Shown here one piece after another: positions 1-64,000 of a stretch of DNA of 64,000 nucleotides; the stretch's first letter is position 1; every line of letters starts with the position of its first letter. Origin of the DNA: Bacteroidales bacterium (GTDB lineage Bacteria; Bacteroidota; Bacteroidia; Bacteroidales; UBA932). Position numbers and translations under genes: made by a program. The DNA lies in contig JAFPVJ010000021.1 in assembly GCA_017400135.1 (NCBI GenBank), forward strand, positions 1 to 64,000. Direction: 5' to 3'. The notes below the pieces were generated by a model, which saw nothing but the letters and a program-made list of their open reading frames with translations, did no database searches and was not told where the DNA came from.

Positions 1-288
1 CCCTGCCTGGCCGACGAGCGTCTGACCGCCAAGGTGCCGCACATGGGTTGGAACACCCTCGGCAACCTGGACGGCAAGCTGTTTACGGGCCTGAAGGGCG
101 GGGCGGAGGTCTATTTCGTCCACTCCTATTACCCGACGCTCGGGCCTGACACCATTGCGACCTGCCGCCACGGAGAGGTCCTCTTCAGCGCGGCACTTCG
201 TTACGAGAACTTCTATGGCACGCAGTTCCACCCGGAGAAAAGCGGCGCCGTCGGCGAGCAGATCCTGCGTAATTTCCTCAGCCTATGA
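1..288 (+). CDS. hisH: Imidazole glycerol phosphate synthase, glutamine amidotransferase subunit (C-terminal part)
   Basis: The gene enters from the left edge, so only the last 95 codons are visible. HisH hydrolyses glutamine and passes ammonia to HisF in histidine synthesis. The visible part holds the family motif VPHMGWN (residues 12-18 of the fragment) and the class I amidotransferase His-Glu pair in FHPEKS near the C-terminus. The nucleophile Cys would lie outside the window. The stop codon overlaps the hisA start as ATGA, so the two are probably translationally coupled. Placement at the head of hisA-hisF-hisIE supports the call. Confidence 0.95.
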   Translation, partial: PCLADERLTAKVPHMGWNTLGNLDGKLFTGLKGGAEVYFVHSYYPTLGPDTIATCRHGEVLFSAALRYENFYGTQFHPEKSGAVGEQILRNFLSL

Positions 289-1031
289 TCCAGATCGTTC
301 CTGCCATCGACCTGATCGAAGGACGCTGCGTGCGCCTTTCGCAGGGTGATTATGGCCAAAAGAAAGTCTACGACGGCGATCCGGCCGACCTGGCCGCGCG
401 GTTTGCGGACTGCGGGGTCTCGAGGATGCATCTGGTGGACCTCGACGGGGCGAAGGCCGGAAAGCCCTGCAACCTCCGCACGCTGGAACGCATCGCCACG
501 CGTGTCGACGTGGAACTTGAATGGGGCGGCGGCCTGTCCTCGGACACCGCGCTTCGGGACGCCTTCGACGCCGGAGCGACGCAGGCCATCATCGGCAGCG
601 TGGCAGCCCGGGAGCCTTCTGTCTTCCGCGGCTGGCTGCTCGCCTGGGGCGGAGACCGCGTCATCCTGGGCGCCGACGTGCGAGAGGGCCGCATTGCAGT
701 CAAAGGCTGGCTGGAAGAGACTCCCCTGCGCATCGAAGACCTCGTGGCTTCTTTTGAGCCGGACGGGCTGAAGGAATGCATCGTCACCGACATCGGGCGC
801 GACGGGATGCTCGCAGGACCGTCGTTCGACCTCTATCCTCCCCTGCAGGAACGCTTCCTTTCCGTGTCCTTCACCGTCAGCGGCGGCATCTCGTCCATGG
901 ATGACGTGCGCCGCCTGGACACGCTGGGTTTAAGGAAAGTCATCGCCGGCAAGGCGATTTATGAACAGAAGATCAGCCTGAAAGAAATCGAACAATGGTC
1001 GCTAAACGCATCATCCCCTGCCTCGATGTAA
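285..1031 (+). CDS. hisA: ProFAR isomerase (phosphoribosylformimino-5-aminoimidazole carboxamide ribotide isomerase)
   Basis: HisA opens the ribose ring of ProFAR to give PRFAR, the substrate of HisF. The 248-residue length is normal for this TIM barrel. The N-terminal motif VPAIDLIEG supplies the first catalytic Asp (D9), and LGADVREG carries the second barrel-half Asp. VSGGISS near the C-terminus is a phosphate-binding loop. The start ATG overlaps the hisH stop by 4 bases, and the 3' end overlaps hisF by 37 bases, as expected in a tightly packed his operon. The barrel halves resemble each other, as is usual for HisA and HisF. Confidence 0.96.
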
Positions 1032-1768
1032 AGGACGGACAGGTCGTCAAGGGCATCAACTTCCTGGGACTCAAGGAGGTTGGGGACGCCGTGGAGATGG
1101 GCCGGAGCTATTCTGAGGAAGGCGCGGACGAACTCGTGTATCTCGACATCAGCGCGACCTTCGAGGGCCGGCGCACCTTTGCCGCCCTTGTCGAGAAGAT
1201 TGCCCGGGAGATCAACATCCCCTTCACCGTAGGCGGCGGGGTTTCGTCGCTGGACGATGCGGCCCGGCTGCTGGATGCGGGGGCGGACAAGGTGTCGGTC
1301 AATTCGGCCGCCATCGCAGACCCGTCGCTGATCAGCCGGCTGGCCTCCCGATACGGCAGCCAGTTTGTCGTCGTCGCCATCGACGCCCGCTGCGTGGACG
1401 CAGCCGACGGCGTCTGCGGGCGCTGGATGGCCACCACCCATGGCGGCCGGGTCCAGACCGACCGCGAACTCTTTTCCTGGGCCAAGGAGGCCCAGGAACG
1501 CGGCGCCGGCGAAATCCTCTTTACCTCGATGGACCATGACGGCACGAAGGCCGGCTATGCCTGCGAGGCGACGGCCCACTTGTGTGAGAGCCTGTCCATC
1601 CCCGTCATCGCTTCCGGTGGCGCCGGAAACGTCTCACACATATTCGATGTGCTGACCCGGGGCAAGGCGGATGCCGCCCTCGCCGCCAGTATCTTCCACT
1701 ATGGAGAAATCCCCATCCCGGCCCTGAAACGCGAACTTGCCGCAGCCGGGATTCCCGTTCGTTTATAA
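995..1768 (+). CDS. hisF: Imidazole glycerol phosphate synthase, cyclase subunit
   Basis: HisF uses PRFAR and ammonia from HisH to make imidazole glycerol phosphate and AICAR. The 257-residue protein is a full TIM barrel. D11 in [11 protein letters not shown] and the Asp in VVAIDAR (near residue 130) match the two catalytic aspartates. The phosphate-binding loops FTVGGGVSS and ASGGAGN are both present. The gene begins inside the end of hisA (37-base overlap) and ends 11 bases before hisIE. Confidence 0.97.
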
Positions 1769-1779
1769 AAGCTATCGAT

Positions 1780-2379
1780 ATGAAATTCAGCGAATTCGAC
1801 TTAAGCAAAAACGCCGACGGCCTGCTGCCGGTCATCGTCCAGGACTCCGTGACCCTCAAGGTCCTGATGCTGGGCTATATGAATGAAGAAGCCTTCGACA
1901 AGACCCTCGCCACAGGTCGGGTATCTTTCTGGTCCCGCAGCCGCCAGGCCCTGTGGACCAAGGGCGAAACCAGCGGAAACTATCTGAACGTCGTGGACAT
2001 GTACCCCGACTGCGACGCCGACACTCTCCTGGTCCGCGCCATCCCTTCCGGCCCCACTTGCCACCGCGGGACGACGGCCTGTTTCGACACTCCCGAGAGC
2101 GAAGGATTCATCCGCACCCTCTCCCAGGTCGTCAAGGGCCGCCACGCCGAGATGCCCGAAGGCTCCTACACGACCAAACTGTTCGTCAAAGGCGTCAAGA
2201 CCATCTCCAAGAAAGTGGGCGAAGAAGCCGTCGAGACCGTGATCGAAGCCGTGGACGGCAACCGTTCCCGCTTCATCTACGAAGCCTCCGACCTCCTCTA
2301 CCACTTGCTGGTGCTATGTGAGGCGATGGATGTCTCGCTGGCGGACCTGGAGTCGGAGCTGGCTTTGCGGCACAAATAG
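1780..2379 (+). CDS. hisI: Bifunctional phosphoribosyl-AMP cyclohydrolase / phosphoribosyl-ATP pyrophosphatase
   Basis: This 199-residue fusion performs steps 2 and 3 of histidine synthesis. Residues 1-105 are the cyclohydrolase domain. D77, D79 and D81 in DCDADTL are the metal-binding aspartates, and C78, C94 and C101 show the zinc-binding spacing of this family. Residues 110-199 are the alpha-helical pyrophosphohydrolase domain with the GEEAVETVIEA helix. The fused HisIE form is common in Bacteroidota. It is the last his gene here, and the next gene (potD) converges on it. Confidence 0.96.
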   Translation: MKFSEFDLSKNADGLLPVIVQDSVTLKVLMLGYMNEEAFDKTLATGRVSFWSRSRQALWTKGETSGNYLNVVDMYPDCDADTLLVRAIPSGPTCHRGTTACFDTPESEGFIRTLSQVVKGRHAEMPEGSYTTKLFVKGVKTISKKVGEEAVETVIEAVDGNRSRFIYEASDLLYHLLVLCEAMDVSLADLESELALRHK

Positions 2380-2383
2380 ACTA

Positions 2384-2425
2384 CGGGCAGGCGGACAATT
2401 ATGAAATTATCGGTTGTCCTCCCAA
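2384..2425. terminator. Possible weak bidirectional hairpin between hisIE and potD
   Basis: The gap between two convergent operons contains a GGACAA ... TTGTCC inverted repeat with an AT-rich loop. There is no clear T-run after it. It could serve both operons, but the evidence is only the small palindrome and its position. Confidence 0.3.
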
Positions 2426-3718
2426 TTACCTGCGACGGGAACTTCTGCGGCGGCGGGCCTTCTTGGTCTTGGACCAGATGCCCAGGGCGGCCATCGCCAG
2501 CAGCGCAAGGACAACGACAATGATCGTGCCAACGTTGGCGTTCTCCCCCTTCACGCGGGACCACATCTCGATCAGCTTGGCCGTGTCATCGCCCCAGTCA
2601 TGCTCGAGCGCGCACACCTCGATGGTCGACTTGTCAGGATACAGGACCGGATCCACGCGGACCGAATCGGCCCCCGGGAAGAAATAACTCACGTCGATCG
2701 GATCCAATTCGTCGTCCACCTGCGACTCCAGCACGGAAATGTCGCCGTTGGCAGACACATAACCCGTCACGTCCATGTTGCGGATCGCGATGTCCGGACG
2801 GCACATGAAATCGATGAAATACGTTGCAGCCTTGACGTTGACGGCATACTTCGGGATCACCCAGCCGTCGAACCAGACATTGCTGCCCTCCTGCGGAACG
2901 ATGTACTTCAGCTCCAGGCCCACCTCGGCGGCCTCTTCGATCGCCCAGACGGCGTCGCCGCTCCAGTTCAGGCTGATCCAGCCCCGCTCGCGGGTCATCT
3001 GGTCCTTGCCGAAATCGGCCTCCCAGCCAGCCACGAGGTCTTTCACCTGTTTCAGGTACGCCTCGACGGCGGCAAGCGACTCATCGGAAGAATCGTGCAT
3101 CAGCTCGTCCAGCGTCACCTTTCCTTCCTGCAGGTCCTTCTGTTTCAGATAGATCAGGACGGGACCGTAGACGTCGCGCGGGGCATCCTTGATGAAGATC
3201 TTGTCGGCGAACTTGGGATTGCGGATGACATCCCAGGTCGAAGCCTCCTCATCGGTGACATACTTGGGATTATACAGGATGCCGGTCGTGCCCCACATGA
3301 AAGCTACGCTGTAATCATTGGCATCGATCGTCGGGTTGATCCTGGCAAACATGTCGCGGATATAGGGCGACTTGTTGTTCTCGATGTAGTTGATCGAATC
3401 CGGCAGCGACGCGAAATCCAGCGGCAGCAGCAGGCCGTTGTTGAGCATGCGCTCGATGATATAGTCGGAGGGGCAGACCACGTCGTAGTCCTCCTTGCCC
3501 TTCTCGATCTTGGAGAGCATGGTCTCATTCACGTCGAAGGTCTGGTAGATGACCTTGATGGTTTCTCCGGTCTGTTCCTGATACCATTCCTCGAATTCGG
3601 GGATGACCGACTCGTCGATGTAGTCGGACCAGTTGTATACTTTGAGAATCTGGCTCCGGTCGGAGCTGCAGGCGCCCAGCATCAGGGCGGCGAGCAGGAG
3701 GCTGGTTAGTTTTTTCAT
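2426..3718 (-). CDS. potD: Spermidine/putrescine ABC transporter substrate-binding lipoprotein with extra C-terminal membrane segment
   Basis: This is the periplasmic polyamine-binding component of the PotABCD transporter. The N-terminus is a lipoprotein signal with lipobox LGAC (C17). The body reads as a PotD-type binding protein (VYNWSDYIDESV near the start, VCPSDYIIERM, MWGTTGILYNP). The 430-residue protein is longer than the ~350 usual for PotD because it ends in a 20-residue hydrophobic stretch (396-415, VGTIIVVVLALLAMAALGIW) followed by a strongly basic tail (416-430). The positive-inside rule would place that tail in the cytoplasm, so both ends would be membrane-anchored. The start overlaps the potC stop as ATGA. 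Confidence 0.93.
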   Translation of the reverse strand: MKKLTSLLLAALMLGACSSDRSQILKVYNWSDYIDESVIPEFEEWYQEQTGETIKVIYQTFDVNETMLSKIEKGKEDYDVVCPSDYIIERMLNNGLLLPLDFASLPDSINYIENNKSPYIRDMFARINPTIDANDYSVAFMWGTTGILYNPKYVTDEEASTWDVIRNPKFADKIFIKDAPRDVYGPVLIYLKQKDLQEGKVTLDELMHDSSDESLAAVEAYLKQVKDLVAGWEADFGKDQMTRERGWISLNWSGDAVWAIEEAAEVGLELKYIVPQEGSNVWFDGWVIPKYAVNVKAATYFIDFMCRPDIAIRNMDVTGYVSANGDISVLESQVDDELDPIDVSYFFPGADSVRVDPVLYPDKSTIEVCALEHDWGDDTAKLIEMWSRVKGENANVGTIIVVVLALLAMAALGIWSKTKKARRRRSSRRR

Positions 3719-4521
3719 TTGCTTTCAGCGAGTTTTTGGGCGCGGGCCTGACGGACATTGATGACAATGAGGAAAATCAGGATCAGCGCGAAGATCAGGG
3801 TCATCAAGGGACGCAGCTCCGGCGTGAGACCGCCCTTGCGTGCGTCGGTATAGATGTAGGTCGAAAGGGTGTCGAGACCGATGGTGCCGCGGGTGAAGAA
3901 GGTCACGGCGAAGTCATCCAGGGACATCGTGAAGGAAAGGATGAAACCGCTGATCATGCCGGGGCGCAGCATCGGTATCATCACCTTGCGCAAGGCCTGG
4001 CCCGGCGTGGCGCCGAGGTCGAGGGCCGCCTCGTAGACGTTGGGATTCATCTGCGTGAGCTTGGGCAGGACGCTGAGCACCACGTAGGGCGTACAGAAGG
4101 TGATGTGCGCCAGGATGACGGTCAGGTAGCCCTGAGACACGCCCAGGAAGACGAAGAGCAGGAAGATCGATACACCCGTGATGATGTCCGGGTTGAGCAT
4201 CGGGATGTTGTTGAGGAACTGGATGGCGTTCTTCCGGCGTCCCTTCAGGTTGTGGATGCCGATGGCGGCGACGGTGCCCAGGAGCGTGGCGACAGTGGCC
4301 GCGGCAAGGGCGATCAGGATCGTGTTCTTCACCGCATCGAGCAGGGACGAACTCCCCTGCATGTTGCCGGTGAACAGGTTCTGGTACAGGCGGGTCGAGA
4401 ACCCCGTCCAGTTACCCAGGACCTTGGACTCCGTGAAGGAGAAGATGGCGATGAATACCAGCGGCGCATAAAGCAGCACCAGCAGGATCCAGATGTAGAC
4501 TTGGGCGAATAACTTTTTCAT
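3715..4521 (-). CDS. potC: Spermidine/putrescine ABC transporter permease, PotC type
   Basis: This is one of two inner-membrane permease subunits of the polyamine importer. It has about six hydrophobic segments and the permease-ATPase coupling loop EAALDLGATPGQAL near residue 165. The start is taken as the ATG at 4521, which shares one base with the potB stop (TGATG). A GTG one codon upstream (4524) is possible but less likely. It lies between potB and potD in the same direction, and its length (268) is normal. Confidence 0.95.
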   Translation of the reverse strand: MKKLFAQVYIWILLVLLYAPLVFIAIFSFTESKVLGNWTGFSTRLYQNLFTGNMQGSSSLLDAVKNTILIALAAATVATLLGTVAAIGIHNLKGRRKNAIQFLNNIPMLNPDIITGVSIFLLFVFLGVSQGYLTVILAHITFCTPYVVLSVLPKLTQMNPNVYEAALDLGATPGQALRKVMIPMLRPGMISGFILSFTMSLDDFAVTFFTRGTIGLDTLSTYIYTDARKGGLTPELRPLMTLIFALILIFLIVINVRQARAQKLAESK

Positions 4522-5294
4522 CACACGATCCCCCTCTCCGCTGTGGACTCATCCTCGCCCTGGAAGAGCGTGGAAATGCCGATGATGATGAGCATGATGA
4601 ACGCGAGCGCCGCACCGTAGTTCCACATCGAGGAGTTGATGTTCTCCTGGATGATGGTACCGAAGAGCTTGATCTTGTTGTTGGTGAGGAACTCCGAGAT
4701 GGCGAAGGTGCTGACCGTGGGCATGAAGACCATCAGGATGCCGCTGGTCACGCCGGGCATCGAGAGCGGTACGGTCACCTTCGTGAAGACCTGGAACGGC
4801 GTTGCGCCGAGATCCTCGGCCGCCTCCGCGTAGGACTTGTCCATCTTGTTGAGCGTGTTGTAGATCGGATAGATCATGAACGGCAGGTAGTCGTAGACCA
4901 TACCGTAGAGGAGCGTGCCCTTGCCGAGGGTGATGCCGAGCATGTTGAAGAGCTCGGCCGTGGCCAACGTCCGCATCAGGGCGTTGATCCACATCGGGAG
5001 GATGAAGAGTACGATGGTGACGGCGCTGCGGTTGAGATTCTTGTTGGCCAGGATCCAGGCCGCCGGATAACCGAGCAGGATGCAGATCGCCGTATTCTCG
5101 ATCGCGACCTCCAGCGACAGGGCGAAGGTACCCAGCGAATCTGAGTCGGAGAAGAACCGGGTGATGTTGGCGAGCGTGAAATGCCCCTGCCCGTCCTGGA
5201 ACGCGTAGATCGCGATCAGGACCAGTGGCAGCACCACGAAGATGATCAGGAACACCAGATAAGGGATGCTCCAGCTGGAACGCTTAATCCTCAT
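4521..5294 (-). CDS. potB: Spermidine/putrescine ABC transporter permease, PotB type
   Basis: This is the second permease subunit of the polyamine importer. At 257 residues it has about six transmembrane stretches, starting with [20 protein letters not shown], and the EAA loop [17 protein letters not shown] that docks on PotA. Its start lies inside the last 11 bases of potA, and its stop touches the potC start, so potA-B-C-D should be translated as one coupled unit. Confidence 0.95.
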
Positions 5295-6675
5295 TCCGCT
5301 TCGTCAGTTTGAAGGCGGACGGGGCGATGGCCACGCCGACCAGGTCTTCCTTGTCCCAGATGTCCTGGGTATCCACGTACAGGTATTCCCCGCAGTCGGT
5401 CAGGATCTGCAGGTGATAATGATCTCCCTTGTAAAGGATGAAGTGGACGTTGCCGCCGGTGACGCCTTCCTCCAAGTGATCCAGGAGATCGACCTGGTCG
5501 AAGGGCACCTCCACACGGATCGCGTCGCCCGCCGAGAAGCCCTCGGGCACGGGGCATTCGAACTCGGCATCCAGGATGGAGATGTGGTTCGCGTCCACCA
5601 CCTCGCCGTCCAGGGTGTTGCAAGTCCGCTCCTTGCGCATCACCTGGATGTCGGAAGGACGGATCAGCAGGCCCACGGTGGAGCCGACCTCGAAGGCGTT
5701 GTAGTCCTGGATCATCAGCTCGTAGCCGCAATCCGTGTCGACGAACATCTCGTAATGCACGCCCTTGAAGGTGCAGGTCCGCACGACGCCGGTGAACTGG
5801 GCGCCCTCCGTGTGAGCCATGATGTATACGTCCTCGGGGCGGATGACTACGTCCACGGGGTTGTTCTCGCCGAAACCCTCGTCCACGCACTCGAACTCGT
5901 GGCCGATGAAGGAGACCTTTCGGTCCTCGATCATCGTGCCGTTGAAGATGTTGCTCTCGCCGATGAAGTCAGCGACGAAGGAGTTGACCGGCTCGTTGTA
6001 GATGTCGGCCGGCGTACCGATCTGCTGGATCTTGCCCTCGTTCATCACGACGACGGTGTCGCTCAGCGTCAGGGCTTCCTCCTGGTCGTGCGTGACGTAG
6101 ATGAAGGTGATGCCCAGCTTGGAGTGCATTTCCTTCAGTTCGATCTGCATGTCCTGGCGCATCTTGTGGTCCAGGGCGGAAAGGGGCTCGTCGAGCAGCA
6201 GCACCCGGGGCTGGTTGACCAGGGCGCGCGCAATCGCGACACGCTGCTGCTGGCCGCCGGACAGAGAGTCCACGTTGCGGTCCTCGTAGTCGCTCATCGA
6301 GACCATCTTCAGCACCTTGCGCACGCGGGCGTCGATCTCCTTCTGAGGGACCTTCGCCAGCTTCAGACCAAAGGCGATGTTGTCATAGACATCCAGGTGC
6401 GGGAAGAGCGCATAACGCTGGAACACCGTATTGAGCGGGCGCTCGTAGGGCGGCATGCCGCTGAGGTCCTTGCCGTCCAGGGTGACACGGCCGCTGTCAG
6501 GGCTGGTGAAACCGCCGATGATGCGGAGCAGCGTGGTCTTGCCGCAGCCGGAAGGGCCCAGCAGGGTCACGAATTCACCGTTCTTGATATACAGGTTGAT
6601 GTCATCGAGGACCACCTTCTCGCCGAAGGCCTTGCAGAGGTGCTCGATGTTGATGATGATGTCGTCCTTGTTCAT
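5284..6675 (-). CDS. potA: Spermidine/putrescine ABC transporter ATP-binding protein
   Basis: This is the ATPase that powers polyamine uptake. Walker A (GPSGCGKTT, near residue 40), the signature LSGGQQQRV, Walker B ([12 protein letters not shown]) and the switch THDQEEA are all intact. The 463-residue protein is longer than E. coli PotA (378). The extra length is in the C-terminal half after residue 235, which looks like an enlarged or duplicated TOBE-type regulatory region. The start ATG overlaps the stop of the upstream outer-membrane protein gene (ATGA). A distantly related substrate (another cationic amine) cannot be ruled out. Confidence 0.93.
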
Positions 6676-7736
6676 TTCGCGCGACGGTTCAGGAGGGTTT
6701 GGGTAAGCGGGAAGTTATAGGTGATGCCGGCGCCCCAGAAGAAGCCGTCCAGGTTGTTCATGCCAGCCAGGGCATGGATACGCAGGTCATCCTTCTCCGG
6801 AAGGGGGTAGAAGTTCAGGAAGAGACCGCCGGAGAGGTACTGATCAGGAATCTGGAAGAGGTCCTCCGCGACATGGAAGTAGATCTGCGAAGTCTCGAAA
6901 ACACCCCTGGCGCCGATTTCCATCCAGTCGAGGGGCCGCCAGTTCAGGCGTCCGACCACGTTGTGCCCGCTATTGGCAGGATAGAAGGGGCCCTTGTCAC
7001 CGGCGCCCGGCGCATTGGCGAACGGGCTGGCGATACGATAGATATAATCCAGGCCCAGGCTGAAATTGTCGGTAATGTCGAACTGGTTGCCCGCAGAGAG
7101 GAGCCAGAGCTTGTCACCCCAGGAATAGGGTACGGGATAGTCATAATCGATGCCGCTGACGCTCCAGATCGAGGACCAGGGGCCGTGCTCGCCCACCCAC
7201 TCCAGGTTGTAGCTCAGCAGTCCGTCTTCAAACGGTTTACCGGAGAACGGCGAGGAAAGAACCTGCACCATGAATTCGTCGGACTCGGAAGGAAGCACGT
7301 ACTTCACGCCGCCACCGTACTGGTAGACCTGCGCGTTGTTCCAAAAATTGGAGCACAACTGCCAGTACTGGTCATAATCGTAGGCGTCGGTCTCGAATCC
7401 GCCGGTACGGATGTAATCCTTGCCGGCGATGATGTGCCAGTTGCCCAGATCCAGCGAAAGCCAGCCCCAGAGGCACCAGTCCAGCTCATCGGCACGCAAA
7501 GTGTTGGCATACAGCGACCGGGGGTCGTCGTTTGCCCAGAGATTGCAGACGGAGTAGGAAAGGTGTTCGCCAAGGCTGCCTTCCAGAAGCGTGTATACGT
7601 AGGGAGAAACCGGGTAGGCGTCAACGCGGGTGATAATTGACAACTCAGGGAGATTGTTGACCGACTGGGCTTCCTGGCCGAAGGCCGGAGAGCATAAAAG
7701 CGCGCATACGGTCATGAGCGACAATAATCTCTTCAT
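6672..7736 (-). CDS. Putative outer-membrane beta-barrel (porin-like) protein, first gene of the pot operon
   Basis: The 354-residue protein has a signal peptide ending near AFG-QE (residues 20-21). It then shows alternating hydrophobic and polar strands rich in Tyr, Trp and Gly (such as [41 protein letters not shown]), typical of an outer-membrane barrel. The sequence resembles phosphate-selective porin-like and other small Bacteroidota barrels, but I cannot name a family. It lacks the usual terminal aromatic residue. The last strand ([10 protein letters not shown]) is followed by about 12 residues ending in RRAK. It is translationally coupled to potA, which suggests an outer-membrane channel for the same substrate. 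That role is an inference. Confidence 0.7.
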
Positions 7737-7788
7737 TCTCTTCTGGAAATATGTAAGTCCTTAACGCATAAAATGATGTTAGTAACTG

Positions 7789-7796
7789 CAAATGTA
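7789..7796 (-). promoter_or_regulatory. Bacteroidota -7 element for the barrel-potABCD operon
   Basis: On the minus strand this reads TACATTTG, an exact match to the TAnnTTTG -7 consensus. It lies about 53 bases upstream of the first start codon. No convincing -33 TTTG was seen at the right distance. Confidence 0.5.
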
Positions 7797-7833
7797 ACAA
7801 TTATTTTTAACGCGCGAGACGTATTTCCGTTTT

Positions 7834-7866
7834 TTTGCGTTTTTAATACAGAATATCCTATATTTG
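7834..7866 (+). promoter_or_regulatory. Bacteroidota promoter (TTTG -N21- TATATTTG) for the lipoprotein/rSAM operon
   Basis: TTTG at 7834-7837 and TATATTTG at 7859-7866 match both halves of the Bacteroidota primary-sigma promoter with a 21-base spacer. The downstream ATG begins only 10 bases after the -7 element, so the expected transcript has almost no 5' leader. Confidence 0.65.
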
Positions 7867-7875
7867 CGATTGGTT

Positions 7876-8421
7876 ATGAAACAGAAAGCCCGTCATTTGA
7901 TCAACCTGCTGCTCGGCGCCCTGCTGGGCATGCTGGGATTCTCGTCCTGCGAAGGCATTACGATTGACTTACGTACGCGCAGCGGAGACAATGGTGGCAA
8001 CGGTATGTTCAATGGAGGCGGATCCTATGCCATGTACGGTCAGCCGACCGTCCGCTGGCAAGCCTCCGGCAAGGTGACCGATTCCAACGGGAAGGCCATC
8101 AAAGGGATCCGCGTCGCCGTCCGGGCGCATAAGCACATGGCCAACACGCCTAACGTCATCTATGACCAGAACGACTGGTATTATGACGATACGCTCTATA
8201 CCGATTCCGACGGACAATACAAGCTGGATAAACGCCTCACCAGTTTCGCGGGTCCGGACGACGTAACCATCGTTTTCGAGGACGTCGACGGATTGTTGAA
8301 CGGCGGAAGGTTCGCTTCCCAGACGGCCACACCCAAGATCACGCAGACAGAGAAGGGTGACAATGCCTGGTACGGCGGGGCTTACGCCGCCGAAGCCAAC
8401 GTCAAACTTAAAAAGCAATAA
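7876..8421 (+). CDS. Radical SAM-associated putative lipoprotein (rSAM/lipoprotein system)
   Basis: This 181-residue protein has a lipoprotein signal with lipobox GFSSC (C25). A Gly/Asn-rich stretch (residues 38-50) ends in a conserved-looking MYGQP motif, and then a beta-sandwich region begins with GKVTDSNGKAIKGIRVAV. This matches my memory of the Bacteroidota lipoprotein family that always lies beside a dedicated radical SAM enzyme. The ATG at 7876 is chosen because an in-frame TTG at 7864 lies inside the promoter. It lies 6 bases before the radical SAM gene, so the pair is one operon. The role is unknown, and the protein is the presumed substrate or partner of the enzyme. Confidence 0.8.
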   Translation: MKQKARHLINLLLGALLGMLGFSSCEGITIDLRTRSGDNGGNGMFNGGGSYAMYGQPTVRWQASGKVTDSNGKAIKGIRVAVRAHKHMANTPNVIYDQNDWYYDDTLYTDSDGQYKLDKRLTSFAGPDDVTIVFEDVDGLLNGGRFASQTATPKITQTEKGDNAWYGGAYAAEANVKLKKQ

Positions 8422-8427
8422 TCCACC

Positions 8428-9516
8428 ATGGAAGGCCTGGGCCTGAGAAAGCGCCTGGCGCTGGACATCACGAAAAAGCTGCAGGACGACGTGATCGCCG
8501 ATCACCCGCTCCGGCAGCTTTTTTGGGAATGTACCCTCCGCTGCAACCTTGCCTGCCGGCACTGCGGCAGCGACTGCCGGATACAGTCCCTGCAGAAGGA
8601 TATGCCGCTGGAAGACTTCTGCCGCATACTGGATTCGGTCTCGAAAGTCTACGATCCGCACAATGTGATGATCAACGTCACCGGCGGAGAGCCGCTGATG
8701 CGTCCCGACCTCGAACGCTGCGGCCGCGCCTTCTACGACCGGGAATTCCCTTGGGGCATGGTGACCAACGGACTGGCCCTTACTGAACGCCGCTACGAGT
8801 CTCTGCTGCGCAGCGGCCTGCACGCCATGACCATTTCCCTCGACGGCCTGGAAGAAGACCACGACTGGATGCGCGGTCGGAAGGGCAGCTTCACGCGGGC
8901 CTCGGAAGCCATCGGGATGGTGGTGCGCTCCGGCGAGATCGCCTTCGATGTCGTCACCTGCGTCAACCGGCGCAACCTGGCCTCCCTGGGTGCGGTCAAG
9001 GAGCATCTGATCAGCCTTGGCCTCAAAGACTGGCGTCTGTTTACCATCTTCCCCGCAGGACGGGCCGCCGCCGATCCTGACCTCAAGCTCTCGGGAACCG
9101 AACTCCGGCAAATGATGGAATTCATCCGTGACACCCGGCGTGAAGGCCGGATCCATTGCAACTACGGTTGTGAAGGCTTCATGGGCCCTTGGGAAGGCAA
9201 AATCCGCGACCACTTCTATATGTGCAATGCAGGGGTCACCATCGCCGGCATCCTCGCCGACGGCTCCATCTCCGCCTGCCCCAGCATCCGCGCCGATTAT
9301 CACCAAGGAAACATCTACAAAGACGATTTCATCGAAGTCTGGAACACCCGCTACCAGCCCTATCGCGACCGCTCCTGGATGAAGACCGGAGTGTGCGCCG
9401 ACTGCCGCTACTTCAAATGGTGCCGCGGCAACGGCATGCACCTGCGCGACGGAGGCGGCCAGCTTCTCGCTTGCCGCCTCCGTGAAATGTCTCTCGCCCA
9501 GGGCCTCAGACCTTGA
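8428..9516 (+). CDS. Radical SAM/SPASM enzyme of the rSAM/lipoprotein system
   Basis: This 362-residue enzyme has the radical SAM cluster C39-x3-C43-x2-C46 (CNLACRHC), the NVTGGEPL SAM-binding motif and TISLDGLEEDH. The C-terminal SPASM-like region contains CNAG, ACPS, CADCRYFKWCRG and a last Cys in LLACRL, enough ligands for auxiliary Fe-S clusters. Enzymes of this group usually modify peptides, and the neighbouring lipoprotein is the obvious candidate. The last 11 bases overlap the convergent pssA gene. The chemistry catalysed cannot be read from the sequence. Confidence 0.87.
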   Translation: MEGLGLRKRLALDITKKLQDDVIADHPLRQLFWECTLRCNLACRHCGSDCRIQSLQKDMPLEDFCRILDSVSKVYDPHNVMINVTGGEPLMRPDLERCGRAFYDREFPWGMVTNGLALTERRYESLLRSGLHAMTISLDGLEEDHDWMRGRKGSFTRASEAIGMVVRSGEIAFDVVTCVNRRNLASLGAVKEHLISLGLKDWRLFTIFPAGRAAADPDLKLSGTELRQMMEFIRDTRREGRIHCNYGCEGFMGPWEGKIRDHFYMCNAGVTIAGILADGSISACPSIRADYHQGNIYKDDFIEVWNTRYQPYRDRSWMKTGVCADCRYFKWCRGNGMHLRDGGGQLLACRLREMSLAQGLRP

Positions 9517-10225
9517 AGAGCGCGAAGCCCAGGTTCATCAGGATGTAGACCAGGAAACCCAGCAGGACCGCCAGCGACCAGTTGAGCCCCAGCGACCAGA
9601 CGATCGCGATGCAGAGCAGGACATTGACCGCGAAGGCGATGCGCTTGCGGACCACCAGGGAATCATCCTCCCGGCTGAATTTCATCGAAAACATCGGCAC
9701 CTCGCTCACCAGCAGCGCCGAAAGCACTACCGACAGGACTGGGATGAACACATACCCGGAGGCCCAAGTCGCCAGAAACGTCTGCATGTCATGCGCGATG
9801 AAATAACACAGCGAGCCGCAGACCATCGCGCAAACCGGCGTCGGCAGCCCCAGGAAAGAAACATGCTGCCGCTCGTCCAGATTGAACTTCGCCAGCCGCA
9901 GGCCGCTGAACACCGCAATCACCAGCGGCACATAGCACCAAAAACTCTCGCCGAACGTGCACACCCGCATCAGCTTGTACATCATCACCGCCGGCAGCAC
10001 CCCGAACGTCACCACATCCGACAGCGAATCCAGTTCCTTCCCCATCGGAGAAGAAACCTTCAGCGCCCGTGCCGCCAGACCGTCGCAGAAATCAAAGACC
10101 GCCCCGGCCAGCATCCAGTAAAAGGCCCAGTCGAAACGAGCCTCCAAAGCGGCAATCACCCCGAGGACGCCGCAAAGCAGATTCATCGAGGTGATTGCAT
10201 TCGGAATATGTCGCTTGAAAGCCAT
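9506..10225 (-). CDS. pssA: CDP-diacylglycerol-serine O-phosphatidyltransferase
   Basis: PssA makes phosphatidylserine, the precursor of phosphatidylethanolamine, in the inner membrane. The CDP-alcohol phosphotransferase signature D-G-x2-A-R-x8-G-x3-D-x3-D is complete near residues 48-70 (DGLAAR ... SPMGKELDSLSD). The N-terminal HIPNAITSMNLLCG and several hydrophobic segments fit the family. The start is set at the ATG at 10225, which shares one base with the stop of the upstream peptidase gene (TGATG). A GTG at 10228 is an alternative. Confidence 0.94.
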   Translation of the reverse strand: MAFKRHIPNAITSMNLLCGVLGVIAALEARFDWAFYWMLAGAVFDFCDGLAARALKVSSPMGKELDSLSDVVTFGVLPAVMMYKLMRVCTFGESFWCYVPLVIAVFSGLRLAKFNLDERQHVSFLGLPTPVCAMVCGSLCYFIAHDMQTFLATWASGYVFIPVLSVVLSALLVSEVPMFSMKFSREDDSLVVRKRIAFAVNVLLCIAIVWSLGLNWSLAVLLGFLVYILMNLGFALFKV

Positions 10226-11469
10226 CACTTGATACCAAGCTTATCCTTCAAAGCCTGCGGAAGCGCATCCTTATGGACCAGGATATCCAGGCTCTTGCCC
10301 TTCACGAAAGCCTCCGTGGCATACCAGATACCCTTGTACTTGCCGGTCTCGCCCCAGGAATTCTTGACCATGTAGTACTTCTTGCCATTCTGATCCTTGG
10401 CGATGCCGTAGATCTGCATGCCATGGTCATCCGTAGTCTGCTTGTTGTCAAACTCCTCCTGGCGGGACTCCTGGGTCACCTCGAACTCGACAGGCTCGGG
10501 GATCGCAGGTTTGACATCTTTCTTTGCATCTTTCTTGCCGGACTTGGCGGCCGGTTTCTCGGCGGCGGGACCCACCCAGCGCTCCTGGTCGGAACCGGCG
10601 GTCTGCTTGACCTCCGTATTCACCAGCACGGCCATGCCGTTGCGGGTGAAACCGGGCTCGCTCACGTCAGAGCCCCAGGCGACGGTGTAGCCGTTCATCA
10701 CGGCATCCTCCAGGACGGACATAAACTCGTCGATCGGAACGTTGTAAGCCAGATCGCCGCGCCAGTTGTCACACACCTCGATCGCGAACTGCGTATAGAA
10801 CGGATGGTGCGTGAAAGACGTCAGCGTCACATAATCGTCCGGATTGAACTTCAAGGCGTCCCGATACGAGGCCGGCGTGTATTCCTTGCCGTCCACGGTA
10901 AATATCTCCGGGCACTCACCCAGGTACGCGTCCAGAATGCCCTGGAAAGCGCGCTTCCAAGCCGTCGTCAGCTTGCGGTTGGGATTCTTGCTGGCAGCGT
11001 CGATGAAGCCCTTCAGGACCGCATCCATCTCGCCCTGGACGGGGAGTTCGGTACCATAGTTCATACCGGACATCGCCGACTGCGGCACCAGGCCGTAATC
11101 GCGGATCACGTGCAGCACGTCATCCGCCTCGCTGCCGGCGCTGAAGCCGAGACAGCCGTCCATGCGGACATACTTGATGCCACGCTCGAAATAAGACTTG
11201 CTGACCACATACATCTCGGAAAAGTCAGGATACTGCGCCTTATCCTCGATGCCGTTGATGCGGATCACCTCGGACTCCACGAAACCCAGCGCGGAGAACA
11301 CCCAGCAGGTGCCGCTGCGGTACTGGTTCTTGACGGAGGTGATGGGATTCTCCTTCACCACGGTGAACTGGTATTCGGGGAACTCGACAGCGGGCTTGGC
11401 CTGCTGACCAAAAACGGCCGTGCCAGCCAGCGCCGACACGACCGCCAGAATGATTCTGAAGGCTTTCAT
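10225..11469 (-). CDS. Secreted C1 family (bleomycin hydrolase-like) cysteine peptidase
   Basis: This is a 414-residue papain-fold peptidase with a signal peptide (cleavage near VFG-QQ, residue 21). The active-site Cys is C55 in RSGTCWVFSALG, the His is in DDHGMQIYG near residue 350, and the Asn is in VKNSWGETG near 371. Between the Cys and His halves lies a Lys/Ala/Pro-rich low-complexity insert (about residues 304-330). It belongs with the bleomycin hydrolase/PepC relatives that Bacteroidales secrete. It lies 4 bases after gapA and is coupled to pssA, so it is probably co-transcribed with gapA although the functions are unrelated. Confidence 0.88.
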   Translation of the reverse strand: MKAFRIILAVVSALAGTAVFGQQAKPAVEFPEYQFTVVKENPITSVKNQYRSGTCWVFSALGFVESEVIRINGIEDKAQYPDFSEMYVVSKSYFERGIKYVRMDGCLGFSAGSEADDVLHVIRDYGLVPQSAMSGMNYGTELPVQGEMDAVLKGFIDAASKNPNRKLTTAWKRAFQGILDAYLGECPEIFTVDGKEYTPASYRDALKFNPDDYVTLTSFTHHPFYTQFAIEVCDNWRGDLAYNVPIDEFMSVLEDAVMNGYTVAWGSDVSEPGFTRNGMAVLVNTEVKQTAGSDQERWVGPAAEKPAAKSGKKDAKKDVKPAIPEPVEFEVTQESRQEEFDNKQTTDDHGMQIYGIAKDQNGKKYYMVKNSWGETGKYKGIWYATEAFVKGKSLDILVHKDALPQALKDKLGIK

Positions 11470-11473
11470 AAAA

Positions 11474-12502
<1,029 letters not shown>

Positions 12503-12526
12503 TTATAAGCTTGGCCAAAAACCTTG

Positions 12527-12534
12527 CAAATTTA
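12527..12534 (-). promoter_or_regulatory. Bacteroidota -7 element for gapA
   Basis: The minus strand reads TAAATTTG, matching TAnnTTTG, about 55 bases upstream of the gapA start. The -33 half is not clear. Confidence 0.45.
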
Positions 12535-12558
12535 TCAAAAAAAAAGGATATTTCTCCA

Positions 12559-12566
12559 TATCTTTG
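12559..12566 (+). promoter_or_regulatory. Bacteroidota -7 element for surE-lpxB
   Basis: TATCTTTG matches TAnnTTTG exactly and lies 19 bases before the surE ATG. The preceding DNA is an A-rich run. The element divides the divergent gapA/surE region. Confidence 0.55.
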
Positions 12567-12585
12567 CACAAATTCTCGACCGAGT

Positions 12586-13446
12586 ATGAAGATACTGATC
12601 ACAAACGACGACGGATATCGCGCCAAGGGCATCCAGGTGTTGGTCAACATCCTGAAACGCTATGGTGAAATCACCGTCGTCGCTCCGAAATATGTCCAGT
12701 CCGGCGCCTCGATGGGCGTCACGATGGGCTATCGTCCCATCGCGGTCAAGAAAGTCCGCGAGGAGCCCGGCGTGGTCTGGTATTACCTCGACGGGAGTCC
12801 TGCCAGTTGTGTGAAGTTCGGGATCGGCAACCTATATACGGACGGCCTCCCCGACCTGCTGGTCAGCGGCATCAACCACGGCGGCAACTATGCCACGGCC
12901 GCCCTGTACTCCGGGACGCTGGGTGCCGCCCAGGAAGGAGCGCTCGTCAAGGTACCGTCCGTGGCCGTTTCCCTGGACAGTCTGGATCCGGACGCGGACT
13001 TCAGCGTGGTCGAGCGGTATCTTCCTCCCATCTTCGAGAAAATGGCCTGGCATCCGTCCCGACGTTTCGGCCTGACCTACAACATCAATTTTCCGGCCGT
13101 CCCGCCGGAAGAAGTCGCCGGCGTACGGGTTTGCAAGCAGGGCGTCATCCGCTGGGTGCGCGAGCTGTATCCCTACGATCCCGGCATCTACGAGCGGAAA
13201 GGTATCGATCATCGCGAGATCGGCATCACTTCCCTGCCGGAACCGGATCCCGAGTCTGACGAAATGTACTATGTGATGGGCGGCGAAATCGTCAAGGATC
13301 CGGACAACTCCGAGGAGACGGACGTGGAACTCATCGCCCGGAAATACATCACCGTGACCGCCCACAGCATCCTCACGACCGACCAGCGGGAGCAGCGGCG
13401 GCTGCGCTCGATCGGACTGGAAGAAATCCTGAACCCGAAAGCATGA
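12586..13446 (+). CDS. surE: 5'/3'-nucleotidase SurE
   Basis: SurE is a metal-dependent phosphatase acting on nucleoside monophosphates. The start is placed at the ATG at 12586, because the reading frame upstream of it (from 12511) runs through the promoter. From there the protein (286 aa) begins directly with the family motif MKILITNDDGY, whose two Asp bind metal. SGASMGVT and SGINHGGNYAT complete the active site. The stop overlaps the lpxB start as ATGA, so the two genes are coupled. Confidence 0.95.
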   Translation: MKILITNDDGYRAKGIQVLVNILKRYGEITVVAPKYVQSGASMGVTMGYRPIAVKKVREEPGVVWYYLDGSPASCVKFGIGNLYTDGLPDLLVSGINHGGNYATAALYSGTLGAAQEGALVKVPSVAVSLDSLDPDADFSVVERYLPPIFEKMAWHPSRRFGLTYNINFPAVPPEEVAGVRVCKQGVIRWVRELYPYDPGIYERKGIDHREIGITSLPEPDPESDEMYYVMGGEIVKDPDNSEETDVELIARKYITVTAHSILTTDQREQRRLRSIGLEEILNPKA

Positions 13447-14558
13447 AGTACTACATCATTGCCGGCGAAGCGAGCGGAGACCTCCACGGGAGCAACCTGA
13501 TGAAGGGACTTCGGGCCAAAGACCCGGAGGCCGTCATCCGTTTCTGGGGCGGAGACCTGATGCAGGCCGCCGACCCGGACGCGCAGCTGGTGCGCCACTA
13601 CAAGGAAGGCGCCGTCATGGGCCTGACCGAAGTCATCGCCAAGGCGCGCACCCTCCTGGGTAACGTGGATTTCTGCAAGAAAGACATCCTCGCCTGGCAG
13701 CCGGACGTCGTGATCCTGATCGACTACCCTGGATTCAACTTCAAGATCGCCAAGTTCGCCCACGAAAGCGGGATCAAGGTGTTCTACTACATCGCCCCGA
13801 AGACCTGGGCGTCCCGCGAAAAGCGGAATGCCTCCCTCAAGGCATGGGTGGACCGCCTTTTCATCATCTTCCCTTTTGAGAAGGATTATTTCGGCAGCCG
13901 CGGCATCCCTTATTCCTACAAGGGCAACCCACTGATCGACGCGGTCGACGCCCACGAGTTCAGCCGTCCCGTCGAAGGTTCCTACATCGCCCTCCTGGCC
14001 GGCTCCCGCAAGGGTGAAATCTCCCGCATGATGCCCCTCTGCATGGAGATCGCCGACCTGCTGGGCCGCGACGTCGTCATCGCCGGGGCCCCGGCACGCA
14101 GCAAGGAAGACTACGAGAAATACATCGGCACCCGCAAGAACGTCAAGCTCATCTTCGGGCGCACATACGACATCCTGAAATATGCCGACGCGGCCATCAT
14201 CAACTCCGGCACCGCTTCACTGGAAGCGGCCCTGATCGGCACGCCGCAGGTCGTCTGCTGGAGCACCAGCGCCCTGACGATGTGGGCCATCCGCCACATA
14301 TTCCACGTGGACAAGCATATCAAATTCATTTCCCTCGGCAACCTCATCATGAACCGCCCCGTCTTCCGCGAGTTGATCCAGGAAGAGTTCAACACCGCCG
14401 CCGTCTTCGCGGAACTGCGCCGCATCACGGAAGACAGCGCCTATCGGGCGAAAATGAAAGAGGGCTACCGCGAAATCCGCGAAGCCCTCGGAGGTTCCGG
14501 CGCGTCTGAAGCCATCGCCGGAGAAATGATCGCCTACCTGAAAGGTCAGATCCGGTAG
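13443..14558 (+). CDS. lpxB: Lipid-A-disaccharide synthase
   Basis: LpxB joins UDP-diacylglucosamine and lipid X to form the lipid A disaccharide. This 371-residue GT19 enzyme has the N-terminal motif IIAGEASGDLHGSNLMKGL, IDYPGFNFKIAKFAHESG, YYIAPKTWASREKR and the donor-site region NSGTASLEAALIGTPQVVCW. The length is normal. Pairing with surE is seen in other Bacteroidota. The last 13 bases overlap the convergent GDPD gene. Confidence 0.96.
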   Translation: MKYYIIAGEASGDLHGSNLMKGLRAKDPEAVIRFWGGDLMQAADPDAQLVRHYKEGAVMGLTEVIAKARTLLGNVDFCKKDILAWQPDVVILIDYPGFNFKIAKFAHESGIKVFYYIAPKTWASREKRNASLKAWVDRLFIIFPFEKDYFGSRGIPYSYKGNPLIDAVDAHEFSRPVEGSYIALLAGSRKGEISRMMPLCMEIADLLGRDVVIAGAPARSKEDYEKYIGTRKNVKLIFGRTYDILKYADAAIINSGTASLEAALIGTPQVVCWSTSALTMWAIRHIFHVDKHIKFISLGNLIMNRPVFRELIQEEFNTAAVFAELRRITEDSAYRAKMKEGYREIREALGGSGASEAIAGEMIAYLKGQIR

Positions 14559-15625
14559 AAGCGGGCGCGCAAGCCCTTCAGTACCAAGCCCTTCTCCCCT
14601 GCCTTCACCTCGAAGGACGGGGCCAGCCGCAGACTGCGGTAGCCCACCAGGAAAGACTGCTCCGTCTCGGAAGAAAGCGGATAATGCGCCTCTCCGTCGA
14701 CCGTCACTTCACCCTCTCCGACGAAGTTGAACTCAAGCACCAGGGCTCCGTATTCCAGGCGCTCCGGGCAGGTGAAGCCATACGTCTCCCCCGCCTCGAC
14801 CGCGACCTTGCGGGCCTTCTTCTGCGCCATCGGCTTCCGGCCTTCCGTCTGCAGCCAGCAGAAATCGGAAAGGATGATGTCGGCCTTGTCCCGGATAGCG
14901 TCCGCGTCGTGCGGCACCGGGAAGATGGACGACTGCGTATGCATTCCTGCCGCATGCATCGTGGCAATGTAAGCGGAGTCCAGCATGTTGTATTTCATCG
15001 TAGACATGCCCAGGCATCCTCCCAGGGGCTGCAGCTTCTCCACGCATTTCGCCGCCGAGGTACGGTCCGGATCCCACAGGATCTTGCAGTTCGAGAACGA
15101 ACGCGCGTAAGCGACACAGTCGAACACGTGCGTGAAACAGGTCCAGTCGTCCCCCATATACTCCTGTGCGACTTCGTAGGACGCCGGGATCTGGCTGTGC
15201 AGCACGGGGTGGATTCCGCAGCGCTTGCAGGCCTCCAGCATCTCGACGAGGGTCGGAATGGGCAGGCGCAGCGAGGGATTCTCCGAAGCCAGTACATACT
15301 TCGTACGCAAGTCTTCAAAAGAAGTCTCCGTGACCCGGACAGGCGTCTCTATTTCGGAATAATCCGACGCATTGCGCATGGTGCGGTTGATCGTCCCGTC
15401 GTGCATGATGACGAGGACGCTGTCCAGGGTGTACTTGACGTCCATCTCGATGGCCGGATAGCCGAAGCGCGCGGCCACCTCGATGCCGGTGACACTGTTC
15501 TCGGGAATCAGGTTCTCCAGGTGACAGCCGCGGTGGGCATAGACCGTGGGGAATTCGTCGGCTGCCGGACGGCAGGCGGACACGAGAGCCGCCAGGGCGG
15601 AGAAAGCAAACAGTATTCTTTTCAT
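14546..15625 (-). CDS. Glycerophosphodiester phosphodiesterase family lipoprotein
   Basis: The protein (359 aa) has a lipoprotein signal with lipobox VSAC (C18). The GDPD motifs AHRGCHLENLIPENS and EMDVKYTLDSVLVIMHD supply the metal-binding and catalytic residues (His-Arg, Glu-x-Asp, His-Asp). Enzymes of this family cleave glycerophosphodiesters to glycerol 3-phosphate. The region after residue 265 looks like a small beta-rich accessory domain not typical of the core. The ATG at 15625 is chosen because it gives a proper signal peptide. It follows the yggS-type gene after 17 bases. Confidence 0.85.
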   Translation of the reverse strand: MKRILFAFSALAALVSACRPAADEFPTVYAHRGCHLENLIPENSVTGIEVAARFGYPAIEMDVKYTLDSVLVIMHDGTINRTMRNASDYSEIETPVRVTETSFEDLRTKYVLASENPSLRLPIPTLVEMLEACKRCGIHPVLHSQIPASYEVAQEYMGDDWTCFTHVFDCVAYARSFSNCKILWDPDRTSAAKCVEKLQPLGGCLGMSTMKYNMLDSAYIATMHAAGMHTQSSIFPVPHDADAIRDKADIILSDFCWLQTEGRKPMAQKKARKVAVEAGETYGFTCPERLEYGALVLEFNFVGEGEVTVDGEAHYPLSSETEQSFLVGYRSLRLAPSFEVKAGEKGLVLKGLRARFYRI

Positions 15626-15642
15626 AATCCAATGATTGTCAA

Positions 15643-16296
15643 TCAAACACGCGGTCCGAAGATCGCGCTGCCGATGCGGACCTGGGTGGATCCGCAGCCT
15701 ACCGCGATGCGCCAGTCCTCTGACATGCCAATCGAAAGCTCCTTGAAGTCCTCCAGTTCCGGGAACAGGTCCCGAAGGTAATCCAGATACGAGGAAATCC
15801 GGATAAAGTCTGCCCGCACCATCTCTTCGTCGTCGGTGTGGGACGCCATCCCCATCAGGCCGCAGAAACGGATAAATTTGTATTTGTCGGCGTTGAAAAG
15901 GATATCCAGGACCTCTTCCTCGTAGAAGCCCTGCTTGGTCTCCTCTGCCCCGATGTGCAACTCCAGCAGCACGGGGATGACCTTGTCGTGCGTCTTGCCC
16001 CAGTCATCGACGGCTTCCAGCAGATGCTGTGAATCGACCGATTCCACCAGGGCGGCGTAGGGCAACACCATCTTGAGCTTATTGGTCTGGAGATGCCCGA
16101 TGAAATGCCACTCGATGTCCTGCGGCAGCTGCACCGCCTTGGCCGCCAGTTCCTGGGGCCGGTTCTCTCCGAAAAGGCGCTGGCCGGCCTGGTAGGCTTC
16201 CAGTATGCGATCGATGGGCTGGAATTTGGAAACTGCCAACAATCTGACGTTTGCTGGCAGTTCCTTCCTCAATTGTTCCAGGTTCTCGGTAATCAT
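15643..16296 (-). CDS. yggS: YggS/PROSC family pyridoxal phosphate homeostasis protein
   Basis: This is a single-domain PLP-binding TIM barrel (217 aa) without known enzyme activity that buffers free PLP. The PLP lysine is K24 in LLAVSKFQPID. FGENRPQELAAK, WHFIGHLQTNK and the C-terminal LSIGMSEDWRIAVGCGSTQVRIGSAIFG are family hallmarks. The open frame continues upstream into yidC, but the ATG at 16296, which forms an ATGA overlap with the yidC stop, gives the normal N-terminus. Confidence 0.94.
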   Translation of the reverse strand: MITENLEQLRKELPANVRLLAVSKFQPIDRILEAYQAGQRLFGENRPQELAAKAVQLPQDIEWHFIGHLQTNKLKMVLPYAALVESVDSQHLLEAVDDWGKTHDKVIPVLLELHIGAEETKQGFYEEEVLDILFNADKYKFIRFCGLMGMASHTDDEEMVRADFIRISSYLDYLRDLFPELEDFKELSIGMSEDWRIAVGCGSTQVRIGSAIFGPRV

Positions 16297-18200
16297 CGTT
16301 TGCCCTGTTTCTTCTGCTGCTCGCGCAGTTGCTGCTGCTGGAGGCGCTGGGCTTCTTCCAGGCGTTGCTGCCACTTGGACTTCTGCACCGGCTTGCCCTC
16401 GGAGGCCTTCACCTTGGCGAGGATCTCGTCCGGGTGGACGAACCACTTCTTGATGACGAAGGTCTCGCCCATCGTGATGAGGTTGGAGAGCAGGTAATAA
16501 TAGCTCAGACCGGAGGAGAGGTTGTTACAGATGAAATACATCATGATCGGCATCATCCACAGGCTCATGAACTTCATCGACTGCGCGTTAGGGTCGTTGG
16601 ACGCCGTCTGGTTGGCGGTGGTCATTTTGGAATAGAACCACATGGAGACCGCCATCAGCAGGGCGAAGAGGGAAATATGGTCGCCCAGCAGCGGGATGCG
16701 GTGGCCGAAACTGATGATCGAATCGTATGCGCTCAGGTCCTCGGCCCAGAGGAAAGGCTGCTGACGCAGCTCGATGGAGGCCGGGAAGAAGCGGAACATC
16801 GCCCACAGGATCGGGAACTGCAGCAGCATCGGCAGGCAGCCGCCCATCGGGCTGACACCTGCCTTCTTGTACAGGTCCATGGTCGCCTGCTGTTTCTTCA
16901 TCGCATCCTCCTGCTTGGGATACTTGGCGTTGATCTTCTCCATCTCGGGCTTGAGGGCCTGCATCTTGGCGGAGGAAGAATACGACTTGTAGGCGAACGG
17001 GAACACCACGATCTTGATGAAGAGGGTCATCAGGAGGATGATGATACCGAAGTTGCCGATGTACCGGTGCAGGAAGTTGAAGAGCGGAATGATGACGAAA
17101 CGGGTGAACCAGCCGACCAGCCAGCCGCCGAGCGGAATGATCTTCTCATACTTCTGGTCGTACGATTTCAGCGTCTGGAAGTGGTTGGGGCCGAAATACA
17201 TCTCATACCCCAGACGGATGTCGGCCGGGTTGTCGCGCCGGAGCTCTTCACGCATCCGGGCCTCGCAGGTCATAAGGTTGCGGCTCTCGTCCCCATCCGG
17301 GAAGAACGCGACAGACACGTCGCCGGAAGCGAACTGCTGCCGGGAACGGACGATGGCGGAGAAGAACTGCTGCTGGAAGGCGAACCAGCTCAGCTTGGAG
17401 TCGATGCGCTTGGATCCGTTGCGGCCTCGACCGATCTCGGCCGGTTTCTTCTCTCCTTCGAAATAGTAATCCAGTTTAGAATACTGGGACTCGTTCTTGA
17501 AACCCTTCTCCATCCGGGGAATCGTCATCGCGAAATCCACGTCCACGGAAGAGACGTTGCGCGGGATGATGCCCTCCATGCCGACGAAAGACAGGGTATT
17601 CTGCACCATGTAGGAGCCCTCCGGGAGCGCATAACGCTGCTCTATATAGCCGCCCGAAGCAAAAGGCAGGCGCATCACGAGCGTGGTGTCCGTCTGCTCG
17701 GCGACCTCGAAGACGAAATCGGAAGTCTTGATGAATTCGCCCGCATAGACGCTGACGGAATAGCTGCTCATCCCTTCCTTGAAGAGATAGAGGTCATCCT
17801 TCTCGTAAGTTTTGAAGTCCTTGATCCGGGCGGACCAAGGCTGGGCGCCCTTGGTCGTGAAGGCCAGGGCGAGTTTGTCGTTCTCCAGCGTCACAATAGT
17901 CCCTTCCGCCTGGTGGGCGCTCTCGAGGGCGGCATCCTTATAGATGGAGACAGGGGCCGCGGGCACGTCGGCAGATTCAGCGACCAGGCCGGAGGCGGAA
18001 TCCGCTGCAGCACGCAGGGCGGCGATGGAATCCATCTCCGCCTTGTGCTCCACATAATAGATGGAGTCCAGACGCGCCTGCTCGGCGGCTTTCTCGGCCT
18101 CGATGGCGGCCTGCTTCTGATACTGCTTCGACTGCCAGAATGTGAAGCCGAAGAGGAGCAGGCCGATCAGGACGAATCCGATAACCGAGTTTTTATCCAT
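16293..18200 (-). CDS. yidC: Membrane protein insertase YidC
   Basis: YidC inserts and folds inner-membrane proteins with or without SecYEG. The 635-residue protein has an N-terminal span (residues 5-20), a large periplasmic domain (about 40-350) of the Gram-negative type, and then the five-helix core containing FPFAYKSYSSSAKMQALKPE, GVSPMGGCLPMLLQFPI and SSGLSYYYLLSNLIT. The C-terminal tail is rich in Gln, Lys and Arg and is likely to contact the ribosome. Its start overlaps the end of the DUF349 gene by 8 bases. Confidence 0.96.
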   Translation of the reverse strand: MDKNSVIGFVLIGLLLFGFTFWQSKQYQKQAAIEAEKAAEQARLDSIYYVEHKAEMDSIAALRAAADSASGLVAESADVPAAPVSIYKDAALESAHQAEGTIVTLENDKLALAFTTKGAQPWSARIKDFKTYEKDDLYLFKEGMSSYSVSVYAGEFIKTSDFVFEVAEQTDTTLVMRLPFASGGYIEQRYALPEGSYMVQNTLSFVGMEGIIPRNVSSVDVDFAMTIPRMEKGFKNESQYSKLDYYFEGEKKPAEIGRGRNGSKRIDSKLSWFAFQQQFFSAIVRSRQQFASGDVSVAFFPDGDESRNLMTCEARMREELRRDNPADIRLGYEMYFGPNHFQTLKSYDQKYEKIIPLGGWLVGWFTRFVIIPLFNFLHRYIGNFGIIILLMTLFIKIVVFPFAYKSYSSSAKMQALKPEMEKINAKYPKQEDAMKKQQATMDLYKKAGVSPMGGCLPMLLQFPILWAMFRFFPASIELRQQPFLWAEDLSAYDSIISFGHRIPLLGDHISLFALLMAVSMWFYSKMTTANQTASNDPNAQSMKFMSLWMMPIMMYFICNNLSSGLSYYYLLSNLITMGETFVIKKWFVHPDEILAKVKASEGKPVQKSKWQQRLEEAQRLQQQQLREQQKKQGKR

Positions 18201-20163
18201 TGTTCTCTTCGCTTTCTACCGTCCGTATCTTCTCTTCAAGCGCCTTGAGCTCCTGCTTCGCATCCTCGATCTTCTGCTGCATCTGCTTGATGAGAGGTTC
18301 GGAATTCTTGGACATGGCGAAGAAACCGATGTTGTTCTCGTAGGTATCGATGTCCTGCTGGAGGGCGTTGTACTTCTGGATCAGGATGTCCTTCTCGCTG
18401 CGCGGGGCGCGGGAGGCCTGACGGTTGTCCCGGCGGGGTCCCCGCTCTCCGAAGGTCGGGAACTTCTCCTGCATCGCCTCCCGGTAGCTGCGGGTGATGG
18501 CTTCCTTCTCCTTGAACGGGACGAAGCCGATCGCACGCCACTTCTCGTCGAAGTCGTGCATCGCAGCCTCGGCGGCCGCCTCATCCTCGGGCACGAAAGC
18601 CTTGATCTCCTCGATCAGGTGCTTCTTGGCCTTGAGGTTGCCGTAGAAATCGTTCTCGGGCTTGTTCTGCTTGTCGCGCTCGGCGAAGAACTCGTCGCAG
18701 GCGGCGCGGAAACGCTTCCAGAGCTGCTCGGACTTCTTGCGCGGCACGGCGCCGATCTCCTTCCACTTCTTCTGGAGATTGATGAATTCGTCGGTGGCTT
18801 TCTTCCACTCCGTGCTGGACTTGAGCGCCTCGGCAGCCTCGATGAGGGCCATCTTCTTCTCGAGGTTCTCGTTCATGTTGTCCTTGTAGGCGGAATAGAA
18901 GTCGCGCTTCTTCTCGAAGAACTTGTCGCAGCCGGCGCGGAAGCGGTCGTAGATCTTCTGGTTCTCCTTCTTGGAGGCGAAGCCGATGCCTTTCCACTCA
19001 GCCTGGATATTCTCGATCTCCTTGGTGAGGGCGTTCCACTCGCTGGAAGAAGAGACTTCCTTGGCAGCGATTTCCTCGATCCGCTCGCAGAGGGCGGTCT
19101 TGGCGGCAAGGTTCTCCTCCTGCTTCTCCTTCAGGCCTTCGAAATGGGCCTGGTAGCGTTTGTTGATGACGGCGGTCGCGGCACGGAAACGTTCCCAGAT
19201 GGAATCGCGGTACTCCTTGGCGACGGGGCCGAACTCCTTCCACTGCTCGTGGAGTTTCTGCAACTCGTGGAAAGCGGAAACGACATTCTCGTTTTCGGAG
19301 AGTTTCTCCGCCGCTTCGCAGAAGGCTTCCTTGGCTTCGAGGTTCTTCTTGAAATCGAGGTCACGCAGGTCGCGGTTGATCTTGACCATGTCGTAGAACT
19401 TCTCGACATAGAACTGATAGGTATCGTTGATATCCCTGAACTTCTGGTTGGGGACGGGACCGATGGAGCGCCAGCGCGCCTGGATCTCGCGGAAAGCCGG
19501 GAACGTGGCACTCACGTCCTCCTGCTTCTCGACGAGGTTCTTGAGATCCTCGATGACGGCCTCCTTGGCCGCGAGGTTGTTCTCCCGTTCCTTTTCCTGC
19601 TCCTTGTTGTACTCGGCCCTTTCACGCTTATAGTCGGCGTAAAGGTCCTTGAAAGCCGCTTCGATGGCCATGAAGGGATTCATCTTTCCGTCTTCCGTCA
19701 CAGGCTCGGCAGGAGCGGCGTCATCGGGCTCGGGACTGGTCTCCAGTCCGGCCTCGGCCTTTTCCTTGTTGAGTTTCTTGTAGAATGCGGACTTGATGGC
19801 TTCGGCCTCTTTCGACTTTTTCATCCGGTCCACGTCGTCCTTGAGGGCGGCGAAGAGATCGACCAGCTCGGCGAGGGTCTTGTCGAAGAGGCTGGGGGCC
19901 TCTTCCGGTGCGGGAGCGGGTGTTTCTTCGGCTGCAGAGGCTTCTTCCGCGACTGGGGCTTCGGGCTCCGGCTCAGCGACGGGCTCGGCTTCAGCTGCGG
20001 TCGCTTCCGGCTCGGTTTCAACAACCGGTTCCGGCTCAGCCACGGGGGCCTCAGGCTCCGCTACGGGCGTCTCCTGCTCAACGGTCTCTTCAATGACGGG
20101 GGTCTGGATGGTTTCAAGTACGTCTGACGTGGGCTGCACATCAGGGATGATCGTTTCGCTCAT
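18193..20163 (-). CDS. DUF349 repeat protein with acidic N-terminus
   Basis: The 656-residue protein has no signal peptide. Residues 1-95 are a Glu/Pro/Ala/Val low-complexity region. From about 150 to 580 there are at least five DUF349 repeats, each with a W-[RK]-x-[IF]-G-x-[VA] core (WRSIGPVPN, WKEFGPVAK, WKGIGFASK, WKEIGAVPR, WRAIGFVPF) followed by an alpha-helical segment. The C-terminal 60 residues are predicted coiled coil. DUF349 proteins are widespread in Bacteroidota with no firm function known to me. It overlaps yidC by 8 bases, so it is co-expressed with the insertase. Confidence 0.85.
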   Translation of the reverse strand: MSETIIPDVQPTSDVLETIQTPVIEETVEQETPVAEPEAPVAEPEPVVETEPEATAAEAEPVAEPEPEAPVAEEASAAEETPAPAPEEAPSLFDKTLAELVDLFAALKDDVDRMKKSKEAEAIKSAFYKKLNKEKAEAGLETSPEPDDAAPAEPVTEDGKMNPFMAIEAAFKDLYADYKRERAEYNKEQEKERENNLAAKEAVIEDLKNLVEKQEDVSATFPAFREIQARWRSIGPVPNQKFRDINDTYQFYVEKFYDMVKINRDLRDLDFKKNLEAKEAFCEAAEKLSENENVVSAFHELQKLHEQWKEFGPVAKEYRDSIWERFRAATAVINKRYQAHFEGLKEKQEENLAAKTALCERIEEIAAKEVSSSSEWNALTKEIENIQAEWKGIGFASKKENQKIYDRFRAGCDKFFEKKRDFYSAYKDNMNENLEKKMALIEAAEALKSSTEWKKATDEFINLQKKWKEIGAVPRKKSEQLWKRFRAACDEFFAERDKQNKPENDFYGNLKAKKHLIEEIKAFVPEDEAAAEAAMHDFDEKWRAIGFVPFKEKEAITRSYREAMQEKFPTFGERGPRRDNRQASRAPRSEKDILIQKYNALQQDIDTYENNIGFFAMSKNSEPLIKQMQQKIEDAKQELKALEEKIRTVESEENNG

Positions 20164-20204
20164 GGTTAATTAGAGTAACAAGTTAAAAATATAGTAATGG
20201 ACTA

Positions 20205-20212
20205 CAAATATA
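20205..20212 (-). promoter_or_regulatory. Bacteroidota -7 element for the DUF349-yidC operon
   Basis: The minus strand reads TATATTTG, an exact TAnnTTTG match, about 42 bases upstream of the DUF349 gene start. Confidence 0.5.
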
Positions 20213-20235
20213 TCATTTTTTTGGACATTCTTCGC

Positions 20236-20243
20236 TATTTTTG
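20236..20243 (+). promoter_or_regulatory. Bacteroidota -7 element for trmD
   Basis: TATTTTTG matches TAnnTTTG, 20 bases before the trmD ATG. A T-run ending in TTTG lies upstream, but only 12 bases away, too close for the usual -33 spacing. Confidence 0.5.
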
Positions 20244-20263
20244 CAACAGTAAATGCTTTCGCA

Positions 20264-20941
20264 ATGAGAATCGATATCCTGACCGTCGTCCCCGAGTTGC
20301 TCGAGAGCCCGCTGGGCCACTCCATCGTGGGACGCGCCATCAAGAAAGGCATCGTGGAAATCCACGTCCACAACATCCGGAAATATGGCCTGGGACCGCA
20401 CCGTTCGGTTGACGACTACTGCTACGGCGGAGACGCCGGAATGGTGATGATGGTGGAGCCGGTCTATAAAATGATAGAGGAGTTGAAGGCGGAACGGGAC
20501 TACGATGAGGTGATCTACATGTCCCCGGACGGCGAGATCCTGACCCAGGGCATCGCCAATGAGCTGTCGCTCAAGGAGAACATCATCCTCCTCTGCGGCC
20601 ACTACAAGGGTATCGACCACCGGATCCGGGAGCACCTTGTCACGCGGGAGATTTCCGTAGGAGACTATGTGGTCAGCGGCGGCGAGATTCCGGCGGCCAT
20701 CGTGGCGGATGCGATCGTCCGCCTGTTGCCCGGGGCCATCACCGACGAGACCTCGGCGCTCAGCGACAGTTTCCAGGATGACCTGCTCTCCCCTCCCATC
20801 TATACCCGGCCCGTGGAGTTCAACGGATGGAAGGTGCCGGATGTGCTGCTCAGCGGCAATCCCAAGCTGATCCGGGCCTGGCAGGACGAGCAGGCGCTGG
20901 AGCGCACGAAACGGCTGCGGCCGGAGCTACTTAATAAATAA
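20264..20941 (+). CDS. trmD: tRNA (guanine-N1-)-methyltransferase
   Basis: TrmD methylates G37 of tRNAs to prevent frameshifting. The 225-residue protein has the SPOUT trefoil-knot motifs [24 protein letters not shown] and [17 protein letters not shown], plus the N-terminal [21 protein letters not shown] and YGGDAGMVM. It begins with ATG after a Bacteroidota promoter and appears monocistronic. In many bacteria trmD lies with rpsP and rimM, but not here. Confidence 0.96.
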
Positions 20942-21006
20942 TTTTAATAAATATTTTATTTGATAAAAGATTTTTAGGTTTTTGTTGGAAACAATGAAAA
21001 AATGAT

Positions 21007-21014
21007 TACCTTTG
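21007..21014 (+). promoter_or_regulatory. Orphan Bacteroidota promoter between convergent genes
   Basis: TACCTTTG is an exact -7 match, with TTTG at 20981-20984 and TTGG at 20985-20988 as possible -33 elements (22 or 18 bases away). No gene longer than 60 codons follows in this direction before the terminator at 21108-21138. Confidence 0.45.
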
Positions 21015-21019
21015 CCATT

Positions 21020-21138
21020 GAAAAATGACAACACTCTACTCTTATTCTTAAGAGATACTAACCAACAATTAACCTTCTTTTAGGTAATACACTACTAACT
21101 AACCGATAAAAAAGCCCGCTGTGACAGCGGGCTTTTTT
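21020..21138 (+). ncRNA. Candidate small RNA (about 118 nt) ending at a strong terminator
   Basis: The unit is defined by the orphan promoter at 21007-21014 and the intrinsic terminator at 21108-21138. The intervening sequence is AT- and pyrimidine-rich and ends with several repeats of ACTAAC-type sequence. It contains one 8-codon frame (21025-21051, MTTLYSYS) that could be a leader peptide. It resembles no RNA family I recognise, and it could simply be a spurious promoter in an AT-rich gap. Confidence 0.35.
21108..21138. terminator. Bidirectional intrinsic terminator
   Basis: An 8-bp perfect GC stem (21114-21121 / 21125-21132) with a TGA loop is flanked by six A's on the left and six T's on the right. 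It therefore terminates in both directions. The stop codon of the minus-strand glutaminyl cyclase gene follows immediately. Confidence 0.9.
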
Positions 21139-21900
21139 CTAGTTTTCTTTCAATGTGATTTCGAACAATCGTTTCCAGTATTTGCCGGTCAGGTATATCT
21201 TCCCGTCGGCGGGATTGTGGGCGATGCCGTTGAGGACGTCGGTCCTGCGGTCCTGATACTGCCGGGGCAGCAGGCCCGTGCAGTCCACGGTGGCTTCGAC
21301 CTTTCCGTCGGAAGGATTGATGATCAGGATGATGTCCGATGTATAGACATTGGCCCAGATCTTCCCGCCGATGTATTCCAGTTCGTTGAGATAGCGGACC
21401 GGGCGGTCGTTCAGGCGCACGGTCACCGTCCGCTGTACCTTCAGGGATGGATCCATGAAGTAGAGGCGGGCCGAACCGTCCGAGGCGATCAGCTGCTTTC
21501 CGTCCGTGGTCAGGCCCCAGCCCTCGCGCGGATACCCGAAGGTCTTTTCATACTCCAGGGTCTCGGCATCATAGAGGAAGACAAGCTTGTTGGTCCAGGT
21601 CAGGATATACAGTTTTCCGTCCAGGACGACGGAGCCTTCGACGAAATACTTCCGGTCGAAGTCCAGGCGTTTCAGGGCCTTGCCGGTCTGGGGATCCACG
21701 ATGCGCATCGTGGATTCGCCCCACTGGCCGGTACTTTCGTACATCTTGCCGTCGTGGAAGAACAGGCCCTGGGTATAGGAGGTCTCATCGTGGGGATAGG
21801 ATGCGACCACCTGCGGCCGGTAGCTGCGGACTTTCGCCTCACAGCCGACCGGCAGCAGTACGATCGCGCACAACAGGACCAGCCTGAGGAAACTTCTCAC
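21139..21900 (-). CDS. Glutaminyl-peptide cyclotransferase (bacterial/plant beta-propeller type) lipoprotein
   Basis: The 253-residue protein has a lipoprotein signal with lipobox LPVGC (C20). The rest is a five-bladed propeller carrying the glutamine cyclotransferase motifs SYTQGLFF, GWGLTTDG, LNELEYIGGKIWANVY, LNGIAHNP and LTGKYW. These enzymes convert N-terminal Gln to pyroglutamate on exported proteins, which in Bacteroidota often follows signal peptidase cleavage before Gln. Translation starts at a GTG that shares one base with the stop of the upstream oxidoreductase gene, so it depends on coupling. Confidence 0.88.
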   Translation of the reverse strand: MRSFLRLVLLCAIVLLPVGCEAKVRSYRPQVVASYPHDETSYTQGLFFHDGKMYESTGQWGESTMRIVDPQTGKALKRLDFDRKYFVEGSVVLDGKLYILTWTNKLVFLYDAETLEYEKTFGYPREGWGLTTDGKQLIASDGSARLYFMDPSLKVQRTVTVRLNDRPVRYLNELEYIGGKIWANVYTSDIILIINPSDGKVEATVDCTGLLPRQYQDRRTDVLNGIAHNPADGKIYLTGKYWKRLFEITLKEN

Positions 21901-23246
21901 TACAGTTCGAGTTTATACCCCTTGCGATACTCGTAATGGAGCAGTTTCGTCGCTTCGGTGTCGTTGTTCATGAATTTCTGGACGATGGGATTCCAGACGA
22001 CGGGACGGCCGAGCGTCGCGGCGATGTTGCCGAGGTTGCAGACCGTGCAGGAGGAATGACCTACTTCGACCGGGACGTTGGGATCGATCCGGGACTTGAC
22101 CGAGTCGATGAACACCCTGTGGTGTCCGGCGCGAGCCTCGTAAGGCACGTCGGCGTTGGACACATCCTTCTTCATCTCGAACTTGGGATCCGAGCAGGTG
22201 AACTCGCCGCGGTGTACTTCGATCCAGCCCTCGCTGCCATAGAAGCGCACGCCCGGATTCTTGTTGCCGGGGGCGACGGGTCCTTCAGTCATCACGATGC
22301 CATTGTCGTATTTATAGGTAAGGCGGTCATAATAGCCGTAGCCGCGGGGAATCACCTCGCAGGGGCCGGACAGATCCTTGCCGATGCCCCACTGAGCGAT
22401 GTCGAACATGTGTGCGCCCCAGTCGGTCATCAGGCCGCCGCCCATCACCTTGTACCAGCGCCAGGCGCCCCAGAGTTTTTCCTTCGGCTCCTCGGGCGTA
22501 ATGATCGGATCGAGATCAGAGTGATAGTAAATGCTCTCCGGGAGCGGCCCGAGCCACTTGTCCCAGTTCAGGCCCGCAGGAACCTCCATCTTCGGAAGCT
22601 TGCAGTCGACCGGATGGCCGGTATTCGGATCCAGGTTGCGGCCCACGTAGACGTTGATGCGCTCGATCTTGCCCAGGTCGCCGTTGCGGACGATGTTGCA
22701 GGCATGGGTGAACTCCTCGCTGGAGCGCTGCTGGCTGCCGACCTGGAGGATGCGGTTGTACTTGCGGACCGCCTTGCAGAGCACCTGCCCCTCATAGATG
22801 GTCAGCGTCATCGGTTTCTCAAGATATACATCCTTGCCGGCCTTGAGGGCGGCCAGGGCGATGATGGCGTGCTGATGGTCCGGCACGGCGATGACGACGG
22901 CGTCGATGTCCGGGCGGGCGAGCAGGTCCTGATAGTCCTCATAGAGGTCCACGGCGACCTTTTTCTCTCCCTTTCCCTTGTAGTAAGCCGTCACTTCGCG
23001 CTCGAAGCGGTCGCGCTTGATGTCATACACGTCGCAGCCGGCCACGAGACGGACGTCGTCCATCTTCATGAAACTGCCCCAAAGATAATGCCCCTGCTGA
23101 CCGAGACCGATGAAGCCCATGCGGATCTTGTCACTGGCGGCAGCCGTTTTCTTGCGGGCGGCGGGAGCCGCACCGGCCAGTCCGGCGGGAATCATCGTCG
23201 CGGCGGCGCCGAGCGCCGAAACCTTGAGAAATTGTCTTCTTTCCAT
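21900..23246 (-). CDS. Gfo/Idh/MocA family oxidoreductase with Tat-like signal
   Basis: The 448-residue protein begins MERRQFLKVSALGAAA, a twin-arginine-like signal, and then has an NAD(P)-binding fold with GFIGLGQQGH near residue 46 and the family motif EKPMTL near residue 143. The C-terminal half is the usual alpha/beta substrate domain. Family members oxidise or isomerise sugars and inositols, and some exported Bacteroidota members are glycosidases with bound NAD. The substrate cannot be told from sequence. It forms an operon with the glutaminyl cyclase gene. Confidence 0.85.
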   Translation of the reverse strand: MERRQFLKVSALGAAATMIPAGLAGAAPAARKKTAAASDKIRMGFIGLGQQGHYLWGSFMKMDDVRLVAGCDVYDIKRDRFEREVTAYYKGKGEKKVAVDLYEDYQDLLARPDIDAVVIAVPDHQHAIIALAALKAGKDVYLEKPMTLTIYEGQVLCKAVRKYNRILQVGSQQRSSEEFTHACNIVRNGDLGKIERINVYVGRNLDPNTGHPVDCKLPKMEVPAGLNWDKWLGPLPESIYYHSDLDPIITPEEPKEKLWGAWRWYKVMGGGLMTDWGAHMFDIAQWGIGKDLSGPCEVIPRGYGYYDRLTYKYDNGIVMTEGPVAPGNKNPGVRFYGSEGWIEVHRGEFTCSDPKFEMKKDVSNADVPYEARAGHHRVFIDSVKSRIDPNVPVEVGHSSCTVCNLGNIAATLGRPVVWNPIVQKFMNNDTEATKLLHYEYRKGYKLEL

Positions 23247-23287
23247 ACTTTATTTTGGTTAATAGTTCTTCTGTGTCCAAATCTTTT

Positions 23288-23295
23288 CAAATGTA
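23288..23295 (-). promoter_or_regulatory. Bacteroidota -7 element for the oxidoreductase operon
   Basis: The minus strand reads TACATTTG, matching TAnnTTTG, about 42 bases upstream of the oxidoreductase start. Confidence 0.5.
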
Positions 23296-23336
23296 CGAAA
23301 AAATCCCTTTCCTTGTCCACCTCTCCCCCACAATCG

Positions 23337-24464
23337 CTAACGGATCCCCGTCGCCGCCTTGACGCGCGACAGCGTCTTCTGCATCTCGTCATAGTCGGAG
23401 GGATCGCGCCAGGCATCCCGACGGCCTTCCCATTCATCGGGGAAAAGCGTAGCGTAGCCGGTGATGAGTTTCCCCGGAAGCGTACACCACATGAAACGAA
23501 GCTCGGGCTCCAGCATCCGCTTGCGGCCAGACCAGTCGTCGTGCGTAAAGCGAAGCGTAACCATCAGTTCCAGACGCGTGTTCTCCTTGCTCATGTTGGA
23601 GACGGCGTTCCCCATCGAATAGATCACCGGCACGCCGCCGATGTGCGTCGTATCCTGGACGACGTGCGGATGCGCCCCGACGACGACATCCGCTCCCCGG
23701 TCCGCAAGCCAGCGGGCCCATTCCTCCTGGTCAGGGGCATGACGCAAGTGATACTCCTCGCCCCAGTGCGGCAGGGCCACGATGAAATCCGCGCCCGCCG
23801 CTTTCGCCCGGGCGATCATGGCTTCGACCTCTTCCTTGTCCATGCGCCCCAGCTTCGGCCACTCGAAAGGCTGGGGATCCAGATTGGTGCCGTAGGTAAA
23901 ATTGACGAATGCGATGCGCAGGCCCCCGGCTTCCAGCAGCAGCGGCATCAGGGACCGTTCCTCCTCGGGCGTACGCGACACGCCCGTCTGTGCCACGCCC
24001 AGCGAATCCCGCATGGCGTCATAGACCTCCAGCGTGCGCTCCAGGCCTTTCCGCCCCTTGTCGATGATGTGGTTGTTGGCTGTCAGCATCAGGTCCAGTC
24101 CCAGCTCCCGGCAGACTGTCCAGGCGTATGCGTCCGGCGCCGAGAAGCAGGGATAGCCCGTGTAGGGCGTCCCGGCCAGGGTGAATTCCATGTTGGCGAC
24201 GGCGATGTCGGCCTCGCGCATCGGGGCGGAGACACGGCTGAAGAATTCCACGTAGTCGTGCTTCAGCTGCGGGAGATGCATCATCACGTCCCCGATCAGC
24301 CGGACCGTCACCGTATCCGTCTCGAAGGTGAGCTGCCGGGCAGCCGGAACGCTGCAGTCCCAATAGGTCGTAGGCGGGACCCGCAGCTCCTGCGCACGCA
24401 ACAAGACGCCGGCCGGGAGGAGGACGGCGGCAAGCAGGCACAAGTTTTTCGCATTCAAACGCAT
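23337..24464 (-). CDS. CapA family (metallophosphatase-like) exported protein
   Basis: The 375-residue protein has a signal peptide (residues 1-24) and the PGA_cap/CapA fold: RLIGDVMMHLP, NNHIIDKGRKGL, ALPHWGEEYH and GADVVVGAHPHVVQ. These are the metal-ligand positions of calcineurin-like enzymes. CapA relatives take part in poly-gamma-glutamate capsule synthesis, but in Bacteroidota they usually stand alone and their role is unclear. No capB/capC partner is nearby. The ATG at 24464 is chosen because the frame upstream runs antisense through rnpB. A near-consensus -7 element (TATATTTA, 24473-24480) would give a very short leader. Confidence 0.83.
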   Translation of the reverse strand: MRLNAKNLCLLAAVLLPAGVLLRAQELRVPPTTYWDCSVPAARQLTFETDTVTVRLIGDVMMHLPQLKHDYVEFFSRVSAPMREADIAVANMEFTLAGTPYTGYPCFSAPDAYAWTVCRELGLDLMLTANNHIIDKGRKGLERTLEVYDAMRDSLGVAQTGVSRTPEEERSLMPLLLEAGGLRIAFVNFTYGTNLDPQPFEWPKLGRMDKEEVEAMIARAKAAGADFIVALPHWGEEYHLRHAPDQEEWARWLADRGADVVVGAHPHVVQDTTHIGGVPVIYSMGNAVSNMSKENTRLELMVTLRFTHDDWSGRKRMLEPELRFMWCTLPGKLITGYATLFPDEWEGRRDAWRDPSDYDEMQKTLSRVKAATGIR

Positions 24465-24492
24465 CTGGACTGTAAATATACATATTTTTTCG

Positions 24493-24500
24493 TACCTTTG
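24493..24500 (+). promoter_or_regulatory. Bacteroidota -7 element for rnpB
   Basis: TACCTTTG is an exact TAnnTTTG match placed just before the 5' end of the RNase P RNA. It is back-to-back with the capA-like gene start. Confidence 0.6.
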
Positions 24501-24506
24501 CCGCAC

Positions 24507-24825
24507 TTTGAAACAGGCGGGACGATCCGTCGCGGCCGCAAGGCTGAGGAAAGTCCGGGCAGGACAGGGCACCCCGCTGCGGAAAGCGCAGGTGGGAGTA
24601 ATCTCAGGGGATCCGTAACAGAAAAAAACCGCCCCTCCGGGGCAAGGGTGAAAACGCGAGGCAAGAGCTCACGACCTGCAGCAGCGATGTCGCAGGGGTA
24701 CGGACCCGGGGCCTGCAAGACCAAGTATACCGGCAGATGAGGACGGCCCGTCCGATGCCGGGGGGTAGGTCGCGAAGATAAATGACGGAAGCGAACAGAA
24801 CCCGGCTTACGGTCCCGCCTTTTTT
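24507..24825 (+). ncRNA. rnpB: RNase P RNA, bacterial class A
   Basis: This is the catalytic RNA of RNase P, which trims the 5' leader from tRNAs. Universal segments are present: GAGGAAAGTCCGGGC from 24546, ACAGAAA from 24618, AGGGTGAAAACGCG around 24644, AGAGCTCACGACC around 24665, and ATAAATGACGGAAGCGAACAG from 24778. P1 is formed by 24515-24523 pairing with 24812-24820, and a T-run follows to end transcription. Open frames in this stretch are fortuitous. The 5' and 3' ends are estimates from the promoter and P1. Confidence 0.95.
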
Positions 24826-25897
24826 ATTCCGATTTCCTGTGACGCAGACGGTCCCAGCGCGAACGGCTGGAAGACCGGCGCTTGTTCATCTTCGACAGCA
24901 TCACCTCCTTGAAATTGCTCGTCAGGTTCGGGAAACGCGTCTGGAACCGCGCCAGGAGCTCCTTCATATAAGATTCGACGTGACGGATCTTCTTCTCGTG
25001 ATACAGCTCGTCGAAGGTGATCAGGATCGCCGTCTCCTCCACTTCCCCGAACTCGTGGTTCACCGCCGTGCCCAGCATCTTCATCGTGGGAGAAATCTGC
25101 ATGTAGGAATTGACCAGCGGCGGAATTGAAGTCCCCAGCGACTTGATCGCATCCTTCAGGCAGACATAATCCTTCTTGAATTCCTCCTCTTTCAGGATCA
25201 GGCCCGCGACACGGCGGTCCAGCTGCGGCACGACGGGATCGATGGGCTGCACGAGGTGCTCGCTGCCTCCGAAATGCTTCCACAGGAAATGGAGGATCAA
25301 GTCGCGTCCGAGCGGATCATACGAAGGATACATCGTCATCTTGCCGAAGAAGAAATACATGTTGGGATGGTGTACCATCAGGGTCGCCAGTCCGTCCCAG
25401 AGATTGTCCAAAGCGAACAGGGCCTTCGCCCCCGCCTTGGAGCTCTGGTAATCGGGCGTCACGAAAGAGCGCCCCAGCTCGATGGTGTGCGGAATGTAGT
25501 CCCGTACGAATTCCTCGGAGAAATGGAACATGTGCGAGGTGGCCAGCACGGGCTGCCCGTCCTCCCCGATCTTGATGTCCGAGCCCAGGATGTAACGGTA
25601 GCCGCCGATGATGGCCTGCGCATCCGGATCCCAGACCAGCAGCTGCTGGTAGGGGTTCTCCATGGTGTCGAACTCGTCCAGATCCATCGCCAGGCCGGCG
25701 CTGCCGCCCGCCTGCCGGAAACTGATTTCGCGGAGACGGCCGATTTCCCGGACCGTGTTCGGGGCATTCTGCCAGTTGACCACGTAGATCTCGTTGTCTC
25801 CGTGGTTGGTCTTGCGCTGCAACTTGTCCGGCGTCAGTTCCGCCAGGATCAATTCCTTGTCAACGGGAGCGATGATCTCTTCCATATTACAATTCAT
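24824..25897 (-). CDS. glsB: Glycine lipid N-acyltransferase, GlsB-like (GNAT/OlsB family)
   Basis: The 357-residue protein resembles the OlsB/hemolysin-type GNAT acyltransferases: REIGRLREISFR, YQQLLVWDPDAQAIIGGYRYI, HTIELGRSFVTPDYQ and PNMYFFFGKMTMYPSYDP. In Bacteroides the orthologous pair GlsB/GlsA builds N-acyl-acyloxyacyl glycine lipids, with GlsB acylating glycine. Its partner gene lies immediately upstream and overlaps it, as in Bacteroides. The start could be 25897, or the ATG at 25885 just one base after the glsA stop. The C-terminus is very basic. It converges on rnpB with no gap. Confidence 0.8.
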   Translation of the reverse strand: MNCNMEEIIAPVDKELILAELTPDKLQRKTNHGDNEIYVVNWQNAPNTVREIGRLREISFRQAGGSAGLAMDLDEFDTMENPYQQLLVWDPDAQAIIGGYRYILGSDIKIGEDGQPVLATSHMFHFSEEFVRDYIPHTIELGRSFVTPDYQSSKAGAKALFALDNLWDGLATLMVHHPNMYFFFGKMTMYPSYDPLGRDLILHFLWKHFGGSEHLVQPIDPVVPQLDRRVAGLILKEEEFKKDYVCLKDAIKSLGTSIPPLVNSYMQISPTMKMLGTAVNHEFGEVEETAILITFDELYHEKKIRHVESYMKELLARFQTRFPNLTSNFKEVMLSKMNKRRSSSRSRWDRLRHRKSE

Positions 25898-26702
25898 ATA
25901 CTTTGGATCGCACCCACTGGGCCCACTCGTAGGGCGTGCGGCTGCTGTCGAATGTTTCGGGGGCTATCGGGTCGCCGAAGACCACCTTAAAGGTGCCGTG
26001 GCGGGCCTTGTACATCTCGTCGGGCAAAAGGAGCATGGCCAGGTTGAACTTGATGCCCAGGCGCTTGCACCAGTTGGCGACGCGATAGAAGCGTTTGGAA
26101 TTCTGCGCGATGAAATGGACGGGAACGACCTGGCGGCCCGTCATCACGCTCTTGCGGATGAAGGCCTTGCCCCAGGGCAGGTCCTGGATCCGGCCGTCGA
26201 TCCTGCGGGAGCAGAGTTTGCCGGGAAACATGATCATCTGGTCATCCGACAGGAAAGCCTCGTCAATCTTGGAAGCCAGGCTGCGGTCCTGGTCCTTTCC
26301 CATCACGTTGACGCCGACGCAAAGCGGCGCCAGGCCCTTCAGATTCATCAGCAGGTCGTTGACCAGATAGCGTATCTTGCCGTCGAACGCCTCTCCCACG
26401 ATGCCGCCCAGGGCCACGCCGTCAATCCCGCCCAGCGGATGGTTGGAAACAAAGGTGTACTTCGTCTGCCCGGAGGTGTCGAACTTGTCGAAGCCCCGCA
26501 CGTCCAGCGTGACGTCCAGAAACTTGATGGCGTTGGTGCAGAACTCCACCCCGGAATAACCTTGCGTCAGGTATTCGTTGATATAATCCACATGCAGGAG
26601 GCGTTTCATCCCGTTCACGAGGAACTGCGGGATCTTTTTGCCTTTCGCTTTTGCGGCGACGATCTTGTCCAGATCGATCGCCATTTCCGGATGCTTGTTC
26701 AT
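25887..26702 (-). CDS. glsA: Glycine lipid O-acyltransferase, GlsA-like (PlsC family)
   Basis: The 271-residue protein has the PlsC-type motif SNHPLGGIDG around residue 92 (His and Asp of the acyltransferase active site), FPGKLCSRR, and PVHFIAQNSKRFYRVAN. It lacks obvious membrane spans except a possible amphipathic N-terminus. In Bacteroides GlsA adds the second acyl chain to N-acyl glycine. Co-occurrence and overlap with glsB make this more likely than a phospholipid-specific PlsC, although that cannot be excluded. Confidence 0.8.
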   Translation of the reverse strand: MNKHPEMAIDLDKIVAAKAKGKKIPQFLVNGMKRLLHVDYINEYLTQGYSGVEFCTNAIKFLDVTLDVRGFDKFDTSGQTKYTFVSNHPLGGIDGVALGGIVGEAFDGKIRYLVNDLLMNLKGLAPLCVGVNVMGKDQDRSLASKIDEAFLSDDQMIMFPGKLCSRRIDGRIQDLPWGKAFIRKSVMTGRQVVPVHFIAQNSKRFYRVANWCKRLGIKFNLAMLLLPDEMYKARHGTFKVVFGDPIAPETFDSSRTPYEWAQWVRSKVYEL

Positions 26703-26722
26703 TAGGAGAGGTGCTATCAGGA

Positions 26723-26730
26723 CAAATATA
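26723..26730 (-). promoter_or_regulatory. Bacteroidota -7 element for glsA-glsB
   Basis: The minus strand reads TATATTTG, an exact match, 21 bases upstream of the glsA start. A TTGC in the -33 region lies about 20 bases further upstream. Confidence 0.5.
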
Positions 26731-26742
26731 AGAAAAAAACCT

Positions 26743-26750
26743 TATCTTTA
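26743..26750 (+). promoter_or_regulatory. Near-consensus -7 element for glpA
   Basis: TATCTTTA differs from TAnnTTTG only at the last base and lies 15 bases before the glpA ATG. It is divergent from the glsA promoter. Confidence 0.35.
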
Positions 26751-26764
26751 GCAAGAATTTGCCC

Positions 26765-28300
26765 ATGCAAGAAATGCTCAAGGAATACGATGTCATCATC
26801 ATAGGCGGAGGCATCACCGGCGCCGGCACGGCCCGTGACTGCGCCCTGCGCGGCCTGAAGGTCCTGCTCATCGAGCGCAGGGACATCGCCGACGGCGCGA
26901 CCGGCCGGAACCACGGCCTGTTGCACAGTGGCGCCCGCTATGCCGTCAAGGACGGCGAATCGGCCCGCGAGTGCATCGTGGAGAACCGCATTCTCCGCAG
27001 GATCGCCCCCCACTGCATCGAAGATACGCAGGGTCTGTTCATCACCCTGCCCGAGGACGAGGAGACGGGCTACGGCCTGGACTATCAGAAGAAATTCATC
27101 GAGGCCTGCCGCACGGCGGGTATCGAAGCCGAAGCGATGGACCCCCGCGAAGCCATCCGATGGGAGCCTTCGGTCAACCCGCGCCTGATCGGCGCCGTCA
27201 AGGTGCCCGACGGGTCCGTGGATCCCTTCAAGCTCTGCGCGGCCAACGTCCTGGACGCCCGCCTGCACGGCGCCGACATCCTCACTTACACCGAAGTTCT
27301 GTCCCTCGTCAAGGAGGACGATACCGTCCGGGGCGTCCGTGTCCGCGACAGCCGTACCGGAGAAACGGCCGAATATCACGCCCGGGTGACCGTCAACGCG
27401 GCGGGCATCTGGGGACAGGCCATCGTGCAGATGGCCGGCGCCCGGATCGCGATGTTCCCCGCCAAGGGGGCGCTCCTGGTGTTCGCGCACCGCGTCAACA
27501 ACGTGGTGATCAACCGCTGCCGCAAGTCGGCCGACGGCGACATCCTGGTCCCTGGCGACACGGTGACGGTCATCGGCACCACCTCCACCAAGATCCCCTT
27601 CGAAGCGTGTGACGACTTGCACGTGACACCCGATGAAGTAGAGCTCCTGCTGCGCGAAGGGTCCCAGCTCTGCCCCGCCCTCGCAAGCACCCGCATCCTG
27701 CGCGCATACGCCGGCGTACGGCCGCTGGTGGCTTCGGACGACGATCCGACGGGCCGCAGCATCAGCCGAGGCATCGTCTGCCTGGACCATGCCACGCGCG
27801 ACGGCATCGAAGGATTTGTAACGATTACCGGCGGCAAGCTCATGACCTACCGCCTGATGGCAGAAATGGCCACGGACACCGTCTGCGCCAAGCTGGGCGT
27901 CGCCGTTCCCTGTGCCACGGCCACCACCCCGCTCCCCCGCACCATCGAGCGCGACTTCCCGGCCGGTTCCCCTGACGGGATGCTGGTCTGCGAATGCGAG
28001 AACGTGACCCTCGGTGAGATCCGGAGTGCCGTGGCCCGCTTCGACATCCATTCCCTCGCGGACCTGCGCCGCCGCACGCGTATCGGGATGGGGACCTGCC
28101 AGGGCACGTATTGCATCCGGAAAGCAGCGGCCGCCCTCGCTGAAGCCCAGGGCAGGCCCGCGGATGCGGAACGCCTCGCCCGCGAATATCTCGACGAGCG
28201 CTGGAAAGGCATGATGCCCGTCGGCTGGGGCGATACCCTCCGGGAAATGGAATTCATGCAGAAAGTATTCAAGGCCGGCGCGCCTTCCACCTTTAAATGA
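26765..28300 (+). CDS. glpA: Anaerobic glycerol-3-phosphate dehydrogenase subunit A
   Basis: This is the FAD-containing catalytic subunit that oxidises glycerol 3-phosphate to dihydroxyacetone phosphate. The protein (511 aa) has the N-terminal FAD motif VIIIGGGITGAGTARD, RNHGLLHSGARYAV of the G3P dehydrogenase family, and a C-terminal BFD-like 2Fe-2S domain with CECENVT and MGTCQGTYC. It leads a glpA-glpB-glpC operon. The start is set at the ATG at 26765, and an ATG at 26774 is also possible. Confidence 0.93.
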   Translation: MQEMLKEYDVIIIGGGITGAGTARDCALRGLKVLLIERRDIADGATGRNHGLLHSGARYAVKDGESARECIVENRILRRIAPHCIEDTQGLFITLPEDEETGYGLDYQKKFIEACRTAGIEAEAMDPREAIRWEPSVNPRLIGAVKVPDGSVDPFKLCAANVLDARLHGADILTYTEVLSLVKEDDTVRGVRVRDSRTGETAEYHARVTVNAAGIWGQAIVQMAGARIAMFPAKGALLVFAHRVNNVVINRCRKSADGDILVPGDTVTVIGTTSTKIPFEACDDLHVTPDEVELLLREGSQLCPALASTRILRAYAGVRPLVASDDDPTGRSISRGIVCLDHATRDGIEGFVTITGGKLMTYRLMAEMATDTVCAKLGVAVPCATATTPLPRTIERDFPAGSPDGMLVCECENVTLGEIRSAVARFDIHSLADLRRRTRIGMGTCQGTYCIRKAAAALAEAQGRPADAERLAREYLDERWKGMMPVGWGDTLREMEFMQKVFKAGAPSTFK

Positions 28301-28309
28301 CCGGGGCCC

Positions 28310-28897
28310 ATGAAGTTTGACGTCATCATCATAGGAGCCGGTTCGGCCGGCATGCGGGTCGCTTCCGCCCTGCAGAAGGCGGGGCGCAAGACCGCCGTCA
28401 TAGGCCTCGGCCGCTCCATCAACGAAGTGGAGGTCAGGCCGTACGAGCGCCTGGGAGGCACCTTGCTGATCGGAGACTCGGTCCGCGAAGGCCTCTTCGA
28501 AGGCAACCGCCTCACAGCCGTGCACACCGTCAACCTGGGCGCCTATCCCCTGAAGGCGGACCGTTTCGTGATCGCCACCGGCAAATTCCTGGGCGGCGGG
28601 ATCGTGGCCGACATGGACCGTGTCTACGAGCCTTTGTTCGGCCTGGACGTCGCCTACGACGAAGACCGTGGCGGCTGGTTCGACGCCTCCTTCGGCGCCC
28701 CCCAGCGTTTCCTGCGTTTCGGCGTCAGGACCGACGCGCAGTCCCGTCCTTCGATGGGGGGGCGGACCGTGGAGAACCTTTACGCCTGCGGCGAACTGCT
28801 CGAGGGCATCTCCGCCGTCGACGGCCGGGAAGAGATCGAAAAAAGTGCGGACAAAGTATTAGCCATCTTAACACAAGCGGACCATGCAGAAGCGTAA
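28310..28897 (+). CDS. glpB: Compact anaerobic glycerol-3-phosphate dehydrogenase subunit B
   Basis: GlpB is the flavoprotein subunit linking GlpA to GlpC. This copy has 195 residues, against about 420 in E. coli. It keeps the N-terminal dinucleotide fold (VIIIGAGSAGMRVASALQKAG) and the C-terminal half with RFVIATGKFLGGGIVAD, EPLFGLDV, FGVRTDAQSRPSMGGRTVENLYACG. The middle region is missing. The frame is open throughout and codon use is like its neighbours, so it looks like a genuine short form, not decay. It overlaps glpC by 14 bases and follows glpA after 9. Confidence 0.85.
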   Translation: MKFDVIIIGAGSAGMRVASALQKAGRKTAVIGLGRSINEVEVRPYERLGGTLLIGDSVREGLFEGNRLTAVHTVNLGAYPLKADRFVIATGKFLGGGIVADMDRVYEPLFGLDVAYDEDRGGWFDASFGAPQRFLRFGVRTDAQSRPSMGGRTVENLYACGELLEGISAVDGREEIEKSADKVLAILTQADHAEA

Positions 28898-30155
28898 CAT
28901 CAGCCCCAACAACTTCGAGCAGTGCGTCAAGTGCGCCATCTGCACCGACTTCTGCCCGGTCCTCAAGGTGCTTCCGGACTACCCCGGCCCCAAACACGCC
29001 GGCCCGGACGGGGAACGGCTCCGCCTGAAGAACGCCCTGTTTTTCGATAGCAACCTGAAATACTGCCTCAACTGCAAGCGCTGCGAGGTCGTCTGTCCGT
29101 CCGGCGTACGCATCGCGGACATCATCCATTCGGCCCGAGACCGCTACGGAGACATCCATCCTTCCTTGCGGGACCGCATGCTGGCCAATACGGATGCGAT
29201 GGGGTCGCTGGCCACGCCTTTTGCGCCCGTGGTCAACGGAACGCTGGGGCTCGGCGTGACGAAGTCGGTGATGGACGGCGTGCTGAAGATCGACCACCGC
29301 CGGACCTTCCCGAAATACACCGGCCGCAAGTTTACGAGTTGGTTCCGCCGCGAGGCGGCCTCCCTCCAGGACGCTTATTTCCGGCAAGTCAGCTACTTCC
29401 ACGGCTGTTACGTCAATTACAATTATCCGCAGCTGGGTAAGGATTTCGTGCGTGTGATGAACGCGCTCGGCTATGGGGTGCAGCTTCTGGACAAGGAAAA
29501 ATGCTGCGGCGTGGCGATGATGAGCGGCGGGATGTTCGATGCGGCCCGTCGCAACGCCCGCATCAATCTCGCTTCGGTCGCTTCCGCCGCGAAGGAGGGC
29601 CGCGTGACGCTCACCACCTCTTCGACCTGTACGCTGACGATGCGGGAGGAGTATCCGGGCGTTCTGGGGATTGACAATGAAATGGTCCGGGAAGATATCC
29701 TGCTGGCGGTGCGTTTCATCTATGAAGCGATAGAGAAGGGCGAGGCGAAAGTCGCTTTCAGGCCGGACTTCAAGGCCCGGGCCGCCTACCACGTCCCCTG
29801 CCATCAGGAGAAGTTGGGCTGGGGTCTCTTCACCCGCGCCCTGATGGAACTGATTCCGGGGATGGAGTTGGTGCCGCTGGACAGCAACTGTTGCGGTATA
29901 GCGGGCACGTATGGTTTCAAGAAGGAGAATTACGAGCGCTCGCAGCAGATCGGGCAGGCGCTCTTTGACGACATAGCCCGGGTGGGCCCGGACTACGTCA
30001 TCTGTGAGTGTGAGACTTGCAAGTGGCAGATCGAGATGTCCACGGGCGTGGAGGTGCGCAATCCCATCAGCGTCCTGGCCGAGGCCCTGGACCTGCCCGC
30101 CACCGCCGCCCTGAATCAGCGCACGAACTTCGCTTTGAAGGAGGTCCAGTCGTAG
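28884..30155 (+). CDS. glpC: Anaerobic glycerol-3-phosphate dehydrogenase subunit C
   Basis: GlpC is the iron-sulfur subunit that anchors GlpAB and passes electrons to quinone. The 423-residue protein has two ferredoxin-type 4Fe-4S motifs (CVKCAICTDFCPV at residues 13-25 and CLNCKRCEVVCP near 60) and two CCG domains (EKCCGVAMMSGGM and DSNCCGIAGTYG). The last Cys pair CECETC lies near the C-terminus. The final 40 bases overlap the convergent histidine phosphatase gene. Confidence 0.93.
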   Translation: MQKRNISPNNFEQCVKCAICTDFCPVLKVLPDYPGPKHAGPDGERLRLKNALFFDSNLKYCLNCKRCEVVCPSGVRIADIIHSARDRYGDIHPSLRDRMLANTDAMGSLATPFAPVVNGTLGLGVTKSVMDGVLKIDHRRTFPKYTGRKFTSWFRREAASLQDAYFRQVSYFHGCYVNYNYPQLGKDFVRVMNALGYGVQLLDKEKCCGVAMMSGGMFDAARRNARINLASVASAAKEGRVTLTTSSTCTLTMREEYPGVLGIDNEMVREDILLAVRFIYEAIEKGEAKVAFRPDFKARAAYHVPCHQEKLGWGLFTRALMELIPGMELVPLDSNCCGIAGTYGFKKENYERSQQIGQALFDDIARVGPDYVICECETCKWQIEMSTGVEVRNPISVLAEALDLPATAALNQRTNFALKEVQS

Positions 30156-31372
30156 TAGGGGCCGGAAACGGGTTCCAGCGGAAGGCGGGCCTCCTCACCG
30201 TTGAGCAACACCTTGAAGAGGATCCGGTCCGAGCACCTGGCGCGATAGAAGACAAACTGGACGTTCGCTCCCATCGGCACCCGGTAGGTTTGGAACCACA
30301 CCGGAATCTCATCGGGATCGGACACATCGTGACCGATGCCGTCCAGATCAAGGATCATCATCAACGGCAGCAGGGTATAATCGTGACCGAAACGCAGGTC
30401 GGCGCCCGGCCGGCCTTCCGCGATGCGTTCGTCAGCCTTGGCAATGATGTCATCCAGAATGGGCAGATAGCCCAGATGGCCGGGCCAGGCGTCGGAATAG
30501 AACTGGAAATCATCGATCTTCCAAAGCGCCACCAGTTCCTCGGGAGTGAACAAGTCATGGAAATCCAGGTCCGTGACAAGGCTGTTCATCCCTGCGCTGA
30601 AGAACCAGAGATAGGAAACGAAGTCCCACTGTTTCTGGGTCTGGACCGCCTTGTCCGGGTCCTTGAACAAGCGTTTCAGGATGGGTCTGTAGTCCAGCGT
30701 GCGGGCGATATAATGGTCCAGGCTCTCGTCGAAGGAAAGCGGCGTGCGGGGATAATTCTTGTCCCGGAAGGGATTGCCGCTGTCCTGGGGAAGGATGGCA
30801 GGCAGGAATACCTTTCCGTAATGCTCCACCAGGTCCAGTTTCGGGCAGCAACCCTTCAGACCCAGGCAGAACGATGACATCGTCATCACGCAGCGCGTAG
30901 AAGTGGAAGTCCAGGCCTGCACGTCGGCTCCGGCCGGAAAGACAGCCGGAAAGTTGGCGTACATCCGGGCCGCCAGGGCCTGCTGCTGGTCCCAGCCCAC
31001 CTTTGAAAGGTCTCCCGTACGATAGCGGACCTCGGGATACAGGCTGTCGAAGCGACGCTTGAAGTCCAGTCCGAATGCGGTCAGGTTGTCGTCCGATGTT
31101 GCTTTCGACAAGGTCTCGTTCAGGGTACCGTACAGGTCGCTCTGCGAGGCGTAACGAGCTCCGTGACGGCTGTAATGACTGATGTAGAAGGGCTTGTACC
31201 CCCGGGGCGCCCGGGTCAGCGCGACCGGTCCGGTGGGACAGACACGGTCCGTGCCATCGAGACAGGAAGGATTGGCCGCCAGATAGTCAAAGACATCCGC
31301 TTGCTGGGCCGGGGAAAACACGGCGGACGCGCACAGGAGCAGTGCCGCGAGCAGGAATCGTTTCAGGTTCAT
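30116..31372 (-). CDS. Exported histidine acid phosphatase (clade 2)
   Basis: The 418-residue protein has a signal peptide (to about residue 22) and the phosphohistidine motif SHYSRHGARY near residue 65. The proton-donor position is HD in RFGHDYTLLPLM near residue 335. Clade 2 members include phytases, MINPP and glucose-1-phosphatases, which release phosphate from inositol phosphates or sugars in the periplasm. It is the last gene of the GH20-regulator-phosphatase arm of the PUL. Its start overlaps the regulator stop (ATGA), so it appears to be part of the glycan system. Confidence 0.85.
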   Translation of the reverse strand: MNLKRFLLAALLLCASAVFSPAQQADVFDYLAANPSCLDGTDRVCPTGPVALTRAPRGYKPFYISHYSRHGARYASQSDLYGTLNETLSKATSDDNLTAFGLDFKRRFDSLYPEVRYRTGDLSKVGWDQQQALAARMYANFPAVFPAGADVQAWTSTSTRCVMTMSSFCLGLKGCCPKLDLVEHYGKVFLPAILPQDSGNPFRDKNYPRTPLSFDESLDHYIARTLDYRPILKRLFKDPDKAVQTQKQWDFVSYLWFFSAGMNSLVTDLDFHDLFTPEELVALWKIDDFQFYSDAWPGHLGYLPILDDIIAKADERIAEGRPGADLRFGHDYTLLPLMMILDLDGIGHDVSDPDEIPVWFQTYRVPMGANVQFVFYRARCSDRILFKVLLNGEEARLPLEPVSGPYYDWTSFKAKFVR

Positions 31373-32535
31373 ATCGTTTCGGTTTTATCTTTCTCTCTCC
31401 ATTCGCCCGGGGAACAGCCGTAGAACTGCCGGAACCGGCGTGAGATACTCTTCGTATCCGTCTCTCCCAGAGACATGGCTATATTGACCACCGGCTCGTC
31501 CGTAGTCCGCAGCATTTCGGCGAAATACTTGATTTTCAAATCCGTAATATATTGGTACAGGGTCTTCCCCGTCACAGCCTTGAAACGCCGCTCGAGCAAG
31601 CGGCGGGACATGGCGACCTCGCTCATCACATCCCCCACGGATATCTTTTTGAGGAAGTTACGGTGGATGAAAAGGATGGCTTTCCGGATCTGCAGGTCGT
31701 CCGTCGCGTAGGACGCGGTAGACATACGGCCGATGATCCGGATCGGATTGAGCACGATGTCCCGGATCGGCAGGTCCGGATGCGCGACCCGCTGCTCGAT
31801 CATTTCCGCCAGGCGGGATCCGCCCTCCTTGATGTCCACCTGGATGCTGGAAAGGCTGGTGCTGGCCAGGCTGCACAGCAGTTCGTCATTGTCCACGCCG
31901 ATCACGGAGATTTCCGACGGGACCTTGATCCCGAGGGCGTGGCAGGCTTCGATCAAGTTGATGCCCTGGTTGTCGTCGCAGGCCATGATACCGATGGGTT
32001 TGGGAAGCGAGTGCAGCCACACATCCACCTGCTCCTTTCCGTAATACCACAGCTGGTCGATGTCCTGCTGGCAATAGGAATGGAAAGCTTCACCGTATCC
32101 GGCCGCTTCGATTTCTTTCAGGAAGCCCTCGCGCCGTTCGTCCGACCAGCAGACCCGGTTGAGGCCGAAGAAACCGAAATGCCGGAAACCGCGGTCCAGA
32201 AAGAATCGGGCGGCCATCCGGCCCGTCCCCAGATAGTCGCCGGTGAGGTTGGGAATCGTCTTGAAACGTTTCTTGAAATCCTGAGCGACGGCCACGATGC
32301 CGTTCTCGGCGAAAAGGCCGACCTCATCCGTTTCTTCAAACTGGCCGATGACGGCATCCGCGCCCCAGTCCCTGGCCCATTTGACGACGCCGCCGATGCC
32401 GATCATGTTCTTGTAGGCGGGCGGCATGCGGCAGATGACCCACTGCTCCTTGCGGCGGGAGTAATCGACGATGCCTTCCAGCAGCTTGTTGGGGAAGGAT
32501 TCCGTGAAATCGGAGATGATCAGCAGGCGCAGCAT
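31369..32535 (-). CDS. XylR-like AraC-family transcriptional regulator with sugar-binding domain
   Basis: The 388-residue protein combines a LacI/periplasmic-binding-type sensor (residues 1-270, with RFFLDRGFRHFGFFG and MACDDNQGINLIEACHALG) with a C-terminal AraC double helix-turn-helix (about 285-385, with ISVGDVMSEVAMSRRLLERRFK and YGCSPGEW). This matches the E. coli XylR layout. It lies between GH20 and the phosphatase gene in one operon and is the only regulator in the PUL, so it probably senses a breakdown product such as GlcNAc or GlcN. A candidate operator lies in the divergent region at 34647-34675. Confidence 0.88.
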   Translation of the reverse strand: MLRLLIISDFTESFPNKLLEGIVDYSRRKEQWVICRMPPAYKNMIGIGGVVKWARDWGADAVIGQFEETDEVGLFAENGIVAVAQDFKKRFKTIPNLTGDYLGTGRMAARFFLDRGFRHFGFFGLNRVCWSDERREGFLKEIEAAGYGEAFHSYCQQDIDQLWYYGKEQVDVWLHSLPKPIGIMACDDNQGINLIEACHALGIKVPSEISVIGVDNDELLCSLASTSLSSIQVDIKEGGSRLAEMIEQRVAHPDLPIRDIVLNPIRIIGRMSTASYATDDLQIRKAILFIHRNFLKKISVGDVMSEVAMSRRLLERRFKAVTGKTLYQYITDLKIKYFAEMLRTTDEPVVNIAMSLGETDTKSISRRFRQFYGCSPGEWREKDKTETI

Positions 32536-32538
32536 GGT

Positions 32539-34605
32539 TCAGTTGCGGTGGTATGAGATCCCAAGGGACTCATAATAAGGATATTCATGGTCCGTGACGA
32601 TGCTGAAGAAGCGGTCGAAGTCCTCGACGAAAGCCGGATCGTCGGCCTGTCGGCTCTCCTCCCAGGCGGGAGAGGCGTTCCAGCCGCGTTCAAACAGCCC
32701 GAGGGCTTTGGGGAACAGATAATAAGTCACGTGGTCGAAGGAGCGAAGCGTCTCCGCCCACAGCTGCCCCTGGACGCCGATTATGTGCGGACGGCCTTCA
32801 GGTTGGAGCACGGACTTGCCCTCTCCGTCACGGGACAGGTCGCGTATGCGGCCCTTGTCGTCCCAACGCACGGAACGGTACATCTCGTAAGGCAGGAAGG
32901 AGAAGGAGCGCCGTTCGTCGACATAGCCGGCCCAGGAATGTCCCCTCTCCAGCTTGCCGCGGTTGTAAGCCAGGTCGAAATAATTGTTGGACGAGTTGGA
33001 AAGCACCACGTCCACGCCGTCGTTTGCGAAGTGATAAGCCAGGGTGTCCCGGCCCCGGGACACGGCCCACAGGTTCGTGAAGGCCAGGCTTCCCTTCAGC
33101 CGTTCGTAGGTTTCCGGCTCCAGATGCTGGAGCACTTCCTGCCAGCCGGCCAGTTTCAGGCCGCGCGGCTCGGCGAGATCCAGGACACGGTTGATATAAT
33201 AGTCTTTCAGCGAAGCGATGTCTGTCCTGCCCAGCGAATCCAGCAGGGCGCGGCAGGCAGGCGATCCGTTCCAGGCGCCATCCGGGACCTCATCACCTCC
33301 GACGTGGATGGCCTCCAGCGGAACTCCGGCTTCGGCATACAGGGCGATGACGCCGTCGAATACCTTCTCCAGGAAGGCGTAGGTCGACGGAAGGGCCACG
33401 TTGATCGCATTGTCGGTATAATCCTGCACCGAGACGTATGACGAAGTGTCTTCCGCCTCGGAAAGCAGGCAGGAGCCGTCACCGGTCCGTTCGAAACGTT
33501 TCTCCATCGCCTTGATCGCGGCACGGGAATGTCCGGGCGTATCGAATTCCGGAATCACACGGATATGCCGTTCCCCGGCGTAGCGCAGGATCCGGATGAA
33601 TTCATCCTTGGAATAGAATCCGTTGCCGGGCGAGGCAGATTTCCGGTTCAGGGTGCCGCAGTAGGATGGCTGGAGGGCATCCGGCTCCGCGAAGGAACCG
33701 TCTTCCAGCAGGACGGGCAGGCCACGGAAAGCACCGTAGGAAGTCAGTTCGGGCAGGCCCTCGATCTCCAGGCGCCAGCCTTCGTCGTCACCCAGGTGGA
33801 GATGCAGGTAATCTGCCTTGTAGTGGGCCAGGATGTCGATCAGGCGCATCAGGTCCCGTGCGGAAGTGAAATTGCGGCTGACATCCAGCATGATGCCGCG
33901 GTAAGGCAGGTCCGGCCAGTCTTCGATGACGGCATTCGGCAGCGGAGCGCCCTGCGCGTTGCGTTTCAGGTTGTCCAGGGTGACAGAGGCGTACCAGGCC
34001 CCGTCTTCATCGGCCGCTTCCACCCGGACCGAGCCGTTCAGTGTGATCCGGTACCAGCCGGGGGCCTTCCCTTCGATGAATGACACCGATGCTTCTCCAG
34101 GCTGCGTGGTCCCCTCAGCCGGCGTAACGCTCTTCAGCCGGGGCACCATGTCGAAAACCGAGGTCTCCCGCGGTGTCCACGCAAAGGAATGGATCTCCTC
34201 CGCAGGAAGATACACATACTCCACGTCCACGGGCACGGGCTTCCGTCCTTTCTTCTGCAGGAAGAATCCTTCCGGGGCCCGGCACCGGTTGACGAGCGGA
34301 CGGGCCTCATATCGGAGCACGCACTTCCCCTCGTGACGCGTCGCCCCGGGGACCACCCGGTACAGGGTGCCGGAGAGATGGTCAATGGAGCCATCCGACC
34401 CTTCTTCCATCTTGACAGGCGTGCGGAACTGACAGAACCAGAGGGTCCAGTCCTCTCCAGAGGGAACATTTAAAATCTCCATCTGATGGCAGGCCTTCCC
34501 ACTCTGGGAATCCGTGGGGCCTTCCGTCCAGACGACACGGCAGGGTTTGGCACAGGCCGAAAAAAAGAGCGCACAAAAAGCGAGGGCAAAAAAGAAACGT
34601 TTCAT
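32539..34605 (-). CDS. Beta-N-acetylhexosaminidase, GH20, lipoprotein
   Basis: GH20 enzymes remove terminal beta-GlcNAc or GalNAc by substrate-assisted catalysis. The 688-residue protein has a lipoprotein signal with lipobox FSAC (C18), an N-terminal GH20b-like domain, and a catalytic barrel beginning near PYRGIMLDVSRNF. HLGDDEGWRLEIEGLPELT and the catalytic Asp-Glu pair in IHVGGDEVPDGAW (near residue 435) are present. It starts the leftward PUL arm, 3 bases before the regulator. Confidence 0.93.
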   Translation of the reverse strand: MKRFFFALAFCALFFSACAKPCRVVWTEGPTDSQSGKACHQMEILNVPSGEDWTLWFCQFRTPVKMEEGSDGSIDHLSGTLYRVVPGATRHEGKCVLRYEARPLVNRCRAPEGFFLQKKGRKPVPVDVEYVYLPAEEIHSFAWTPRETSVFDMVPRLKSVTPAEGTTQPGEASVSFIEGKAPGWYRITLNGSVRVEAADEDGAWYASVTLDNLKRNAQGAPLPNAVIEDWPDLPYRGIMLDVSRNFTSARDLMRLIDILAHYKADYLHLHLGDDEGWRLEIEGLPELTSYGAFRGLPVLLEDGSFAEPDALQPSYCGTLNRKSASPGNGFYSKDEFIRILRYAGERHIRVIPEFDTPGHSRAAIKAMEKRFERTGDGSCLLSEAEDTSSYVSVQDYTDNAINVALPSTYAFLEKVFDGVIALYAEAGVPLEAIHVGGDEVPDGAWNGSPACRALLDSLGRTDIASLKDYYINRVLDLAEPRGLKLAGWQEVLQHLEPETYERLKGSLAFTNLWAVSRGRDTLAYHFANDGVDVVLSNSSNNYFDLAYNRGKLERGHSWAGYVDERRSFSFLPYEMYRSVRWDDKGRIRDLSRDGEGKSVLQPEGRPHIIGVQGQLWAETLRSFDHVTYYLFPKALGLFERGWNASPAWEESRQADDPAFVEDFDRFFSIVTDHEYPYYESLGISYHRN

Positions 34606-34646
34606 AATTCAAAGATTGCAAAAAAAATAACGGGACAAAAGATTCG

Positions 34647-34675
34647 TACGCAAAATGTGTGTATAAATACGCAAA
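34647..34675. promoter_or_regulatory. Direct repeat TACGCAAA x2, candidate XylR-like operator
   Basis: TACGCAAA occurs at 34647-34654 and 34668-34675, exactly 21 bases apart (two helical turns). It lies in the divergent region between the GH20 and ROK kinase genes. AraC-type XylR proteins bind direct half-sites with this spacing. The link to the regulator encoded in this locus is inferred. Confidence 0.4.
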
Positions 34676-34703
34676 TCCATCCCATTTTTCATCTATATAT
34701 CTT

Positions 34704-34711
34704 TATTTTTG
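34704..34711 (+). promoter_or_regulatory. Bacteroidota -7 element for the rightward PUL arm
   Basis: TATTTTTG matches TAnnTTTG and lies 70 bases before the ROK kinase ATG, with a T-rich block at the -33 position. It is 28 bases downstream of the direct repeat, a suitable distance for activator binding. Confidence 0.5.
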
Positions 34712-34780
34712 TACAAGTCGAACCAGCTATCGATAAGTTAATAAAAGTTTTTAATAATAACCGCATTAATCATAACCACT

Positions 34781-35611
34781 ATGACCAGCATCGGCATTGA
34801 CATCGGAGGCACCAACCTCAACTTCGGCCTGGTCCGGAACGGACAGGTCGCAAGCCTGGTCTCAACCCCCTCCTTCGCGTCCGACGCGACCCTGGAGCAG
34901 ACGCTCGAATATCTTGCAGCGCATATCCGGAAGATCTTCCACCCCGATACCAAACGGATCGGCATCGGCGTTCCTTCCGTCGTGGATGTCAAGAAAGGGA
35001 TCGTGTATGATACCCAGAACATCCCTTCCTGGAAAGAAGTGCCCCTCAAGGATTATCTGGAAGACAAGTTCCAGGTTCCCGTCGCCGTCAACAACGACGC
35101 CAACTGTTTCGCGATGGGTGTCTGGAGCACCTTCCCCGCCGACGCAAAGCCGGAAACGCTGGTCGTTCTCACCCTGGGCACCGGCGTCGGCACGGGCATC
35201 GTCAATGAAGGGAAGCTTTTCTGCGGCGCCAACTGCGGCGCCGGCGAAATCTGCGGACTCCCCTACCGGGATTCCATCCTCGAAGACTACTGCAGCAAGA
35301 AGTTTTTTACCAATTCCGGCTGGGACAGCAAGCAGGTCGATGCGGCAGCCTGCCAGGGAGATCCCAAAGCCCTGGCCTTTTTCGATGAATTCGGCCGTCA
35401 TCTCGGCGCCCTGATCTGCGCCTCGATGTTCGCCTACGACCCGAGCCATATCGTCCTGGCCGGCGGCATCGCCAACAACTACCCGCATTTCCACCGTGCG
35501 ATGGAGGCATACGTGCGGGAGCATTTCCCCTACCGGAAAGCCATCGAGCGCCTGAACCTGGATATCTGCACCAATGATAACATCCCCGTGATCGGGGCCT
35601 CGCTGATCTGA
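34781..35611 (+). CDS. ROK family sugar kinase
   Basis: The 276-residue ROK protein has the phosphate motif IDIGGTNLNFGLV, the catalytic Asp in AVNNDANCFAMG, and GTGVGTGIV. It lacks the CxCGxxGCxE zinc motif of many ROK kinases, having GEICGLPYRDS in that position. No helix-turn-helix is present, so it is an enzyme, not a repressor. In this PUL the likely role is phosphorylation of GlcNAc, GlcN or glucose released by GH20, GH2 and GH18 enzymes. It is followed after 2 bases by the GH2 gene. Confidence 0.85.
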   Translation: MTSIGIDIGGTNLNFGLVRNGQVASLVSTPSFASDATLEQTLEYLAAHIRKIFHPDTKRIGIGVPSVVDVKKGIVYDTQNIPSWKEVPLKDYLEDKFQVPVAVNNDANCFAMGVWSTFPADAKPETLVVLTLGTGVGTGIVNEGKLFCGANCGAGEICGLPYRDSILEDYCSKKFFTNSGWDSKQVDAAACQGDPKALAFFDEFGRHLGALICASMFAYDPSHIVLAGGIANNYPHFHRAMEAYVREHFPYRKAIERLNLDICTNDNIPVIGASLI

Positions 35612-35613
35612 CC

Positions 35614-38115
35614 ATGAAAAGACTCGTAATCCTGCTCCTGGCCGCAACGACGGCCGTTTCCGCACCCGCCGCTCCCGGCAACGGTGCACGCACGCGCATT
35701 GACAAGGATTGGACGCTTGCGCGCGAGGGCGCGCCCGAGACTTATCCCGCGTCCGTCCCTTCGACCGTAGCCGGCACGTTGTACGAGGCCGGGTATTTCG
35801 GAGAAGGCCTGCTGGAAGGCAAGAGTTACAAGACGGCCGACAGAACCATCTTTGACGAACCCTGGACCTACAAGACCGTCTTCAAGGGAAAGGTCCGCCG
35901 CGGGCAGCACGCCGAGCTGGTCTTCGACGGCCTGAACTTCTACGCCGACATTTTCCTCAACGGAAAGCAGATCGCATCCGCGGACACGACCTACGGCGTC
36001 TTCATCCGCCGCGCCTACGACGCAAGCCACTTGCTGAAGGGCCTCAACACCTTGGAAATCAAGCTGAAGCGGGCACAGAAAGGCGACCTCAACATCGGAT
36101 TCGTTGACTGGAATCCCCGGCCGCTTGACGAGAGTATGGGCATCGTCCGTCCCGTCACCCTCCATACGACGGGCGCCATTTCCATCGAGGATATCTATGT
36201 CATCCCCGAACTGGAAATCCCCTCCCTCGCCCAGGCGGAACTGCGCGTCAGCGTGACCCTGCGCAATCTGGAGCAGAAACCCGTGAAGACAATCCTGAAG
36301 CTTGACCTGGAAGGAGTCGGCACCGCCCGCATCCCGGTCAGCCTTTCGGCAGGAGAGACCCGCCGGGTCGAACTGACCCCCGCCGAAGCCACTCTCCTGC
36401 ATCTGGATCAGCCCCGGGTCTGGTGGAGCCATGACCTGGGCACGCCGGAGCTGTACCGCCTGGCCGTCGCCGCCGAAGTGAAAGGGCGCCTTTCTGACCG
36501 GATGGCGATCGATTTCGGAGTCCGCCGCATCGAGAGCCGCCTAACGGACGAAAACTACCGCCAGATGACCCTCAATGGGAAGGACATTCTCATCAAGGGC
36601 GCAGGCTGGACCGACGACATCTTCCTGCGGGACACCCCGGAAAGTATCGATCGCCAGGTCCGTCAGGTGATGGACATGAACCTCAACCTCATCCGCTTCG
36701 AAAACATCTGGGGCAAGGATGACACCGTCTATGACCTATGCGACCGCCTCGGCGTGCTGGCCCTCGTGGGTTTCAGCTGCCAGTGGGAATGGGAGGACTA
36801 TTGTGGCCTGCCGGAAGTCAAAGGCTACGGCTGCATCAACGATCCCAGGTCCGAGGCGCTCGCGGAACGCTATTTCCACGACCAGGTCGTGCGCCTGCAT
36901 AACCATCCTTCCATCATCGCCTGGATGACTGGCAGCGACCGGGTCCCCAACCCGGGGCTGGAAGAGCGCTATTTCGCCATCTATAAGCAGGAAGACTACC
37001 GTCCCTACATCTGCTCCGCCAGCGACAAGAAGAGCCTCGCAGGCCGTTCCGGCACCAAGATGGAAGGGCCCTACGAGTACGTGGGTCCCGACTATTGGTA
37101 CAAGGACACCCAGGCTGGCGGCGCCTACGGATGGAACACAGAGACCGGCATCGGGGCGAACATCGCCCAGCTGGAGTCCATCCGCCGGATGATCCCGGAG
37201 CAGGACCTGTGGCCACTCTCTGACAGCTGGGATTTCCACTGCACCGCCGCCTCGTCCGCCATGCATTCGACGGAAGTCCTGCAGGAGGTCGTCAAGGGAC
37301 AATATGGCGGATGGAAAGACCTGGAGGACTTCGTCCGCAAGGCCCACGCCGTGGATTACGACGGCACCCGGGCCATGTTCGAGGCCTTCCGCGTCCGCGT
37401 CCCGCAGGCCACCGGCATCGTCCAGTGGATGCTCAACAGCGCCTGGCCTTCCCTGTACTGGCAACTCTACGACTGGTACGGCGTGCCGACGGCGGGCTAT
37501 TACGGGACCAAGAAGGGCTGCGAGCCGCGCCAGCTGCTTTTCGATTTCGCCGACCGGAAGGTCTACGCCGTCAATGAAAGCCTGGAAACCGGTGCGCTGA
37601 CCGCAGTCGTCACGGTCTTCGACGCCGCGTCCAACGTTCTCTTCTCGGACAAGAAGCCCGTCTCCCCCGCCTACCGCGAGGTCGTCCCGGTCTTCGATCT
37701 CAAGCCATTTGACGGCAAACCGCATTTCGTGGCTCTGCAGCTCATCGGCGCCGACGGGAAACCCGTCGCCGACAACTTCTACTGCATCCCCGCACGGGAC
37801 AACGAATACAAGTGGAAGAAGACCAACTGGTACATCACGCCCATCACTTCCTATGCCGACCTGGGCTTCGTCTTCGAAGGCGGGAAGGCAGACGTGGACG
37901 TGACGGTCGAGCCGGCCCCTGAAGGCTACTCCGTCACCCTGGCCAACCGTTCCGGACGCATCGTCCCGATGAACATCCTGAAAGCCAGGGGCGCCGCCGG
38001 AGAGCTCGTCGTGCCCGCCTGGTGGAGCGACAATTTCTTCGCCCTGCTCCCCGGCCAGACTAAAACCGTCACCTGCCGGGTGGAGAAGAACGGCACCCAT
38101 ATCGAACTTGACTAA
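35614..38115 (+). CDS. GH2 family glycosidase of the exo-beta-D-glucosaminidase type
   Basis: The 833-residue exported enzyme (signal peptide to about residue 21) has a GH2 layout: N-terminal jelly roll with PWTYKTVFKG and LVFDGLNFYADIFLNG, an Ig-like domain, a TIM barrel beginning with MTLNGKDILIKGAGWTDDI, and C-terminal beta domains. At the acid/base position it has TGSD (near residue 441) instead of the usual Asn-Glu, as in the CsxA group, and the nucleophile Glu is in WNTETG (near 509). That points to removal of GlcN from chitosan-type oligomers. An endo-beta-mannosidase of the same subfamily is the alternative. Confidence 0.8.
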   Translation: MKRLVILLLAATTAVSAPAAPGNGARTRIDKDWTLAREGAPETYPASVPSTVAGTLYEAGYFGEGLLEGKSYKTADRTIFDEPWTYKTVFKGKVRRGQHAELVFDGLNFYADIFLNGKQIASADTTYGVFIRRAYDASHLLKGLNTLEIKLKRAQKGDLNIGFVDWNPRPLDESMGIVRPVTLHTTGAISIEDIYVIPELEIPSLAQAELRVSVTLRNLEQKPVKTILKLDLEGVGTARIPVSLSAGETRRVELTPAEATLLHLDQPRVWWSHDLGTPELYRLAVAAEVKGRLSDRMAIDFGVRRIESRLTDENYRQMTLNGKDILIKGAGWTDDIFLRDTPESIDRQVRQVMDMNLNLIRFENIWGKDDTVYDLCDRLGVLALVGFSCQWEWEDYCGLPEVKGYGCINDPRSEALAERYFHDQVVRLHNHPSIIAWMTGSDRVPNPGLEERYFAIYKQEDYRPYICSASDKKSLAGRSGTKMEGPYEYVGPDYWYKDTQAGGAYGWNTETGIGANIAQLESIRRMIPEQDLWPLSDSWDFHCTAASSAMHSTEVLQEVVKGQYGGWKDLEDFVRKAHAVDYDGTRAMFEAFRVRVPQATGIVQWMLNSAWPSLYWQLYDWYGVPTAGYYGTKKGCEPRQLLFDFADRKVYAVNESLETGALTAVVTVFDAASNVLFSDKKPVSPAYREVVPVFDLKPFDGKPHFVALQLIGADGKPVADNFYCIPARDNEYKWKKTNWYITPITSYADLGFVFEGGKADVDVTVEPAPEGYSVTLANRSGRIVPMNILKARGAAGELVVPAWWSDNFFALLPGQTKTVTCRVEKNGTHIELD

Positions 38116-38129
38116 CCGAATTGCAAGCA

Positions 38130-39287
38130 ATGAAACGCTTTTTCCTAATTATTTCCTCCCTGGTCTGGTGCCTCGGCGCATTGGCCCAGGTGGACCAGGG
38201 CCGCGACCTGTCGAAATATGCGGACGACAAATTCCGTGACGACGATAAGTACAAGGTGGAGACGCCGTACGAGACGGTTACGGTCTCCCAGCCCAAATCC
38301 AAGCGCATCAAGAACGTCATCTTCATGATCGGCGACGGGATGGGCGTCGAGCAGGTCAGCGTCGGCTGGGTGCTCAACGGCGGCCACCTCAATCTGGATA
38401 ATTTCCCCTATACCGGCTACTCGCGCACCTATTGTACCAACAAGCTGATCACCGACTCCTGCGCAGGCGGTACCGCCCTCGCGATCGGCCAGAAGACGAC
38501 GTACGGCTACATGGGCGTCGACGCCGAGGGCAATCCCGTGAAGTCCCTGCTCCATCTGGCTCAGGAAAAAGGCATGAAGACCGGCGTCGCCGTGACCTGC
38601 CGCATCAACGATGCCACGCCGATCGACTTCGTCGGCCATTCCACGGAACGGCATGACGAGGCCGGCATCGCCGCACAGTACGTGGACAGCGGCGTGGACT
38701 TCCTCACCGGCGGCGGCATCAAGTTCTGGCAGAACCGCGAGGACGGCCGCGACCTAGTCGCGGAAATGGTCGCAAAGGGATACACCTTCGTGGACAATGA
38801 CGAGGATTTGAAGAAAGTGACGAAGGCTCCCCTCCTCGGCCTCTTCGCCCCGCTGGAGATGGAGCCCGCCCTCGACCGGGGGCCTGTCCTGGAGGACTGC
38901 GCCATGAAGGCGATCGAGCTTCTGGACAACCGCAAGGGCTTTTTCCTGATGATCGAAGGGTCGAGCATCGACGACTGGTGCCACCGGCAGAAGGTCGGTC
39001 ACATGGCCGAGGAGCTCTTCGACTTCGACCGCACCATCGGCAAGGTCCTGGAATGGGCCGAAAAAGACGGACACACCCTGGTCATCGTGACCGCGGACCA
39101 CGCCACCGGCGGCCTGACCCTGGTCGGCGGCAGCCTGGAAAAGCGATCCGTCAAGGTCCATTTCTCCACCAAGGGCCACAACGGCATCCTCGTGCCGGTT
39201 TTCGCGTACGGCCCGCATGCGGAGGAATTCGTCGGCGTGTATGAGAATGCCGACCTCTCCAACAAGATCCGGAAACTGATGAAATGA
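38130..39287 (+). CDS. Exported alkaline phosphatase
   Basis: The protein (385 aa) has a signal peptide (to about residue 20) and the alkaline phosphatase motifs IGDGMGVEQ, the phosphoserine region DSCAGGTALAIGQKT, SSIDDWCH, TADHATGGLT and the His in KGHNGILVPV. The active site follows the PhoA family but with an SCAGGT variant around the Ser. The ATG at 38130 gives the signal peptide, and an in-frame TTG at 38121 is rejected. It lies between GH2 and GH18 with ATGA coupling to the latter, so it is part of the PUL. Confidence 0.9.
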   Translation: MKRFFLIISSLVWCLGALAQVDQGRDLSKYADDKFRDDDKYKVETPYETVTVSQPKSKRIKNVIFMIGDGMGVEQVSVGWVLNGGHLNLDNFPYTGYSRTYCTNKLITDSCAGGTALAIGQKTTYGYMGVDAEGNPVKSLLHLAQEKGMKTGVAVTCRINDATPIDFVGHSTERHDEAGIAAQYVDSGVDFLTGGGIKFWQNREDGRDLVAEMVAKGYTFVDNDEDLKKVTKAPLLGLFAPLEMEPALDRGPVLEDCAMKAIELLDNRKGFFLMIEGSSIDDWCHRQKVGHMAEELFDFDRTIGKVLEWAEKDGHTLVIVTADHATGGLTLVGGSLEKRSVKVHFSTKGHNGILVPVFAYGPHAEEFVGVYENADLSNKIRKLMK

Positions 39288-40561
39288 AGATGAGGCATAT
39301 CCAATCTTTCCCCGCCATTCTCCTGGCCCTTTGCCTGGCTTGCGCCGTCATTTCCTGTGAGAAACCGACGCAGGGCATGGTCATCCCCACCCCGACGAAA
39401 CCCAGTCAGGGAGGCGGATCCGACAGTGGTGGAGGATCGGGAGGTTCCGGCGGCTCCGGCAACTCCGGCGGTTCGGGCGATACGGGAAGCAGTGACACGC
39501 CCACCTCTACCGGAACCCTTTGCACGGACATCGGCCAGAAGCCGGTGGTTCTGGCGTATTATACGGAATACTCTACCGAAATGCCGGATGTCACGCGCCT
39601 TACCCATATCAATTACGCGCACGGGCGTTTCGGCAACCCCAAGACCGGAGACGGCGGCATAGTTATCGCCGAGCACGGTAAACTCCAGCGTATCGTCGCC
39701 CTCAAAAGCCAGAATCCCAAGCTGAAGGTATTGCTGATGATCGGAGGATGGGGCGCCCATGCGGACGGGTTCTCCATGATGGCCCGCGACGCGGCCAAGC
39801 GCACCGCTTTCTGCAAGGCCGTCAAGGCGCATATCGACAATTACAAGCTGGATGGGGTGGACATCGACTGGGAGTATCCGACCCAGTCGGCCGACAACGA
39901 GACCGGGTGCGATCCCTCCGACACACAGAATTTCAATTTGGTACTGCAGGAACTCCGGGAGACCATCGGCACGTCCAAGATCATTTCTTTCGCCTCCTCT
40001 TCCAGCGCCAAATACGTGGACTGGTCCACGGCCATCAAGTACCTGGATTATGTCAACGTGATGACTTATGACATGGGGGCTGCGCCGAACGGGCACAATT
40101 CCCCGCTGTACCGGTCCTCCCGCTTCGCGCATCGCAGTTGTGACGAAAGCATCGCCGAACACGCCAAAAAGGGCGTCCCCATCGACCGGCAGGTAATGGG
40201 TGTCCCCTTCTATGGGAAGTCCAAGAAGAATCCGACGGAAGCGGAAAAGATTTTCGAGTATTCCGTCAAGTATTATGAGATCCCCGATATCCTGGAGAAA
40301 GGCATTTACCGGGACAAGCCGCTGAAGACAGCCGTCACCCGCGTCTTCGACGGAACGGCCAAGGTTCCTTACCTGTCCGACCCGCTCGGTAACAACGTCC
40401 TCTCCTACGATGATCCCGAGTCCGTCGGCATCAAGGGACAATATGTGAAAGACAAAGGTCTGCTCGGCGCCATGTTTTGGGAATACCGCTACGATGACGC
40501 CAACCATTCGCTGCTCAAGGCACTGGTGCAAGGCCTGTATGGAAAGGACAAAGTATTGTAA
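39284..40561 (+). CDS. GH18 glycosidase lipoprotein (chitinase type)
   Basis: The 425-residue protein has lipobox VISC (C25) followed by a Gly/Ser-rich linker (about 40-72). The GH18 barrel has KVLLMIGGWG, the catalytic motif DGVDIDWEYP (acid Glu) and VMTYDMG. The WE in DIDWE and the MTYD segment are typical of chitinases more than of ENGases. It is a paralog of the GH18 part of the protein at the far end of the PUL. The start overlaps the alkaline phosphatase stop as ATGA. Confidence 0.9.
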   Translation: MKMRHIQSFPAILLALCLACAVISCEKPTQGMVIPTPTKPSQGGGSDSGGGSGGSGGSGNSGGSGDTGSSDTPTSTGTLCTDIGQKPVVLAYYTEYSTEMPDVTRLTHINYAHGRFGNPKTGDGGIVIAEHGKLQRIVALKSQNPKLKVLLMIGGWGAHADGFSMMARDAAKRTAFCKAVKAHIDNYKLDGVDIDWEYPTQSADNETGCDPSDTQNFNLVLQELRETIGTSKIISFASSSSAKYVDWSTAIKYLDYVNVMTYDMGAAPNGHNSPLYRSSRFAHRSCDESIAEHAKKGVPIDRQVMGVPFYGKSKKNPTEAEKIFEYSVKYYEIPDILEKGIYRDKPLKTAVTRVFDGTAKVPYLSDPLGNNVLSYDDPESVGIKGQYVKDKGLLGAMFWEYRYDDANHSLLKALVQGLYGKDKVL

Positions 40562-40608
40562 TAATTAAATAACAATCTAATAATCATTAACTTATTAACT
40601 TAACTTCC

Positions 40609-43600
40609 ATGAAAAAGAAAGTGGTCCAATTGACAAGACTGGTTGTCCTGGGCTGTCTGCTCCTGGGGCTCTGCACGAATGCGTTCGCGCAGGGCGGCAA
40701 GGGGATCACCGTATCCGGTACGGTGCTGGACGGCGACGGACTTCCGGTCATCGGCGCAGCCGTGACCCTCAAGGGGACGACCGTGGGAGCCGCAGCCGGC
40801 GTGGACGGTGACTTTACGCTCACCGTTCCCGACGAAGGGGCGGTCCTGCAGTTTGTCGCCCTCGGCTATGTCACCCAGGAGGTGACCGTCGGGAAGCAGC
40901 GGACGATCACGGTCGTGCTCCAGGAAGATTCGCAGTCCATCGAGGCGACGGTCGTGGTGGCATACGGCACCCAGACCAAAGCCACGGTGACCGGCGCCTT
41001 GACGACGATCGACACGAAGCAACTCGTCAAGGCCCCCGTCGCGGACGTCACCAACGTCCTCGCCGGACAGATGCCCGGCGTGTCTACCGTCCAGGAGACC
41101 GGTCAGCCGGGTGAAGACTATGCCCAGATCTACATCCGTGGCGCCGGCTCCCTGTCCGACTCCAACTCCACCCCTCTCATCCTGGTCGATGGCGTCGAAC
41201 GCCCGTTGAATACGGTCGACCCGAATGAAATCGAGAGCCTGTCCATCCTGAAGGATGCCGCCTCCACGGCGGTGTTCGGTGTGCGCGGCGCGAACGGCGT
41301 CGTCATCGTCACCACCAAGCGCGGCGACGCCGGAAAACCCAAGATCACCCTGAGTTCCATCACGGGTGTCCAGGTGCCGATGTCCTATATCCGTCAGGCC
41401 AGCAGTTATGATTTCGCCCGCTATTACAACGTGTACCAGTGGAACGACGGCCGTACGGAAGAGAACCTCTACTTCAAGCCGGAGGCGATCGAGGCCTACC
41501 GGACCGGTAGCGACCCGCTGATGTTCCCGAACACCCAGTGGACCGAGCTGATGTTCCGCAAGGCCTTCATGCAGACCAAGAACAACATCAACATCTCCGG
41601 TGGTTCGGACAAGGTGCGCTACTTCGTGTCGATGGGCTATATGTACCAGAACGGTCTGCTCAAGCAGATGCCCGGCCTGCCGTACGACAACAACTTCTCC
41701 TACAACCGGTATAACTACCGCGCCAACCTGGACTTCAAGCTCACCGAGACCACGGACATGAAGTTCAACATCAGCGGCGTCATCGGTGACACCCGGGAAC
41801 CGCTGTCGGACGCCGACAACATCTGGATGCGCTCGATGCTGTGGTCCCACCCTACGGGCAGCCCCGGTGCAGTGAACGACATCCCGAAGACCACGGTTTC
41901 CACCAACGCGCTGCCATCCGGTCTGACCAAGTGGAACGGTTGGGAATATTACTATTGGAGAGGTTACCAGAACAAATACAAGACCACCCTGGGTATGGAC
42001 ATGACCATCACCCAGCACCTGGATTTCATCACGCAGGGCCTGAGCGTCGCCGTGCGCGGCAGCTACGACACCTCGATGTCGCTCACCAAGAAGCGTGAAG
42101 GCAACAACGGCGGTTATTCCCAGAAAATCGAGTACAAGACCTGGGCTGAGGAAGGCGGCAACATGTCCGATCCAACCTTCGACAAGACCTACGTGTATGA
42201 CGTGACCTATTCGGCCCCGACCCTCAGCTACAGCGAGAGCACAAGCGACGACAAGAGCTGGTACCTGGAAGGCCGCATCGACTACCGCCGCAAGTTCGCG
42301 CACAAGCACGCCGTCAGCGGCCTGCTGCTGTACAACCAGTCGCGCGACTACTACCCCAGCAAGTATTCCTGGCTGCCCCGCGGCTACGTGGGCTGGGTCG
42401 GCCGCATCACATACGGATACAAGGAAAAATACCTGGTCGACGTGAGCGCCGGTTACAACGGTTCCGAAAACTTTGCGCCCGGCAAGACCCGCTACGGTTT
42501 CTTCCCGTCCGCATCCCTGGGCTGGGTCGTCTCCGAGGAAAAATGGATGAAGAAGTTCTCCTGGATCGACTTCCTGAAGCTCCGCGCCTCCGTCGGCCTG
42601 GTCGGTAGCGACAAGGGTTCCAGCGCCCGCTTCATGTATATGGAAGGAGTCTGGAACGACGCCGGATCCTATTATTTCGGCGTCAACAAGAGCGATGGCG
42701 TCCCGCGCTACGAGATGGGTACGCCCGGCAACGAGGCCGTGACCTGGGAAACCGCGCTCAAGACGAACGCCGGTGTGGACTTCGACCTGTTCAATTACCG
42801 CCTGCACTTCTCCGGAGACCTGTTCTGGGAGCACCGTACGGGCATCCTCATTTCCCCGACTTCACTGCCCGGACTCCTCGCCTTCACGCCCCCGAACATG
42901 AACCTGGGTATCGTGGACAACCACGGTTACGAGCTTGAGCTGGGCTGGAAGGACCATATCGGCGCTTTTACCTACGACATCAGCGGCAACGTCACTTTCG
43001 CCCGGAACAAGATCATCGACATGGACGAAGTGGAGCCCAATTATGAATATCAGCGTCAGACCGGCGGTTCCACGGGACGCTATTCCCTTTACCAGTTCAA
43101 GCGGCTGTATCAGAAGAGCGACTTCTACACCGACGAAAACGGCGTGCGGCGCCTGAACAAGGACCTGCCTCAGCCCGGTACCACCGTGTATCCCGGCGAC
43201 GCGATGTACAAGGACCTCAATGGCGATGGGATCATCGACGGTAACGACATGATGATCGACGGATATCCCAACCGTCCGGAGTATGTGTTCGGTGCCAACA
43301 TGAAGTTCGGATGGAAGGGCTTCAACCTGAATCTGAACTGGGTGGCCGCCACCAACGTGAGCCGCGTGTGGAACGACGACTACCGCATCCCGTTCACCAA
43401 CTCCGGCCACCGCGGCCTCCTGGACTATTTCGCCCAGAACTCCTGGATCGACAACGACAACCCGTGGGCGCCCGGCCGCGAAGACGGCACCCTGCCGCGC
43501 TTCACCAAGACCAACTACCCCTGGAACTCCATGAACTCCACCCTCTGGACCGTGGACGCCAGCTATCTGCGTCTGAAGAGCGCCAGCTTCGGCTATACCT

Positions 43601-43782
43601 TCTCCCAGAGCAGGTTCTTCAAGAAACTGGGCATCAGCTCCCTGGGCCTGATGTTCACGGGCTACAACCTGTGGACCCTTTCCAAGATGACCCTGCAGGA
43701 TCCGGAAGCCCGGTCCAACGATTCCGACGGTCAGTACCCGTTGGTGAAGACCTATAACATGGCTGTCAACATCACCTTCTAA
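40609..43782 (+). CDS. SusC/RagA family TonB-dependent outer-membrane transporter (SusC1)
   Basis: This is the main glycan importer across the outer membrane. The 1057-residue protein has a signal peptide (to FAQG, residue 26), a carboxypeptidase-regulatory-like domain (30-110, with GTVLDGDGLPVIGAAVTLKG), a TonB-box-like VVVAYGTQ (about 121-128), a plug with LILVDGVERPLNTVDPNEIE and TAVFGVRGANGVVIVTTKRG, and a 22-strand barrel ending in VNITF. It is paired with SusD1 12 bases downstream. An AT-rich 47-base leader precedes it. Confidence 0.96.
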   Translation: MKKKVVQLTRLVVLGCLLLGLCTNAFAQGGKGITVSGTVLDGDGLPVIGAAVTLKGTTVGAAAGVDGDFTLTVPDEGAVLQFVALGYVTQEVTVGKQRTITVVLQEDSQSIEATVVVAYGTQTKATVTGALTTIDTKQLVKAPVADVTNVLAGQMPGVSTVQETGQPGEDYAQIYIRGAGSLSDSNSTPLILVDGVERPLNTVDPNEIESLSILKDAASTAVFGVRGANGVVIVTTKRGDAGKPKITLSSITGVQVPMSYIRQASSYDFARYYNVYQWNDGRTEENLYFKPEAIEAYRTGSDPLMFPNTQWTELMFRKAFMQTKNNINISGGSDKVRYFVSMGYMYQNGLLKQMPGLPYDNNFSYNRYNYRANLDFKLTETTDMKFNISGVIGDTREPLSDADNIWMRSMLWSHPTGSPGAVNDIPKTTVSTNALPSGLTKWNGWEYYYWRGYQNKYKTTLGMDMTITQHLDFITQGLSVAVRGSYDTSMSLTKKREGNNGGYSQKIEYKTWAEEGGNMSDPTFDKTYVYDVTYSAPTLSYSESTSDDKSWYLEGRIDYRRKFAHKHAVSGLLLYNQSRDYYPSKYSWLPRGYVGWVGRITYGYKEKYLVDVSAGYNGSENFAPGKTRYGFFPSASLGWVVSEEKWMKKFSWIDFLKLRASVGLVGSDKGSSARFMYMEGVWNDAGSYYFGVNKSDGVPRYEMGTPGNEAVTWETALKTNAGVDFDLFNYRLHFSGDLFWEHRTGILISPTSLPGLLAFTPPNMNLGIVDNHGYELELGWKDHIGAFTYDISGNVTFARNKIIDMDEVEPNYEYQRQTGGSTGRYSLYQFKRLYQKSDFYTDENGVRRLNKDLPQPGTTVYPGDAMYKDLNGDGIIDGNDMMIDGYPNRPEYVFGANMKFGWKGFNLNLNWVAATNVSRVWNDDYRIPFTNSGHRGLLDYFAQNSWIDNDNPWAPGREDGTLPRFTKTNYPWNSMNSTLWTVDASYLRLKSASFGYTFSQSRFFKKLGISSLGLMFTGYNLWTLSKMTLQDPEARSNDSDGQYPLVKTYNMAVNITF

Positions 43783-43794
43783 TCCGTGCGCACC

Positions 43795-45630
43795 ATGAAA
43801 AAATTCTATCACATTCTGACAATTGCCCTGCTGGGTGCAGGACTGGTCGCTTGCGAGAGTCTCAAGCTGGGTGACGCCGGCCTGTCCAAGGCCCCGGAAA
43901 CTTCCGGCGCCACCATCGACACGCTGTTCGCCTCCATCAAGGATGCGGACAAGGTCCTGGCCAATGCCTATTACTACCTCCCCTACGGGCTGGTATCTTC
44001 TTTCGACAGCAAGATGGGCGGTGACTTCCTGGAGTCCATCACCGACCATTTCATCAGCAATAAGCACTCCGACGACGACGGCCCCAACAACCTCTATTAC
44101 TCCGGTGGTATGAGTTCCAACCTCACCGGCTCCTATCAGGGTGGCGAGGCCTATCGTTTCGGCAGCGAAAAGGACTATCACGTCATCCGTTACGCCTGGC
44201 TGTTCCTGGAGAACGCCGACCGTATCCCGAACGCCGATCCGGCCCTCCTCGCCCAGAAGAAGGCGGAGGCCAAGATGTGCATGGCGATCGCATACGCCAA
44301 CATGCTTCGCTACGTGGGCGGCGTTCCCATCCTCGACCACGCCATTGTCATCGGCGAGGAAATGAATTTCCCCCGCAACACCTTCAAGGAGACGGTGGAT
44401 TATATCGTCAAGCTTTGTGACGAAGCCGCTCCGGACCTCCCCTGGTACGCAAGTACCACCGACGACGGCCGTTTGACGCGCGCCGCCGCCCTGGGTCTCA
44501 AGCTCCGGATCCTGTGCTTCGCCGCCTCTCCGACCTTCAACTCCAACACGCCCTTCCACCCTCAGGCCGACGAGTATGTCTGCTACGGCAATTACGACGC
44601 CCAGCGCTGGAAGGCAGCCAAGGATGCCGCCGACGCTTTCATGCGTGAGCAGATGACCGGCGGACATTACGCCCTGGTGCAGGCCAAGCCCGACGCCACG
44701 ACCGGCCTCATCACGCCCCGTGCCTATCGGCTGGCCTATCGCTCCGGTTACTTTGACCGGGGATCTTCGGAGGTCATCATCTCCATCCGCAAGTCCAACA
44801 GCAGCGACTACCTCGACAAGCACATCGACGTGCAGGACGACTATGGTTGCGGCGGCTCCCTCAACTGGGTGAACCGCTTCCCCTGGGCAGACGGCACACC
44901 GTTCCCGGAGGACTTCGATTGGACGGATCCCAAGAGCTGGCCCGAGAAGCCCTTCTTCCGCCAGGATCCCCAGGGCGACCTCAAGGTGGGCAACACCCTC
45001 CTGATGGAGACCCGCGATCCCCGTCTGTACGAGAACCTTTGCGTTCCCGGCGACGTCTGGAAGAACGGCAACGTCGGCCCGAACTACGACAACGCCAAGA
45101 ACCCCAATGTCCAGGACGGCTGCACCGGTTTCCTGATGATGAAGTATGTGCTTCAGCAGGAGGCCGACCGCAACAATCCGCCCCACTGGTGCATGATGCG
45201 CTTCGCAGAGGTCCTGCTGAACGCGGCGGAAGCCTACAACGAAGCCGATGGCGGTCCCTCCGACAAGGCGTACGCCTGGGTCAACGCCGTCCGCGCCCGT
45301 GTCGGTCTGCCCGGTCTTCCGGAAGGCCTGAGCAAGGAAGAGTTCCGCAAGGCCATCCTGCTGGAGCGGGACCTGGAGTTCGGCTTCGAGGAAGTGCGCT
45401 GGTTCGACATGGTTCGCTGGGGTCTGACGGAAGCCTTCACCACGCCGTTGCAGAAGCTCATCCCCCACGGAAACAAGCAGACCAACGCCGATGACTTCAC
45501 CTACACGACCGGTGAGGCATATCCGACCCGCAAGTGGTACACCGATTTCGACACCAAATGGTATCTCGCCCCCATCCCGACCATTGAGATCAACAAGGGC
45601 TACGGGATGACTCAGAATCCGGGTTGGTAA
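43795..45630 (+). CDS. SusD/RagB family nutrient-binding outer-membrane lipoprotein (SusD1)
   Basis: SusD1 forms the lid of SusC1 and binds the glycan at the cell surface. The 611-residue protein has lipobox LVAC (C20) followed by ESLKLGD, alpha-helical TPR-like segments (AEAKMCMAIAYANMLRYVGGVPI), and a C-terminal region with MRFAEVLLNAAEAYNEA and ILLERDLEFGFEEVRWFDMVRWG. The ATG at 43795 is chosen because it gives a proper signal peptide, and a GTG nine bases earlier is in frame. Confidence 0.95.
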   Translation: MKKFYHILTIALLGAGLVACESLKLGDAGLSKAPETSGATIDTLFASIKDADKVLANAYYYLPYGLVSSFDSKMGGDFLESITDHFISNKHSDDDGPNNLYYSGGMSSNLTGSYQGGEAYRFGSEKDYHVIRYAWLFLENADRIPNADPALLAQKKAEAKMCMAIAYANMLRYVGGVPILDHAIVIGEEMNFPRNTFKETVDYIVKLCDEAAPDLPWYASTTDDGRLTRAAALGLKLRILCFAASPTFNSNTPFHPQADEYVCYGNYDAQRWKAAKDAADAFMREQMTGGHYALVQAKPDATTGLITPRAYRLAYRSGYFDRGSSEVIISIRKSNSSDYLDKHIDVQDDYGCGGSLNWVNRFPWADGTPFPEDFDWTDPKSWPEKPFFRQDPQGDLKVGNTLLMETRDPRLYENLCVPGDVWKNGNVGPNYDNAKNPNVQDGCTGFLMMKYVLQQEADRNNPPHWCMMRFAEVLLNAAEAYNEADGGPSDKAYAWVNAVRARVGLPGLPEGLSKEEFRKAILLERDLEFGFEEVRWFDMVRWGLTEAFTTPLQKLIPHGNKQTNADDFTYTTGEAYPTRKWYTDFDTKWYLAPIPTIEINKGYGMTQNPGW

Positions 45631-45637
45631 ACCTAAA

Positions 45638-48600
45638 ATGTACCCGAAGATGAAAAGATTAATAAAATATATCGTCCTTCCGCTGCTTCTCTGCGGTTCC
45701 GCGGCGTTCGCCCAGGAAACGTCGATGCTGGATTCGATTTCGTTGGGCAATGCCTTCGGGATCCGGGCCAACATCAATGCCTCCGCCGACGCCAGCCTCT
45801 TTGACAAAAGCCCGGAAACGGACATTTCCAACGCCCTCTACGGGCAGTTCGCAGGACTCCTGGTCAAGACAGGATCCAGCGTATACGATTCCAACCAGTC
45901 CAGGCTCAAGCTGTCCCTGCGTCTGCACGGCCACAGCCCGCTGGTCCTGGTCGACGGCATTCCGCGCGACGTGGACGACCTGATGGGACTCGAGATTGAG
46001 TCCATCACCGTCCTGAAAGACGCGGCAGCCGCCGCCCTGTACGGTGTCAAAGGCGCCAACGGCGTGATTTCGATCAACACCAAGCGCGGGCAGGATTCGA
46101 AACTGAAGGTGACGGCCAACTACCAGTACGGCTACCAGACGATGTTCCGGGCCCCGGTATTCGCCGACGCCTATACCTACGGTTTCATGGTCAACGAAGC
46201 CCGCAGCCTGGATGGCCTGCCCGTCAAGTACAACGATGCGGAATTGCTGGCCCTCTACAGCGGCCAGTATCCGTACGCCTACCCCAACGTCAACTGGTGG
46301 GACGAGGTCTACCGCAACCACGGTGACAACCAACAGGCCGAGTTCACCTTCCAGGGCGGCAACAAGAACTTCCGTTACTTCGCCGCCATCGACTACCTCA
46401 AGGAGGACTTCCTCTACAAGAAGGCGACGGCCGACGACCGCTACAACGCCAACCACTACGACAACCGCCTGGGCATCCGGGCCAACGTCGACGTGAACAT
46501 CACCGAGACCACCTCGATGAAGGTGGGCGTGATGGCCCGCCTGGCCGAATTCAACAAGGGCAACTACAGCAGCCGCATCGAGAAGACCCTGTATTCCCTG
46601 CCGTCGGCCGCCTTCCCCGTGAAGCAGGTCGACGGAACGTACGGCGGAACCTCCCTGTACGGCGCCATCAACCCGGTGGCCCAGATGCAGGAGATGGGTC
46701 AGAAGCAGTATTCCCAGACCAAGGTGCTGGCCGACATGATGCTCCGCCAGGACCTGGGCGGTCTCCTCGAAGGCCTCTCGGCCGACGCCAGCGTGGCGTT
46801 TGACTACATCGGCCGTCTGTCCGAGGACGCTACCAAGGAATTCCGTTATTCCGAACTCGTCAGCACGGTCGCGATGCAGGGCAACCAGAGTTACATCCTC
46901 AGCGAGCAGAAGTACTACGGCATCAACTCCAAGGTAGTGGAATTCAGCCACTGGTTCTCCAGCCTGCAGATGCGTTTCGAGTTGCAGGGCCGCCTCAACT
47001 GGGCCCGCGACTTCGACCGGAACCACCTCGAAGCCCACACCGCCTATCGCCAGCGCTCCTGGATCCTGAGCGGACGCAACGAGTCGTCCAAGACCCAGGA
47101 AATCCTGGGCAGCGTCAGTTACAACTGGAACCAGCGCCTCTTTGCAGACGTGGTTGCCAACTATTCCGGCAGCGCCTATCTGCCTAAGGGCAAGCGTTTC
47201 CACCTGTATCCTGCCGTGAGCCTGGCCGGCGTCATACTGCCCGGCGACCCGTACCTCAAGGCTTACGCGTCGGCCGGCCTCGCCGGCAGCGATGACGACC
47301 TGGAGCACGAACTCTGGCGCCAGAACTACGTGAGCGGCAAGAGCTACTACTTCGGCCCCGGCGGCGGTTCCTCCTCCAGCGGGCGCACGGAGACCAATAT
47401 GGCTGCCGTTACCCTGGCGCCCGAGCAGTCTGCCAAGGCTACGCTGGGCACGGATGCCAAGTTCTTTGACAAGCGTCTCGCCATCAATGCGGAAGGCTTC
47501 CTGGAGAAACGCACCAACATGCTCATTTCCCCGGCCAACGTGTCGGAGGTCGTCGGCCTGGACCTGAACGAACAGAGCGTGGGTCAGGCGACCTACCAGG
47601 GCGTCGACCTTTCCGTCGCCTGGAACGAATCCCGGGGCGACTTTGAATACGGCCTCTACGCCAACGGCGGCTGGCTCTGGAGCAAGGTCATCGACGACGG
47701 CCAGGCCTACCAGGCCTACGACTACCTGTACCGCAAGGGCAACCCTGTGGGCCAGAAGTTCGGCCTCGAGGTGATCGGCATTTTCCAGAACCAGATGGAG
47801 ATCAACAACAGCCCGCGCCAGACCTTCGGCGACGTGCGTCCCGGTGACCTCAAGTACCTCGACCAGAACGGCGACGGCGTCATCGACAAGCAGGACCAGG
47901 TCAAGATGTTCGGCACCTCCACCCCGATGTTCCAGTTCGGCTTCGGCCTGAACGCCGGCTACAAGGGATTCAAGGTCTACGCCGACTTCCAGGGCGTCAC
48001 GGGCGTGACGATCAGCCTGCTGGATTCTCCCCTGTATCAGCCCCTCGTCAGCAACGGGACCATCTCCAAGACCTTTATGGACCGGGAGATCACCTGGGCG
48101 CCGGGTCGGGAGGAATATGCGACCATGCCCCGTCTGACCACGCTGGAGAACAGCAACAACTATCGCGACAACTCCCTGTGGTACCGCGACGGTTCCTTCA
48201 TCAAGCTGCGCAACGTGGGGATCTCCTACATGCTTCCGAAGAAGCTCCTGCGCTTCTGTGAGGCCACCGTCTATGTCCGGGGCACCAACCTCTTCAGCCT
48301 GGACAACATCCATTTTGCCGACCCGGAGCAGTTGGGCGCCTACTATCCGTCCCTCCGCACCTTCTGGGGCGGCCTCACGATGAAGTTCGGCTACGGCGAC
48401 GAAGCGAAGAAGGCTGACCGCCCGGCCAGCCCCCGCAGGAAAGCGGAGCCGGTCATGACGGAGAAGATCGTTGAAAAGATCGTGGAGAAGATCGTGGAGA
48501 AGGAAGTCCCGGTCGAAAAGATCGTGGAGAAGCCTGTCCCCGCAAGCACGCTCAACGATATCTACGAGGACAATCTCTACTTCCTCATCGGTGAAGCCGA

Positions 48601-48880
48601 GCTCCGGCCCGACGAGACCTTCAAGCTGGGCCGGATCTGCCAGATCCTCAAAGACAACCCCGATACGAAGATCCAGATCGACGGTTATGCGGACTCCGGT
48701 ACCGGAACGGCCGACATCAACCGGAGGCTGTCCGCCCAGCGGGCCGCCGCCGTTGCCGCGATGCTGACCAAGGCCGGCATTGCCGCCAGCCGCATCGAAA
48801 GCTCCGGCACAGGCTCTGACCGCGATGCCAGCGCGACTCCCGAATCCAACCGCGTTGCGGTATGCATCGTCAAACCCTAA
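45638..48880 (+). CDS. SusC-like TonB-dependent transporter fused to a C-terminal OmpA domain (SusC2)
   Basis: The 1080-residue protein has a signal peptide (to about residue 28) and goes straight into a plug (LVLVDGIPRDVDDLMGLEIE, AAALYGVKGANGVISINTKRG) without the usual N-terminal carboxypeptidase-like domain or a VVVxYG TonB box. The barrel ends with a normal last strand, GGLTMKFGYG, near residue 917. After that come an EKIV-repeat linker (about 945-965) and an OmpA-type domain (980-1080) with IQIDGYADSGTG, NRRLSAQRAAAVAAML and SSGTGSD. The Asp and Arg that hold diaminopimelate in OmpA domains are present. The fusion would tether the barrel to peptidoglycan. It is paired with SusD2. The frame is unbroken, and an ATG at 45650 is an alternative start. 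Confidence 0.9.
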   Translation: MYPKMKRLIKYIVLPLLLCGSAAFAQETSMLDSISLGNAFGIRANINASADASLFDKSPETDISNALYGQFAGLLVKTGSSVYDSNQSRLKLSLRLHGHSPLVLVDGIPRDVDDLMGLEIESITVLKDAAAAALYGVKGANGVISINTKRGQDSKLKVTANYQYGYQTMFRAPVFADAYTYGFMVNEARSLDGLPVKYNDAELLALYSGQYPYAYPNVNWWDEVYRNHGDNQQAEFTFQGGNKNFRYFAAIDYLKEDFLYKKATADDRYNANHYDNRLGIRANVDVNITETTSMKVGVMARLAEFNKGNYSSRIEKTLYSLPSAAFPVKQVDGTYGGTSLYGAINPVAQMQEMGQKQYSQTKVLADMMLRQDLGGLLEGLSADASVAFDYIGRLSEDATKEFRYSELVSTVAMQGNQSYILSEQKYYGINSKVVEFSHWFSSLQMRFELQGRLNWARDFDRNHLEAHTAYRQRSWILSGRNESSKTQEILGSVSYNWNQRLFADVVANYSGSAYLPKGKRFHLYPAVSLAGVILPGDPYLKAYASAGLAGSDDDLEHELWRQNYVSGKSYYFGPGGGSSSSGRTETNMAAVTLAPEQSAKATLGTDAKFFDKRLAINAEGFLEKRTNMLISPANVSEVVGLDLNEQSVGQATYQGVDLSVAWNESRGDFEYGLYANGGWLWSKVIDDGQAYQAYDYLYRKGNPVGQKFGLEVIGIFQNQMEINNSPRQTFGDVRPGDLKYLDQNGDGVIDKQDQVKMFGTSTPMFQFGFGLNAGYKGFKVYADFQGVTGVTISLLDSPLYQPLVSNGTISKTFMDREITWAPGREEYATMPRLTTLENSNNYRDNSLWYRDGSFIKLRNVGISYMLPKKLLRFCEATVYVRGTNLFSLDNIHFADPEQLGAYYPSLRTFWGGLTMKFGYGDEAKKADRPASPRRKAEPVMTEKIVEKIVEKIVEKEVPVEKIVEKPVPASTLNDIYEDNLYFLIGEAELRPDETFKLGRICQILKDNPDTKIQIDGYADSGTGTADINRRLSAQRAAAVAAMLTKAGIAASRIESSGTGSDRDASATPESNRVAVCIVKP

Positions 48881-48892
48881 AGCGAGAAGGAA

Positions 48893-50605
48893 ATGAAAAA
48901 GATATTCTACTTTCTGTCGGTCGTAATCCTGTGTGCAGGATGTAACGTCCTGGATTTTGACGAGACGTCTGCCAGCTACTCCCGCGAGGATATGATCACC
49001 AGCTTCGACAACATTGCCAAGCTGCTCACCAACGTATATGGTTTCATGCCGAACAAGGACATCGCCGACGTAAGCAGCGCCCTGCGCGACTGCGGCTCGG
49101 ACGACGCCGAATACGCCGACCCCGAGGCCTCCGTGCAGCGTTTCACCAACGGCAACTGGAGCGCCATCTCCACCGTGGATGACAAGTGGGAGCTCTTCGG
49201 CGGCATCCGCGCGGCCAACGACTACCTGGAACTGGTCTGGGACGACGCGAAGAAGGACATCCGGGACGACGTCCTGGAGAACCTTTCCCTCTTCAAGTAT
49301 ACGTCCAAATACGCCAGGAACATGGAGAAGCTCGCCTGCGGCCCTTACGAGGCCCGCGTCCTGCGCGCCTACTACTTCTTCGAACTGGCCCGCCGCTACG
49401 GGGACATCCCCATGCCGCTGACCAAGCTCACCGTCGAAGAGGCCAACACCATCGCGAAGACCCCCTTCAACGAGGTCATCGACTTCATCGTGGCCGAGTG
49501 TGACGAGGCGGCCGCCCACCTCCCTAAGACCTTCGTCGGAATGGAGGGAGACGAGATCGGCCGCGTCACCCAGGGATTTGCCCTGGCCGTGAAGGCGAAG
49601 GCGCTGCTCTATGCCGCCTCTCCCCTCTTCAACACGACGGGCGACAAGGCCAAGTGGCAGAAGGCCGCAGCGGCGGCCAAGGCCATCATCGATATGAACT
49701 ACTACCAGCTGGATCCCGCCGAGAAGGCCAACAACTACCTCTCCAACGAGGTGGTCCTGGCCATCTGTCGTTCTGAGAGCCAGAGTTTCGAACGCTACAA
49801 CTATCCGGTCCGGTTCACATACGGCGACCGCACCTCGATGGCTGGAAGCTACCCCACCCAGAACCTGGTCGATGCGTTCCAGACGCTCGCCGGCTACGAC
49901 ATCACCCTGACGTCGAACGGCTGGCAGACGGACGATCCCAACTTCGACGTCACCCAACCATACGAGGGCCGGGACCCGCGCTTTGCCAGGGCCGTCCTCG
50001 CCAACGGAATGACGTTCAAGGGTTCCACCATCGAGACCTACGTGGGTGGCCGGGATTATTCCAAGACCCGCAGCGATCTGGGCACGGTCACCGGTTACTA
50101 CCTCCGGCGCTACCTCATCGAGGACGTGGACTTCACGCCCGAGGCGCAGGTCAAGGCCAAGCACCAGTGGATCATCTACCGCTATGCGGAGGCCCTCCTG
50201 AGCTACGCGGAGGCGCTCAACGAGTACCTGGGCAGTCCGACTGCCACCGACGGCACCTTCACCCTCAGCGCCCTCGACGCCCTGAACCAGGTGCGCGCCA
50301 ACGCCGGGATGCCGGATGTGACGGCTGCTTCCGCGGACGCTTTCCGCGAGGCGGTGCGCCGCGAGTGGCGGGTGGAATTCGCCTTCGAAGACCACCGTTT
50401 CTGGGGTGTGCGCCGCTGGGATATCGGCCTGAGCACGCAAGGACAGATTGACGGCGTGCAGATCACCCGCAGCGGCAACACGTTCGGGTACAAGCGCGTC
50501 ACCGTCGAAAAGCGTACCTGGGCGCCCAAGATGAACCTTTACCCCATTCCTCAGACAGAACTCTTCTGCAATCCCAATCTCCAACCTCAGAATAACGGAT
50601 GGTAG
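48893..50605 (+). CDS. SusD/RagB family lipoprotein (SusD2)
   Basis: This is the partner lid for SusC2, 12 bases downstream of it. The 570-residue protein has lipobox CAGC (C17) followed by NVLDFDE. The helical domain includes YEARVLRAYYFFELARRYGDIPMPL and GFALAVKAKALLYAASPLFN, and the C-terminal part includes YRYAEALLSYAEALNEYLG and VRREWRVEFAFEDHRFWGVRRWDIG. Both are typical SusD features. It is clearly diverged from SusD1, so it may bind a different chain length or form of the substrate. Confidence 0.95.
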   Translation: MKKIFYFLSVVILCAGCNVLDFDETSASYSREDMITSFDNIAKLLTNVYGFMPNKDIADVSSALRDCGSDDAEYADPEASVQRFTNGNWSAISTVDDKWELFGGIRAANDYLELVWDDAKKDIRDDVLENLSLFKYTSKYARNMEKLACGPYEARVLRAYYFFELARRYGDIPMPLTKLTVEEANTIAKTPFNEVIDFIVAECDEAAAHLPKTFVGMEGDEIGRVTQGFALAVKAKALLYAASPLFNTTGDKAKWQKAAAAAKAIIDMNYYQLDPAEKANNYLSNEVVLAICRSESQSFERYNYPVRFTYGDRTSMAGSYPTQNLVDAFQTLAGYDITLTSNGWQTDDPNFDVTQPYEGRDPRFARAVLANGMTFKGSTIETYVGGRDYSKTRSDLGTVTGYYLRRYLIEDVDFTPEAQVKAKHQWIIYRYAEALLSYAEALNEYLGSPTATDGTFTLSALDALNQVRANAGMPDVTAASADAFREAVRREWRVEFAFEDHRFWGVRRWDIGLSTQGQIDGVQITRSGNTFGYKRVTVEKRTWAPKMNLYPIPQTELFCNPNLQPQNNGW

Positions 50606-50634
50606 ACCCAATCTCGATCAAAAACAATCAGAAT

Positions 50635-52380
50635 ATGAAAACATTTATCAGAATCTTTGTTTGTTTGGGTGTCCTTGCCGCGGCGGTTTCCTGCCAGCTG
50701 TACCATATCGACACGCAAATGACGCCCGAGAAGGCGGCTGCCAACATCAGGATGGTGTGCGACGCCCTGCCTTCCTATACCGCTGCAGCGAGCCGTGCGG
50801 ATGCCATTTCCTTTACGGTAAGTTCGAATACGCCCTGGACCATCACCCGTTCCAACGGAGCTGACTGGTGCACGGTGACCCCTTCCTCCAGCGCCAACTC
50901 CTCGCTCATCTCGAGCGTGGTCGTAACCCTGGACGACAATCCGGACGGCACGGACCGCACCGCCACCCTCACCCTGAGGGGAGATAACATCGCGGCCCCC
51001 GTCACCATCCAGATCACGCAGAACAGGCAGGGACGCCTGTTCGTCACCCCGATCGCCAAGGATTTCGTGGCAGCGGGCGGCCCCCTGTCTTTCACCCTCA
51101 ACGCCAACCAGGACTGGACCGTCCGCAGCGACGTCTCCTGGCTGCATTTCAACCGCGAATCCGGCACCCCCGATCCGGACGGACGCACCATCACCATCAT
51201 CGCCACGGCTGATCCGAGCGATGTCCTGACGCGTACCGCCACGGTTACCGTGACCGCCGGTGACGACGAGGAAAGTTTCGAAATCGCCCAGGTAGGACGC
51301 TTCGAGCTGACCGAGGCCGCCACCGAATTCTCCGACGAAGGCGGCTCCCAGACCATGAAACTGCGCACCGACCTCCCCTGGACGGTTTCCGCTGACAAGA
51401 ACTGGATCACCATCGACCCGGCGGAAGGCATCGGCGACGGCTCCAGCGTGGACATCACCGTCACGGCCGCGCCCAACAGCGAGGCCGCGCGCAAAGCCGT
51501 CATCACCGTGACGGCGGGCGATGCCGTCAAGACCTTCGAAGTCTCCCAGGCGGGTGCCGCGTTCGAAATCGTCACGCCCGAGCGTACGGAATTGGACGGT
51601 GAAGCCGATGAACTCATCCTGGAAGTGAAGACCGCCCTCGACTGGGAGCCGGCCACCTCAGTGGAAGGCTGGGCCGTCGAGAAGGTTGACGCCAAGCATT
51701 TCAAGCTTACGGCAGGATGGAACGGCCTCTTCGCCCCCAAGAAGGGCAAGGTGGCCATCACGGGCTCCGGCGGTGCCCTGTCTGAGCTGGAACTCACCCA
51801 GGACTGCAACTTCACCTTCGAAGGCAACTGCGAAGTCCAGGAAGACGGATCCGTGAAGATTTCCGCCGGCGCAAGGTCGCGCGTCAACTTCAAGAAACTC
51901 TACAAACACGCCACCTTCATCCTGAAGATGGGCGCCGTCCACTTCGAAGACAATGGCGAATTCTGGCTGGTCACGCATGAAGCCGGCATGATCAAGGACT
52001 GCGAAATCGAGAACCGAATCTCCCTGTACAAGACCAGCAACATCCGCTTGCGGGCCAACGCCCAATTCCCCGACGGGTCCGCCAAAGCCAGCGGAAGCGC
52101 CACCTACAGCGACAAAGTCAACAAAGACGTCCTCAACGCCATGACGGAGTACCGGGTCGATTTCGTCTCCGCACCGAATCCTGATCCGGAGAAGGCTGAC
52201 AGGACCCTCCGCATGGCTTTCTCTCTCAACGGAACGCTCATCGCCGAACAGTGGGTGTATGACATCTTTGACTATGCTGGCCAGGACATGTCCGCCCCGT
52301 ACTGGTTCGGCTATTACGAGGCCCAGTCCGACGGCACCTGGTACATCGTTAAATCCTGTGACGTAACCCTCTACGAGTAG
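50635..52380 (+). CDS. Lipoprotein with tandem BACON domains (SusE/F position)
   Basis: The protein (581 aa) has lipobox AVSC (C20). At least three, probably four, BACON Ig-like repeats follow (about 45-390), each with the W-T/I-V motif and a [IV]-x-Q terminal strand (TPWTITRSNGADWCTV, DWTVRSDVSWLHF, PWTVSADKNWITI, DWEPATSVEGW). The C-terminal 190 residues form a beta-rich region, possibly a carbohydrate-binding jelly roll. Its position after SusD2 is that of a surface glycan-binding protein. The ATG at 50635 is chosen over an in-frame upstream ATG at 50599 inside susD2. Confidence 0.87.
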   Translation: MKTFIRIFVCLGVLAAAVSCQLYHIDTQMTPEKAAANIRMVCDALPSYTAAASRADAISFTVSSNTPWTITRSNGADWCTVTPSSSANSSLISSVVVTLDDNPDGTDRTATLTLRGDNIAAPVTIQITQNRQGRLFVTPIAKDFVAAGGPLSFTLNANQDWTVRSDVSWLHFNRESGTPDPDGRTITIIATADPSDVLTRTATVTVTAGDDEESFEIAQVGRFELTEAATEFSDEGGSQTMKLRTDLPWTVSADKNWITIDPAEGIGDGSSVDITVTAAPNSEAARKAVITVTAGDAVKTFEVSQAGAAFEIVTPERTELDGEADELILEVKTALDWEPATSVEGWAVEKVDAKHFKLTAGWNGLFAPKKGKVAITGSGGALSELELTQDCNFTFEGNCEVQEDGSVKISAGARSRVNFKKLYKHATFILKMGAVHFEDNGEFWLVTHEAGMIKDCEIENRISLYKTSNIRLRANAQFPDGSAKASGSATYSDKVNKDVLNAMTEYRVDFVSAPNPDPEKADRTLRMAFSLNGTLIAEQWVYDIFDYAGQDMSAPYWFGYYEAQSDGTWYIVKSCDVTLYE

Positions 52381-52385
52381 TTATC

Positions 52386-53945
52386 ATGAAACGGTTTTTA
52401 TATTATGTATATATGCTGATGGCGGCCACGGCCCTGCTTGCGGGGCTGTGCGGCTGCCGGCAGAAAATCGAGGAGCCGATGAAGATCGTAGACCTGCGCT
52501 ACAAGGCACAGGACAGCTACGATCTGGCGGCGACCGGGGCCAAGGCCTTCACCATCCTGGTGGTGTCCACGGAGCCCTGGACCGTCACGAGCGAGCACCC
52601 CGACTGGTGCATCATCAGCGAGGAGGAGGGCGACGCCTCCGAATTCGACCTCGTCCACACGGGCAAGGCGGAGGCCACGAGCATCCAGGTCCAGTACTAC
52701 GACAACAAGCAGCTCGACGACCGGATCGACAAGATCACCATCCAGAGCGACTACTGGGTCGGCAAGGTCATTACCGTCCGCCAGGCCGGCAGTGCCTTCC
52801 TGACCGTTCCCGCGAACGAACTTGACCAGGAAGTGGACAAGTCCGGCGGCGACTGTTTCATCCATGTCAAATCCAATCAGGACTGGAGCGCCCGCGTGAC
52901 CGGGGGTGACTGGATCACCGTCACCGACGGAGCCACGGGCAACGGTGCAGGCACGGTCACGGTCAGCGCACAGAACAATGCCAAGGAAATGCGTTTCGCC
53001 GAAGTGACCATCTTCGACCGCCACAATGAGGCCGCCGCCGTCGTAAAATTCACGCAGGACGGCGTCCAGCTGGTCCCGGGCGTCACGGAAATCCGTGCCG
53101 GTTACGACCAGACTTCCTGCGAGGTGGATGTCACCTCCAACACCCAGTGGGTGGTCGTCAAGAACAGCGACGTGGACGACTGGTTCCAGATCCTGACGCC
53201 TTCCGGCAACAAGGACGGCAAGATCCAGATTTCCCTGACGCCGAACGACGGGACGCGCCTGCGCAGCGCCGTCATCATCCTGAGGAATGTCGTCGAGAGC
53301 GAAGGCGACTTCGTGGCGGAGAAGTACATCACCATCAAGCAGGCCTATCGCGTCATCCCCGTCGTCCATGTATTCGACAATGACGAGCTCGGGAACTGGA
53401 ATGTGGAAAGTGCCAGTCCTCCCACCTACGTCAGCGGAAGCGGCATGCTCTTCACGAACGTTTGTACGTTACAGAAAGGCAGTATGCCATTCGGCGACTA
53501 CAAGTTCTATTGGAAGGAAATCAAGGCCGTCAACAGCGGCGTCCGGATCCGTGCGGTCTTTGCCTACGACGACATCGAGGAAATCAAGTTCGGTCTCAGA
53601 ATCAGCAGCAGCGGCAAGAATGTCATGTATCTGGACTTCAATGCCGCCTCTTCCGGAAAGAGTGGAAAGCCGGATGGTTATTCCGTTCCTGAGGACATTG
53701 ACTTCTCGGTTCCTCACACGTTCGCCTGCCGCTTCCTGCCCATCATCGATTCCGAGTACTGTCACGTGGCCATTTATCTGGACGACGTCCTGATCCTGGA
53801 ATTTGACACCAGTGAAAAGATCCTGGATGAAGTCAAGTGGGGCACGAAGATCAACATGTATCTCTCGGTCGATTCCGGCGGTGCCGGAGACAGTGCCGTC
53901 CTGGAGAAATACGAGTATTCAACGCCCTTGGATTGGGGCGATTAA
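52386..53945 (+). CDS. Lipoprotein with BACON domains and C-terminal beta domain
   Basis: The 519-residue protein has a lipoprotein signal (Cys at 22 or 24 in AGLCGC). Three BACON-like repeats follow (about 35-325), with PWTVTSEHPDWCII, DWSARVTGGDWITV and QWVVVKNSDVDDWFQI. The C-terminal region (about 330-519) looks like a concanavalin/laminin-G-type beta sandwich and could bind sugar. It lies 5 bases after the previous BACON gene and has a similar plan, so the two are probably diverged duplicates. Confidence 0.85.
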   Translation: MKRFLYYVYMLMAATALLAGLCGCRQKIEEPMKIVDLRYKAQDSYDLAATGAKAFTILVVSTEPWTVTSEHPDWCIISEEEGDASEFDLVHTGKAEATSIQVQYYDNKQLDDRIDKITIQSDYWVGKVITVRQAGSAFLTVPANELDQEVDKSGGDCFIHVKSNQDWSARVTGGDWITVTDGATGNGAGTVTVSAQNNAKEMRFAEVTIFDRHNEAAAVVKFTQDGVQLVPGVTEIRAGYDQTSCEVDVTSNTQWVVVKNSDVDDWFQILTPSGNKDGKIQISLTPNDGTRLRSAVIILRNVVESEGDFVAEKYITIKQAYRVIPVVHVFDNDELGNWNVESASPPTYVSGSGMLFTNVCTLQKGSMPFGDYKFYWKEIKAVNSGVRIRAVFAYDDIEEIKFGLRISSSGKNVMYLDFNAASSGKSGKPDGYSVPEDIDFSVPHTFACRFLPIIDSEYCHVAIYLDDVLILEFDTSEKILDEVKWGTKINMYLSVDSGGAGDSAVLEKYEYSTPLDWGD

Positions 53946-53971
53946 CCAAAGGACCTTAAATAGAATCTGTC

Positions 53972-55798
53972 ATGAATAAGATTGAAATAGCTCTCCTTTG
54001 CGCTTTCGCAGCCGTCCTGGCGGCCTGCTGCAACAACAACGTCGTTCCGCCGGACCCGGTCGATCCGGATCCGGTCGAGAGCCGGACGCTCAGCTTCGTC
54101 CTCCCCGCCGTCGGGGAGGATGGGGCGGCCGTCCTGAAGACCGCCTGGCAGGCGGGCGACCAGATCGTGGTCCACGGAGAATACGCCCGCGACCAGGTCA
54201 CGGTCACGCTCGACGGGAGCGACATTTCCGCTGACGGCAAGACGGCGACCAAGACGGTCGACGGACTGCATCCCTACAGGCGGGAGGACTGCGCCAGCGT
54301 CCTCTACGCCTCCTATCCGGCTTCGGCCGTCAGCAACCTCAAACACTGCTTCTTCTATAGCGCTTTCAAGAGTGAAAACGTCCAGTTGATGGCGGCCTGC
54401 AACGCCGCCGATACGTTCGAATTCCATAACCTCACCGGCGTCGTCACCTTCAAGGTCAGCGGCGACTACGACAGCTATACCTTTACCGGTCGTAAGGAAG
54501 CGACGGTCAATTACTCCCTGTACCAGGTCAAGATCACCGACACGGAGACCGACCTGAAACAGTTCCTGCAGGATCCCTCCTCGTCCGTTACGCGTCCTGT
54601 CGTCGCCGACGGACAGACCGACAACGTCCTCTACATCCCCGGCGGCGTGGATCTCGTCGGCGGCTTCATTCTCCAGCTCTTCAAGGACGGACAGGCCGTC
54701 AAGGGTCTGACCGACAAAGACGCTTTCGAACTGAAACTGGGTGACGTCTTGAGCCTGGGCGACATCACGGCCCAGCTGGTCGATGTCGGCGACGACATCG
54801 ATCCGGACCTCGCGACGGCGATCGATACCAAAGACCACGCCAACTGCTACCTCATCTCCGCGCCGGGCATCTTCAAGTTCTCCGCGGTCCAGGGCAACTC
54901 CGAAACGCCCGTCGGCGCAGCCGACCATGCCGTAATCCTTTGGGAGACCCAGTGCAACGATGCGGAGATTACGAGCCGCAGCGTCCTCAAAGGCGTCTCC
55001 TTCGACGAGGAAAGCAACTATATGTGCTTCCAGGTTCCCGATCCGGTCCAGCCTGGCAATGCTTTGATTGCCGTTCTGGACAAAAACGAACGGGTCCTCT
55101 GGAGCTGGCACATCTGGATTCCGGCAACACCGGTCACTGCAGACACCTACGGTTTTGGCAGTTTCAAGATGATGAGCCGCAACCTGGGCGCCCTGGTCGA
55201 TACCCAGCCTGGCGCACCCGCCGATCCGAGGTCCTTCGGCCTGCTGTATCAGTGGGGCCGCAAGGATCCGTTCCTGGGCGCCAGGGCCATCGATTCGGCC
55301 GAGCCCGTGGCCTTCGCCGGCACGGCCATGACCGTGGCGGAAGGCATTATCGCTCCGGAGGAGTCGATTGCCATCCCCACGACTCTGGTCAATGTGGAAG
55401 GTGCCTGGTGCACCGGCAACGACAACATGATGTGGGGTGACGTGGAGCGCGAGTCTTCCGCCCCCAAGTCCGTCTACGATCCTTGTCCGGCCGGCTACCG
55501 GATTCCGGGACGTAAGCACTTCACCATCTTCCAGAATGACGGAACCGGCCTGTCCGGATGGAACTACGACGCCGCCAACGGCGTGGTCCAGATCGGCAGT
55601 CCCGTCGCCGCCTTCCCGATCTGCGGATACCTGAAGAATGACGGAACGTTCGCAGGCGGATCCGCCATTGTCTGGGACGCCCGCAACGACTACGAGAACG
55701 GGCAGGTCTCCTACTGTATGTTCATCGACGGAGGCAACTCCCGGAAGACGGGCAAGACACGCGCATTCGGCGGATCCGTCCGGTGCGAAGCGGAATAG
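53972..55798 (+). CDS. Lipoprotein with fimbrillin-like N-terminus and one FISUMP domain
   Basis: The 608-residue protein has lipobox LAAC (C19). Residues 35-275 resemble a fimbrillin/Mfa-like domain (AWQAGDQIVVHG, FEFHNLTGVVTFKVSGDY), although this is tentative. From about 290 to the end there is a FISUMP-type unit: ANCYLISAPGIFKFSAVQGN, LWSWHIWIP, MSRNLGAL, LLYQWGRKDPFLGA, YDPCPAGYRIPG and the final GGSVRC. It shares this module with the next gene, where it occurs twice. The role is probably surface display or glycan contact in the PUL. No enzyme activity is predicted. Confidence 0.8.
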   Translation: MNKIEIALLCAFAAVLAACCNNNVVPPDPVDPDPVESRTLSFVLPAVGEDGAAVLKTAWQAGDQIVVHGEYARDQVTVTLDGSDISADGKTATKTVDGLHPYRREDCASVLYASYPASAVSNLKHCFFYSAFKSENVQLMAACNAADTFEFHNLTGVVTFKVSGDYDSYTFTGRKEATVNYSLYQVKITDTETDLKQFLQDPSSSVTRPVVADGQTDNVLYIPGGVDLVGGFILQLFKDGQAVKGLTDKDAFELKLGDVLSLGDITAQLVDVGDDIDPDLATAIDTKDHANCYLISAPGIFKFSAVQGNSETPVGAADHAVILWETQCNDAEITSRSVLKGVSFDEESNYMCFQVPDPVQPGNALIAVLDKNERVLWSWHIWIPATPVTADTYGFGSFKMMSRNLGALVDTQPGAPADPRSFGLLYQWGRKDPFLGARAIDSAEPVAFAGTAMTVAEGIIAPEESIAIPTTLVNVEGAWCTGNDNMMWGDVERESSAPKSVYDPCPAGYRIPGRKHFTIFQNDGTGLSGWNYDAANGVVQIGSPVAAFPICGYLKNDGTFAGGSAIVWDARNDYENGQVSYCMFIDGGNSRKTGKTRAFGGSVRCEAE

Positions 55799-55826
55799 AA
55801 TTGATAAAACTAAAATATAACCACTC

Positions 55827-58800
55827 ATGAAAAAGCTTTTAACATTCTTTGCAATGGCGCTCCTGGTGCTGGGATGCGTCAAGCCGTTTGACGACTCCGG
55901 CCTGAAGGCGGAGATCGAGGGCATCAAGGCCCGCCTGAACGATCTGGAAGTCAACGTCGCCAGCATCCAGTCCACCCTGGGCGACGGCAAGTTCGTCCAG
56001 AAGGTGGAGAAATACGTGGATCCCGACACAGGCCGTACCACCGGCGTAACCGTCACGTATACCACCGGGGAGGTCGTCCACTTCTCCATCGAGCCGGTCA
56101 ATCCGGCTGCAGGTCCGGTCCTTTCCGTGATGAAAAACGGCGCCGGCGAGCTCTGCTGGGCCATCGACGGGGTCATCGTCCAGAAAGACGGGAAGGATGT
56201 CACCGTGTATGAAAAGCCCGAATTCTCCGTCGGCGCAGACGGCCACCTTTACGTGACCGTCAACGGCGAGACCATCGATCTGGGCAACGTCAAGGGTGAC
56301 AAGGGCGAAGACGGCACCGTTCCTGTGCAGGACGGTATCATCAAGGGCCTGGAAGTGACGGACGAAGCCGTGATCATCACATACGACAACGGCACCGTCG
56401 CCATCCCCCTCGCGACCGCTTTCGAGCTCGTCATCGAGAAGACGGACTACCTGGTCACTTCGACGGATCCCATCGACGTCGCCTACACGGTCAAGAACAA
56501 GACCGAGAAGACCGTCGTGGACGTCTATCACGGCAATGACTTCAAGACAGAGGTCCAGGCCGACAAGATCGTCGTGACGCCCAAGACTGCCGGCGCCGAA
56601 GGCCAGATGCTGGTCTTTGCCGACTCCAAGAGCGGCCTGACCTCCATCGTCAAGCTTAACTTCGAGGGTGAGACTTTCGAGATCACCGACTCCCCTGCCG
56701 ATCCCGACAACCACATCGACTACCTCGTCGAAGCGGAAGGCGGCACCGTGGAAGCCAACGCCGTCTCCAACCTCTCCTTTGAGGTGCAGCCCCAGGCGGA
56801 ATGGATCCACTTCGTGAAGACCCGCGCCCAGTCCTACGTGATTGAGTTGAGCGTGGATGAGAACACCAAGACGGAGGTCCGTACCGGTACCGTCAACATC
56901 GTCAAGGCCGGGACCGAGACCGTCGTCCAGACCATCACCATCGGCCAGAAGGCCGGTTCCGCAAGCGACGGCTACGAGAACCTGGGCAAGAAGGGCACTG
57001 CCAACTGCTACCTGGTCTACTTCGCCGGCAGCTATAAGTTCAAGACCGTCAAGGGCAACAGCGCCGAGAGCGTCGGTGAGGTAGCCAAGGCTGTGGTTGT
57101 CTGGGAGACCAACAACACGACCACAGCCCCTGAAGCGGGCAGCATCATCGCCCAGGCGGAGTACGAAGATGGTTTCATCTTCTTCTCCACCCCGGAAACC
57201 CTGGTGCCCGGCAACGCGCTGATCGCCGCCGTGGACGCCTCTGACGTCATCCTCTGGAGCTGGCACATCTGGATCCCCAAGACGACCGTCACCACGGCCG
57301 ACGCCGGTTTCGCCGGTACCTACGCCCTGATGGACCGCAACCTGGGTGCGCTGGAAGTGGCATCTTCCGACAAGACAAAGGAGTCCGAAGGCCTGTTCTA
57401 TCAGTGGGGCCGCAAGGATCCTCTCCTGAGCAAGAAACTCTCCGCCGTCCCGGCCGATGTCGTCGGCAAGAGCGTTGACGCCGCTCCCACCGACATCGCC
57501 ACGGCCACCCAGAACCCCACCGTGTTCTACTACAACGAAGGCAAAGACTGGCTCGCCGTGCCGGACGCCAACCTCTGGGACAACGCCGGTGCCAAGACCC
57601 AGTATGATCCCTGCCCTCCGGGCTACAAGGTACCCGCCTACAACGCCGAACTGGACCTGTGGAAGAAACTCGACAACGATGTCTTCCCCACCCTCTGGAG
57701 CTACGACGAAACGGCCGGTTACTGCCAGTTCACGGCCGGAACGGTGACCTTCCCGCTCTGCGGCTACATCAACGGCGGCGGCCAGTCCCTGTCCGGTTAC
57801 GGCAAGCGTGCGCTGGTCTGGTCTTCCACCGCCAAGAGCGAGACCCATGGCAGCGGCATGTTCATCCGTGAGAACAAGTACTATTCCGACGGCAACCACA
57901 AGGCCTGCGGCGCCTCCGTCCGCTGTATCAAGACGGACGACACGCCCGACGTGCCCCCGACTCCGCCGACCCCGCCGGCAGATCCCACCACGGACCTGAG
58001 CAAGGATGCGAGCGCCAACAGCTATCTCGTGACCGCCGCCGGTGACTACAAGTTCAAGGCCGTCAAGGGCAACAGCGACGAAACTGTCGGTACCGTGGCC
58101 AAGGCCGAGATCCTCTGGGAAACCGACAACACCGACACCGTGCCCGAGGTCAATGCCATCATTGCCAAGGTCGGTTTCGAAGACGGCTACATCACCTTCT
58201 CCACGCCCGAGACCCTCAAGCCCGGCAATGCCGTGATCGCTGCCAGGGACGCTTCCGACGTCATCCTCTGGAGCTGGCATATCTGGATCCCCCAGACCAC
58301 CGTGGCCATTTGGGATTCCGAGGCCTTCTGCGGCGCCAAGATGATGGACCGCAACCTGGGCGCCTTGACAGCCACCAATGCGGAAGGCGATGTGGACATC
58401 CTCTCCATCGGCCTTTACTATCAGTGGGGCCGCAAGGATCCGTTCCCGGGCGCCACGTCCTTCGAAAAATATCCTTCCGGCGCAAAACAGGCCGGAACGG
58501 AGTGGTCAAAGCATGGTGAACTGATCAGCACGGAGTACTCCATCCAGCATCCGACCGAATATGCCTATGTGCCCGAGGTGGATGAAGGCGTCTGGAATGC
58601 CGACGATCACAAAGACCTGTGGAATACCGAGGACAACAAAAAGACCATCTATGATCCGTGCCCTCCGGGATACCGTGTCCCGCTGTATGATTCTTCCCTG
58701 CCTATGTGGGCGGGATCCGACGAAGGCTTCACGTTCGAAGACGGAGGGTTCCGTTTCAAGTATGGCGATTTCCTCTTCACCGTAGCCGGCTATATCGACT

Positions 58801-58973
58801 GCTGGGGCGGTTCGTATGCTTATTCCAACCTGCGCACCCATGTCTGGGCGTCCAAGTGGTATGACGACAAACGCTCCACCTGCCTGTACATGCGCCTTGA
58901 CAAGTCCTCCAAGTACTATTCACAGAAGTTCCACAAGGCCAAGGCAGGTTCCGTCCGTTGCGTCGTTGAATAA
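55827..58973 (+). CDS. DUF4988-like lipoprotein with BACON-like domain and two tandem FISUMP domains
   Basis: The 1048-residue protein has lipobox VLGC (C17), a short coiled coil (LKAEIEGIKARLNDLEVNVA) and a DUF4988-like N-terminus. A BACON-like domain follows (about 295-375, with VEAEGGTVEANAVSNLSFEV). Two FISUMP units lie at about 390-706 and 728-1048, joined by a Pro/Thr linker (TPDVPPTPPTPPADP). Both units carry YKFKxVKGNS, ILWSWHIWIP, YQWGRKDP, YDPCPPGYxVP and end in SVRC. They are also close at DNA level in these segments, which suggests recent duplication. It is a surface lipoprotein with no predicted catalysis. Confidence 0.82.
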   Translation: MKKLLTFFAMALLVLGCVKPFDDSGLKAEIEGIKARLNDLEVNVASIQSTLGDGKFVQKVEKYVDPDTGRTTGVTVTYTTGEVVHFSIEPVNPAAGPVLSVMKNGAGELCWAIDGVIVQKDGKDVTVYEKPEFSVGADGHLYVTVNGETIDLGNVKGDKGEDGTVPVQDGIIKGLEVTDEAVIITYDNGTVAIPLATAFELVIEKTDYLVTSTDPIDVAYTVKNKTEKTVVDVYHGNDFKTEVQADKIVVTPKTAGAEGQMLVFADSKSGLTSIVKLNFEGETFEITDSPADPDNHIDYLVEAEGGTVEANAVSNLSFEVQPQAEWIHFVKTRAQSYVIELSVDENTKTEVRTGTVNIVKAGTETVVQTITIGQKAGSASDGYENLGKKGTANCYLVYFAGSYKFKTVKGNSAESVGEVAKAVVVWETNNTTTAPEAGSIIAQAEYEDGFIFFSTPETLVPGNALIAAVDASDVILWSWHIWIPKTTVTTADAGFAGTYALMDRNLGALEVASSDKTKESEGLFYQWGRKDPLLSKKLSAVPADVVGKSVDAAPTDIATATQNPTVFYYNEGKDWLAVPDANLWDNAGAKTQYDPCPPGYKVPAYNAELDLWKKLDNDVFPTLWSYDETAGYCQFTAGTVTFPLCGYINGGGQSLSGYGKRALVWSSTAKSETHGSGMFIRENKYYSDGNHKACGASVRCIKTDDTPDVPPTPPTPPADPTTDLSKDASANSYLVTAAGDYKFKAVKGNSDETVGTVAKAEILWETDNTDTVPEVNAIIAKVGFEDGYITFSTPETLKPGNAVIAARDASDVILWSWHIWIPQTTVAIWDSEAFCGAKMMDRNLGALTATNAEGDVDILSIGLYYQWGRKDPFPGATSFEKYPSGAKQAGTEWSKHGELISTEYSIQHPTEYAYVPEVDEGVWNADDHKDLWNTEDNKKTIYDPCPPGYRVPLYDSSLPMWAGSDEGFTFEDGGFRFKYGDFLFTVAGYIDCWGGSYAYSNLRTHVWASKWYDDKRSTCLYMRLDKSSKYYSQKFHKAKAGSVRCVVE

Positions 58974-61046
58974 ATGCCAAACTCCATGAGAATGACAGCT
59001 CATATCCTACTCTGTTCGCTGCTGCTCAGCCTCAGCCTGGGCTGCACGAACTACAGGATGGGAATGCTGGTCCCGCCGCCGGACAGCCATCCGGCGGTGG
59101 GCACCATTCCCGGAGGCGACCCCTTCAACCCGGACGATCCCGTGACGCCGCCGGACCCGTCGGACAGCGACGACCCCTGGTCCCAGGCCCCGGAAAGACT
59201 CGCCCGTCTCGGTCAGACTCCCGTCGTGGAGATCTACTACACCGAGTACACGTCCGAGTCCCTGTTCCCGTCGCTTGAAGAGGTCCGCTGCTTTACCCAC
59301 ATCAACGTAGGACACGCCCGTTTCGTGGACAAGAAGAACGGTACCGGGATCGAAATCGATTCCAAGACCGTTCCCCTTCTCCGGAAGTTCATCGCTTACA
59401 AGACCCAGTATCCTGAACTGAAAGTCAAGCTGATGATTGGCGGCTGGGGCAAGAATGCCGACGGATTCTCGATGATGGCCCGCGATCCCGCGAAGCGGAA
59501 AGCCTTCGTCGACGAGTGCGTCGCCATCTGCCAGGAATACGGTGTGGACGGCTTTGACATCGACTGGGAGTATCCCACATACGCGGCCAAGGACGGCGAT
59601 TACATCAACGGCGCCGATCCTTCCGACTGGGCCAACTTCGTCGAGCTCTTCAAGGAACTGCGCGAGGCGATGCCCGACAAGATCCTGTCCTACGCCGCGT
59701 CCGACAGCGGCAAGTACACAGACAACTACGGGGTCATGCCATACGTGGACTACATCAACGTGATGACCTACGACGAGGGCAATCCGCCGTATCACAACGC
59801 ACCGCTGTACCGCAGCTCCATTACGGGTTCACGCTGCTGCGCCGAAGCCATCGACGACATCTTCCACGGACAGCAGAAAATCCCCTACCAGATGATGAAT
59901 TTCGGCCTGGCTTTCTACGGCCACGGCGACGGGTACAAGCTCAAGACGGGCAACCGTTACCCTTCGTCCGTAGACTACAGCAAACTGGACGACATCTTCT
60001 TCCGGGGCACCTGCGACGGCATGGACGTCAAGGGCGTGAACTACCGCATCTGGGACGATGTCGCGAAGGTACCCTACCTCGCGGACGCCATGGGCAAGAT
60101 GTACGCCTCCTACGAAGACATCGAATCCGTCAACGCCAAGGTAGAATACCTGAAGTCCAGGAACATGCTCGGCGCCATGATCTGGGAGTACCGGCACGAC
60201 AACACCGCCGGCACCCTCCGGCACGCGACCCGCAACGCGATGGACGGCCATCCGGACGCTCCGGGCAAGTACGAGCGGCCTGACGAGTACCAGCCGAAGG
60301 ACCTGCCCGTCATGGGCGAGCACGTCACCTATAAGCTCCTCTCCGGCGACAAGCAGGTGGAAGAGCTATCCGGCCTGTGCCTGAGCAAGGACGGGGATTT
60401 CCTCTGGGGCGTTCACGACAAGGGCACCCTGTACCGGATCAACTTCGACGGCAGCTTTGAGCAGCAGTGGTATCACGACGCCGACATGGAAGGCATCACC
60501 CTGGATCCTTCAACCGGAGACTTGTACATTGCCCTGGAGAGCTCGTCCAAGTCGGCGTACAAGCTGCCGGCTCCCGGCTATAACTCCTATTCCTCCCTGT
60601 TTGCCGTGGAAGGCGTGGAGGACATGGGCAACTCCGGAATCGAAGGCATCACCTGGCACAAGGGGAACCTCTACTTCGGATCCCAGACGGGCGCCCGGCT
60701 GTTTGAGTACAAGCTGGATGGTACCCAGCTGTGGAAAAAGAGTCTGCGAGACGTGACTTCCACCATTTCTGAGGTGGGCGACCTGTGCTACGATCCCGTG
60801 AGCGACTACCTCTGGGTGCTGGACTCCAATTCCAACAAGGACAAGCCGCAGTACCTGCCGTACACGCTGTACCTGTTCGACGGTGACGCCACCCGTCTCC
60901 TGGCCACTTACTACCTGGGCGACTTTGCCAACTGGAATCCGGAGGCCGTGTGCGTGGACCACGCCCACAGCTGCATCTGGATTGCGGATGACTGCGACAG
61001 CGGCAACCCGTCCAGGCTGCACAAAGTATCCTTCACGAACCTGTAG
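58974..61046 (+). CDS. GH18 glycosidase fused to a C-terminal SdiA-regulated/phytase-like beta-propeller, lipoprotein
   Basis: The 690-residue protein has lipobox SLGC (C24 from the first ATG; ATGs at 58986 and 58992 are also possible starts). The GH18 barrel (about 75-420) has KVKLMIGGWG, the catalytic DGFDIDWEYP and VMTYDEG. From about 450 to 690 there is a propeller domain with LSGLCLSKDGDFLWGVHD, MEGITLDPSTGDLYIALE, IEGITWHKGNLYFGSQ, GDLCYDPVSDYLWVLDS and NPEAVCVDHAHSCIWIADD. These repeats are typical of SdiA-regulated/esterase-phytase-like propellers. The fusion closes the PUL and is paralogous to the first GH18 in its barrel. Confidence 0.87.
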   Translation: MPNSMRMTAHILLCSLLLSLSLGCTNYRMGMLVPPPDSHPAVGTIPGGDPFNPDDPVTPPDPSDSDDPWSQAPERLARLGQTPVVEIYYTEYTSESLFPSLEEVRCFTHINVGHARFVDKKNGTGIEIDSKTVPLLRKFIAYKTQYPELKVKLMIGGWGKNADGFSMMARDPAKRKAFVDECVAICQEYGVDGFDIDWEYPTYAAKDGDYINGADPSDWANFVELFKELREAMPDKILSYAASDSGKYTDNYGVMPYVDYINVMTYDEGNPPYHNAPLYRSSITGSRCCAEAIDDIFHGQQKIPYQMMNFGLAFYGHGDGYKLKTGNRYPSSVDYSKLDDIFFRGTCDGMDVKGVNYRIWDDVAKVPYLADAMGKMYASYEDIESVNAKVEYLKSRNMLGAMIWEYRHDNTAGTLRHATRNAMDGHPDAPGKYERPDEYQPKDLPVMGEHVTYKLLSGDKQVEELSGLCLSKDGDFLWGVHDKGTLYRINFDGSFEQQWYHDADMEGITLDPSTGDLYIALESSSKSAYKLPAPGYNSYSSLFAVEGVEDMGNSGIEGITWHKGNLYFGSQTGARLFEYKLDGTQLWKKSLRDVTSTISEVGDLCYDPVSDYLWVLDSNSNKDKPQYLPYTLYLFDGDATRLLATYYLGDFANWNPEAVCVDHAHSCIWIADDCDSGNPSRLHKVSFTNL

Positions 61047-61069
61047 GAGTCACTTCGGACGTTAGCTAT

Positions 61070-61151
61070 AAAGCCTGGAGCCGATAACATTTTGGCAGCA
61101 GGAAAGAACCCTTCGGGGAATGCTGCCAAAATGTTACCGGCTCCAGGCTTT
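61070..61151. terminator. Long hairpin (31-bp arms), probable bidirectional terminator
   Basis: Arms 61070-61100 and 61121-61151 are inverted repeats with one mismatch, around a 20-base loop that holds its own small CCCTTCGGGG hairpin. The flanks are A-rich to the left and TTTT to the right. It lies between convergent genes (GH18 fusion and aspA). The stem is far longer than usual for a terminator, and it could be a REP- or MITE-like element. Confidence 0.7.
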
Positions 61152-61162
61152 TATCGAATGCC

Positions 61163-62572
61163 CTACAACAGTTCGTGGGAGGTGGTCATAGCGCGAGGGT
61201 CGAGGGCTTCATCCAGCTTCTCGCGCGTCATCAGGCCGTGCTCCAGCACAAGGTCGTAGACGCTGCGGCCCGTCGCGAGGGCTTCCTTGGCAATCTTGGT
61301 CGAGGCCTTGTAACCGATGTACGGGTTGAGCGCCGTGACGATGCCGATGGAGTTCTTCACCATCTCGTAGCAATGGTCGGCGTTGACCGTGATGCCCTCG
61401 ATGCATTTGGTGCGGAGGGTGTCGATCGCGTTGCGTAGCCAGGTCACGCTCTCCAGGATGGACTCCGCGATCACGGGCTCCATCACGTTGAGCTGCAGCT
61501 GGCCCGCCTCTGCGGCGAAGGCCACGGTGGTGTCGTTGCCGATCACCTTGAAACAGACCTGGTTGGTCACCTCCGGAATGACGGGATTGACCTTGCCGGG
61601 CATGATGGATGAACCGGGCGCCATCGGCGGGAGGTTGATCTCATGCAGGCCGCAGCGCGGGCCGGACGCCATCAGGCGCAGGTCGTTGCAAATCTTGGAG
61701 AGCTTGATGGCCAGGCGCTTGAGTGCCGCCGAATAGCTGACATACGCACCCGTGTCCGGGGTCGCTTCGACCAGGTCGGGGGCTTCGGTCAGTTCGTCGC
61801 CGCAGAATTCGCTCATGCGCTTCGTGCACAGTTCGGCAAAACCCGGGACCGCGTTCAGGCCCGTTCCGATGGCCGTGCCGCCCATGTTGATCTCGCGCAG
61901 CAGGACCGCGTTGCGCTCCAGATTGGCGATCTCCTCCTCGAGGTTGGTCGCAAAGGCGTGGAACTCCTGCCCCGAGGTCATCGGGACGGCGTCCTGCAAC
62001 TGGGTGCGGCCCATTTTCAAGACATCCTTGAATTCCTCACCCTTGGCGCGGAAGGCCTCGATCAGGAGCTGCAGGCTCGCGACGAGGTGTTTGTTCATCC
62101 GCACGAACGTGTAGCGGAAGGCCGTAGGATAGGCGTCGTTGGTGGATTGTGCACAGTTGACGTGGTCGTTGGGCGAACAGTACTGGTACTCTCCTTTCTT
62201 ATGCCCCATCAACTCCAGAGCGCGGTTGGCAATCACCTCGTTGGCGTTCATGTTGACCGAAGTACCGGCGCCACCCTGCATCATGTCCACCGGGAACTGG
62301 TCGTGCAGCTTGCCGTCGACAATCTCGCGGCAGGCGGCCACGATCGCATCCGCGATGGGCTTGTCCAGGACGCCGAGCTCGCCATTGGCCTGGGCGGCCG
62401 CCATCTTGACATACGCCATGGAGATAATGTACTCCGGGTAGTCGTACATCTTGACGGAGGAAATCTTATAATTGTTGAGCGCACGCTGCGTCTGTACGCC
62501 GTAATAGGCATCCGCAGGTACCGGCAACTCGCCGAGCAAGTCGCTTTCGATTCTGAATCGCTGTTCTTTCAT
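61163..62572 (-). CDS. aspA: Aspartate ammonia-lyase
   Basis: This enzyme interconverts aspartate and fumarate plus ammonia. The 469-residue protein has the fumarase/aspartase signature [11 protein letters not shown] near residue 323, [21 protein letters not shown], and [12 protein letters not shown]. The N-terminal [25 protein letters not shown] is typical of aspartases more than of fumarase C. Length and motifs are complete. It follows the small Pro/Glu-rich ORF after 16 bases and faces the PUL across the long hairpin. Confidence 0.94.
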
Positions 62573-62588
62573 AGTTTGCTCTTCGGAA

Positions 62589-62765
62589 TCAGTCTTTCTT
62601 GGGGGTCACGATTTCCGTGGGCTGGCACTCCTCGGCACCGACTTCTTCGGGCTGGATCTCCTCGCCCTGGGCGGGCGCTGCGGGCGGATTTTCAGGAGGG
62701 GTTTGCTCTCCGTTTGCCGGGGGACGGGGTACGATGACGACTTTGGTAGGATTGGGAGTTTTCAT
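62589..62765 (-). CDS. Small Pro/Glu-rich protein (58 aa), unknown function
   Basis: The ATG at 62765 opens a 58-codon frame ending in TGA. The product begins [16 protein letters not shown], has a Pro/Glu/Ala-rich middle and ends EIVTPKKD. It has no signal peptide or membrane segment. It lies 25 bases after the upstream membrane-protein gene and 16 before aspA, on the same strand. Spacing and an uninterrupted acidic and proline-rich sequence suggest it is real, but I do not recognise the family. Confidence 0.5.
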
Positions 62766-62790
62766 AATGATACGTTATTAAAGATGAACA

Positions 62791-63480
62791 TTATCTTACC
62801 TTGGATTTGCGGGAGTGGTGGCGCCGGCCAGCGAGGTATTCGTCAATGGCGTCGATGGCAATCTGCATGTCAGAGACATCCGTGAATTCCGTCGGTTCAG
62901 TCATGGAGCTCAGACTGCGGATGGCATACAGGCCATAATCCGTCTTGATGTAGTCGCGGATGTCGATGAACCCGGAGGAGGCGAAAACCTTGACGCTCTG
63001 GTCCGTCACGGAGTTCTCGAAACGCTCGTCCCGCAGGGCGATATGATGGTTCATGTTGTCGGTGATGATTTCACAGGCATCGTATGCCCGGATGATCTTC
63101 ATCGACAAGGGGTTGTTGTTGATCTTCTGGAAAAGGGACGACATTTTCAGCAATTCCAAGGCATCCTGGCAGGTCGTGATCGAGGCGCTGGCGAAGAGGA
63201 CGCCGGTGTGGTAATACAGGGAATCCAAGGGGCAGTCGTGTATCGTTTGCCGGTGGTCAAGCATATACTGCGCGGACCGTCCCTCCTGCCTCAGATAATC
63301 CGTCATGACGGCGATGTCGTCCATATTGGACTGCAGTTCCGTTCGGACCAGTTCCAAGGCGGAACGCACTTCTTTCTTATCCGATGCGCGGTCGATCATC
63401 CCCTGGATCGTGAAGGTGATCACGATACCCAGGATCACGGACAGGAGGTCGCTGAAAAAGGTGATGATCCTATCTCTCAT
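62791..63480 (-). CDS. Uncharacterised single-span membrane protein
   Basis: The 229-residue protein has one hydrophobic segment near the N-terminus (about residues 9-28, with FFSDLLSVILGIVITFTIQG). A long, mostly alpha-helical soluble part follows, with ALELVRTELQSNMDDIAVMTDYLRQ and a basic C-terminal tail. No family is recognised with confidence. It resembles the generic 'DUF with one span plus helical domain' proteins of Bacteroidota. Its start overlaps the end of the CDF transporter gene by 11 bases, so it may be functionally or only transcriptionally linked. Confidence 0.7.
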   Translation of the reverse strand: MRDRIITFFSDLLSVILGIVITFTIQGMIDRASDKKEVRSALELVRTELQSNMDDIAVMTDYLRQEGRSAQYMLDHRQTIHDCPLDSLYYHTGVLFASASITTCQDALELLKMSSLFQKINNNPLSMKIIRAYDACEIITDNMNHHIALRDERFENSVTDQSVKVFASSGFIDIRDYIKTDYGLYAIRSLSSMTEPTEFTDVSDMQIAIDAIDEYLAGRRHHSRKSKVR

Positions 63481-64000
63481 GGGTTGGTTGTTTTATGGGT
63501 TCCGTGTGCAGCGTGACAAGCGTGTCCCGGCCGAAACGGTCCTTCAGTTTGTTTTCGATTTCCGTGGTGCGGTCGTGGGCCTGCTGCAGCGACAGGGCGC
63601 CGTCCATCCGGATATGAGCCTCGATGGCGATGCGGTTGCCGATGCGACGGGTGCGCAGGTTGTGAGGCTCGCTGACGTCCGGGAAAGAGCCGATGACGGA
63701 CAGGATTTCCCTTTCGGTCTCATCCGGCAGGGAGGCGTCGGTCAGCTCGCCCAGGCTCGGGCGCAGGATTTTCCAGGCGACGGCCAGCAGCATGGCCCCC
63801 ACGACGATGGAAGCCAGCGGGTCGAGCACAGCCCAGCGCCCGCCGAGAAGGAGCGCCCCGCCGATACCGATGGCTGCCGCAACCGAGGAAAGGGCGTCGC
63901 TCCGGTGGTGCCAGGCGTTGGCCGTCAGGGCCGGAGATTCCAGCTTATGTCCCTTTCGGGCGGTGTACTGATACATCACCTCTTTGATGAGAATGGAGAG
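63470..64000 (-). CDS. Cation diffusion facilitator family transporter (C-terminal part)
   Basis: The gene runs off the right edge of the window, and its N-terminal part is missing. The visible 176 residues include the metal-site helix NAWHHRSDALSSVAAAIG (His and Asp ligands of the transport site), a further hydrophobic span with LDPLASIVVGAMLLAVAW, and the cytoplasmic ferredoxin-like domain containing RTRRIGNRIAIEAHIRMD. CDF proteins export Zn, Fe, Mn or Co by proton exchange. The metal cannot be told from this part. The open frame is continuous to the edge. Confidence 0.88.
   Translation of the reverse strand, partial: LSILIKEVMYQYTARKGHKLESPALTANAWHHRSDALSSVAAAIGIGGALLLGGRWAVLDPLASIVVGAMLLAVAWKILRPSLGELTDASLPDETEREILSVIGSFPDVSEPHNLRTRRIGNRIAIEAHIRMDGALSLQQAHDRTTEIENKLKDRFGRDTLVTLHTEPIKQPTHER

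Follow-up and report, generated by a model that had tools for sequence, protein, structure and literature searches.

A SusC-type importer extended by an OmpA-like domain, a probable tether to the cell wall, in a Bacteroidales genome

We find that a gene for a SusC/RagA-type importer runs on, past the end of its barrel, into a linker and an OmpA-like domain, the whole being encoded by a single open reading frame of 1080 residues with no internal stops (45638–48880, + strand, of the 64,000-nucleotide stretch analyzed here, hereafter the window). At the level of sequence this SusC–OmpA fusion is certain; as to its role, the tail probably ties the SusCD importer to peptidoglycan non-covalently. 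Tailed importers occur in a group of gut bacteria, and the tail appears suited to holding on to the cell wall. The gene and its neighbors are arranged as follows.

39284..40561 (+): GH18 glycoside hydrolase, upstream of the tandem on the same strand (PF00704, 219.8 bits)
40609..43782 (+): ordinary untailed SusC with a CarboxypepD-like domain, first tandem pair (TIGR04056, 927.4 bits; PF13715)
43786..45630 (+): SusD of the first pair (PF07980, 157.1 bits)
45638..48388 (+): SusC/RagA part of the tailed protein (TIGR04056, Plug, Foldseek of the predicted model, alignment)
48389..48562 (+): linker of ~58 residues with EKIV repeats, predicted to be disordered (pLDDT)
48563..48877 (+): OmpA-like, putatively peptidoglycan-binding domain, residues 976–1080 (PF00691, tail model, Foldseek)
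48692–48694 and 48740–48742 (+): predicted diaminopimelate (DAP)-contact residues D1019 and R1035 (alignment)
48893..50605 (+): SusD partner lipoprotein, 12 bases downstream of the tailed SusC (PF07980, 156.4 bits; PF14322, 38.2 bits)
50599..52380 (+): BACON-domain protein, a probable glycan binder (PF13004, 113.9 bits)

Domain structure of the window protein

The first part of the protein is recognized by curated profiles: TIGR04056 (SusC/RagA) scores 532.1 bits against a cut-off of 368.25, its match spanning residues 55–917 and profile positions 106–981 of 981 (up to the final profile position), and both the TIGR04057 signature (residues 119–149, 58.1 versus 46.2) and the Plug domain (residues 51–143, 28.3 versus 23.9) lie above their cut-offs; a signal peptide presumably stands at its start. 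A full-length AlphaFold model, of modest confidence (mean pLDDT 67.2, 34 sequences), has as its best Foldseek match the SusC of the dextran utilisome (8aa4, E 1.1e-52). The initial annotation had described a frame that outruns its last barrel strand, to be checked by profile search and structure prediction, and this description holds: the final strand occupies residues 906–917 of a frame that extends to residue 1080, the OmpA, Plug and SusC/RagA profiles all exceed their cut-offs, and the model comprises a SusC barrel, a disordered linker and an OmpA fold (residues 976–1078).

An N-terminal CarboxypepD-like domain is usual in SusC/RagA proteins without defining them; PF13715 matches 27 of the 34 rows of one SusC alignment (29 tailed, 5 untailed; counts only). 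Pfam finds none in the window protein, in contrast to its untailed neighbor, and alignment of the region 45638–45830 with its counterparts indicates that the window gene and four orthologs lack both this domain and a VVVVGYG-like stretch (which we take to be the TonB box), despite following a normal SusCD pair; an LDSISLGNAFG-like sequence stands at the position of that stretch. The TonB drive of the window copy may therefore be less secure.

The EKIV-repeat linker noted at the outset is indeed present, and residues 920–967 have pLDDT below 50 in the full-length model, as does the linker in a separate model of the tail; a helical spacer, considered at first, is disfavored by this predicted disorder. 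The domain beyond it carries the GYAD and NRRLSAQRA motifs that had led to its assignment as OmpA-type, and the assignment is upheld by PF00691 (residues 981–1069, E 1.2e-16, 61.2 bits versus a cut-off of 27.2). In the tail-only model, block means of pLDDT reach 86–97 across the domain, and Foldseek returns 9uu2, 3td3 and 3td5 at E 3.5e-9 to 6.2e-8 (for 9uu2, E 3.5e-9 with a TM by target of 0.89), with further matches to OprF (5u1h) and to Acinetobacter baumannii OmpA (3td3 to 3td5); 3td4 and 3td5 are DAP and DAP-peptide complexes of OmpA/Pal-type domains. The small barrel that precedes the domain in classical OmpA is not present in the window protein, which has the SusC barrel in its place, and the Pal lipoprotein equivalog TIGR02802 scores 37 bits, below its cut-off of 125.35. 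The DAP-contacting Asp and Arg, previously suggested to be conserved, align as D1019 and R1035, 16 residues apart; this is one more than the 15 between D142 and R157 of Pseudomonas aeruginosa Pba, as given in PMC7947798. From these likenesses, residues 976–1080 would be expected to bind peptidoglycan.

Locus, source genome and relatives

The untailed SusC at 40609..43782 ends at its last barrel strand, so that the window holds two tandem susCD pairs of which the second is tailed. Around them lie two GH18 genes (39284, 58974), a GH20 gene (32539) and a GH2 gene (35614), together with genes for a ROK protein, an alkaline phosphatase and BACON proteins; this complement hints at a substrate rich in amino sugars, for example chitin or an N-glycan. 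Also beside these genes is one for a regulator that combines periplasmic-binding-like and AraC-type domains. The span 31369–61046 is probably a polysaccharide utilization locus (PUL).

The source genome (2.3 Mb, 28 contigs, 88.58% complete; the window lies on contig 19) encodes 31 SusC proteins above the TIGR04056 cut-off, and five of these bear a tail: the window protein and four others, on contigs C24 (1224 residues), C22 (1174), C6 (1357) and C7 (1267). The other 26 stop at the last strand, as judged from their last 45 residues and a profile match ending at position 980–981. Two ordinary OmpA proteins (C5, C10), each a PF13505 barrel joined to PF00691 by an Ala-rich linker, persist in the same genome; the SusC tail is hence additional to them, and we reject the notion that it replaces OmpA.

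The same fusion, for which a search of related genomes had been advised, occurs in many relatives. A contig scan whose search patterns derive from three aligned tails (a choice that biases the sample) returned 35 loci, of which 34 are SusC–OmpA frames, from 26 metagenome-assembled genomes (MAGs), the exception (L052) being a plain 426-residue frame; L040 and L049 lack their 5′ ends and L050 its 3′ end because the contigs stop there, and many of the record titles name ruminants. Among them all, the four orthologs of the window gene bear most directly on its integrity: each keeps the tail and the frame, with an untailed SusC upstream, and this speaks against a frameshift or misassembly at the junction, the prospect of which had been raised initially. 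The fusion is known from assemblies alone, MAGs included; its presence in those 26 MAGs and in at least 20 genomes of the family sample (partly overlapping sets) nonetheless makes the probability of an artefact negligible.

In that family sample, a profile of the junction gave at least 41 matches spanning barrel end to domain, in at least 20 of 398 genomes (the source genome included); six candidates per genome were scored, making these counts lower bounds, a few frames are cut, and the sample overlaps the named loci in part (G342 is the genome of L049). Twelve genomes of a 101-genome genus sample hold OmpA-domain frames longer than 900 residues among the matches listed, with SusC status confirmed for part of them. 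Across the 393 genomes of an order sample (some of them of the source family), the sole match at E 1e-35 besides the source genome is a 390-residue plain OmpA, and in the 395 genomes of a phylum sample, which overlaps the former, the other five matches at E 1e-24 are the termini of ordinary SusC proteins, closed by a stop codon. No fusion outside the source family was thus seen in these 393 and 395 overlapping genomes with six candidates scored in each, a depth at which rare or distant fusions could escape. The boundary of the distribution is blurred by one tailed locus, L051, whose record is labeled Bacteroidaceae. The 390-residue plain OmpA (L083) belongs to another family of the order, and its EKIVEKVV-like linker is similar to the linkers found in SusC tails; plain OmpA proteins of its kind are a possible source type of the tails.

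By a motif test, 49 of the 54 tailed frames have a charged-repeat linker like that of the window protein, and it mostly starts after a GLxLxFG-like strand end, as seen in a comparison of junctions where the motif-based cut is misplaced in several rows (e.g., L024, L031, L035, L037, L049 and L051) and no constant residue is claimed. The remaining five tails (L012 on C6, L013 on C7, L117, L118 and L119) combine other linkers (Ala/Glu-rich or similar) with diverged domains, so that not all tails need act alike; they probably arose by separate capture of an OmpA domain. The Asp and Arg for DAP contact occur together in 51 of 52 tails, the exception being L119, with Asn at the position of the Asp. 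Tail dN/dS values of 0.03–0.30 (14 hand-chosen pairs, several with dS near or above 1) indicate that the tails are under purifying selection.

By a small SusD HMM, 45 of the 54 tailed loci are followed by a SusD-like frame; in L035, L044 and L046 it lies ~1.4 kb away, a BACON protein intervening in L046. Nine loci gave no hit: L045, where Pfam does identify a SusD-like protein (PF12741); L048, whose SusC protein is identical to that of L045; and seven more with flanks of just 3 to 1700 bases. The view that homologs end at the barrel and are followed by a separate OmpA gene, the counter-case named at the start, is rejected for the loci checked, in which the gene after susC is susD.

Spread of the tail among SusC importers

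Trees of the barrels and of the tails were compared. Placing the tail label on a tree of 83 SusC bodies (52 tailed, 31 untailed) takes 13 changes, of which starred branches force 12, against 25.2 when the labels are shuffled; the tree is a quick one (LG+G4) in which long branches meet, so the count is soft and covers gains and losses together. It leads us to reject a single SusC lineage that gained the tail once. A second tree combines 48 tails with 13 plain OmpA domains (those that scored best, rather than a full sample); in it, a branch with support 99/96 separates 47 of the 48 tails from the plain domains. All tails stay together on one side in 56% of 200 bootstrap trees, from 102 columns, with the bootstrap not settled and four long-branch tails left out. 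Judged from these two phylogenies, one tail family is borne by many unrelated SusC importers. The C6 tail groups with the plain domains, which points to a separate capture; in an earlier tree with three plain domains, C6 and L117 stood beside the plain ones with weak support.

How a tail might pass between barrels is illustrated by the C24 and C22 genes, whose bodies share 25% residue identity and whose tail domains share 91% DNA identity. Block identity is 87–95% over the last 300 bases and the local alignment begins within the linker, whose repeats may serve as a point of exchange between SusC genes. Striking as this pair is, homogenizing of tails within a genome is not supported as a general rule: for bodies less than 45% alike, median tail DNA identity is 0.71 in 22 same-genome pairs and 0.69 in 1253 different-genome pairs (two duplicate rows included). 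At one locus the tail differs between orthologs: it is present in L049 and absent in L108 (contig C14 of the source genome), although the 3′ part of susC aligns over 657 of 868 bases and susD then over 218 of 291. The tail is hence dispensable somewhere.

These observations can be joined into a wider reading, which we consider unlikely in its full form: one OmpA-type tail family would be a transferable anchor cassette, recombined among SusC importers that are unrelated and span about a dozen clades, and making them wall-anchored against TonB pull or vesicle loss; the window's tailed SusC, having no CarboxypepD-like domain, may pair with its untailed neighbor in a mixed dimer and provide the anchored half.

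Proposed role and comparison with known systems

With its barrel in the outer membrane, a SusC protein has its C-terminus on the periplasmic side. From there, a flexible linker of ~58 residues could reach peptidoglycan, where the OmpA-like domain would hold the diaminopimelate of a stem peptide non-covalently, like OmpA and Pal; the SusCD complex would thereby be tied to the wall, and the tie could act as a counter-hold when TonB pulls the plug, a presumed benefit for import. The initial annotation had likewise suggested that such a tail might fix the transporter to the wall or couple import to it. For such anchoring we count the curated domain scores, the OmpA/Pal-like predicted fold, the kept Asp and Arg, the low dN/dS, the recurrence of the fusion and the SusD partner; against it, the Asn of L119, the five divergent tails, the tail-less ortholog, the modest model and the N-terminal differences of the window copy.

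Two other explanations are uses of an anchor and so compatible with wall anchoring. SusC barrels could act as extra envelope tethers of the OmpA/Pal kind, import being unaffected. PUL importers are as a rule produced only on their substrate, which suits a constant brace poorly, and two ordinary OmpA proteins remain in the source genome; in its favor, tails occur on SusC of many clades, so that substrate seems not to matter, and one study reports that a genome database yielded no pal genes for Bacteroidetes (PMC12204202). On balance we regard a brace as a doubtful but serious candidate. Retention, in which the anchor keeps importers from being shed in outer-membrane vesicles, strikes us as tentative to much the same degree: it would follow from wall binding and agrees with a tail that is optional and locus-specific, as expected of a tuning trait, but the sequence offers nothing that separates it from other uses of an anchor. 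By contrast, a tail that does not bind the wall, being a folding or assembly aid or simply neutral, appears quite improbable; the missing tail at an orthologous locus and the lost Asp of L119 would fit it, and the low dN/dS, the conserved DAP residues (51 of 52 tails) and the many SusC clades argue against it. Wall anchoring remains our preferred reading, and a tail that comes and goes on many glycan importers amounts to a natural experiment on how wall attachment bears on import, TonB force balance and vesicle shedding; the ortholog pair with and without it (L049 and L108) makes its effect directly testable.

Among the matches listed in a search of the open-access literature (titles and abstract starts, with subscription papers and preprints outside its scope), we found no report of a SusC–OmpA fusion. 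By sequence and predicted fold (Foldseek), the window protein belongs to the same barrel/plug family as SusC of the dextran and levan utilisomes (8aa4, 8a9y) and RagA (6sln), with a SusD gene adjacent in both cases, but adds a linker and an OmpA domain; to our knowledge, solved SusC/RagA structures end at the last strand. With OmpA/OprF-type proteins it shares the order of outer-membrane barrel, linker and C-terminal DAP-binding-type domain, the difference being that theirs is a small barrel joined to PF00691 and this one a large SusC importer with a plug and a SusD partner. Pal lipoproteins and PorE of the type IX secretion system (6top) likewise carry an OmpA-like domain on a membrane-held part of an envelope machine, that part being a lipid anchor or CpoB/TolB-like modules rather than a TonB-dependent barrel (PMC12204202). 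Ton-driven import has itself been linked to peptidoglycan through ExbD of the Ton motor (PMC10771500; review PMC11658791); there, the wall would be held by the inner-membrane motor, and here by the outer-membrane transporter.
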